A stretch of DNA of 36,278 bases. It comes from a virus. Each line of letters starts with the position of its first letter. Positions within the stretch are counted from its first letter, which is position 1. Below the pieces are notes generated by a model. That model was given only the letters and a program-made list of their open reading frames with translations. It had not been told where the DNA came from and ran no database searches. The translations under genes were made by a program, and so were the position numbers. Location of the stretch: positions 1-36,278 of the IMG/VR virus record IMGVR_UViG_3300044640_000918. The stretch is one strand, 5' to 3'. Below, in pieces: positions 1 through 36,278 of this stretch.

Positions 1-20
1 CAAACAAGGGGGAAGTAATT

Positions 21-203
21 ATGAGATACTTAATTTTTTTAAACGTCATAATTTTTACAGTATTACTAACGGCTAAGGTCTGTATAAAGCAGGTGGATTT
101 AGAGTTCTTATACTTCACTGTGTTCCTATTCTTAAGCATAATAGCAACAGTAGTCAACTTAATGGACATAGAAATAAAGGAATTGAAAGATGAATCAAGA
201 TGA
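21..203 (+). CDS. Small two-helix membrane protein, unknown function
   Basis: A 60-residue protein with two hydrophobic stretches (about residues 3-18 and 28-47) separated by a short polar loop (KVCIKQVDLE) and ending in a charged tail (IEIKELKDESR). It is probably an inner-membrane protein. A strong Shine-Dalgarno run (AAGGGGGAAG, bases 6-15) precedes the ATG. It overlaps the next gene by 14 bases in another frame. It lies at the head of the visible early block, where phages often keep small host-takeover proteins, but nothing in the sequence gives a function. Confidence 0.6.
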   Translation: MRYLIFLNVIIFTVLLTAKVCIKQVDLEFLYFTVFLFLSIIATVVNLMDIEIKELKDESR

Positions 204-879
204 ATTGGAAAAGAAGTGGCGAGAAGAGTTTGCTCGTTATGAAATAGAGTTAATGAATGGTGGATATGTCAATGAAGAAATGATTTACATTGCCGCCTGC
301 AAAGCTCGTCAAAAAGAGATTAACGATTTAAAAGACTATTTGAGTATAAAAGAAAACTGCCATCAAGAAAAACTCAAAGAAATGGATGAGGATTTCAATA
401 AGTATAGGACGATAACAAAGAAAGAGATTGAAAAGAGAGATGAGTTACTTGAGTTTTGTTTGCCTTTTATGGAATACATTCATGCTAGATTGCCCGAGGG
501 AAGTGAGGCTTTAAAGAAGTATAATGACTGGCTCAAAGAATATGGAGAATTAAAAAATGGAACAAAGCGAGTGGATATTTACCTCTATTTCAATAATATT
601 TTGGTTGGGCGTTATGTGTGGGGTATACAGATGAATCGAAGTGAATTGGAAAAGATAAAGTTAAAAGCATGGAAAAGTTTTTTGAAATCTCAAAACTGTC
701 CTGAAGATGATGACTCCCCCCATACTGACGAATTTACATTTGGCTTCAACGCAGGAGTCGAGGCACTTCAAAAAGAACTCGATGAGGCGGTGGAGTTACT
801 TCAAAAATATTGGGACGATGATAACGTAGCAAAACAAGCAGGTCATGGTGATTTTCTAGCAAAAGTAAAGAGGGGTTGA
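190..879 (+). CDS. Unknown acidic coiled-coil protein with internal duplication
   Basis: A 229-residue, strongly charged, helical protein that I do not recognise. Two modules share a pattern: residues 1-45 open MNQDELEK and contain an A-C-KA-QKEI helix, and residues 148-200 open MNRSELEK and contain FGFNAGVEALQKEL. Between them is a coiled coil (about 45-75) and a short globular stretch (KRVDIYLYFNNILVGRYVW). The second module starts with an in-frame ATG at 631 preceded by a G-rich run (GGGG, 620-623), so it could be made as a separate 82-residue protein. The arrangement looks like fusion of two tandem copies of a small phage gene. The annotated start overlaps the upstream gene by 14 bases. 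Confidence 0.65.
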   Translation: MNQDELEKKWREEFARYEIELMNGGYVNEEMIYIAACKARQKEINDLKDYLSIKENCHQEKLKEMDEDFNKYRTITKKEIEKRDELLEFCLPFMEYIHARLPEGSEALKKYNDWLKEYGELKNGTKRVDIYLYFNNILVGRYVWGIQMNRSELEKIKLKAWKSFLKSQNCPEDDDSPHTDEFTFGFNAGVEALQKELDEAVELLQKYWDDDNVAKQAGHGDFLAKVKRG

Positions 880-880
880 G

Positions 881-1129
881 ATGAAGAAAAGAATACACAT
901 TAACCAACATAGAATAAGAAGTAATAGTAAAGAGGACAGTGACAAGCTACCTGTTATTAGTATTAAGAGAGGTAAAGATATTCATTATGCTGACAGTGTA
1001 GTTGTGTTAGGTGAAAGCAAGGTAGTATATAACCCTGACAAACCACTGTCATGTGGTGCTAGGGTATGGATTGAAACAGAAGCAGAGTTAAGAGTTCAGT
1101 ATAACAGTGAAGAATACACACTACTATAG
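881..1129 (+). CDS. Conserved small phage protein (KRIHINQH / PLSCGARVWIET type)
   Basis: An 82-residue protein. The opening KKRIHINQH, the middle segment PVISIKRGKDIHYADSV and the motif KPLSCGARVWIETEAE match, from memory, a small protein family found in many phages and prophages with no assigned function. The shape is mostly beta, with no membrane segment. It starts one base after the stop of the coiled-coil gene, with the ribosome site (AAAGAGG) inside the end of that gene, so the two are probably co-translated. It belongs to the early plus-strand operon. Confidence 0.7.
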   Translation: MKKRIHINQHRIRSNSKEDSDKLPVISIKRGKDIHYADSVVVLGESKVVYNPDKPLSCGARVWIETEAELRVQYNSEEYTLL

Positions 1130-1137
1130 GAGGAACA

Positions 1138-1308
1138 ATGAACCAAGTAATCATAGATAGAATAGCTGAGGTATCGGAAACAAGATCACGCTTTCACCAA
1201 TTAAAGAAGCGTGTATCTGATTGGAAGTTTGTTATCTTGGTAACAGTATTAACATTCACTCTCAAGGTGGGAGCAGAACAATTGGCTATGCTATTCATTA
1301 GGAGATAG
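1138..1308 (+). CDS. Small single-span membrane protein (56 aa)
   Basis: A 56-residue reading frame beginning MNQVIIDRIAEVSETR and ending AMLFIRR. The N-terminal half is a charged amphipathic helix (to about residue 29). Residues about 30-45 (FKVILVTVLTFTL type) form one hydrophobic span. A near-ideal ribosome site, AGGAGG, lies 4 bases before the ATG and overlaps the stop of the previous gene. Its last codons (AGGAGA) supply the ribosome site for the next gene at 1312. This tight embedding on both sides is the best evidence that it is real. The role is unknown; an early membrane-associated host-interaction protein is possible. Confidence 0.6.
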   Translation: MNQVIIDRIAEVSETRSRFHQLKKRVSDWKFVILVTVLTFTLKVGAEQLAMLFIRR

Positions 1309-1311
1309 GCA

Positions 1312-1578
1312 ATGAGCAAAGAAAAACACATACGATTACACGTGACACTTAACTTAGATGACATTTGTTATGACATCACAACTAGAAAAGCACAAGAGGT
1401 AGTACAATACTTGATTGATAAGTATTACCTTAAAGATACTAAACTTATAACAAGTAAGCGTAGCATAATAATCCGTTTATCCGATGAGGAGCATGACAAA
1501 CTACTTGGAATTGCAGAGTCTAATAACATTTCAATTAATAAATTATTGAAAGAAGGATTGAAAGAACTTAGTATTTAG
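1312..1578 (+). CDS. Possible ribbon-helix-helix DNA-binding protein
   Basis: An 88-residue protein. Residues about 50-86 read as a strand (SIIIRLSDEE), a helix (HDKLLGIAESNNI), a turn, and a second helix (SINKLLKEGLKEL). This is the order and size of the Arc/CopG ribbon-helix-helix fold, which binds DNA as a dimer through the strand. The N-terminal half (HIRLHVTLNLDDICYDITTRKAQ) is unlike a known domain. It lies just before the primase-helicase, so it could regulate the early block. The ribosome site AGGAG sits 7 bases upstream inside the end of the 56-residue gene. The call rests on pattern only. Confidence 0.5.
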   Translation: MSKEKHIRLHVTLNLDDICYDITTRKAQEVVQYLIDKYYLKDTKLITSKRSIIIRLSDEEHDKLLGIAESNNISINKLLKEGLKELSI

Positions 1579-1606
1579 TTTCACCCCTTAACAAAACGAG
1601 AGAATC

Positions 1607-3961
1607 ATGTCTGAGAAATACATTCAAATTATCGGATACCGTAAAGGTACTGATAAGAAAAGTGGCAAGCAGTATGTTTGGCAAAAACATTTTGACCACA
1701 TCAAGGTAACGTCTGTTATTAAATTGTTTGAACACCTCGACGCTATCGTTGAGGCAATACCCGAGAGTGAAAGATACGATGTCCATTACACCAATGCGAA
1801 CTGCGTACCTGTTAAGGCAGATAAGACTGTGCCTCTTAGGTTGTTTGCATATCAAGAGATGATACCTATTGACCTTGATGGTATTGATCTTGATAGGAAA
1901 GATGAGTACATCAACATAGTCCTTAAGACATTTCGAGTTGATAGGAATAAGACAGGTATCTTTTGCTCAGGTCATGGGTTGCATTTAGTAATAGCACTGA
2001 CACAAGAAATTGAAACAGGATCTGAGTTAAATAGATTGCAGAAATTTTACACTGCTATTTGTGGAAAGATAAACGTCGCTATCTTTGAGGCAGGTTTAAC
2101 TGGACACGCTGACCCTATCAGGCTAGCTGAATCGGCTACACTTAGACTACCTAATACACTGAACATGAAAGACCCTGAGAACCCAGTTAAATCATACGTG
2201 ATACAAGGGAACGTGGAACCACAACCAGTGTACCTTGATAAGTTGATTGACATAACAGAAGAGAAAGAAGTTGAAGCCGTTGTATCTCTAAGGGCAGTGG
2301 ATACCAAGGCAGTATTAGGTGGGTGTAAGTTCCTTAAGTATGCACTCGAAGAACCTGAGTCAGTAACAGAACCACAGTGGTATGCAATGATAGGTACACT
2401 GAGTTTTATACCTGAGATAGGAGATACTCTTTGCCATACGTACAGTGAGAAGCACCCTGATTATAGCTTTGAAGAAACAGAAACCAAAGTTACACAAGCC
2501 AAGTCACTAGGTAAACCTAGAACTTGTAGCTCTATCAATCAGGTGTATCCATCATGTGTCGAGTGTCCTTACTTTAATAAGGTCAAGACACCGCTATCAA
2601 TTAAAGGTGATGACTTCATTGCTACTGAAGCAACAGGATTCCACACGCTGATAACAGATAACGGAGTAGTGAAACACGTACCATGTTACTCTGACCTGCT
2701 GAAATTTTTTACCAAGCAGTACACCTATGCAGTTGACAAGACAACGAGAGAGGTAAGGATATTCAATGGTAAGTATTGGACTGAGTACACAGACGCAGAG
2801 GTAGATAACTTTGCCACTAGAAACTTTGACCCTATACCAAAGAACCAACAGCGATCAGAGTTCAGAGGATTACTACTCTCTACTAACGTGGTTGATAGTT
2901 CATTCTTCCAATCTAATAGCAGTGGTCATGTTAACTTTAACAATGGTGTATTGAGGATAGTAGACAGGGTACTACTACCACACTCAGCAGAGTATGGATT
3001 TATTTATGTATTACCTTACGACTACAATCCCCACGCTACCTGTCCTGAGTTTGATAAGCTACTGGACAACGTAACTCTGAAAGATAAGGATATGCAGAAC
3101 CTATTACTAGAGTTCATTGGTTACGCTATCAGTGGAAGGAGTGCTTCATTCGGAAGTAAGGCACTGATACTAACAGGTAGAGGAAGTAATGGTAAGTCTA
3201 CATTCCTTAACGTAATTAAAATGCTAGTAGGTAAGAGCTGTTACTCAGCAGTATCACTCACTGATATGTCGAACCCTAACTTCAGGTACTCGATGGTGGG
3301 TAAACTGTTTAACATTTGTGAGGAAGAGGAAGACGATGCCTTGAGAAATGGAACTGCCATGTTTAAATCTATCACCACTGGTGCAGATGTAATGGTAAAG
3401 AAACTATACACTGACGTAGCACCAATGAGAATAGATACTAAGATCATATTAAGTTGTAACGAGTTACCATCAAGCAAGGAAAATACTTACGCTATCTATA
3501 GGCGTATGCTTATCGTCCCATTCAAGGCGAGGTTTGATAAGTCTACTGGATTAGATAAGAACATAGAGCAAAGAGTTGAGAAAGAAATGAGTGGTGTTTA
3601 TAACAAGGTACTCGACGCTCTCGATAGATTGATAAAGAACAATGGTATCTTTACTGAATCAGAGCAAGCAAGCAAGGCACTAGATGAGTACAAGTATAGT
3701 AACTCATACTACAACCAGTTCGCTGAGGCTAACCTTGCAGTGGGTACTAAGAATGATTACGTATCATCAGATGAATTGGTTGGTATGTTTAATGCTTGGG
3801 CACACATGAATAACATTAAGATGTCACCGACAAGTCATAGATTAATAAAAGAGTTGAGAGCAATTGGAGCATTACCAGACGAAGCAGTAGTTAAGAGAAC
3901 AGGGAACGGAGTTAAAAGAGTATTTGAGAATGTAAAGAAGTTAAACATAGGAGCGTTCTAG
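1607..3961 (+). CDS. Primase-helicase: AEP-type primase fused to SF3 (D5-like) helicase
   Basis: A 784-residue replication protein expected to lay RNA or DNA primers and unwind the template. The N-terminal part looks like an archaeo-eukaryotic primase: acidic pair PIDLDGIDLD (D89, D91), SGHGLH (121-126) and ADPIRLAESATLRLPNTLN (168-186). A middle PriCT-like segment (about 240-325) ends with cysteines C307, C317 and C320 that could bind zinc. The C-terminal part is a phage/plasmid D5-type SF3 helicase: Walker A GRGSNGKS (524-531), Walker B-like LFNICEEEE (568-575) and the sensor motif IILSCNELP (613-621), followed by an arginine-rich finger region (YRRMLIVPFKARF). The next helicase gene starts one base after its stop. 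Size and domain order fit the family. Confidence 0.9.
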   Translation: MSEKYIQIIGYRKGTDKKSGKQYVWQKHFDHIKVTSVIKLFEHLDAIVEAIPESERYDVHYTNANCVPVKADKTVPLRLFAYQEMIPIDLDGIDLDRKDEYINIVLKTFRVDRNKTGIFCSGHGLHLVIALTQEIETGSELNRLQKFYTAICGKINVAIFEAGLTGHADPIRLAESATLRLPNTLNMKDPENPVKSYVIQGNVEPQPVYLDKLIDITEEKEVEAVVSLRAVDTKAVLGGCKFLKYALEEPESVTEPQWYAMIGTLSFIPEIGDTLCHTYSEKHPDYSFEETETKVTQAKSLGKPRTCSSINQVYPSCVECPYFNKVKTPLSIKGDDFIATEATGFHTLITDNGVVKHVPCYSDLLKFFTKQYTYAVDKTTREVRIFNGKYWTEYTDAEVDNFATRNFDPIPKNQQRSEFRGLLLSTNVVDSSFFQSNSSGHVNFNNGVLRIVDRVLLPHSAEYGFIYVLPYDYNPHATCPEFDKLLDNVTLKDKDMQNLLLEFIGYAISGRSASFGSKALILTGRGSNGKSTFLNVIKMLVGKSCYSAVSLTDMSNPNFRYSMVGKLFNICEEEEDDALRNGTAMFKSITTGADVMVKKLYTDVAPMRIDTKIILSCNELPSSKENTYAIYRRMLIVPFKARFDKSTGLDKNIEQRVEKEMSGVYNKVLDALDRLIKNNGIFTESEQASKALDEYKYSNSYYNQFAEANLAVGTKNDYVSSDELVGMFNAWAHMNNIKMSPTSHRLIKELRAIGALPDEAVVKRTGNGVKRVFENVKKLNIGAF

Positions 3962-3962
3962 T

Positions 3963-5429
3963 ATGCAATGGGATTGGTTAACGAATGGTTTAAAGAGGAC
4001 ACCATACAAGCATCAGTTGGATGCGGTTGAGTTCTTCGATAGTATGAAAGATGGTAACTTATTCTTTGAGATGGGTACAGGTAAGACAGGTACTGCGATC
4101 ATGGTGTATAGGAACTGGTGCAGGAGAGAGGCACGATTACTTAGGTGCTTGGTAGTAGCACCATCAGTTGTACTACACAATTGGAAAGATGAATTTGATT
4201 TCTTCTCCAAGATTTCTAAGGATATTATTTTCCCACTGGCTAAGGGTACAGGTAAAGATAAAGCTGAGTTCATGTACACCAAGGTCATACCTAACATAGA
4301 GGGTGCGATAGTTGTCACCAATTACGAGGCACTGTTAAACAAAGATTTGTTTACTGCAATTGAGAGATGGAATCCAGAGGTAATCATATTCGATGAGGTT
4401 CACTACGTTAAGAACAGTAAAGCAAAGAGAAGTAAACTGTGTATCAGGTTGGCAGAGACTAGCTTATACAGACTAGGCTTGACAGGTACACCGATCTTAA
4501 AGAACACAGCAGATGTCTATGGTATATTTAGAGTGGTTGATTTAGGTAAGACGTTTGGTACTAATGAGTACACATTCCAAAGTAAATATCTCATAGATAA
4601 GAACGCAAGGAATCCACACGTATCATTCCCATCATGGGTTGATAACCCTAAGACATACCCTGAGGTACAAGAAAAGATTTATCGCAAGTCACTTAGAAAA
4701 TTAAAGTCCGAGTGTCTTGATCTACCTGATCTAATCAAGGTGGTAAGGTATGCAGATTGGGGTACTAAACAGAAGTCAAGTTATCAAGCACTCAAGAAAG
4801 ATTTCCTTGCGTTCATCGAGAGCAAGAGATCAGATGGTGTACCTGATACAGTGACAGCCAACCTAGCTATCGTAAAAGGTTTACGCCTACTGCAAATTGC
4901 AAGTGGGTTTGTTATGACTGATGACAACAACATACATGAGTTCGAGGAAGTTCCAAGACTTAGGTTGGTTGAAGAACTACTGGAAGAAATTGTTTTACAG
5001 TCAGAACAGAAGTGTATATTATGGTGTGTATTCAAACACAATTATAAAATGCTTAGTAAGGTATGTACTCAACTAGGTATTAAACACGTCTTCATAACAG
5101 GGGAACAGACTACTGCCGAGAAAAGAAATTCAGAGCTTGCATTTCAAAATGATCCTACTGTCAAGGTAGTCATTGCGAATACATCAGCAGGTGGAGTAGG
5201 TATTAACTTAACTGCGGCATCACACTCCATAGTGTACAGTCGTGGGTTTAACCTAGCCCATCACCTGCAATCAGAAGCACGTAACCATAGAGGTGGGTCT
5301 GAAGTACATGACAAGATAGTTAAGATAGACATAGCGATTAAAGATTCAATAGACGAAGCGGTAATGCAGGCACTAAGTAACAAGCATCAGATCAGTACAG
5401 ACGTACTGGATATATTGAGGGAGGAATAA
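3963..5429 (+). CDS. SNF2-type superfamily 2 helicase/ATPase
   Basis: A 488-residue SF2 ATPase. It shows a Q-like KHQLDAV, Walker A MGTGKT (37-42), motif Ia CLVVAPS, motif Ib VVTNYEAL, motif II DEVH (144-147), motif III LTGTPILKN (173-181), motif V SAGGVGINLTAA and motif VI QSEARNHRGG (about 436-445). The DEVH box and the QxxxRxHR pattern place it with SNF2/DEAD-like translocases carried by many phages between primase and polymerase. It probably remodels DNA during replication or recombination; no extra chromatin or nuclease domain is present. The next gene's ATG shares its stop (TAATG), which suggests translational coupling. Confidence 0.88.
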   Translation: MQWDWLTNGLKRTPYKHQLDAVEFFDSMKDGNLFFEMGTGKTGTAIMVYRNWCRREARLLRCLVVAPSVVLHNWKDEFDFFSKISKDIIFPLAKGTGKDKAEFMYTKVIPNIEGAIVVTNYEALLNKDLFTAIERWNPEVIIFDEVHYVKNSKAKRSKLCIRLAETSLYRLGLTGTPILKNTADVYGIFRVVDLGKTFGTNEYTFQSKYLIDKNARNPHVSFPSWVDNPKTYPEVQEKIYRKSLRKLKSECLDLPDLIKVVRYADWGTKQKSSYQALKKDFLAFIESKRSDGVPDTVTANLAIVKGLRLLQIASGFVMTDDNNIHEFEEVPRLRLVEELLEEIVLQSEQKCILWCVFKHNYKMLSKVCTQLGIKHVFITGEQTTAEKRNSELAFQNDPTVKVVIANTSAGGVGINLTAASHSIVYSRGFNLAHHLQSEARNHRGGSEVHDKIVKIDIAIKDSIDEAVMQALSNKHQISTDVLDILREE

Positions 5430-5893
5430 TGGAAACAGGTTTTGAGTTAGAACAGGTTAGAGAAGTAACGACACAGGAATTAGATGAGGCAGTAACAGCA
5501 TTAGCACAGGCAAGGAAACTGTACCAAGAAGCTAGTGCTATTAGCGATGACAGGCACGCAGAGGTGAAGAAGTTAGAGGGTAAGTTAATTGAACTACTTA
5601 CTTACGCTAACAAAACATCGTACATTGTGGACAAGGTAGCACAAGTAACAGTGGTATCTAAGGCACAGGTAACAACACCAAAAACTTTAGACCAGAAGAA
5701 AGAGTTCTTTGAATGGTTGAGACAGAAGTATGGTGATGACGGATTACTGGCATATCAAACCATTAACAGCAATACACTAAACAGTTTGTATAATGCAGAG
5801 ATGGCTAAGGCACTAGAGAAAGGTGAAGAGTTTACAGTTAAAGGGCTAGACTTACCAATGGTGGTAAGATCATTACAAGTTAGGAGTAGATAA
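5429..5893 (+). CDS. Conserved phage protein of unknown function in replication block
   Basis: A 154-residue soluble protein. Residues about 15-65 form a long charged helix (ELDEAVTALAQARKLYQ onward), followed by a small domain with KKEFFEWLRQKYGDDGLLAYQTINSNTLNSLYNAE type sequence. The tail (GLDLPMVVRSLQVR) resembles, from memory, phage proteins next to the putative ssDNA-binding gene in similar clusters, none with an assigned activity. It overlaps its neighbours on both sides by one base (TAATG), so it is co-translated with the SNF2 helicase and the 48-residue gene. A replication accessory role is likely from position only. Confidence 0.65.
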   Translation: METGFELEQVREVTTQELDEAVTALAQARKLYQEASAISDDRHAEVKKLEGKLIELLTYANKTSYIVDKVAQVTVVSKAQVTTPKTLDQKKEFFEWLRQKYGDDGLLAYQTINSNTLNSLYNAEMAKALEKGEEFTVKGLDLPMVVRSLQVRSR

Positions 5894-6039
5894 TGGAAGA
5901 GTTAAAGAGAAAGTTGCAAGAGATTAAAACACTTTGCGATGACAGAATGGATGCTATCACAGCAGACGGAAATGTTTTGGCAGATGTATTTAAAGCAGTG
6001 GAAAGTATTTTAGAATCAATGGACAAAAAAACTAAGTAA
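5893..6039 (+). CDS. Small helical protein (48 aa)
   Basis: A 48-residue charged helical protein (MEELKRKLQEIKTLCDD onward, ending MDKKTK). The start overlaps the previous stop as TAATG, and a ribosome site TAGGAG lies 6 bases upstream inside the previous gene. No membrane segment and no known motif are visible. The coupling and the gap-free fit between two real genes support it. Confidence 0.55.
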   Translation: MEELKRKLQEIKTLCDDRMDAITADGNVLADVFKAVESILESMDKKTK

Positions 6040-6054
6040 TCAATTGGAGAATTT

Positions 6055-6774
6055 ATGAGTAAGAAAAACGAAGTAGCAGTACAAGAAACAAAAGAAGTAG
6101 TGGCACAAGATGTAGTTAACATGAATGAGTGGGGTGATGTAGTAGTTGAATCGAAAGATTTAATTCTCCCAAAGATTCTATTACAACAAGCAATGAGCGC
6201 ATCGGTTAAGGCAAGAACAGCTAACGATGGTGACTACTTAAACACATTAACAGATCAGGTTTGTTCAGACGCTAAGGGTGAAGTCAACGTACTCCCATTC
6301 TTTTGCAGACAATCGTACACCATTGAGAAATGGAATGGTAAGAAGTTTGAGTTCTTTAAATCAGAGCCGTACATTGGGGAACAGAAACCTTTTGAAGAGG
6401 AAGTAGGTGGTGTGAGATATAGAAACATGCACCTCTATGAGTTCTTCTGTTTACTTGAAGAGGGTGGGCTACCTGCCATTGTACCATTCAAGTCAACGTC
6501 ACATAGAACAGGTAAGAAGTTATTTAATATCATGTACCTTCAGAATCCACAGCAAGGTAAGACACCTGCACATAACTGGATTACGTTAGGTAGAAGCGAG
6601 GACAGTAAGGACGGTGACAAATATTTCGTAATGGAAATGTCACTAGGTAGACAGTCAACTACTGCTGAACTTGAAGAGTGCAAGACATGGATTAAAACAA
6701 TCAAGACTACTGAGTTCAAGATTGCAGAAGAGAAGCCTGCGACACAGGCACCTGTTACTGAAACGAGGTTTTAA
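6055..6774 (+). CDS. Putative ssDNA-binding-type phage replication protein
   Basis: A 239-residue soluble protein. The segment ILPKILLQQAMSASVKARTAN (about 36-56), a beta-rich core (about 80-190) and a disordered, partly acidic C-terminus ending in phenylalanine (EEKPATQAPVTETRF) are seen. Proteins of this look occur immediately before family A polymerases in phages. Position, beta content and the flexible tail suggest an OB-fold ssDNA-binding role, but I cannot see a diagnostic motif. A recombination mediator is another possibility. Ribosome site TTGGAGAATTT precedes the ATG, and the polymerase ATG overlaps its stop (TAATG). Confidence 0.45.
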   Translation: MSKKNEVAVQETKEVVAQDVVNMNEWGDVVVESKDLILPKILLQQAMSASVKARTANDGDYLNTLTDQVCSDAKGEVNVLPFFCRQSYTIEKWNGKKFEFFKSEPYIGEQKPFEEEVGGVRYRNMHLYEFFCLLEEGGLPAIVPFKSTSHRTGKKLFNIMYLQNPQQGKTPAHNWITLGRSEDSKDGDKYFVMEMSLGRQSTTAELEECKTWIKTIKTTEFKIAEEKPATQAPVTETRF

Positions 6775-8699
6775 TGTCTAGGGTTATAGTAACCCATGAC
6801 AACAAAGCGGAGGCACTAAGCTGTCTCCGCTCTATTACACGTGGGGTAATAGCACTGGATACAGAGACCTATGGTCTGAAGTATGAGGACAAAGCATTTG
6901 CTTTACAGCTCGCAGTTCAGAATGGTGATAGCTTTTATTTTAACTTCCATGAATATCCATTAGAACAAAATGCACCAGTGTTAGATAGGTCTGTGTTCGC
7001 TGAACTACATGACCTATGGAGAAGACCAGACATCAGGTGGGTAATGGCTAATGCCAAGTTTGATATGAGAAGGATTGCAATTGAAGGCACGTATTTGAAC
7101 GGGGAAATATATGACGTGCTACTTATGGAACGGATTCGTTACAATCGTTACTACAGTTACAGTCTTGATTCTAGCCTTAAGCGTATTGGCTTGGCTAAGA
7201 ATGATAAGGTTTCATTATGGATCAAGGACAATAAAGCATACACCACATACCATGTTGAGGGTAAGAAGACTAAAGAGAAAGACCTTCATTACGACAGGGT
7301 TCCTTTTGATCTTATGGTTGAGTACGGTTTCGATGACGTCGAAGATACTCTCAAGTTATACGAAGACCAAGTTAAATACTTCACACTACCAGAGAACCTT
7401 GAACAGGTAGACTTGGTTCACTCTAACATAGAGTTAGTTAAGACTACGTTTGCAATGGAGAGTAGAGGGATACAGTTAGACTTAGACTACTGCAAGCGTA
7501 TGCTTGAGGTGGAACAGCAGGGTATTCGATCAGCTTCAGAAGCTATCGAACGTATGACATCAGATAAATATAAGGCAAGTCCTAAATGGTTAGCGGAGGT
7601 ATTAAATGCTCAAGGAATTACACTGGAAATTAGCGACAAGGGGAATCCTATTCTTGATAAGGACGCACTCAAAGGTATACCAAATGCGGTTGCCCATTAT
7701 GTTTTGGAGATGCGCGATCACGAGAAGAGAGCTAGTACGTACCAAACCCTTCTTAGGTATTGCGATAGACATGGGGTACTACATACAAACTATCGACTCA
7801 ATGGAACTGACACTCTCCGATTCAGTAGTGACACTCCAAATTTACAGAACATCGAGGCGTGTGAAAAAGACAATCTATCCACAGTACGTACAGCCTTTAA
7901 ACCCAGAGAGGGTTCGTTCTTTGTATCCATAGATTACAGAGCTATGGAGTACAGGTTAGTAGCTGATATAGCAGGTGAGCTTGGTTGGATTGAAGCTATC
8001 TTAAACGGAGCAGACCCACACCAATGGGTTGCTGACTTGATGGGAACTGATCGTAAAGCTGCAAAGACTTTGAACTTCATGCTCCTCTATGGTGGTGGAC
8101 TAGCCAAGCTAGCAAGCTCACTGTACCCATGCCTTACTGGTGAGGACGTGCTTCATGCTATCTGTATGGTTCATATCTACAAAAGCAAGAGGGACTTAGC
8201 TAAGTACACAGGTATGATCTCGCACTTAAGCACTGATACAATAGCACATGAGATAGAGCAGTTGACCAAGGCAGATAGACTTAAGAAACAATACTTCGAT
8301 GCCCTTCCAAAGGTGGGAGCTTTCACCAAGAAAGTAATGGAAGTGGGTGTGCAACGAGGGTATGTTAAGAACGCCTTTGGTATGAGGTACTTTGTTGATG
8401 ATGCTAGGTTCGCATACAAGTTACCCAATCACTTGATCCAAGGTACAGGTGGCTGTGTAATCAGAGATGCTATGAATAGAATTGAATACGCCAATGAAAT
8501 GCGTGGCTCTAATCTACTGTTACAAATTCACGATGAACTTTTATTCGAGTGTAAGTATGGGGAAGAGGACTTGATTAACGAGTGGCGCAGGATAATGGAA
8601 GAGACATACAAACCATTGAACGGAATGAAACTAGAATGTGACGTAGAGTATTCTACCCACAGTTGGAATGCAAATACTTATAAGAAGTGGGAGGGGTAA
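6774..8699 (+). CDS. polA: Family A DNA polymerase with 3'-5' exonuclease
   Basis: A 641-residue replicative polymerase. The proofreading domain has Exo I DTE (29-31), Exo II NAKFD (93-97) and Exo III YGFDD (184-188). The polymerase domain has the T/R motif DTLRFSSDTPNLQNIE (346-361), motif A SIDYRAMEYRL (385-395, catalytic D387), motif B R427-K431-F435-Y439 in DRKAAKTLNFMLLYGG, and motif C QIHDELLFE (584-592, catalytic D587). There is no 5'-3' nuclease domain. F435 aligns with F762 of E. coli Pol I. The length is shorter than T7 gp5, and the 30-odd residues after motif B (TGEDVLHAICMVHIYKSKR) look like an insertion. It is coupled by TAATG to both neighbours. Confidence 0.95.
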   Translation: MSRVIVTHDNKAEALSCLRSITRGVIALDTETYGLKYEDKAFALQLAVQNGDSFYFNFHEYPLEQNAPVLDRSVFAELHDLWRRPDIRWVMANAKFDMRRIAIEGTYLNGEIYDVLLMERIRYNRYYSYSLDSSLKRIGLAKNDKVSLWIKDNKAYTTYHVEGKKTKEKDLHYDRVPFDLMVEYGFDDVEDTLKLYEDQVKYFTLPENLEQVDLVHSNIELVKTTFAMESRGIQLDLDYCKRMLEVEQQGIRSASEAIERMTSDKYKASPKWLAEVLNAQGITLEISDKGNPILDKDALKGIPNAVAHYVLEMRDHEKRASTYQTLLRYCDRHGVLHTNYRLNGTDTLRFSSDTPNLQNIEACEKDNLSTVRTAFKPREGSFFVSIDYRAMEYRLVADIAGELGWIEAILNGADPHQWVADLMGTDRKAAKTLNFMLLYGGGLAKLASSLYPCLTGEDVLHAICMVHIYKSKRDLAKYTGMISHLSTDTIAHEIEQLTKADRLKKQYFDALPKVGAFTKKVMEVGVQRGYVKNAFGMRYFVDDARFAYKLPNHLIQGTGGCVIRDAMNRIEYANEMRGSNLLLQIHDELLFECKYGEEDLINEWRRIMEETYKPLNGMKLECDVEYSTHSWNANTYKKWEG

Positions 8700-9037
8700 T
8701 GACAATAGGAAAAGGTTTTAGAATCGAGGATTTATTAAACGGAAAGATTAACAAGGAAAATTTTAACATTGACTACTTACCAATGTGGCAAATGTTAGAT
8801 AACCTAGATAAGAAACTGCAAGGTGGACTTAGTTCCCTAAGCCACGAGGATATATGGAAAAGGATTTATGACTTTGCTATCATATCTGTGTCACTTGATA
8901 AGGCAGACATGCAGACTAGGATTGATAACTTAACGGAGCAAAACATTAAATGGTTCAGCCAAGCGGACGCACTACAGGCAGAGAACGAGAAATTAAAACA
9001 GCAACTCCAAGAGAAGCTGTCTTCCAACGTAAACTAA
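8699..9037 (+). CDS. Unknown protein with C-terminal coiled coil
   Basis: A 112-residue protein starting MTIGKGFRIEDLLNGKI, with a helical middle (SHEDIWKRIYDFAIISVSLDK) and a C-terminal heptad-rich coiled coil (about 78-108, TRIDNLTEQN then LQAENEKLKQQLQEKL). A longer frame from GTG 8687 exists. I chose ATG 8699 because it overlaps the polymerase stop as TAATG, like the other junctions here, and because the G-rich run at 8689-8696 then serves as ribosome site. No function is recognised. Its last 88 bases overlap the nuclease gene in another frame. Confidence 0.6.
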   Translation: MTIGKGFRIEDLLNGKINKENFNIDYLPMWQMLDNLDKKLQGGLSSLSHEDIWKRIYDFAIISVSLDKADMQTRIDNLTEQNIKWFSQADALQAENEKLKQQLQEKLSSNVN

Positions 9038-9312
9038 TTAAACTACTTCGGGCAATCCCTAACTCTTGGTGGACAGTAAAAGAAGCTAAGAGCCTAAGAG
9101 GATTGCCTGATATATTCGGGTGTATTAATGGTACGTTCATTGCTCTCGAATGCAAACGTAGCCTAGCAGAATCAAGGCACAACACAGGAAGAACTGTTCT
9201 ACAGAAAAAGATTCTAAATGATATAAGTAATGTTGGAGCTTACTCATCTTTTATCTACCCAGAAAACATGGAGGAAGTTCTTGAGGAACTGCGAGAAATG
9301 TCTAAAGAGTAA
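8950..9312 (+). CDS. PD-(D/E)XK nuclease, VRR-NUC-like
   Basis: A 120-residue small nuclease. The core reads REAVFQRKLIKLL (21-33, conserved first-helix acid E22), then GLPDIFGCINGTFIALECKR (51-70) with D54, E67 and K69 as the PD-ExK catalytic set, then QKKILNDISNVGAYS (about 85-99), the Q/K helix after the core. Proteins of this type act on branched DNA (VRR-NUC / Holliday resolvase-like) and often accompany phage replication genes. The ATG at 8950 has GGAG 11 bases upstream and puts 88 bases inside the preceding gene. The first 20 residues are not part of the fold, and no later ATG, GTG or TTG is available before the core, so the exact start is uncertain. Confidence 0.8.
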   Translation: MVQPSGRTTGREREIKTATPREAVFQRKLIKLLRAIPNSWWTVKEAKSLRGLPDIFGCINGTFIALECKRSLAESRHNTGRTVLQKKILNDISNVGAYSSFIYPENMEEVLEELREMSKE

Positions 9313-9319
9313 AGAGGAC

Positions 9320-9526
9320 ATGGCTTTCAAAGGACACTCCTTATATTGCAGACTATGTTCACTGTACTTAACCAAAGAAGAGAAGGCTAAAAGTGTAGAG
9401 CACGTCCGAGCTGTATCCAATAAGTATTACCAAGAGAAGTATTGGAGAAACAAAACAAGGGTACGTAACTCTAAGACATCTACTTCTTCATCTTCGGGCG
9501 TATGTCAAAGTTCTCAAGAAGCATAG
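9320..9526 (+). CDS. Small CxxC protein, last gene of the plus-strand block
   Basis: A 68-residue basic protein. H6 and the pair C10/C13 (GHSLYCRLCSLYL) with H30 could form one zinc site. The C-terminus is a serine/threonine-rich tail (KTSTSSSSGV). A longer frame begins at 9230 inside the nuclease gene. I chose ATG 9320 because AAAGAGG lies directly upstream, after the nuclease stop, and because the protein starts sensibly there. Its final 47 bases run antisense over the 3' end of the minus-strand metallopeptidase gene, so this is where the two transcription directions meet. Function unknown. Confidence 0.55.
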   Translation: MAFKGHSLYCRLCSLYLTKEEKAKSVEHVRAVSNKYYQEKYWRNKTRVRNSKTSTSSSSGVCQSSQEA

Positions 9527-9779
9527 TCGCATAGTTATTAACTATGAACTCATGTACTTCGTAGCTAATAGCTTGATTAATACTGACCCTGTAAAACATA
9601 GCATGACCACATTCATGTAGTAGGGTGTGTAATAATTCTCTATCTGTTTCGTGCATTTCATTTAATGTTATAATCAATTTATCAGGCTCATACTGACCCG
9701 CCACATTCAGTGGTAATTTATTACTAACAATCAGCTTAACTTTTAAACCAAATATCTTTAGCCACTTTGGTAACTTCAT
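9480..9779 (-). CDS. Small HExxH zinc metallopeptidase-like protein
   Basis: A 99-residue protein with the zinc-peptidase signature LLHTLLHECGHAMFYR (H55-E56-C-G-H59) and a likely third ligand at E74 in SYEVHEF. Before it is a short beta segment (KLIITLNEM) typical of the substrate-edge strand. It resembles minimal phage/plasmid metallopeptidases of the IrrE/ImmA-like or SprT-like kind, which cut or bind regulatory proteins; the substrate is unknown. A GTG at 9782 lengthens the frame by one codon. ATG 9779 is preferred because AGGAG (9790-9786) is then 6 bases away. It follows the HNH gene directly and is the last minus-strand gene, overlapping the end of the plus-strand block. Confidence 0.72.
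   Translation of the reverse strand: MKLPKWLKIFGLKVKLIVSNKLPLNVAGQYEPDKLIITLNEMHETDRELLHTLLHECGHAMFYRVSINQAISYEVHEFIVNNYATMLLENFDIRPKMKK
9530..9546. repeat. 17-base palindrome at the convergence point
   Basis: CATAGTTA-T-TAACTATG is a perfect inverted repeat with 8-base arms and a single central base. It lies 4 bases past the stop of the last plus-strand gene and inside the coding sequence of the metallopeptidase (encoding IVNNYATM). It could be a weak hairpin for plus-strand transcripts or an operator-like site. It is AT-rich and has no U-tract, so I do not call it a terminator. Confidence 0.35.
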
Positions 9780-9782
9780 CAC

Positions 9783-10154
9783 CTACTCCTGTTTCATTAA
9801 ATCTTTTTTGGAGATCACTTCCGATATTGATTTTACCTTTTCCAAGAACGCATCACCATGTAATGTACCTTTCAAAAAGTTACATGTAGAACAGCAGGAC
9901 TTTACATTGTCGAGGGTGTAACCCTTTGTATTATCGTATCTATCTATACCGTTTAGGTAGGCTGTTTTGTTTGCGCTAAGGTTTCCGTACCGTGTAACCT
10001 TGGGTGGCGTACCGCAGTAGAAGCAGTTACCCTTTACAAGATCCAAGAAGTCCTCTCTGCCTAATTCAAAGGGGAAGTTTTTTCGACGGGCGTTGTATTT
10101 ATATTGACTATAATGGCGGTTGATGGTAGATAGTTCTGTGCTTTTGGAAGGCAT
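9783..10154 (-). CDS. HNH endonuclease, probably free-standing homing type
   Basis: A 123-residue nuclease. Zinc knuckle C44-x2-C47 (NCFYCGTPP) pairs with C88-x2-C91 (CCSTCN). Between them lies the HNH core NGIDRYDNTKGYTLDNV (68-84), in which D71 replaces the first histidine as in many phage HNH enzymes, with N83 as the central asparagine. The N-terminal part is basic (HYSQYKYNARRKNF), suited to DNA contact. A longer frame starts at 10193, but its extra 13 residues read through a perfect hairpin. ATG 10154 has GGGGAG 8 bases upstream, so it is the real start. It sits past the late terminator with its own structured leader and next to the metallopeptidase gene, typical of a mobile gene inserted at an operon end. 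Confidence 0.85.
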   Translation of the reverse strand: MPSKSTELSTINRHYSQYKYNARRKNFPFELGREDFLDLVKGNCFYCGTPPKVTRYGNLSANKTAYLNGIDRYDNTKGYTLDNVKSCCSTCNFLKGTLHGDAFLEKVKSISEVISKKDLMKQE

Positions 10155-10157
10155 AAA

Positions 10158-10183
10158 GGCTACTCCCCATGCAAGGAGTAGCC
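10158..10183 (-). promoter_or_regulatory. RBS-sequestering hairpin of the HNH gene
   Basis: GGCTACTCC (10158-10166) and GGAGTAGCC (10175-10183) form a perfect 9-bp stem with an 8-base loop. In minus-strand RNA the 3' arm contains the GGAG ribosome site of the HNH gene, and the start codon follows 3 bases after the stem. Folding would hide the ribosome site. No U-tract follows, so it is not a terminator. T4 I-TevI is controlled by the same device; function here is inferred. Confidence 0.6.
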
Positions 10184-10255
10184 GACAACACATAGTCCTT
10201 CGGAGGAAGGCGTAATCAGCTACACGTCCTTGTGTATCTCATTGATTAATTATGT
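10184..10255 (-). other. Structured leader between late terminator and HNH gene
   Basis: No gene is seen. Two short hairpins lie here: CCTTC/GAAGG with a 4-base loop (10197-10210) and TACAC/GTGTA with a 6-base loop (10221-10236). With the flanking terminator and the ribosome-site hairpin they make four stems in about 130 bases. The stretch probably holds the promoter or processing site for the HNH transcript, but no clear -35/-10 pair is visible. Confidence 0.3.
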
Positions 10256-10284
10256 AATAGGGTTACATCAAATGCAACCCTATT
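10256..10284 (-). terminator. Hairpin terminator closing the late operon
   Basis: AATAGGGTTACAT (10256-10268) and ATGCAACCCTATT (10272-10284) form a 13-bp stem with a 3-base loop. The one non-Watson-Crick position is a G-U pair on the minus strand but an A-C mismatch on the plus strand, so the structure was kept for minus-strand RNA. It starts 4 bases after the stop of the kelch-like gene. The minus-strand tail is A/U-rich (TACATAATTAAT) rather than a pure U-run; the plus-strand tail (TTTAATTAAAT) could also stop plus transcripts. Confidence 0.6.
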
Positions 10285-10288
10285 TTAA

Positions 10289-11512
10289 TTAAATAAATAG
10301 TGGAGTTCTTAGCATCGTAGCAGATGTGTGTAGTAGGCAGTAGTAGAACTCTATTCCATCTGGCGATTTAATAACACAAGATTTATCCCCAACAACTACC
10401 GCACCTTGAGCAAACAGATACTGCGTTCCGTAAGGATCAACTCTGTTTAGAGTAGGATTAAACTTGTACATTCTGTTTGTGTTTTCTTTCATAAACACAA
10501 TCTCAGATTGCTGTGCCGATGCGTTTGATCTAATACCAAAAGAAGAACCTGTACTTATAGCTTCTGTGGCAGGGTGGTAAGTAACGGTAGACCAAGTGTT
10601 CGATGTCAAACTGTACTTGTAAAGAGTAGCAGAGTTAGACCCTCTGAAAAGGAATAAAGAGTTAGCGTCATTTGCAGGTAACCACTTGAGAGCTTGACCT
10701 GTACCTACTGCCGCAGGGATAGCGGGCATCGCAGGGTTACCAGCGTTAGCTGAAGTAGTAGCCCATGCGTTTGTGTTCACAGAGTATCTGTAGATAACAG
10801 TCGCGCCGTTACCAACTAGGTACATTTCATTATAGTATAATGCAGCAGAAGCGTTAGGAACTGAAGCAATCAAAGCAGCAACAGTGATCGACGTAGCCGA
10901 AGCCGCCGCCGCCGCAGTTAATACCGCTAGAACAGGCGCCGTATAAGTTCCAAAGTTTAGGATAGTACCGACAGGTAAAGCCACTGGTAATGCAGAAACA
11001 GATATAGAAGTAGCCCCTGCGTTAGCTAGTGCTGTAGTAGTAATTGTCTGTAATACTGGCGAGTGATACCCACCAATGTACCCATTGTAAAATGGTTCTG
11101 GGTAACTAATTTTAGCATCAGTACCAAACGTAGCAGGAATACCTGTTACAGAAAGGTTAGACCAAACGTTTGTTGCAATGTCATATCTGTTTAATACAGG
11201 AGCCGCTACCCCGTTAGAGATAAGCGCGTACACAGAGCCGTACACTTCCCCGTTAAACTGACCACCGATTTGCTTTGAGTATCTTACCGTAGTACCAACA
11301 CCAACAGTACCACCCGTAGGGTTAGCTAACTGTTGCCAAGCATTTGTCCACGTATCGTATCTCCAAAATGCTGTAGCTGAAAAAAGTATGTATATGAATC
11401 TTACGTTGTCGTCAGCCATAGTTACCCCTGCCGCAGAGTTGGCAGGTGCAGGTGCTAACTGCTCCCATACAGGAAGGTCAACCATTCTTAAATTGTTATT
11501 AACTACTGGCAT
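10289..11512 (-). CDS. Kelch-like beta-propeller tail/appendage protein
   Basis: A 407-residue protein, last in the late operon. At least four blades carry the kelch-like signature Y-D/S-x4-N-x-W: YDTWTNAW (52-59), YDIATNVW (110-117), YSVNTNAW (243-250) and YSLTSNTW (300-307), followed by a fifth weaker one (YKFNPTLNRV). Between blades two and three is an Ala/Thr/Ser-rich insert (about 155-225) holding two copies of a short beta motif, ATSISVSALPVALPVGTIL and ATSITVAALIASVP, like modules seen in other phage structural proteins. A propeller at the end of the fibre genes suggests a receptor- or glycan-binding role at the tail tip. The ribosome site TTAGGAG precedes the ATG. Confidence 0.7.
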   Translation of the reverse strand: MPVVNNNLRMVDLPVWEQLAPAPANSAAGVTMADDNVRFIYILFSATAFWRYDTWTNAWQQLANPTGGTVGVGTTVRYSKQIGGQFNGEVYGSVYALISNGVAAPVLNRYDIATNVWSNLSVTGIPATFGTDAKISYPEPFYNGYIGGYHSPVLQTITTTALANAGATSISVSALPVALPVGTILNFGTYTAPVLAVLTAAAAASATSITVAALIASVPNASAALYYNEMYLVGNGATVIYRYSVNTNAWATTSANAGNPAMPAIPAAVGTGQALKWLPANDANSLFLFRGSNSATLYKYSLTSNTWSTVTYHPATEAISTGSSFGIRSNASAQQSEIVFMKENTNRMYKFNPTLNRVDPYGTQYLFAQGAVVVGDKSCVIKSPDGIEFYYCLLHTSATMLRTPLFI

Positions 11513-11524
11513 AAATACTCCTAA

Positions 11525-11797
11525 TTATGAAACTGTTAAATTTCTTCTAAAGCCCATTTGCATATTCGATTGTGTCGTTGATTGGCTAGCCCCTGATGCA
11601 GTCATCGCTCCAATAGTATTACTAGAAATTGTAGCGTTGGCTACTGTAGCTGTAACAGTACCACTGACAGGTTGGGTAGTACCCGTTGGGTTGTTCTGTA
11701 CTCTTAGCTCTCCCGTAGTGGCAAAGGTTAATCTAGATATAGCCTTTAATACCACCTTTTCCAGTAAGCCTTGAAATATTGTACCTTTTGCAGCCAT
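11525..11797 (-). CDS. Small tail/appendage protein
   Basis: A 90-residue protein. A short helical N-terminus (GLLEKVVLKAISRL) is followed by a beta, Thr/Ser/Asn-rich part containing LRVQNNPTGTTQPVSGTVTA. The TQPVSxxGTV pattern also occurs in the 507-residue tail protein at 16638-18161, so the two may share a structural module. No enzyme motif is present. The ribosome site TTAGGAG lies inside the last codons of the upstream gene. Confidence 0.6.
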   Translation of the reverse strand: MAAKGTIFQGLLEKVVLKAISRLTFATTGELRVQNNPTGTTQPVSGTVTATVANATISSNTIGAMTASGASQSTTQSNMQMGFRRNLTVS

Positions 11798-11798
11798 G

Positions 11799-12209
11799 CT
11801 ATTCTCCTAATACTCTAAAGGTTGTACCGTTAGAAAACAATTCCACAAACTCTTCGTCAAATTCTAAGTCATAGAACTGTTCACCATCAATAAGTTCAGA
11901 TGAAAAGATTCTTACGGACGTGTTAAGAATTGTAGAGGTTTGTCTTTTAAGATAACACACCTTGTTTGCAACAGACGTTGCCGTTGGAAGTGTTATCGTA
12001 TATGTCGCGCTTGCGGGCACAACGTACACCATACTAAACTCTCCCGATGTAAGGGTAGCAGTTGTTGTCTTAATAGTTTCAATTAAACCACCGCCACCAA
12101 TGGCATCAACATAAGCCTTGGTTGCCGCATCTTGGGCAGAGGTAGGGTTAGGAAGGTTTGTAGCCTTCGATACCCCTTCAAAATCTAAGTCGGCTTTAAC
12201 TGCTATCAT
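11799..12209 (-). CDS. Tail fibre-like protein with short N-terminal attachment module
   Basis: A 136-residue protein. The N-terminus KADLDFEGVSKATNLPNPTSAQDAATKAYVDA carries the phage fibre pattern LP-P-xSAQDAATKxYVD, which forms trimeric connectors. The rest (about 45-136) is a small beta domain (VYVVPASATYTITLP, VCYLKRQTST), probably a fibre tip or chaperone-like head. The first 30 residues are clearly paralogous to those of the upstream 262-residue gene, whose stop overlaps this start (TAATG). The two therefore arose by duplication of the attachment module. Confidence 0.7.
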   Translation of the reverse strand: MIAVKADLDFEGVSKATNLPNPTSAQDAATKAYVDAIGGGGLIETIKTTTATLTSGEFSMVYVVPASATYTITLPTATSVANKVCYLKRQTSTILNTSVRIFSSELIDGEQFYDLEFDEEFVELFSNGTTFRVLGE

Positions 12210-12997
12210 TAGCTAATCACCAAGCATCTTAATGAGTTTAGTGCAGGTGCAGAAGAGAAATTTAATCTCACTACGTTTACACTCAATCTCTTAACGTCAC
12301 AAAGAACCGAGTCACCCGATGAAACAACGTTAACTTCTACTTGTACATCAAGAGAGTTTAAGTTGTGAGTAATGTCGTATTGAGTAGCAGAGCCATCACC
12401 AAATGTAGCTCCAAACTTCTTTAGTAACCCAGAGTAGTTTGCAAGTTTTAATGGAGTGATGAATCTAGCGTCGTCTGTTCCTGTGTTTGTTTCAGCTTGA
12501 GTAGCGATCTCTGCGATACCCGCGCTTGACTCTGAAGCGGCGGCTACAGTAGAACCGAAGACCACAAACGTAATTGCAGTTACACCTACTGTAGGGTTAA
12601 GAGCAGTTTGTCTGTATGTTACTCCTGCACTTGTCCCGTTAGCTACAGGGATAAGAGCATTGTTGAACTCGGCACTCGCGTTCATGTTAGCGGCTCTTGT
12701 CATTGCGACAGCGGCTCCGTTATAAACATAAAGCCCGTTCTCACTTGCAGTAGACTGAGCGCGAACTAGGATTAGATCATTGACAGCAGGGCTGTATGAA
12801 TCAATTGACGCACCAGGTGATGAAAGGTTTAAGTTAGCTTGTGTAGCTACAACAGCAGTTCCCTTGTCTTTTAACCCTTCAATCGCGGCATTTAACTGCC
12901 CAAAAGTAGCAGGTTGTTGAGCTGATACTGCGTCTGGTAGGTTAGAAATTCTTGAGACACTGTTAAAATCTAAGTCCGATAATACCAATTTACTCAT
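12209..12997 (-). CDS. Tail fibre-like protein
   Basis: A 262-residue protein. Residues 1-40 (LVLSDLDFNSVSRISNLPDAVSAQQPATFGQLNAA) are the same attachment module as in the next gene. The middle contains VATQANLNLSSPGASIDS and NGLYVYNGAAVAMTRAANMNASAEF, a phage fibre module that repeats in many tail proteins. This is followed by SSAGIAEIATQAETNTGTDDARFITPLKLANY, the typical shaft motif before a fibre tip. The C-terminal domain (THNLNSLDVQVEVNV onward) resembles that of the 102-residue gene just upstream. It probably forms a trimeric fibre binding the host surface. Confidence 0.78.
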   Translation of the reverse strand: MSKLVLSDLDFNSVSRISNLPDAVSAQQPATFGQLNAAIEGLKDKGTAVVATQANLNLSSPGASIDSYSPAVNDLILVRAQSTASENGLYVYNGAAVAMTRAANMNASAEFNNALIPVANGTSAGVTYRQTALNPTVGVTAITFVVFGSTVAAASESSAGIAEIATQAETNTGTDDARFITPLKLANYSGLLKKFGATFGDGSATQYDITHNLNSLDVQVEVNVVSSGDSVLCDVKRLSVNVVRLNFSSAPALNSLRCLVIS

Positions 12998-13009
12998 ATT
13001 TTTATTCCC

Positions 13010-13318
13010 TTAAAAAAGTCTAGCTCTTCCTGCAAAAGGTGAACTAAATGTTATTGTTAAATTATTACTGTCTATGTGTAGAACCTCAGCCACTACCTCA
13101 AGACCACCGCTAGAATAAACAGTCACATCAGGATTATATCCTAGATTATGCGCCACTGTCCACGTTGAACTAGCCACGGCTTGTACAAAATCAAAGGGTC
13201 TTATTGCAGAAGCAGGGTCCCTTACTATAGGGTCAACCTCTATTTTAAGAACAATCTCTTCTGCCACTTCAATAGCTAGAGGTATGTCTGGTAATGTAGG
13301 GTCATAAATAGTAGACAT
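13010..13318 (-). CDS. Small tail protein with fibre-tip-like domain
   Basis: A 102-residue protein. After a short N-terminal part, residues about 50-102 (WTVAHNLGYNPDVTVYSSGG, then NNLTITFSSPFAGRARL) form the small beta domain that ends many phage fibre proteins: H-N-L-G followed by a strand, a G-G turn, and a final F-P-x-x-G-x-A-x-L strand. The 262-residue fibre protein has a cousin of it (ITHNLNSLDVQVEV). It overlaps its upstream neighbour by one base (TAATG). It is probably a fibre tip or capping protein. Confidence 0.65.
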   Translation of the reverse strand: MSTIYDPTLPDIPLAIEVAEEIVLKIEVDPIVRDPASAIRPFDFVQAVASSTWTVAHNLGYNPDVTVYSSGGLEVVAEVLHIDSNNLTITFSSPFAGRARLF

Positions 13319-13647
13319 TAAAACAACCTTTTAACTACTGTTATAGCTTTAGTAGACTGAACTATTCTTCTTGTAGTTCCCCAATCTATTGTAACTTCAA
13401 TATCTCTCTCACCTAGTTTTATTAATGCAGATTTTGTATCTGATAAAACTACTTTGAATTTTCCTTTGATAGCATCAGTGACAACAACTTCTGCCGCAGA
13501 CAGTAGACACTCTACTGAACCACCAGAGGTAGCTAAAACTTTAAAAGAAATTTGCGTAGCCCCTGTTAAATCAATGTAAACGTCTTCGTTTATATCTTTT
13601 AAACCAAAGCTAATTTCTCTATCCTCTCCCTGCACAATTGTTATCAT
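13318..13647 (-). CDS. Ig-like beta domain protein of the tail region
   Basis: A 109-residue all-beta protein. It reads IVQGEDREISFGLKD, then YIDLTGATQISFKVLA, then a KGKFKVVLSDTKSALIK strand-loop and IEVTIDWGTTRRIVQ. The QGEDxxIxFxLKD...DLTGAxxIxFKV pattern matches small phage N-terminal baseplate/appendage Ig-like domains. It overlaps the upstream lipoprotein gene by 4 bases (ATGA). Structural, probably part of the appendage built with the following four gene products; no catalytic residues seen. Confidence 0.6.
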   Translation of the reverse strand: MITIVQGEDREISFGLKDINEDVYIDLTGATQISFKVLATSGGSVECLLSAAEVVVTDAIKGKFKVVLSDTKSALIKLGERDIEVTIDWGTTRRIVQSTKAITVVKRLF

Positions 13648-13943
13648 AGTGGTTTCTCCCTTACCTTTAAAATAAAATTCATATCATAAAGTGTTTTACA
13701 CATTTCTTTATCTTTAAATTCTGCCTCAATTTTGATCTGTTCGATCTCAGACTTAAGACAGATACCTAAAAACTTGCGAACGCATTTGTTATATTGCCAA
13801 ACAAACCCATCGCATTTCTCACTTAGGTCGTATGTCCGACTCTCTAAAGGCAGAAGTGAACTGCTTGCTAATGAGGTGCAACTGCTGTTCAACATGATCG
13901 AGATTAGCATTAGACCTTTTAGCACGTGGTTTGTTGTATTCAT
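13644..13943 (-). CDS. Lipoprotein of the lysis cassette, candidate outer-membrane spanin
   Basis: A 99-residue protein with an export signal (LKGLMLISIMLNSSC; cysteine 22). The lipobox is imperfect (N-S-S-C with L at -4), so lipidation is likely but not certain. The mature part has cysteines at C44, C53, C60 and C80 and a charged helix (EIEQIKIEAEFKDKE). Its first 125 bases overlap the preceding 78-residue gene in another frame. This is the nested architecture often seen for Rz/Rz1 spanins. AAGGA lies 8 bases before the ATG. Together with the amidase and small membrane proteins upstream it fits a role in disrupting the outer membrane. Confidence 0.55.
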   Translation of the reverse strand: MNTTNHVLKGLMLISIMLNSSCTSLASSSLLPLESRTYDLSEKCDGFVWQYNKCVRKFLGICLKSEIEQIKIEAEFKDKEMCKTLYDMNFILKVREKPL

Positions 13944-14055
13944 CTAACCAATCCTTTTGTAATTTGAGAACCTCATCGAGGTACTTGTTTGCCTCTTTAG
14001 TATTCCAGAGTTTTAATCCTTGAACCAAAACTTCAAACAGTACCCCGAGGTTCAT
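13819..14055 (-). CDS. Small helical protein of the lysis cassette
   Basis: A 78-residue amphipathic helical protein (VLFEVLVQGLKLWNTKEANKYL, then KLQKDWLDEYNKPRAKRSNA, then LDHVEQQLHLISKQF). There is a short hydrophobic start but no full membrane span. Similar small proteins occur beside holins in other phages, without known activity. Its ATG overlaps the stop of the 47-residue gene (TAATG), and its 3' part overlaps the lipoprotein gene. A cytosolic or membrane-surface partner of the spanin or holin is possible. Confidence 0.6.
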   Translation of the reverse strand: MNLGVLFEVLVQGLKLWNTKEANKYLDEVLKLQKDWLDEYNKPRAKRSNANLDHVEQQLHLISKQFTSAFRESDIRPK

Positions 14056-14198
14056 TACTTACCCGCTAATTTTTTAATTAAGTTAACACCTAATTGAAAA
14101 ATAGAGTTTGATTTTACACTAGGGATAAGAGCTAAAAGCTCAGATACTGCTAGTAAAAAAGCAAGAATCTCTACCTTGTGTGATAATACAACTTCCAT
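14055..14198 (-). CDS. Holin-like small hydrophobic protein (47 aa)
   Basis: A 47-residue protein read from the gap: MEVVLSHKVEILAFLLAVSE, then LLALIPSVKSNSIFQLGVNL, then IKKLAGK. One hydrophobic stretch (about residues 9-27) and an amphipathic C-terminal helix with a basic tail fit small phage holin-like proteins. A strong ribosome site AAGGAGAGG precedes the ATG and lies in the last codons of the 59-residue gene, and its stop overlaps the next ATG (TAATG). Position two genes after the endolysin supports a lysis role; holin activity is inferred. Confidence 0.6.
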   Translation of the reverse strand: MEVVLSHKVEILAFLLAVSELLALIPSVKSNSIFQLGVNLIKKLAGK

Positions 14199-14200
14199 AA

Positions 14201-14380
14201 CTACCTCTCCTTAATCGTTTTAACGTCCGTTCGGACTTCCTCAAGAACGCTTTTAATATGCTGAAGCGTTGTTTCCTGTACGGCATCAGCTTTTTTTAAA
14301 TCAATGATCCATATAAATGCTACTGCAAGACAGGGCAAAAAGATAGCCGTTAGGATAAATTCTGCGCCGATCTTTTTCAT
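14201..14380 (-). CDS. Small membrane protein, N-terminal span plus coiled coil (59 aa)
   Basis: A 59-residue protein read from the gap. Residues about 5-27 (GAEFILTAIFLPCLAVAFIWI) form one membrane span, and residues 28-59 (DLKKADAVQETTLQHIKSVL onward) a charged coiled coil ending KTIKER. This is the shape of an inner-membrane spanin or of a small class III holin. Its ATG overlaps the amidase stop (TAATG). With the two lipoproteins nearby it could supply the inner half of a two-component spanin. The topology, N-in with the coil outside, is assumed. Confidence 0.6.
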   Translation of the reverse strand: MKKIGAEFILTAIFLPCLAVAFIWIIDLKKADAVQETTLQHIKSVLEEVRTDVKTIKER

Positions 14381-15006
14381 TACAACCCCTCGATAAACTC
14401 AACAATAAATTTTGCGTAATCTTCCTTGGGCACAAAGTCTACTTTGTTATCAATGAAGAATGGCTCTACCAATATCTTAATCCCAATTGCAGAAGTTTTC
14501 AATGAAGTAAATCCTCTATCTCCTGACCCTAATAGCTTTTTACCATTAGTGCTTGGCTGTCTTTTAAATCTACCAAACTTCTTAGTGAACGCCTCAGCAA
14601 ACTTTTCTGCCAACGGATATGACTTAGTATCTCCCTTAAGAACTAATACCTCACAACCATGAGCTAGTGTGTTATACGAGTTTAAGTGAAACTGGATAGT
14701 AATATCAGGACCAAATGCAAGTGACTTAAGTACAGCACCTACCGACGAATCACCATAGAAACATTCTACCTTGTGGTTTTTTACGTTCTTTTTAACGTAG
14801 TCCATAACCCAAGTATTGTACTCCACTTCATTGGTTCCGTTACCTGTAGCTCCTGAGTCCTTGCCCCCATGTCCACGAACCAAGGCAATCTTTAACTTGC
14901 CCGATGGGAATGATGGTGTTGGTTCAACAGGCTTAGGTGCCTCTACCGATGGGGCAGACGGTTTCTTTTTAAAAAACTTTAATATGTTCATTAATAGTTG
15001 GTACAT
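14380..15006 (-). CDS. Endolysin: N-acetylmuramoyl-L-alanine amidase (Amidase_3-like)
   Basis: A 208-residue peptidoglycan amidase that cuts between muramic acid and the stem peptide. Zinc ligands can be placed as H46 (LVRGHGGKDSGA), E60 (GTNEVEYN) and H107 (IQFHLNSYN); the catalytic acid is E181 (ILVEPFFIDN). The N-terminus (MYQLLMNILKFFKKK) is hydrophobic then basic, followed by a Pro/Ser linker (19-36). The frame extends five codons further to 15021, but ATG 15006 overlaps the stop of the 35-residue lipoprotein as TAATG, matching the other junctions in the cassette. No cell-wall-binding domain is seen, as usual in phages of Gram-negative hosts. Confidence 0.88.
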   Translation of the reverse strand: MYQLLMNILKFFKKKPSAPSVEAPKPVEPTPSFPSGKLKIALVRGHGGKDSGATGNGTNEVEYNTWVMDYVKKNVKNHKVECFYGDSSVGAVLKSLAFGPDITIQFHLNSYNTLAHGCEVLVLKGDTKSYPLAEKFAEAFTKKFGRFKRQPSTNGKKLLGSGDRGFTSLKTSAIGIKILVEPFFIDNKVDFVPKEDYAKFIVEFIEGL

Positions 15007-15113
15007 TATCTTGTCTCGCATTTATAAAGGTTAGAGTCCACTTCTTCGCAGTCTGTTACATAGACTGTTGATGAGCATGAAGTTAAAAGTAAAAGCATGA
15101 TTAAGTATTTCAT
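15006..15113 (-). CDS. Very small lipoprotein (35 aa), candidate Rz1-like spanin
   Basis: A 35-residue frame read from the gap: MKYLIMLLLLTSCSS followed by TVYVTDCEEVDSNLYKCETR. It has a perfect lipobox LTSC with the acylated cysteine at 13, leaving a 23-residue mature peptide with two more cysteines. Both ends overlap neighbours as TAATG (upstream 505-residue gene, downstream amidase), which strongly supports expression. Short lipoproteins beside the endolysin are typical outer-membrane spanin subunits, though this one lacks the proline-rich part of Rz1. A superinfection-exclusion lipoprotein is an alternative. Confidence 0.6.
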   Translation of the reverse strand: MKYLIMLLLLTSCSSTVYVTDCEEVDSNLYKCETR

Positions 15114-16630
15114 TAGTATGTTCCTTGACAAAGTATTGTTCCAAATGAGTCAGCCCTGCTAAAAGCACTCGAAACTGTACTAAACGGCATAGAGTTACAG
15201 TTTAAACATTGCATACTGTTTGCGTTTGTGCCTGTTATCACTGACCCTCCATTGCCTGCATTTTGAGTTGAAGTCCCTGTGCATTTTAATTTAGAATATG
15301 TCTTGACTGTATTTAGTGCATATTCTCCCGATGTAACTCTCGTAATGCTAGAAACTGCATTTCCAATTTGATCTAAATATGAACAAGGCGAAGCCGAGCA
15401 AACAGTCGTCGCATTTGTTGTCCCGTATGAAACAGAAAAGCTATCTACGTTATTAGTTCCGCTCGTGTAATTGTAACCTTGAAAACTTCCCACAATGAAA
15501 GGCTTGGCTGCGTTTGTGTAATCTGTTCCTTGTTTTTGGCAAGATAGATTAAATGATAGATTGTTATTATTATTGTTATCTATGGTTTGAATTTGAACCT
15601 CTGATGCGGTTGTTGATGTTACACCAATGTAACCATTCCACCCTGCCGAATAAGTGGGAGTTGCGGTACAATTCATCGGCAACGTCGAAACTCCACTTTT
15701 TATTGGGCAAACCATTCGCAATGATGAATATGTACAGTTTCCATTTATCCAATCTATATTTTCATCACTGATAACACCACCACTAGAAACCTTTGCACTA
15801 AAAGTGTCCGTAGTTATTTCTGGGTTATTGGAAGTCGCAAAGGTATTAATAGGATTATTCGGAAAGTAATAAACATCAAATCTTGTTGCAGATGTTCCGT
15901 CATTATTTATGGAAGAGTTTGCCCCTCCGTTTGTTTTGCCTCTGAGTTCGTATAGTTTTGCACTAGTAAGATTAGAATCAAGACTTAGCGTGTAGGTTAA
16001 TGAACCAACAGATGAACTATCAGAAGCTGAAGCCTGTAGAAACCTCATGTCTTCAACGCCCACTTCTGTTCCATCATAAAACGCCTTAATGTATGTTCTT
16101 GGTGTTCCTGATGTTGAATCGTAATAAGCAGGATATGTTGCAACAATGAGATATTTTCCATTGAGCGCACCACTTGGCAACCTAAAGGCAGGAATATTTG
16201 TCGTTGGTGAAAGTATCTGCCCTGTTGTTGTGATTGTACAAGATGCGTCAGCAGGAAAATCATTATAGGTCACTGCTGATGTTGACCACGAACAGTTAGA
16301 GCCAAACTCTATCGACCCGTACCAACCGCCTCCAAGATTGCCAAAACCATAAACCCAATTAGTACCATCGTATGAAGCAATAGCTTTGAAGTCTGTGTTG
16401 TAAACCGTTCTACCAACCGCAGGGGAAACGATTGCGTTCATCTGTGCTGTTGTCATTGGAGTTGGTAGACTTCCAAGAGTTACAGTTGTCCCTGATCTTG
16501 TTACGGGAATAGTTCCGTAGTCTGTTTTAAAGGTTGTACCAAAAGTAGATTCGTTAGAACCCTTGCTTGATGTCGGTGGCAGTCCTGCTATTGCCGAAAA
16601 TGTGAATAATAATAAAACTAAATATTTCAT
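15113..16630 (-). CDS. Exported protein with Sec signal, Bdellovibrionota-like
   Basis: A 505-residue protein with a classic Sec signal peptide (MKYLVLLLFTFSAIA, cleavage before GLPPTSSKG). The mature protein is beta-rich, Ser/Thr/Asn/Gly-rich and contains many cysteines (for example FGSNCSWS, MNCTATP, MQCLNCNS), consistent with disulfides formed outside the cytoplasm, and a six-residue asparagine run. A longer frame reaches 16711, but ATG 16630 follows TAGGAGATTT and starts the signal peptide. From memory, LPPTxSKG followed by a lectin-like VGxTVYNTDFKAIASYDGTNW segment resembles secreted proteins of Bdellovibrio/Bacteriovorax. It sits between a tail protein and the lysis genes. Function unknown: surface binding, receptor masking and virion attachment are possible. 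Confidence 0.68.
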   Translation of the reverse strand: MKYLVLLLFTFSAIAGLPPTSSKGSNESTFGTTFKTDYGTIPVTRSGTTVTLGSLPTPMTTAQMNAIVSPAVGRTVYNTDFKAIASYDGTNWVYGFGNLGGGWYGSIEFGSNCSWSTSAVTYNDFPADASCTITTTGQILSPTTNIPAFRLPSGALNGKYLIVATYPAYYDSTSGTPRTYIKAFYDGTEVGVEDMRFLQASASDSSSVGSLTYTLSLDSNLTSAKLYELRGKTNGGANSSINNDGTSATRFDVYYFPNNPINTFATSNNPEITTDTFSAKVSSGGVISDENIDWINGNCTYSSLRMVCPIKSGVSTLPMNCTATPTYSAGWNGYIGVTSTTASEVQIQTIDNNNNNNLSFNLSCQKQGTDYTNAAKPFIVGSFQGYNYTSGTNNVDSFSVSYGTTNATTVCSASPCSYLDQIGNAVSSITRVTSGEYALNTVKTYSKLKCTGTSTQNAGNGGSVITGTNANSMQCLNCNSMPFSTVSSAFSRADSFGTILCQGTY

Positions 16631-16637
16631 AAATCTC

Positions 16638-18161
16638 CTATGCCTGTACTGTCCATATAACTGCAACCGCGCACGTTCCAGACTCAGGGCATACACTAAT
16701 GTTTGAGCCACCCTGTAGGTCTTCTGATCGTCCCGCTTGCATTTGCATACCTGACGTTGCCGAAGCTACGCCACCCATTTTAAATCTTAAGTTACCTGTT
16801 GTTCCCGCCACGTCTAAGAGCATGATCTTTGCACCAATAGCATCTGTCGGTGCGACAAAAGTATCGACCGCAGAGAGTGTTAAGAGTTCTGCGTAAACAT
16901 TTGTTAGGGGTCTTTGCCTTACGGTAAAGAAAGCACCCAAGGCTTGAACGATTGAAAGCGAGCTTGAAATATTCTGCTCACCAATCGCAGGAGGAAGTCT
17001 GTCTCTAATGCTTTCAAGTCTTGTGATTTGTGTATCTTGTTTTGCTTCCGTTGAAGCACCTGTAGGTAATGGCAATGATGCCGCTGAAACTGGTTGAGTA
17101 GCAGGGAAGTTGCTTACACTAACAGGAACCGCAGTATTTCTTAATTGTGCATCTGTTAACGGACCACTTACCGCTACAGTACCTGCAATAGATACTGGTT
17201 GAGTTTCTAATAGGTCAGCCTTTGCTTGAAGCTCAGTTAGTAAGTTAGCTAAGGCGGTAATTATAGTATCTTGTTTTGTTTCGGTAGATGCGCCAGATGG
17301 TAGCGCTGATGAGTTCACATCAACCTGTAGTCTTCCGTTAGTGTCCACTCTTAAGTGTCTGGCAACACCAGAACCATTATGCCCACCCACAACTAAAACG
17401 TTAGCAGGCTGTGCACCACCTTCTGTTGTAATCGCGGCTCTTAGTGCTGACGTATCAGAGTCAATGGTATTTAAAACAGTAAGAGCATCTGTATCATGAG
17501 TTCTTAGCTCGTTGTTTGCTGTTACCCCTACCAATCTAGTTCCGTCACCAATTTTAGTAGAGTCGTTAGCGTGGTCTAAAGATACGTTAAGATCGCCCGC
17601 TGTAATATTGATTGGCGCACCATCAATAGACCTAATGTTTACTGGTAAACTTCTGTTATTTGTTACGTCGTCTTGATCGTCAAGTACCAAAGTCTGAGTA
17701 GTGACCCCTGCTACCTTTCTGTTATAAGAAACAGGGGGAGTGGCAAGAGAAGCTAGGGTAGAACCATCAGCCGCGAATCGCTCAGATACGGCTCTTAATG
17801 CGTCGAACGTGTCCCCCGCTGTTAGACTAGCGGACAAGTACCCTGCTAACGCTACTGTATTTGCGTCTACAACTCTGTCGATAATAATTTCAAATTCTTT
17901 AATATTGTTTGCAGTATTGAGCAAACGAATCATGTCACCGTCTTTAAACGTGTGACCTGTTAGGACTAATAAATTGTCAGTAGACCCTGCCTCAACAACG
18001 TAAGGGACAGATGGAGCTGGATTTAATACGTAATAACCTTTGTGGATTACTTCGATCGCGGCTCTTGAATTACCTACTTTTTGGACTGTTGGGTGAAGTA
18101 CCCTGTCTAAGAACTCGTTCATCTTACCAATGAAAGGTAAGCCTTTTCCTGCTGATGCCAT
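16638..18161 (-). CDS. Large tail protein with repeated GASTE-KQD modules
   Basis: A 507-residue structural protein. After an N-terminal beta domain (about 1-140) there is a repetitive region with LPSGASTETKQDTIITAL and LPTGASTEAKQDTQITRL, each beside TQPVS and VSVSNFPATQPVS strands. This module is common in phage tail and fibre proteins. The C-terminus (about 420-507) is a compact beta domain (LRFKMGGVASATSGMQMQAG). GGAGG precedes the ATG, with a candidate promoter just upstream. Next to the exported protein and after the ejection genes, it is probably a tail spike or fibre shaft. Confidence 0.75.
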   Translation of the reverse strand: MASAGKGLPFIGKMNEFLDRVLHPTVQKVGNSRAAIEVIHKGYYVLNPAPSVPYVVEAGSTDNLLVLTGHTFKDGDMIRLLNTANNIKEFEIIIDRVVDANTVALAGYLSASLTAGDTFDALRAVSERFAADGSTLASLATPPVSYNRKVAGVTTQTLVLDDQDDVTNNRSLPVNIRSIDGAPINITAGDLNVSLDHANDSTKIGDGTRLVGVTANNELRTHDTDALTVLNTIDSDTSALRAAITTEGGAQPANVLVVGGHNGSGVARHLRVDTNGRLQVDVNSSALPSGASTETKQDTIITALANLLTELQAKADLLETQPVSIAGTVAVSGPLTDAQLRNTAVPVSVSNFPATQPVSAASLPLPTGASTEAKQDTQITRLESIRDRLPPAIGEQNISSSLSIVQALGAFFTVRQRPLTNVYAELLTLSAVDTFVAPTDAIGAKIMLLDVAGTTGNLRFKMGGVASATSGMQMQAGRSEDLQGGSNISVCPESGTCAVAVIWTVQA

Positions 18162-18202
18162 AATAAAACCTCCGTCCTGTGGACTTCTTAGTGTTAAACC
18201 TT

Positions 18203-18238
18203 AGGTTTTATTTTAAACTTATTTAAAGTAATTAGCAA
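18203..18238 (-). promoter_or_regulatory. Candidate sigma70 promoter before the tail/lysis genes
   Basis: Minus-strand TTGCTA (18238-18233) and TAAAAT (18215-18210) are separated by 17 bases, and the start point would fall near 18203. The -35 lies in the end of the 833-residue gene. Downstream are a GTCC/GGAC mini-hairpin and the GGAGG ribosome site of the tail gene. The 57-base gap here is one of the longest in the late block. The match is partial (4 of 6 and 5 of 6). Confidence 0.35.
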
Positions 18239-20720
18239 ATTCAATAGCTAGTTCTTCCTCAAAGTTTTTTCTTTCTTCCGCTATAGGTAAAAGAGACCAG
18301 TGAGATTGTGCAGGGAATATTGTTTTCCCTAAACGTATGATTCTTTTGGTGTCATTTTTGTCTAACGCAGGTTCACCATCCATAACAGAAGCTACAGCTT
18401 TTGCTGCTATTACAGGCGGTATCCACATAAGATTAGCCGCAGGCGTGGTAATATCTTCCGTTTGAAATGTTCCTCTTTTTCTGTACGAATTAATAGCATT
18501 ACCAAAAGGCTCGGTAGCTAAACTCCAAGGTCCGTATTTAAAAAATGAGTCAATAAATATATCTTTATAATAGTCGTCATCCATATATTTTTTATTTACT
18601 TCTTCGTAATCACCCATGTTTTTAATTAGGTCAATAGCATATTGACGTATAAAACCACCTAGCATAACTGTTGCGGCTAACCCGCCAAATACGTAAGCAC
18701 CATGATACGACTTGTTTTTATATCCGCCTTTTAAATTTGTAAGCTGTCTAGCATCAGCAAATTGTTTTATAGGAATACTTTTAAACTGCATCAGGGCTCT
18801 TGCCGCCGACGCCCTATACGCGTTTTGGTCAGCCGTGTACCCGTTAGCGTAATACTGTTGAGCCCACCCTGCTTTAGGCGAACCTTGATAAGTATTCTCT
18901 AGTAAGAAAGCATATACTTTTTTACTTAATTCAGTTTTATAATCTAATGGATTAACTCCCGCGGGATTGTCAATAAAAAGATCATCAGGAAGTGATTTTA
19001 TATCTTTAGGGGAATCAATATACTTTAGTAGTCCTTCAGCAAAAATTAAATCTTTAGAAGTCATTCCCCATTTAGCTAAAAATCTATTATGAAAATCAGA
19101 TAGCTCTTTACCTGCTTTAACGTCTTTGGATAAATCGCCAAGCATCTTAGTGTAGAGTCTTAAATTTAATCTCGTACTTAGTTTGTTAACAAATTTAGCA
19201 CCTGACAAAAGTAAAACCTTATCTGCCACAGCACCTGCCCAGTTATCTTTAAATTCCTTGAGCATTTCTTCACCAGTTATCTTTTCTAAATCACTAGAAA
19301 CTTCTCCAAGAATACTGGCTTTGTTCCAATCCGCTAATGTAGATGGGATATTTTTTATTATATCTACAGATGCCATTAAAAGATTTCTATTTGATTTCAT
19401 ATAATAGAATGTAGCAGTAGAACTCATATCTAGTATCTGAGTAATACCAGAAGCACCTAATAATGAAGCGGCAGTTATCGCACTAGCTTTTTGTTGAGAG
19501 GCTGCAAATAACTTTTCATAATCTTGAGCCTTAAATGCTTTCCACATACTAGGATCAACCCTTTTAACCTTCCCTGTGGCGTAAGCTAATTTTTCTCTAA
19601 AAGCATTTTCGTTAAAATTAAGAGATTTGCTATCAATATACTTAATCAAGTCATCTACACCTCTCATAGGTGATGGACCAAATACATCCACCATAGCTAA
19701 TTCTCTAGCGGCTGTGTATCCCATAGTTTTTAAATAGTCATACATATTACTATGAATGCCCACCTCTTGCATATAGCTCATCATGTCTGCATTTGATTTA
19801 AAAACGTATGATCTTCTCTTAAGTCTTCTATCCCCTATGTTATCTTGTTTCTCTAGGATTTTAGAGTACGCTTCCATAGAAAACTTATCGTAGTTATTTT
19901 GGTATCTTTTGTAATCGTCAAACAATTCAGCTACTAATCTGTTATCACCAAACTCTGCTAATTTTTTAAAATCATCTTCAGTAGCACCTTTCATAAACAT
20001 CTCAGCTACTTCACTGATGTCTTTATCTACAATGTTTTTAAAAGAATCTTTTACATTAAGTTTAGAAACAGTAGCACTAGCCCAGTTAACAAATCCCATC
20101 TCTCTAATTTTTTCACCGTCATAAACACGCCTAAAGAAATAGTCATTCTTATATGCAAGGTGTATGCCAGAATTAGAGTACATTGAAAATAATTTATCAG
20201 TGTATCCTTTATAAACTTCAGCTAGATATATAACCATTGGGTTTGTAGACTTGGTTGCACCACTCATGTGATCTAGTATTTCTATATCTAATTCACCTGA
20301 CCTAGCTATAGAAACTAGCTCTGGACTTCTTGACATTAAAGTCATATCTAAACCAGTTACCAATTGATTGCGGTAACCTTCTCTTAAATTTTCTACATTT
20401 AAACCTGACCCTTCTACTGCCGTACTATCTCTGAATAACTTAGAACTCAATGCCTGATTAATGTCACCTTTAAACTCAGGCTTCATTATGTAGTCGACAT
20501 TCTCATTTAAAACTCTAGCGTGATGAAACTCCGCTATTGCTTGTCCAACTTTAACAGTTTCGAGAGCCCCAATAATTTCTTCCATTGCTTTACGAATCTG
20601 TATTCTATCCATGCCAGAGGCTTGCATATTAGAAATTTCTTTAAGAACCGACTCAATATCTTTCTTTGCAATGTATTGACCAAAGTTCTCAATAATTTTC
20701 TTAGCGCAATAACTTGTCAT
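18219..20720 (-). CDS. Internal virion (ejection) protein, T7 gp16 position
   Basis: An 833-residue, mostly helical protein, third of the ejection set. The long helical body contains repeated charged helices. A hydrophobic segment near residue 665 (GAYVFGGLAATVMLGGFI) is followed by a C-terminal region (SFFKYGPWSLATEPFGN, then NLMWIPPVIAAKAVASVM, then FPAQSHWSLLPI) resembling the end domains of large phage internal proteins. No lysozyme or transglycosylase motif is seen, unlike T7 gp16. I chose ATG 20720 rather than 20738 because it overlaps the upstream stop as ATGA and has AAGGA 7 bases upstream. It probably helps form the DNA-ejection conduit across the envelope. Confidence 0.7.
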   Translation of the reverse strand: MTSYCAKKIIENFGQYIAKKDIESVLKEISNMQASGMDRIQIRKAMEEIIGALETVKVGQAIAEFHHARVLNENVDYIMKPEFKGDINQALSSKLFRDSTAVEGSGLNVENLREGYRNQLVTGLDMTLMSRSPELVSIARSGELDIEILDHMSGATKSTNPMVIYLAEVYKGYTDKLFSMYSNSGIHLAYKNDYFFRRVYDGEKIREMGFVNWASATVSKLNVKDSFKNIVDKDISEVAEMFMKGATEDDFKKLAEFGDNRLVAELFDDYKRYQNNYDKFSMEAYSKILEKQDNIGDRRLKRRSYVFKSNADMMSYMQEVGIHSNMYDYLKTMGYTAARELAMVDVFGPSPMRGVDDLIKYIDSKSLNFNENAFREKLAYATGKVKRVDPSMWKAFKAQDYEKLFAASQQKASAITAASLLGASGITQILDMSSTATFYYMKSNRNLLMASVDIIKNIPSTLADWNKASILGEVSSDLEKITGEEMLKEFKDNWAGAVADKVLLLSGAKFVNKLSTRLNLRLYTKMLGDLSKDVKAGKELSDFHNRFLAKWGMTSKDLIFAEGLLKYIDSPKDIKSLPDDLFIDNPAGVNPLDYKTELSKKVYAFLLENTYQGSPKAGWAQQYYANGYTADQNAYRASAARALMQFKSIPIKQFADARQLTNLKGGYKNKSYHGAYVFGGLAATVMLGGFIRQYAIDLIKNMGDYEEVNKKYMDDDYYKDIFIDSFFKYGPWSLATEPFGNAINSYRKRGTFQTEDITTPAANLMWIPPVIAAKAVASVMDGEPALDKNDTKRIIRLGKTIFPAQSHWSLLPIAEERKNFEEELAIEFANYFK

Positions 20721-22888
20721 GTATTTTTCCTTAAGCAAGCGTCGGCAGCTTTAACAATTTGGCTAGCCAGTTCTGGATTGTTTTCTTTTAAAAAATTAGC
20801 AAAGTCTTCCCATCTCTTAATTATCTGTGGGTTTTGAACTTCTTTAGGTGTACCTATTCTTTTAGTCACACTGTCGACCATTTCTTTAGTTACGTTTTCA
20901 AAATTATTTTGTTCAAGTATTTTTTCAGCTTGAACTTCTTTTGTCAATTCGTCTACTGATTTACCTTTACCGCCCATAGCTTCTTTTTCACCGCGTGCAA
21001 CAAGTAAATCCTCTACCGCTTTTATTTCAGCAAGCCTATCTTCTAACTCTGCGGCTGATTTTAGAATTTGAATTGTACTTTCCATATCCTTAGGTGCAAC
21101 GCCTAATTCTTTTAACTTAGCCGTAATTTGTTTATCAGTATTGTTACGAACAAAGTTTGCAATATACTTAGTCTCTGCATCTAGTTCTGCTGATCTAGCA
21201 GAAGCGTTTTCAAAAAGCATGTAGTCACGCATTTGCTTTAAGTAATCAAGAGTTTCGTCATTGAGATCTTGATACTTCTTTTTCACGTATCTAACGTCAC
21301 CCTTTTTAACAGCGTCGTTAATTTGTTCTAATGCACCTACGTCCCATAAAGTATAGTAACCAATTGCTTTGTCATCTCCACCAAATAAAGGGTCAGTTGC
21401 GAAGTACCCCTCTGGATCAAGTTCAATCTTTTTACCGTTAGACAATATACCAGTAGAATACTTAAGGTTATATGCCTTAGATGTAATAGGAGTTCCAGCG
21501 GATGATTCTAAAGGTATTGCACCAATGCTACCATCTACCATATCTACTATATTTCTAGGTAGTTCTTGAATATCTTTAAATAAAAATGTTGACTTGTTAT
21601 TATATTCTAGGTCTAGGATTTTACCTGTATCTCTTAAAGAGATGCCATCAAACCCTGCTTCAGTAAGTGAAACTCTGATTGATTGTTCAAATGAATCATC
21701 ATTAACTCTAGCAACAATGTCTGATAAACTTTCTTTCTCACCTACAGTAATCTTAAAAGTTTCAAAAAGTTCCTTAAACATTTTTGATTGAGCTTTATCT
21801 ATGGGTAATGTCCCATCAAATACCTTAACGCTGTTAACGTCGATTTTTACAATTTCCCCACCTTGTCTAACTGACGAAGCGTATCCTTTAATGATTGAAG
21901 GATTATCCGATAGGTATAACCCACCTGCAAAACTTTGTTCTGGTCCGTTATAAGAAGCAGGACTTTCCTTTACAAACAACGCGTACAATCCTGATCTTTC
22001 AAAATCTGGATTAGGTGTGGCAGATGAGTAGGTCTTATATCTAATCCTATCCCACATAGGAAGATCGTTAACAGTTCTTAGTACAGTAGATTGGGCTCCA
22101 ATGTTATTAATGCTTTCAGAAGCTCGTCGTTGTACTTCTTCTTGTAACATTCTACCAATGTTTTCCTTAGTTTCTTTTGGTGCCCTGTCCATCATTTGAT
22201 TAAAGTATTTGAATGGATTTCTACCACCTACTCTACCAAGGTCATCGAAGATAGCTCTAGCCCCTTGTCTTGCACCTATGCTAAGGGTTTCACCTAAGGC
22301 ACCCCCGATAGCACCACCAACAACTGCTTCAGTTATTGATGCTCTTTCTTTAGTATAGTCTTCAAGTCCTTTTCTAATTGCGTATTCGGCAACAGCTTCA
22401 ACGGTTCCACCAATTAAAGTAGAGGCTAGGATTGATGAGCCTACGTATCCTGCTCCTAATACTCCTGCGCCCACGACCCCACCAACAGCACCTATCCCTA
22501 CAGATAAGGGAGTTAGTTCTTCTACAATACCGTAACCAAGAGTTCCTAAGAATCCTGTGCCTCTGGTTTGTTTAGCGGCGTTTAGTGCAGATAGTTTACT
22601 GGCTCTATTATATATGAACTCAGCTTGTCTAGCTGTCATTCTTTCTTCAAACAAATCAGGTGGAGCATCTGGATATAGGGCTTGTAACTCTGAAGCTCCT
22701 AGTGTTCTTGACGATTCAAAAGCGTCAGCCAACTTTGCATATAACCCACTTCCCATAACAGAAGGTGTTTGAAATGCTGTACCCAGTGTGTACCCATAAC
22801 TTGCTACAGGTGGTCCTCCAAATGTAGGTATCTTGTTAGATACGTTTTGAAGTGATTCATTGGGTGTAAAGAGATCGGTATAACTCAT
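20717..22888 (-). CDS. Internal virion protein with ADP-ribosyltransferase-like region
   Basis: A 723-residue protein in the ejection set. Residues about 126-165 and 187-205 are glycine-rich hydrophobic helices (VGIGAVGGVVGAGVLGAG) typical of ejection proteins that enter the membrane. Residues about 298-440 form a distinct domain: SGLYALFVKESPASY, then FAGGLYLSDNPSIIKGYAS (320-338), then LTEAGFDGISLRD (408-420) and a final STFLFKDIQ strand. The GGLYxSDNPxxxxxYA and GxDGI...F pattern is that of ART-fold and related toxin domains in phage polyvalent proteins. The C-terminal third is helical. It overlaps both neighbours by 4 bases (ATGA). Enzyme activity is inferred from the fold pattern only. 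Confidence 0.65.
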   Translation of the reverse strand: MSYTDLFTPNESLQNVSNKIPTFGGPPVASYGYTLGTAFQTPSVMGSGLYAKLADAFESSRTLGASELQALYPDAPPDLFEERMTARQAEFIYNRASKLSALNAAKQTRGTGFLGTLGYGIVEELTPLSVGIGAVGGVVGAGVLGAGYVGSSILASTLIGGTVEAVAEYAIRKGLEDYTKERASITEAVVGGAIGGALGETLSIGARQGARAIFDDLGRVGGRNPFKYFNQMMDRAPKETKENIGRMLQEEVQRRASESINNIGAQSTVLRTVNDLPMWDRIRYKTYSSATPNPDFERSGLYALFVKESPASYNGPEQSFAGGLYLSDNPSIIKGYASSVRQGGEIVKIDVNSVKVFDGTLPIDKAQSKMFKELFETFKITVGEKESLSDIVARVNDDSFEQSIRVSLTEAGFDGISLRDTGKILDLEYNNKSTFLFKDIQELPRNIVDMVDGSIGAIPLESSAGTPITSKAYNLKYSTGILSNGKKIELDPEGYFATDPLFGGDDKAIGYYTLWDVGALEQINDAVKKGDVRYVKKKYQDLNDETLDYLKQMRDYMLFENASARSAELDAETKYIANFVRNNTDKQITAKLKELGVAPKDMESTIQILKSAAELEDRLAEIKAVEDLLVARGEKEAMGGKGKSVDELTKEVQAEKILEQNNFENVTKEMVDSVTKRIGTPKEVQNPQIIKRWEDFANFLKENNPELASQIVKAADACLRKNT

Positions 22889-25497
22889 GGAATAACCTCA
22901 GTAATCAACTTACCAGATTTATCTGCTAAGTATCTTTCCTTTCCAGTTTTATCTACAGCAACGTATTGAACTTCTCGCCCACCGCCCGCAACATCTTTAG
23001 CCTTGGCTCTGATAGTGTAGCTGTTAACAAATGCCTTACGTACTTCTGCTTTATCAAATACTCTATTAGATGTGTACACGTCTGTGAACTCTTTAAATTG
23101 ATCCATGTTTATTTCTAGCTTACCTTTCAATAACTTATCGCTAATTCCATAAACCATACCATCAATCTTTATACCTAACTGCGTTGAGTTCTCGTCAGGA
23201 TTAATCTTCTTAAAGATACCTCTAGCCGAGTTACTTTCTACAGGGACAATTCTTTGTGTGATTAATTTATCAACAACAAGATCAGTAACTGTTTCCAAAC
23301 TTCTGCTAGTGTCTTTAGAGTATTCTTGTTTAACTAAGTTAGTAACAGTGCTGATTGTCGCGTTTAAGTATTCAGAGTTTACAATAGATGGTTTTAAAAT
23401 CTGCTGTACTTTTTGAGTTACCTTTGGACCAATTGCTTGTAGTTTTTCTTGTCCTAAGATATTGGCAATAGTTTCGTTGTTTCTTTTAACAACATCAGGT
23501 CTGTTTGCAACCTCAAAAGTCTTAGCCTCAGCTCTCATATCAGGGTCAAGGTTGATTCCACCAAGGTGACCAACTAATATAGTGTCGCCTTCTTCTCTGG
23601 TTAATTTACCTTGTCTCACTAGAGAGTCTACCATTTGCCCTGCAAACTCAGGGTTTTTAAATCCTTTGATTGTTAAGCTGTAGTAAGCAGGTATGTCTGC
23701 GCCTGAGATACGTAATCTAGTAATGTTAGAGTCAATCTCTTTTGCAACAGTGGTCTTTAATATCTCACCGTTATCAGAACCAATTGCTCCATAAGTTGCC
23801 TTCAAGCTGTCTGTAATAGCATTTAATTTATAAACTGAATTAGCGTTTAATAATCCATTCTTATCAAATAGATTTTTTGCCATGTTAGCCGCACCACCTA
23901 CGTTGTAAACAATGGCACTCTTAAGAGGTCCACCATCTGCCAACATCTGCTTTCTCATAGAGTAGTATTGCTTTAGCTGTGACTCTTCAAAGTTAGTAAA
24001 GTCTTGTCCCCCAAGAGTAGGGTTAGATTTAATTATATTTAAACCTTCTTCTCCCATAGTTTCTACGATATATCTTTCGCCTTCAGCCTGTACTGCTTTC
24101 TTAAATCCTCTAGGGTCGTTAGCGTAAAAACCTACTGGGTTCTTAAGAGCTTCATGTAAAGCTCTAGCTAGCCCCATCTTTTTAAAAGTAACTGCCCACA
24201 TATACGAGTCTTTAGTAGCTCTCATGCTAGGGTCATTATAAATGTTTTTTAATTGCGAGTAAGAGTAACCAATAAGCTCGTCTCTATTTTTAAACTTAGA
24301 TTTATCTAGTGTGCCAACCATTGCATTAAATGTGTCGGAGATCATTCTGTCTACAGTAGAACTATTTATCTTCTTACCTTGTAAGCTAACTTTAAGCATA
24401 TCTTGGATATAACCCTGCTGTTCAGCAGTAGTCATACCTTTAAAGAACATAGTTAAATCTTTATTACCCACCCTCATTTTTTGAGCAAGTAGTTTTTCTT
24501 TGTCTGTTAGCGTGTAGGCATAATCAACATCTAACTCTGGCATTTCTAATGACATACTATCAATGTTGTTTTGAATTACTTTTATTTTAGAATCAAGAGA
24601 TGCTACTACTTCTTTATCAAACGATGGGTCTTGCATTGCTTTATTCTTCATAGATATTAAAGCATTGGCAGATATTCTCAATGTTTCTTGTTTAGCTTCT
24701 AGCACATCCTCAGGAGTTGTGTACTCATCTTTTAAGAACTTAAACTTGTATCCCATCTTTTCTTTATCAAAGAAAGATTCGATAGGTACAAATGAGTTCA
24801 TAATTTTTAGTGGGTCTTCCCCATTTAAAAGCATGGTTTGAGTTTGCTTTGCTGTAGCTAATCCACCATCTCTTAAAAACTTTTCTCTTAATGTTTCTGC
24901 CACCGATACGCTGTATGGGCTAGCAGTTTCATATATCTCATTATTTAAAGCAATTCCTTCATTGTACATTTTGCTAATAAAATCATCGCTAGTGTAAAGT
25001 GTTACATCATCAAGAAACTTTTTTGTCTTTAAGTCTGAGTTATATACAGTAGAATTTAGTCTTTGCTTGTTGCCTTCTGTAATAGCGTTCACCATAGAGT
25101 TAGTGACATATTCTCTACTGATGTTTTTAAACGCCTCGTACTTAGCAACGTCTTTGCTGTGCTTATTGCGAACTGAGGTAGTGTAATCAGTTAGAAAATC
25201 TTTCTTTGCTACCTCATAAGATTTACCATCAATTTTATATACACCTTTTGCGGCTTTGTTAGACCATTCAGTGTCAAACTTTTCTGATTCAATTCTTAAG
25301 TTTCTATAGTCCTCATAAGAATCATTGGCAACTTCTTGCTGTCTTTGCTTCTCATAAAGTTGCTGTCCAATAGTAGCAATGTCACTACCAAAAGATTCTA
25401 GTCCTTTATAGATAGCCGCATTTGGATCACTACTAACGTCAGCAGTTGCTACGTTTTTAGATATTTGATTATCAAAACCTTCTAAAGTAAAAGCCAT
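22885..25497 (-). CDS. Large internal virion protein, T7 gp15 position
   Basis: An 870-residue, almost wholly helical soluble protein starting MAFTLEGFDNQISKNVATAD. It has long charged helices (IATIGQQLYEKQRQQEVANDS, abbreviated) and no membrane span or enzyme motif that I can see. Size, position between the gp14-like and the third ejection gene, and helical character match T7 gp15-type core proteins that form the periplasmic tunnel during ejection. AAAAGGAATAAC precedes the ATG. The next gene overlaps by ATGA. Confidence 0.7.
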   Translation of the reverse strand: MAFTLEGFDNQISKNVATADVSSDPNAAIYKGLESFGSDIATIGQQLYEKQRQQEVANDSYEDYRNLRIESEKFDTEWSNKAAKGVYKIDGKSYEVAKKDFLTDYTTSVRNKHSKDVAKYEAFKNISREYVTNSMVNAITEGNKQRLNSTVYNSDLKTKKFLDDVTLYTSDDFISKMYNEGIALNNEIYETASPYSVSVAETLREKFLRDGGLATAKQTQTMLLNGEDPLKIMNSFVPIESFFDKEKMGYKFKFLKDEYTTPEDVLEAKQETLRISANALISMKNKAMQDPSFDKEVVASLDSKIKVIQNNIDSMSLEMPELDVDYAYTLTDKEKLLAQKMRVGNKDLTMFFKGMTTAEQQGYIQDMLKVSLQGKKINSSTVDRMISDTFNAMVGTLDKSKFKNRDELIGYSYSQLKNIYNDPSMRATKDSYMWAVTFKKMGLARALHEALKNPVGFYANDPRGFKKAVQAEGERYIVETMGEEGLNIIKSNPTLGGQDFTNFEESQLKQYYSMRKQMLADGGPLKSAIVYNVGGAANMAKNLFDKNGLLNANSVYKLNAITDSLKATYGAIGSDNGEILKTTVAKEIDSNITRLRISGADIPAYYSLTIKGFKNPEFAGQMVDSLVRQGKLTREEGDTILVGHLGGINLDPDMRAEAKTFEVANRPDVVKRNNETIANILGQEKLQAIGPKVTQKVQQILKPSIVNSEYLNATISTVTNLVKQEYSKDTSRSLETVTDLVVDKLITQRIVPVESNSARGIFKKINPDENSTQLGIKIDGMVYGISDKLLKGKLEINMDQFKEFTDVYTSNRVFDKAEVRKAFVNSYTIRAKAKDVAGGGREVQYVAVDKTGKERYLADKSGKLITEVIP

Positions 25498-25509
25498 AGT
25501 TATTCCTTT

Positions 25510-26016
25510 TTAATCGCCGTAAATTCCAAATGGGTCAACGCCTTCGCCTGTATATTCTCTATCTAATGTGACGTCTTTAGGTGCCGCTTCTGAATATTGG
25601 TAACCTGCTTTAGCGGCAGTTCCTGCGGCTCCTAGTAAACTACCGATCATCTGAGCTTTACCTGCTTTATTGATTTGGTCAGCCTCGATCTCAGTCATTC
25701 TAGCTTCCCATTCAGATTCTCTAATTATATTTTTAATGTTCTCATACTGATTAGCTAATGAATAGTTTAAAGAGTCAATTGAATCTTCTCGCGACAACCC
25801 ACCAGAAGTTATACCTGTGGCAATACTTCCGCGTTCTTGCTGCCCCTTGTCTTCCCTTGCCTTGGCATTGATTAGACCTCTAGCTCGTACTTCTCCTGCT
25901 CTTTCTCGTAGTAATCCCGCCTGTTTCTCAGCTTGCTTCTTTGCAGAAATACCGCTGTAAACCTGTGATCCAACTTGTAAAGCAGAACCCACTGCTAGTA
26001 AAGTTACTGGGTCCAT
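25510..26016 (-). CDS. Internal virion protein, T7 gp14-like
   Basis: A 168-residue protein. The N-terminal hydrophobic Ala/Gly/Ser helix (LLAVGSALQVGSQVYSGISA) is followed by a heptad-rich charged region (KKQAEKQAGLLRERAGEVRA) and a second small hydrophobic helix (IGSLLGAAGTAAKAGY, about 124-139). This is the look of podovirus gp14-like internal proteins, which insert into the outer membrane at the start of ejection. The ATG overlaps the tail-tube stop (TAATG). Confidence 0.8.
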   Translation of the reverse strand: MDPVTLLAVGSALQVGSQVYSGISAKKQAEKQAGLLRERAGEVRARGLINAKAREDKGQQERGSIATGITSGGLSREDSIDSLNYSLANQYENIKNIIRESEWEARMTEIEADQINKAGKAQMIGSLLGAAGTAAKAGYQYSEAAPKDVTLDREYTGEGVDPFGIYGD

Positions 26017-28388
26017 TATTCACCCTCGTATGTTACGCCTCTAAAGGCAATATTCGATATGTTTAACGGCTCTATGCCGAAAGACTTTATCCTACATTTT
26101 ATCTCGTAATCTGGATTATTGGAAGCCTCAAATACTTTATCGTAGTCATTAAACCACCCGTCTACCTTTTCAGTTATGTAGATAGATGCGTTAGTAGTAC
26201 CAACGTAAGCCTTTCCAGACTTAGTGAATGAAGGCATTATCCTATCAATCCTTTTAATTAACCCTACTGCCTGACCTACCTGAGAACCAAAGTTAATTGG
26301 TGAGGTAATAACCTCAGCGTCAGGTGATTGTATACCTATTACGCACCCAAAAGAATTTTCTGGGGCATCAAAAACTACAGCCCCTAAAGCAGTAGCTTCT
26401 ACTACAGTTGTACTTAAAATATCAAATGTATTAGATACACATACTACTGTGACAAATTGGTTTGCCCACAATATATTGGTCTTAGTGTTAGCACCCTCTA
26501 ATGCAGAAGATGTTTGCATTAAGTCCATGTGGAACATTCCTGCAATGTTATTGAAGTTTGCCCTATCTAAATCTACAATAGGTAGATATGTCTTTAATAA
26601 GAATACTGAGTTATCAGAAACCATAGAGCATCTGAAAACTATGCACTCTTTAATAGCTTGAGAGTATCTGTTTAACATTCCAGTTACACCTTTAACTACA
26701 CACATATCGTCTACAGTAAACAAATCGTTATTAAACAAGAAATCAAAAAATGCGGACGTTTGAGCTTGTTCTGCTACAGTTAATCCAGATAGCTTTGAGC
26801 CACCTACATCAGCATGCAAGAATAGTAGGGAAGAAGATTCTTCACACCATCTAACCTTGGTTATAAAAGGATAGTTATCATTTAAAATAGATAGTGATAC
26901 ATCGTTAGATTCAGAATCTCTATTGTCAGTAGATAACGCTCTTATTGTGTCATTAGTATTGGCTACATAAAATATTTTCTTATCGCCTTCTACAGGTTGA
27001 ACTGAAGAAGAACTGTATGAAGATACTCTTACTACGTCTATATTAGAAAGCTGTACTACACCGTTAATAAAACTCATCTGCTGTTCGCCAGAAGAAGTTC
27101 CGAAGTGTAGAAGTCTCTTACCTCTAATCCATTTAATCGCACCAGTTTCAGAATCGTTAAACGCTCCTGTAATTGCCACGTCATTAGTAGCTGTACCAAA
27201 AAAGAATAGGTCTGATGTATTTGAACTAGCGTCTTGTACTAGCTTACGAGTCATCATGTTTTGAAAAGATGCTAAGTTATTTGCATTAACAGCACCTAAC
27301 CAAAATCTATTTGATGAAGTAGGTGTAGCTCCAAACACTAACCGATCTCTAAATGAACTAATTGCTTGAGGAAATCCTCTAACGTCTCCCCAACGAGAGA
27401 ATGATACCAAATCAAAGTTTCCAGAGGATGCAATACCCTCAACAGATGAAATTGCATAGTAGTCAATTGTAGTGGCTGTACTGGTTCCTGTTGGTCCTAC
27501 TATTGTAAAGATACCTTCAGTAGTAATAGCACTATTGGAAACAAGCAACCCTACACCTAGCATATCACCCTTTACATATATTTTAGGTATCGTAATGGTC
27601 TTAAGTGCAGGAGTGTAACTAAGTTGAATTTTACCTACAGTACCAAATCCACTTGGGTTTGAAATAGTTATTGGTGTCTTTAATTGCGATGTTTGTGGGA
27701 AATTATGAGTAGTACCACCTAATGCTACATATCCACCACCATTAACTTCATCGTCTGCTTTAAATGTGTGAATAGACCAATCATATAGAAATGGATAAAC
27801 AACAAACTCAACTGTTGCATTAGATAAAATTAGATCAATTACAAACGGTGCTTTAACACCAGTAGTATCAACAAACACCAGCTTTCTACCAAATTGAACG
27901 GCTTGAAAGTTACGGGTTTCATACCCACTAAACGGACCTGTAGACCCAAATAAAGCATACGCTGTAGAAAATAGTGGAGATGCTGAACCTAGATTTTTTA
28001 AACCAGATACTTTGTATTCTCTTCCAAGTAGGTCGAATATTTTAATGTCATCTAGTGATGGTGTACTAGCACCAAACCAACTACCTTGATTATAAAGATC
28101 AGTTCTTGTGCTCCAATTAAATAAGTCAGCTCCGTTTTTAATTGAAACTACAAACGCATTACTTTCATTGTAGTTAAACTCAAATATTTTACCATTGGTA
28201 GGCAATGTTACAGTGGGAGCGCTAACTATCTCAGTACCTGTCCTACGTTTTAATGTACCCATTGGGGTTACATAGAAGTTATCAATCTTTTCGCAAGAAC
28301 TCTTTAATGCCTCTACGTCTTGCCTATTAGCAAGTTTACGGGAAATCTTTCCTGTCTTGAAAGAGTTAACTAGGTTTGTAAATTTCAC
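26016..28388 (-). CDS. Tail tubular protein B-like (nozzle)
   Basis: A 790-residue beta-rich protein. The N-terminus (FTNLVNSFKTGKISRKLANR, then IDNFYVTPMGTLKRRTGTEIV) matches the start of T7 gp12-type tail nozzle proteins, which assemble as a hexamer below the adaptor. Internal segments VNANNLASFQNMMTRK and ISSFRDRLVFGATP are also typical of the family. The start codon is GTG, overlapping the upstream stop as GTGA, with GGGAG 8 bases before it. The length is close to T7 gp12. Confidence 0.85.
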   Translation of the reverse strand: MKFTNLVNSFKTGKISRKLANRQDVEALKSSCEKIDNFYVTPMGTLKRRTGTEIVSAPTVTLPTNGKIFEFNYNESNAFVVSIKNGADLFNWSTRTDLYNQGSWFGASTPSLDDIKIFDLLGREYKVSGLKNLGSASPLFSTAYALFGSTGPFSGYETRNFQAVQFGRKLVFVDTTGVKAPFVIDLILSNATVEFVVYPFLYDWSIHTFKADDEVNGGGYVALGGTTHNFPQTSQLKTPITISNPSGFGTVGKIQLSYTPALKTITIPKIYVKGDMLGVGLLVSNSAITTEGIFTIVGPTGTSTATTIDYYAISSVEGIASSGNFDLVSFSRWGDVRGFPQAISSFRDRLVFGATPTSSNRFWLGAVNANNLASFQNMMTRKLVQDASSNTSDLFFFGTATNDVAITGAFNDSETGAIKWIRGKRLLHFGTSSGEQQMSFINGVVQLSNIDVVRVSSYSSSSVQPVEGDKKIFYVANTNDTIRALSTDNRDSESNDVSLSILNDNYPFITKVRWCEESSSLLFLHADVGGSKLSGLTVAEQAQTSAFFDFLFNNDLFTVDDMCVVKGVTGMLNRYSQAIKECIVFRCSMVSDNSVFLLKTYLPIVDLDRANFNNIAGMFHMDLMQTSSALEGANTKTNILWANQFVTVVCVSNTFDILSTTVVEATALGAVVFDAPENSFGCVIGIQSPDAEVITSPINFGSQVGQAVGLIKRIDRIMPSFTKSGKAYVGTTNASIYITEKVDGWFNDYDKVFEASNNPDYEIKCRIKSFGIEPLNISNIAFRGVTYEGE

Positions 28389-28945
28389 CTTCTAGCTCCC
28401 GCAATGTACCCATCTGGGTATCTTGAATCAGGTTCACCAACTTCTTGAGCATTATATGATCTTGCTCTTCTTAAATATTTGTCAGCCTCATCTGCAATAG
28501 TCTTTTGTAGTGAAGCAGATTGTACTAACAAGTATGAAATATCTTCAGCTAATTTTAACTGGAAACATTTTAAGAAACTAGCTGTCCATGTAGACGGGTC
28601 TTCGTTCTTATAAATGTATTTTAGCATTATTTCTTCTGTAGAATCGCAAAGAATTTTACTTCCTTCTTTTCTAAACTTAGGTATTCCATTAATAGACAAT
28701 ACTCTTATACAGTCAGCAGGTTGTTCGTACATACCAATGTACTCGTACAACGGCTCTCCACTAACACCAGAAATAGTCGCTCTTTTGGTAGCAAAACTCC
28801 AAGGTGTGTCGTTTAAAAGTTCTAATAATGTTACTGGATATTGTGCTACTACAGCCTTGGCTCTCTTACTATCATCAGCTAAAGATGCTATCGGCTCTGA
28901 TCCACACCTAGCTAGGGCTAGATTGCATAGTTCTAATTTGGTCAT
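28385..28945 (-). CDS. Tail tubular protein A-like head-tail adaptor
   Basis: A 186-residue protein beginning MTKLELCNLALARCGSEPIA. This LCNxALxRxGxxxI helix is the hallmark of T7 gp11-like adaptors that join portal and nozzle. It continues with VVAQYPVTLLELLNDTPWSFA and a helical C-terminal part (ISYLLVQSASLQKTIADEA). It is the first gene after the post-capsid terminator, so it is expressed by readthrough or from a promoter I cannot see. The GTGA overlap couples it to the nozzle gene. Confidence 0.85.
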   Translation of the reverse strand: MTKLELCNLALARCGSEPIASLADDSKRAKAVVAQYPVTLLELLNDTPWSFATKRATISGVSGEPLYEYIGMYEQPADCIRVLSINGIPKFRKEGSKILCDSTEEIMLKYIYKNEDPSTWTASFLKCFQLKLAEDISYLLVQSASLQKTIADEADKYLRRARSYNAQEVGEPDSRYPDGYIAGARR

Positions 28946-28956
28946 GCTAACCTCAA

Positions 28957-28981
28957 ATAAAAAGAGGGTCTTTCGACCCTC
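28957..28981 (-). terminator. Intrinsic terminator after the capsid genes
   Basis: GAGGGTC (28964-28970), loop TTTC, GACCCTC (28975-28981): a perfect 7-bp stem with a GAAA loop on the minus strand, followed by TTTTTATTTG. This is a textbook rho-independent terminator. It lies between the post-capsid gene and the tail adaptor, as T-phi does in T7, where partial readthrough sets the head-to-tail protein ratio. Confidence 0.85.
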
Positions 28982-29028
28982 GAGTGACGTACTTATTCTA
29001 GTCTATCAACATATAGATGTAATTTCAA

Positions 29029-29349
29029 TTAGTCTAAAATGTATTCAACCCATGCGCTCATTGGGAATGAAGGACCTGTACCTAAAGTTACTTGAACTTC
29101 AGTTTGAGCCGACATTACCGCCGCAGGAGCTACGTTAAATGAAGCACCTGAGCCTGCTCCAATTGATTTAACTTCAAGAACTCTCGCTCCTTTTGGAAGT
29201 TTACCAATTGAAAGGACGTCAGCAGCAGCACCCGCAGCAACTTGGTCGAATAATACTTTCTTTACACCACCAACTTCACCCATGTTAGCTTGTTCAGCAG
29301 GGTTGTTGATATAATTTTTTGTATAGTTTACTCCGTAAATAGCAGCCAT
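29029..29349 (-). CDS. Small structural protein next to the capsid, possible head decoration
   Basis: A 106-residue protein, MAAIYGVNYTKNYINNPAEQ then a beta domain with LPKGARVLEVKSIGAGSGASF and VQVTLGTGPSFPMSAWVEYI. Proteins like this follow the capsid gene in many podoviruses and are thought to be minor head or decoration proteins. It is bracketed by two terminator-like hairpins, so it is made from the abundant capsid transcript. The ribosome site TTTAGGAG lies 6 bases upstream. Confidence 0.65.
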   Translation of the reverse strand: MAAIYGVNYTKNYINNPAEQANMGEVGGVKKVLFDQVAAGAAADVLSIGKLPKGARVLEVKSIGAGSGASFNVAPAAVMSAQTEVQVTLGTGPSFPMSAWVEYILD

Positions 29350-29365
29350 AAATTCTCCTAAAGAT

Positions 29366-29388
29366 TAAAAGGGGAGACTTGCTCCCCT
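29366..29388 (-). terminator. Terminator-like hairpin between capsid and next gene
   Basis: AGGGGAG (29370-29376) and CTCCCCT (29382-29388) form a perfect 7-bp stem with a 5-base loop. On the minus strand TTTTAAT follows. It starts 6 bases after the capsid stop. The short U-tract suggests a leaky terminator or a 3'-end stabilising hairpin for capsid mRNA. Confidence 0.55.
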
Positions 29389-29394
29389 ATAAGA

Positions 29395-30336
29395 TTATAG
29401 TTCAGATGTAACAACTTCCATGACACATTTTTCTTCAAGACGAGTAGCTCCAATTGACATCTTTGAGAAGATTTGGATTACATCACCTTTGTCATTTCTA
29501 ACAGAGATTGTAGTTGTCATGTCTTCAGCTTTTACCATTAAAAGACCTTGTTTTACGAAAGCGATACATCTACGACCTTTAGCCGCTTGAACAGTACCAG
29601 CTCCTGCGCCGTAAGCACCGTTTGATGCAGTGTAAGTTACGTTTGAAGCAGGTCTTTCAACAAGTTCAGTTTGAACAAAACGGATTCCCATGAATGAATC
29701 TACTGCTCCGTTAACTAAAGCCTTTACGTTAGCGTAGTCAGCAGAAGTAACTTCTGTTTGTGCTAGTAAAGAATCAGTTTCTTCAGCAGTGATGATTAAA
29801 ACAATGTCACCTTCTACTTCGTTTTGTGCGAATTTCTTTTTGATTGCTCTTAAAGTCTTTACGTTAAGACCAACACCAGAAGTAGTTGTGCCATCGAAAG
29901 CTACTAACTTTTGTGAAGTAGGTAGAACAACAGGAACAGTCCCTTCTTTACCAGTGTAAGCTGTACCAAGAGCTCCCGCTAAAATAATTCTATCCATTTT
30001 ACGACCATAAGCCGCTTGGAACGCTTGAGAGATTGGAGCTTGTGGGTCGTGAATCATGTTAAGTTTATCTAAATGATCTACGAACTCAGTCTTCTCATAG
30101 TTTTTGTAAGTACAAGCACGTCTTCCGCGTTGTGTTTCGCCTGGCGTTACGTCAGCATACTTGTTAACTCTTTCAGTTGGTTCGTCTGCTAGATCGTAGA
30201 AATCCCAGTATTCTTTCTCAGCTTTTTGCATCTCTGTTCTAACAAGAGGTGAAAGGCGAGAAGACTTTTGTTGTGACAAATGCCATACGTTTGAATTGAA
30301 TGAATTTACATAATGAACAGGAACGATTGAACTCAT
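29395..30336 (-). CDS. Major capsid protein
   Basis: A 313-residue protein. An extended N-arm (IVPVHYVNSFNSNVWHLSQQ, then SRLSPLVRTE) precedes a HK97-type body: FDGTTTSGVGLNVKTLRAIKK (spine helix), VLIITAEETDSLLAQTEVTS, VNGAVDSFMGIRFVQTELV and a C-terminal hydrophobic strand (CIAFVKQGLLMVKAEDM). This pattern (DxxxxxxNVxKLRxxKKxF... FMGxxFI) is that of capsid proteins from T7-like and related podoviruses. It follows the scaffold gene and a strong candidate promoter, and TTTAGGAG precedes the ATG. Confidence 0.88.
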   Translation of the reverse strand: MSSIVPVHYVNSFNSNVWHLSQQKSSRLSPLVRTEMQKAEKEYWDFYDLADEPTERVNKYADVTPGETQRGRRACTYKNYEKTEFVDHLDKLNMIHDPQAPISQAFQAAYGRKMDRIILAGALGTAYTGKEGTVPVVLPTSQKLVAFDGTTTSGVGLNVKTLRAIKKKFAQNEVEGDIVLIITAEETDSLLAQTEVTSADYANVKALVNGAVDSFMGIRFVQTELVERPASNVTYTASNGAYGAGAGTVQAAKGRRCIAFVKQGLLMVKAEDMTTTISVRNDKGDVIQIFSKMSIGATRLEEKCVMEVVTSEL

Positions 30337-30425
30337 AAATATCTCCTAAAAAGTTTAAATTAAAAATTACCTTGCGAAGATTATCTTTAAAAAGGTCTTC
30401 TTGGAGTTTTACTTTTTGAAAGGGG

Positions 30426-30475
30426 CTTGCGCTTATCCTAGTATAACTCGTTAATAGTCATAGGATAAACGCAAG
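30426..30475 (-). repeat. Long inverted repeat in the capsid 5' leader
   Basis: CTTGCG-C-TTATCCTA (30426-30440) pairs with TAGGATAA-A-CGCAAG (30461-30475), a 15-bp stem with a 20-base loop. The one imperfect position is a U-G pair on the minus strand and a C-A mismatch on the plus strand. No U-tract follows, so it is not a simple terminator. The -10 of the candidate capsid promoter lies in the upstream arm. Confidence 0.6.
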
Positions 30476-30490
30476 GTGAATTGGTGTCAA
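30455..30490 (-). promoter_or_regulatory. Sigma70-like promoter of the capsid gene
   Basis: Minus-strand TTGACA (30490-30485) is a perfect -35, and TATCCT (30467-30462) a fair -10, with 17 bases between. Transcription would start near 30455, just after the scaffold stop at 30493 and 120 bases before the capsid ATG. A start here gives extra capsid mRNA. The 156-base leader holds no gene. Confidence 0.6.
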
Positions 30491-30492
30491 TA

Positions 30493-31365
30493 CTATTGTG
30501 CTAAAATTTCTTGCCATGCAAGCATTTGAGCGATTGCATCTTTGTGTTGAGCATGGTCTTTGTTATGGTAAGGACCAGTTAAGTTCCCCATCATTTCGTT
30601 TACTTTCTTTCTAGCCTCATCTTTAGTTAAACCAAACTTAGTTACCACTTCTTGTTGGAAAGTGTCTTCTCTGTTTAGTTTACCACCGATCTCAGCTAAT
30701 AATTTAACGACATGAATGTTGTTGGCAACAGTTGGGTCTGACATAATGTTCTTAAACATCTCTTCCCCACCAAAGTGCTTAACTACTTTTTGTGCGTCAG
30801 AAATCTTTCTGTCAAACGCCGCACCCCATTCCTTCATCAAAGTTTCTTGATTTTGTTTTAGGGTTTGTGCTTCTTCAGCATCGTATTGCTCAATCAAAGA
30901 GTTGTTTCTATCTTCCATTAGCTTAACTAGCTCTGATACTTGGTCAGGTCTTACGTTAAGTTCGTATGCTTTTTTCTTAAGGTTATCTTCAAAATCTGTA
31001 CCTGCGTATGGGGTTTCTAGTTTATAGTCCTCAAATTTCTCAGGTAATCCCGCTTTAATGTAGTAAGCCTTCCACTCTTCAGCAGACGAGTTTTTGTTTG
31101 GCACAATAACTTTATCAGCTCCTACCATTTTTTGAGCGTGGTAATATCCCTTAACAACATCGTTAATGTCTTTGATAGACGAAAACATTGGTGCTTTAAG
31201 AATGTCTTCCTCAACTGATAAACCTTTAGCCCACTCTGGTGGAGTAAAAGTTGAAGCAGGTGGTGTTCCAGATGGGTCAGCAGGTGGTGGAGTTCCAGCT
31301 CCTCCTGATTGATCGCCTCCCATTAGATTCATTAGTTGTCTAGTACGCATTAGAAAAAAGTCCAT
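30493..31365 (-). CDS. Scaffold (capsid assembly) protein
   Basis: A 290-residue, acidic, helical protein. A proline/glycine-rich disordered part (about 15-45) is followed by SVEEDILKAPMFSSIKDIND and VVKGYYHAQKMVGADKVIVPN, the typical phage scaffold pattern, then coiled coils (LKQNQETLMKEWGAAFDRKI) and a basic C-terminal helix (HNKDHAQHKDAIAQML) that could bind capsid. It lies between the Bbp19-like gene and the capsid. The ATG overlaps the upstream stop (TAATG). Confidence 0.8.
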   Translation of the reverse strand: MDFFLMRTRQLMNLMGGDQSGGAGTPPPADPSGTPPASTFTPPEWAKGLSVEEDILKAPMFSSIKDINDVVKGYYHAQKMVGADKVIVPNKNSSAEEWKAYYIKAGLPEKFEDYKLETPYAGTDFEDNLKKKAYELNVRPDQVSELVKLMEDRNNSLIEQYDAEEAQTLKQNQETLMKEWGAAFDRKISDAQKVVKHFGGEEMFKNIMSDPTVANNIHVVKLLAEIGGKLNREDTFQQEVVTKFGLTKDEARKKVNEMMGNLTGPYHNKDHAQHKDAIAQMLAWQEILAQ

Positions 31366-31622
31366 TAGCCCTCCGATTGTCCCTTTTTAATCATTTCTTG
31401 TAGTTTAAAGGGATCGACGTTTATAGTTTTGAGAATACGGATAACGACACTTCGTTCCCCTTCTCGGTAATAAGTTTCATTTTGATTGTCTGCGTATGTA
31501 GAGTTTAGTACATGAAATGTTTTAACCATATCTTCTAATACAATCTGTCCTGCTTCAGAGTTAAAAACTTCTCTATAAGCCCGAACTACGCGGTCTTTGT
31601 CTCTCTTCTGCCAAAAAAACAT
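31365..31622 (-). CDS. Bbp19-like small head-region protein
   Basis: An 85-residue protein with VVRAYREVFNSEAGQIVLED (11-30) and YREGERSVVIRILKTINVD (52-70). The YxxxFxxxxGxxVLxDL and EGxRxVxxxI pattern is that of Bbp19, a small podovirus protein encoded between portal and scaffold. Role in head assembly is inferred from position. It starts 3 bases after the portal stop. Confidence 0.75.
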   Translation of the reverse strand: MFFWQKRDKDRVVRAYREVFNSEAGQIVLEDMVKTFHVLNSTYADNQNETYYREGERSVVIRILKTINVDPFKLQEMIKKGQSEG

Positions 31623-31625
31623 GTG

Positions 31626-33233
31626 TTACCCCTGTGGTATTTGAGCCATATTTACTGCCGCTTCAGAGTTCATTTTGTTGAGTTCAGCTTCTTGAGCCGC
31701 TTGCTGTTGTTCAGCACGCGAAGTTCTGATGTCTTCAACTTCTTTCTCTTCTCTGAGTAGGTGTAAAGGAGCTCCATAAGTTTTCATTAAGAACTTAAAT
31801 GTAGCATCTGGGTTTAAAATGTCTAGTGTTGCAGGGTTAAACTGAGTGATTGGAGTTACAGAAGCAAAGGCTCTGTTAAAGTTTTCTGCCTCAATAGACT
31901 CTTGAGCTCTTGACAATTGAGAAACAAATTTAACTTCCAACTGCCCACCCAATAAATCTCTTGGTGGTGGCTCGATCATCTTTCCTCTTACCATAATGTT
32001 AAATACTCTTATGATAATTGGAGCTAGTAATTCATACTGAACTCTACCTAAGATAGGTGACAATGATCTAAGTTGCTCATCTCTTCGTTGCATAACTTCA
32101 GTAGCTGTCATTCTATCGTTCTCAACCAATTGCAGTTGGTCTAAATAGAATCCTTTCTCGATATTACGATGTAATAATTCTATAACGTCGTTACCAATTC
32201 TAGGGTCTGCACCTGTTACAATCGGTTCAATTCTATCGCGAGAGTCAGCTCTGTAGTAGTTAGACCCCCCAGGGACGAACTTAACAGGTAAAAGCACGCC
32301 TTCATCTGGCATTTGTAATGGTGGATTGATTGCTAAAGCAGCTCCTTCCAACCATGTTTTCATCATTTGATTCGCTGTTTTTGTATCAGCGAGAGTACGC
32401 ATTGCAGGTCCTCTTCCGTACATTTCACCAGATAGTTTAGATAGACGTGATATGATACATGGGTTCTCGTGGAATCCCATTACTTTTAACTTGACATGCT
32501 CTTCTTTAAGAACATGGATTGATGTAAATGGTAACATTGGATGACGTAAACTTTCTGGTAATTTGTCTGAAGGCTCTATAGCGTGAAGTACAGTGTACTC
32601 TTTCAAAGGGTCTTTAAATCTTAGTGACGCTACTTTCTCTGGTAAAACATTACCAAATTGAGAGAATAACTGTTCAAGTGTCATCTTGTATTCATAGTAA
32701 ACTACATCAATAATACCTTTGTAGTTCTCAGATACAGACACTTCATATATCGGTCTCGAGGCAAATCTAACTACCTCGCTATCATCTTCTTCTATTCTTA
32801 AATGTGAAGTATGTAATGAAGATAAGTCCATTAAAACTTCATGTATCTCTGGCTGAAAGTTTGAATTGTTTAAAACAAACATAACCTTCTTAGCAGAGTC
32901 TTGTAACCATTTACTGTTATTTAATTCAATGTCCTTCTTAGTGTTCCCACTAGAAAAACCAAACCACTGTATCGCAGGGTTAACTAGCATCCCATGAAGT
33001 GCACTTGCAAATCTCTCTGCTGTACGTACACCAATAGAATCGTAGAGCTCTTGCCCTTTCTTCTCGCCCTTAATTTCCCCACCCCAGATATTATCCTTGT
33101 GTGGTAAATAGTAAGTAGCTATTTCTTTCCAATGGTTTTCCCATGTAGACTTATAGAGTTTTAGTTTCTCGTATTTCTCGCAGATAAAACGAACTGATTC
33201 GTCCTTACCGCCTTCTTGTACTACTGGGTCCAT
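31626..33233 (-). CDS. Portal protein (T7-type head-to-tail connector)
   Basis: A 535-residue protein. Signature segments of the T7-like connector family are seen: WENHWKEIATYYLPHKDNIW (31-50), GQELYDSIGVRTAERFASAL then HGMLVNPAIQWFGF, MYGRGPAMRTLADTKTANQM, and MTATEVMQRRDEQLRSLSPI with GRVQYELLAPIIIRVFNIM. The C-terminus (DIRTSRAEQQQAAQEAELNK) is a glutamine-rich barrel or tail. It forms the dodecameric DNA channel at the packaging vertex. The length equals T7 gp8 (about 535). Confidence 0.92.
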   Translation of the reverse strand: MDPVVQEGGKDESVRFICEKYEKLKLYKSTWENHWKEIATYYLPHKDNIWGGEIKGEKKGQELYDSIGVRTAERFASALHGMLVNPAIQWFGFSSGNTKKDIELNNSKWLQDSAKKVMFVLNNSNFQPEIHEVLMDLSSLHTSHLRIEEDDSEVVRFASRPIYEVSVSENYKGIIDVVYYEYKMTLEQLFSQFGNVLPEKVASLRFKDPLKEYTVLHAIEPSDKLPESLRHPMLPFTSIHVLKEEHVKLKVMGFHENPCIISRLSKLSGEMYGRGPAMRTLADTKTANQMMKTWLEGAALAINPPLQMPDEGVLLPVKFVPGGSNYYRADSRDRIEPIVTGADPRIGNDVIELLHRNIEKGFYLDQLQLVENDRMTATEVMQRRDEQLRSLSPILGRVQYELLAPIIIRVFNIMVRGKMIEPPPRDLLGGQLEVKFVSQLSRAQESIEAENFNRAFASVTPITQFNPATLDILNPDATFKFLMKTYGAPLHLLREEKEVEDIRTSRAEQQQAAQEAELNKMNSEAAVNMAQIPQG

Positions 33234-33628
33234 TATACTTCTCCTGCGCCTAATAACGTGTTAGAAAAACCACGTACTCTGTTTCTTCCAAGGAGTGTAT
33301 TGGCTCTTTGGTTTAGGGCTAGTTTATCTTCTTCAAGTAGCTTGTCTTGCTCTGCCTTGGCTTGCATATCAGCTACTGATTTGGCTGTCTCTCTATCTCT
33401 TCTTGCATAAGAATCTTTAACTATACCGCCAGTAATATTACTGCCTAGTTCACCAAGGGTTCTCTCGCTATCACTCATGTATTGGTCAATAGCAGAATCC
33501 GTAGACCCACCTTTTAATATACTCATTCCCGCTTTACCAACGTTCAATACGTTCTTGGCTCCCATCAAAGGAACTGCGGCTACGTGTTTAATCCCACCTT
33601 TAACTATATCTTTTACTTTTATACCCAT
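33233..33628 (-). CDS. Unknown protein between terminase and portal
   Basis: A 131-residue basic protein. The N-terminus has short hydrophobic helices (GIKHVAAVPLMGAKNVLNVG); the middle is a charged coiled coil (RETAKSVADMQAKAEQDKLL); it ends NTLLGRNRVRGFSNTLLGAG. No family is recognised. The look (amphipathic start, coil, small Gly/Asn tail) resembles small internal virion or assembly factors. Its stop overlaps the portal ATG (TAATG). Confidence 0.6.
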   Translation of the reverse strand: MGIKVKDIVKGGIKHVAAVPLMGAKNVLNVGKAGMSILKGGSTDSAIDQYMSDSERTLGELGSNITGGIVKDSYARRDRETAKSVADMQAKAEQDKLLEEDKLALNQRANTLLGRNRVRGFSNTLLGAGEV

Positions 33629-33629
33629 A

Positions 33630-34961
33630 CTATCTCCATGCGGACTTAGAAGTTTCTACTGTTCTAGGCAATCTTCTTAAGTTTACATCAGAATTTAATC
33701 TACGACAAACGGCAAATACTCCAAAGGCATCTGAGCCATGTGATGCCCAGTTGTGGAGTGGAGAGTCTTGGAAGATCCCATTCTTCGGGTCCCACTTCCT
33801 TTCGTAGTTCTTTAGAGCATCAATCCCACGCATACAATTAATCTTGTCAAATTTAACCATAGGCAGAACCATACGTATAGCATTTATCTTGTCCCCAGTT
33901 CCTACTTTCTTAGCTATTCTAGGGCGCATACCAAGTGCTGTTGTCGCTGTCTTTATCCTGCTATCACCAGAAGTCCACTCTCTAGCTACCCCGTCATGCG
34001 GGAAGAAGTGTCCTCCGTATATGTATTCCTTCTTCTTAAGCTCCCCTGCAAAGTAATCTAGTCCCTTACCACTCATCTCCATATAGTCAATCATGTGAAC
34101 CCATTCACCTATCTGTTGCCCGAACCAGATTGCAGTAGAGTCATCTACTCCAATATCCCAGTACGTGTACACAGGGTAGTTAGGATTATATGGCAGGTCC
34201 GTAATCCTCCCCGCTTCCTCAGCCTTAACCATGTACGCACCAAAGTACGCACCGACCATTGCCGCTTGAAACGAGCACTCAAACTCTTGGTCATACTCTT
34301 CCTCAGACATTTCTGACCTTAGTGCCCTGAGCTCAGATTCTGGAATGATCCCTGTCTTAGATGCAGGTGCAGAGAATGATAGCCACTTGAGATGCGGCTC
34401 TTTGTGCATGTTAAGCTGTGCTGTCTGGTGCATCTTGTAGAACTGGTTCATGCCCTTAGGCGTACCAATAAATATAGCCCACCCATTCCTATCAGATAGA
34501 AGTGGTCTAACAACCTCTCCCCAGATAGCAGGTGTCATTTGCGCGTATTCGTCGAAGATACAACCATCCAAATAAATACCCCTGATTGAGTCTGGATTCT
34601 CAGCACCGAGTAGCCAGATTGTAATAAAGTCTCCTCTATCATGTCTAGGAATTCGTATTCTAAGTTTCTGTTCATTCTTCTCTATCCCAGGGTAGTCCTT
34701 AAACATTTCCTTCAAATACGTCCATGCAATACGTTCCGCTTGCCCGTATGTAGGAGCAATGTACGCATACTGTGGATTATGGTGCTCACATTCAAAACCT
34801 GATGTCGCGATCTCAGCAAGAGCGAACTTGGTCTTACCAAAGCGTCTATGGCATACAGCTACCAAGAAACGGATTTGCCTCTGTCTCTTAGTCATGTGCA
34901 GGTACGCCTGTATCGGTCTGGGTGTGTACCCTAGTGATATGATCTTATTAGGTACTGTCAT
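33630..34961 (-). CDS. Terminase large subunit
   Basis: A 443-residue packaging motor. ATPase: Walker A HRRFGKT (38-44), Walker B CIFDEYAQM (134-142, D137/E138) and coupling motif IGTPKG (165-170). RNase H-like nuclease: D269 (YTYWDIGVDDST), D323 (FFPHDGVAREW) and D411 (ASHGSDAFG). The R-R-F-G-K-T Walker A and YxYWDxG nuclease start are typical of the podovirus-like TerL group. It follows the 144-residue gene with stop and start codons adjacent (TAGATG). Confidence 0.95.
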   Translation of the reverse strand: MTVPNKIISLGYTPRPIQAYLHMTKRQRQIRFLVAVCHRRFGKTKFALAEIATSGFECEHHNPQYAYIAPTYGQAERIAWTYLKEMFKDYPGIEKNEQKLRIRIPRHDRGDFITIWLLGAENPDSIRGIYLDGCIFDEYAQMTPAIWGEVVRPLLSDRNGWAIFIGTPKGMNQFYKMHQTAQLNMHKEPHLKWLSFSAPASKTGIIPESELRALRSEMSEEEYDQEFECSFQAAMVGAYFGAYMVKAEEAGRITDLPYNPNYPVYTYWDIGVDDSTAIWFGQQIGEWVHMIDYMEMSGKGLDYFAGELKKKEYIYGGHFFPHDGVAREWTSGDSRIKTATTALGMRPRIAKKVGTGDKINAIRMVLPMVKFDKINCMRGIDALKNYERKWDPKNGIFQDSPLHNWASHGSDAFGVFAVCRRLNSDVNLRRLPRTVETSKSAWR

Positions 34962-35396
34962 CTACTTCTTTGCAGCTTTTAAAGCCTTTACTTTTTTATT
35001 ATATTCGTCTTTCTTTTTCTGCTCATCTTCTGGCAATTCACCGTTACCCATTTCTGATGGTCTTGCGGATTCGATAAGCATAATAGCTGCCATGTCTCTT
35101 GCAGTTCTTAGGTTCCCTTCTGCAATGTTTGCACTTGTGGCTTCATACTTTTGAAATGCTTTATTTGCAACACCTTCTGCTTTTAAGTATCTTGATTGTC
35201 TGTCCCAAACACTTCCTCTTTCCAATCTTTCTAATGCCTTATCACCAAGCTTCATGGCTCTATCATAGTAAGCATTATTATTTTCCGTAGCTATAGCAGA
35301 CTTAGAAAATGCCATTTGTCCCGTTGTAAGTCCTTTAGCAATGTCATCCTCTTTTTTCTTTTTTAAAGCATCCGCTAATTTTTTATCTTGTGCCAT
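34962..35396 (-). CDS. Unknown lysine-rich helical protein in packaging block
   Basis: A 144-residue protein, lysine-rich at both ends (MAQDKKLADALKKKKEDD and KKKDEYNKKVKALKAAKK) with a helical centre (YYDRAMKLGDKALERLERGS, then NLRTARDMAAIMLIESAR). It could be a DNA-binding packaging accessory or a small virion protein; no motif is decisive. The ATG overlaps the stop of the 80-residue gene (TAATG), and its stop abuts the TerL ATG. Confidence 0.6.
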   Translation of the reverse strand: MAQDKKLADALKKKKEDDIAKGLTTGQMAFSKSAIATENNNAYYDRAMKLGDKALERLERGSVWDRQSRYLKAEGVANKAFQKYEATSANIAEGNLRTARDMAAIMLIESARPSEMGNGELPEDEQKKKDEYNKKVKALKAAKK

Positions 35397-35638
35397 TATT
35401 TCTTTCTCTTCTTAGCCAGAATCATCTTAAGCGCATCCAACTTCTCTCTATTGCGTATATCCGTAAAGTCAGAGTTCTCATATTGCATAGTAGCTTCTGC
35501 CCCTTCCTTATCCCCCGCCATAGCTTGAGAGTGTGCGGCACGTACCAATGTGTTATCATTTGGCACAGAACTTGCACCTTGAAGCATCATCTTTTCTTTT
35601 AACATCTTTTCCATTTTTGCAAGTTTAGCTTTGTTCAT
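35396..35638 (-). CDS. Small unknown protein in packaging block
   Basis: An 80-residue charged helical protein. It has a basic Met/Lys-rich start (KAKLAKMEKMLKEKMMLQGA), a segment VRAAHSQAMAGDKEGAEATM, and a basic end (DALKMILAKKRKK). GAAGGA lies 6 bases before the ATG, which overlaps the stop of the 61-residue frame (TAATG). No function is recognised. Confidence 0.55.
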   Translation of the reverse strand: MNKAKLAKMEKMLKEKMMLQGASSVPNDNTLVRAAHSQAMAGDKEGAEATMQYENSDFTDIRNREKLDALKMILAKKRKK

Positions 35639-35823
35639 TACTTATCCTTCTTAGAATTTTGTTTCTTCGGTTTCTCGATCTTCACTTCCACCTTCGGCAT
35701 CTGTGGTTGCCCATCTGTCTCTGGCAAGTTCGACTGTTGTAACACGTGATTGGTCACTCCGTTCTCGATCACTTCTTTGAATTTCATCTGCGTCTCCAAA
35801 TCCTTTAAAATTTCCAAATTCAT
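35638..35823 (-). CDS. Overlapping small frame (61 aa) inside the 3' end of terS
   Basis: A 61-residue frame starting MNLEILKDLETQMKFKEVIE and ending in a lysine/proline-rich tail (KVEVKIEKPKKQNSKKDK). It overlaps the small terminase gene by 173 bases in the +1 frame. For it: the stop overlaps the next ATG as TAATG, like true junctions here, and its composition looks natural. Against it: no good ribosome site precedes ATG 35823. It may be a separate gene, or the true C-terminus of TerS reached by frameshift or hidden by a sequencing error. Confidence 0.45.
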   Translation of the reverse strand: MNLEILKDLETQMKFKEVIENGVTNHVLQQSNLPETDGQPQMPKVEVKIEKPKKQNSKKDK

Positions 35824-36278
35824 CTACTATAATATCACTAGGAGACTTAGAGTCAAGAACTCCTGTGTGCAGTGTAATGTTAACACTAGCCGACCCTTTT
35901 CCTTGGTTATTGTCACCAGAACTATATTCCTCTGGATTTGTTTTCTCGACCGCCCACTTGAGTGTATCAATCTTTAGTTTATTGATCGCCACATCCTCCT
36001 TACTGGCAGTAGACATAGCTGTCTCTATTATAAGGTCGTAGTAAACTTCGGTTCTTTGTTTCTTAGCCGCCTGTACCCTCTGTTTAAATTCTGGGTGAAC
36101 CGTGAGCCAATGGTACAATCTATCCAAGGATGGCATACCCTCTTGCCTTGAAACGTATGCAAGTGTCTTGCCGTTCCTTATATAGGAACAAATCACATCT
36201 ACCAAAAGTAAACTGTATTCTACTGGGTTTAACTCAAACGTGGTGACGTCTAACTTTTTTCCTGTGTCAAGGTCTATG
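35651..36278 (-). CDS. Terminase small subunit, 5' end beyond the window
   Basis: A DNA-recognition subunit of the packaging motor. The frame is open to the right edge; 208 residues are visible. The HTH-bearing segment is VDVICSYIRNGKTLAYVSRQ followed by EGMPSLDRLYHWLTVHPEF, then the long helix pair KQRVQAAKKQRTEVYYDLII, INKLKIDTLKWAVEKTNPEEY, as in Sf6/T7-like small terminases. A TTG start at 36205 would cut the protein just before the HTH and has no ribosome site, so I treat the gene as partial (the upstream codons LDTGKKLDVTTFELNPVEYS look coding). The last 55 residues are Arg/Ser/Asp/Glu-rich and look out of frame. Confidence 0.75.
   Translation of the reverse strand, partial: IDLDTGKKLDVTTFELNPVEYSLLLVDVICSYIRNGKTLAYVSRQEGMPSLDRLYHWLTVHPEFKQRVQAAKKQRTEVYYDLIIETAMSTASKEDVAINKLKIDTLKWAVEKTNPEEYSSGDNNQGKGSASVNITLHTGVLDSKSPSDIIVDEFGNFKGFGDADEIQRSDRERSDQSRVTTVELARDRWATTDAEGGSEDRETEETKF

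Follow-up and report, generated by a model that had tools for sequence, protein, structure and literature searches.

Genes and features at the locus

The window analysed here is a whole stretch of 36,278 nucleotides, the IMG/VR virus record IMGVR_UViG_3300044640_000918. The early block of genes is on the + strand (1-9526), and the late block is on the minus strand and ends at 10289. Past the late block, the minus strand carries an HNH gene (10154-9783) and then a SprT-like gene (9782-9480). Searches by DNA, by HNH, polymerase, VRR-type nuclease, and SprT, and among genome contigs find no close relatives of the window, and no relative in which the hairpin leader can be aligned. The main features are as follows.

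9480-9782, minus strand: gene for a SprT-like small metalloprotease with an HECGH motif, abutting the HNH stop; its Shine-Dalgarno (SD) sequence, CAGGAG, lies within the end of the HNH gene
9783-10154, minus strand: gene for a PacI-like HNH nuclease of 123 aa, without the N-terminal Cys-rich domain (by profile and fold)
10152-10157, minus strand: TTT tail (10157-10155) followed by the ATG start codon (10154-10152); TTTAT forms a terminator-like tail
10163-10168, minus strand: SD sequence GGGGAG of the HNH gene, in the 3' arm of the hairpin, 8 nt before the ATG
10155-10193, minus strand: 13-codon in-frame N-terminal extension from ATG 10193, of improbable use
10158-10183, minus strand: SD-bearing hairpin of 11 bp (9 Watson-Crick and 2 G.U pairs) with the 4-nt loop GCAU, from folding and a stem scan
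10256-10284, no strand assigned: another strong hairpin, immediately behind the final late gene, with a U-tail on the + strand only

The HNH nuclease and its SprT-like partner

The HNH protein is nearest to PacI (PDB 3LDY), both in profile comparison (E 6.8e-11) and in fold (Foldseek E 2.8e-5, TM 0.60), the input rows for structure prediction being the window and the fetched loci only. In particular, it contains an HNH core with the conserved zinc Cys and the DR motif, and its PHROG matches are the endonuclease and endonuclease VII families. It differs from PacI in sequence, with 19% identity, and in its association with a SprT-like gene. Most of the ~100 HNH homologues bear an extra Cys-rich N-terminal domain, which is absent from the window protein. 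A PacI site, TTAATTAA, is located at 10285-10292, just upstream of the HNH gene; such sites are not enriched in the window (3 versus 2.5 expected). In another locus (L119), two HNH copies (312-635 and 1501-1842) lie within 1.5 kb.

No other early start is found for the HNH gene, the in-frame ATG at 10193 having AAGGA just 2 nt away. The 13 extra residues of this longer frame, dismissed as spurious in the sequence-only reading, are probably so, given the SD spacing and the fact that the residues encode the palindrome itself. The N-termini of the short HNH proteins of two other phages, L140 and L179, are of a length that fits a start at ATG 10154.

A short PacI-like HNH gene directly followed by a SprT-like metalloprotease gene is found in three dissimilar phages: the window (9480-10154), L140 (1459-2114), and L179 (1465-2159). 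This recurrence points to a two-gene unit and speaks against a simple homing cassette, although the nuclease may still be mobile. The earlier description of the nuclease as homing-type is not supported: the protein is PacI-like, it belongs to the recurring unit, and no homing evidence is found. Elsewhere, the SprT-like gene lies directly behind a metallophosphoesterase instead (L116:5300-6300, L117:5300-6297, L199:1797-2797, and L203:1239-2785), and the nuclease-type partner of the SprT-like gene may have been swapped. L116, L117, and L199, which have the metallophosphoesterase in the place of the HNH gene, are too distant to show an empty site (the portal is not found in the L116 and L117 records).

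Structure of the hairpin and accessibility of the SD sequence

The hairpin at 10158-10183 is real and statistically unusual. On the minus strand, the stem reads GGCTACTCC-TTGCATGG-GGAGTAGCC. Its arms (10158-10166 and 10175-10183) pair perfectly over 9 bp, exactly where they had first been placed, and two more U.G pairs extend the stem to 11 bp. Only two perfect stems of at least 9 bp (loop of at most 12 nt) occur in the 36-kb window, this one and the one at 10256-10284. Under a first-order Markov null, 1.45 stems of at least 9 bp are expected per window, and 0.15 with at least 6 G/C pairs. Both stems gain G.U pairs in minus-strand RNA only; the energies in minus-strand RNA and on the other strand are -17.4 versus -15.6 kcal/mol for 10158-10183 and -15.4 versus -10.7 kcal/mol for 10256-10284. 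No known RNA family or tRNA is matched at the hairpin, a search of Rfam included.

The sole good SD sequence of the HNH gene (10168-10163) had been assigned to the stem, with the ATG 3 bases past it. Both assignments stand: no better SD sequence is found, and TTT separates the stem from the ATG at 10154. The SD sequence, in the 3' arm, is predicted to be mostly paired, with a mean unpaired probability of ~0.07 for the hexamer in each of the transcripts folded, those starting inside the 5' arm included. Opening it in a context of 130-150 nt costs 6.7-7.9 kcal/mol, which ranks fourth among 36 genes. In this wider context the 5' arm has another pairing partner, which brings the cost to about that of the major capsid gene (7.4 kcal/mol). 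Therefore, folding alone cannot support strong silencing, and the damping of the HNH gene may be mild.

The hairpin as a probable intrinsic terminator

Window sites were scanned for terminators with the d'Aubenton-Carafa score, with shuffled windows as the null. The HNH hairpin scores +19.9, second among the five window sites above 0, and a score of 17 is never reached in the shuffled windows. The hairpin has the stable G/C-rich stem and the short loop of an intrinsic terminator, and its score rests mainly on stem strength. The tail after the stem, UUUAUGCC, has 3 U and then 4 T of 8, and the site is missed by a stricter 5-of-8 scan. Because the U-tail is short (UUUAU), termination here would be leaky at best.

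The top site (28981-28964, +45.9) and the third (29387-29371, +17.1) both lie on the minus strand between late genes, adjoining the major capsid gene, and are strong intrinsic-terminator-like sites in their own right. T7-like phages have a comparable terminator after gene 10.

The HNH gene had been thought to lie past a late terminator at 10256-10284. This assignment is not supported: on the minus strand that hairpin has a poor U-tail and scores -12 to -33, as against +19.9 for the HNH hairpin, and it is better regarded as a terminator of early (+) RNA. In the window scan, the minus strand from the HNH hairpin down to 6830 is free of strong terminator sites, so that without this hairpin late transcription would continue into the early genes in antisense direction.

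The HNH hairpin is similar to the intrinsic terminators between phage late genes in its G/C-rich stem, partly U-rich tail, late-operon setting, and L140-like position, but differs from them in that the U-tail is short, a gene start follows 3 nt on, and the SD sequence lies in the 3' arm. It could be an ordinary late-operon intrinsic terminator, with the HNH start directly behind it by happenstance, an incidental SD overlap, and no selected translational control. The score and the position of the hairpin are consistent with this explanation, as is L140, where a textbook terminator, GGCCAGTAGCAATACTGGCC-TTTTT, immediately precedes the short HNH and SprT pair with no SD overlap. Likewise, 3 of the 57 intergenic hairpins in ~1 Mb of loci lie at most 9 nt from a start, which by our estimate is roughly the chance level in compact genomes. 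However, GGGGAG is a strong SD sequence at ideal spacing and the only one that the gene has, and we regard happenstance as unlikely, if a serious alternative.

Alternative pairing upstream of the hairpin

Part of the hairpin can pair with a segment further upstream. Calculated duplex energies define two arms, the third being the remaining arm of the hairpin.

10172-10186, minus strand: arm 2 (GTCGGCTACTCCTTG), which pairs with arm 3 (the hairpin) or with the upstream arm 1
10215-10232, minus strand: arm 1 (CAAGGA-CGT-GTAGCTGAT), the alternative partner of arm 2

The energies of the arm 1:2 duplex (-20.4 kcal/mol) and the arm 2:3 duplex (-21.2 kcal/mol) are near equal. The arm 1:2 pairing is significant against dinucleotide shuffles (p=0.0017) and against random genomic windows (p=0.0037), and its ratio to the arm 2:3 pairing ranks second among the 76 hairpins of at least 8 bp in the fetched loci. 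A mini-ORF (10242-10216) spans arm 1. These observations are no more than suggestive of an attenuator-like switch, in which arms 1 and 2 would pair first and leave the SD arm free, and blockage of arm 1 by a signal or a ribosome would let arms 2 and 3 pair and shut the gene. Such a bistable leader would jointly control transcription past 10158 and translation of the PacI-like nuclease, before the conserved nuclease-SprT unit. We consider it rather improbable, because the pairing was noticed post hoc, a ratio of at least 0.9 is reached by 3 of the 76 hairpins, the SD sequence is still weakly paired downstream in the 1:2 state, and the mini-ORF is without an SD sequence.

Hairpins at gene starts in other loci

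SD occlusion is not clearly enriched in the HNH family (~100 homologues). An SD sequence with an unpaired probability below 0.2 is found in 20% of the family versus 17% of the controls, and stems of -12 kcal/mol or stronger cover the SD sequence in 8 of 41 members versus 28 of 276 controls. In the ~1 Mb of loci, non-coding DNA has two further SD-bearing hairpins at most 9 nt from a start. Both end 3-4 nt short of the start codon, one in front of an SNF2 (helicase) gene (L204:2663-2685) and the other in front of a gene for a 118-aa protein (L168:2576-2613).

The figures for the HNH family are what might be expected of a chance or non-regulatory structure, e.g., an RNA-stability or processing hairpin that leaves the HNH gene unaffected. 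The small number of G/C-rich stems of this length expected per window argues against this explanation, to which we give slightly less weight than to the bistable leader.

The stem sequence itself (GGCTACTCC-N8-GGAGTAGCC) occurs in 9 IMG/VR contigs, in contexts unlike that of the window. It is intergenic in L092-L095 and lies in a tail-assembly reading frame in L096, L097, and L100. The differing contexts in the 9 contigs rule out a shared element. In L096, L097 (1681-1706), and L100 (3156-3181), the stem is located in an overlapping frame behind a tail gene and resembles a tail-assembly frameshift region.

Comparison with translational silencing in T4

In the mRNAs of I-TevI, I-TevII, I-TevIII, segB, and Aeh1 mobE, a very stable stem sequesters the SD sequence ~8 nt before the AUG (PMC2988022), and a late promoter gives RNA too short to form the stem (PMC2988022; PMC3014915). 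Inhibitory structures are also found at the translation starts of the T4 genes 49 (endonuclease VII), e, and soc (PMC3014915). The HNH hairpin shares with the first group the stable stem, the SD position, the nuclease gene, and the polycistronic RNA, and its SD sequence is predicted to be sequestered in the same manner. Genes 49, e, and soc likewise have the SD sequence and/or the AUG sequestered before late genes, one of which encodes a non-homing nuclease.

The window differs from the first group in that no promoter candidate lies at the stem, the gene belongs to a PacI-like HNH-SprT unit, and the stem is also terminator-like. A sigma70-type model, which may not be that of the host, gives no promoter candidate in or beside the stem. 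One weak candidate lies upstream.

10249-10277, minus strand: sigma70-like TTGCAT-17-CATAAT, ranked 154 on its strand in the promoter scan and not convincing; RNA would start near 10242 and keep the whole hairpin

Shorter RNAs starting at 10182-10170 are not predicted to free the SD sequence, which is 0.03-0.10 unpaired and pairs with downstream sequence. T4 gene e is freed by a shorter late RNA, whereas no such RNA is predicted in the window. Thus, the parallel with I-TevI stands for the position of the SD sequence in a stable stem but not for relief by a promoter. A T4-type timed switch, in which read-through RNA hides the SD sequence and a promoter at the stem yields a truncated RNA that can be translated, has the geometry of the known cases in its favour (PMC2988022) but is not supported, and is the least probable of the readings, given that the sole promoter candidate keeps the stem whole, the shorter RNAs still pair the SD sequence, and homing evidence is not found.

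Discussion

The explanation that we favour, with about an even chance of being correct, is that the hairpin is a leaky terminator at the downstream end of the late (minus-strand) operon and that its 3' arm additionally masks the SD sequence of the HNH gene. When late transcription moves beyond the last tail gene, the 11-bp stem and UUUAU would form and act as a leaky intrinsic terminator. In the read-through RNA, the SD sequence would be held in the 3' arm, and initiation would be lowered further. The net outcome would be a low, constitutive damping of the HNH nuclease. The SprT-like gene would probably be damped less, with its own SD sequence within the end of the HNH gene. The stem, the SD position, the terminator score, and the gene order are seen directly in the analysis, and we infer termination, translational damping, and their size. 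In favour of this explanation are the exact stem, SD sequence, and spacing, the terminator score, the similar sites between late genes next to the capsid gene, the L140 terminator before its HNH and SprT pair, and the SD-bearing hairpins of L204 and L168; the short U-tail, the dependence of the score on stem strength, and the capsid-like opening cost weigh against it.

Separately, the repeated association of small HNH nucleases with SprT-like proteases offers a testable lead. If the leaky-terminator explanation is correct, a single stem would work as a terminator and a ribosome-site lock together. If the hairpin damps the nuclease, this would be another phage, podovirus-like and outside the T4 group, that uses RNA structure to conceal the start of a gene for a DNA-cutting enzyme.
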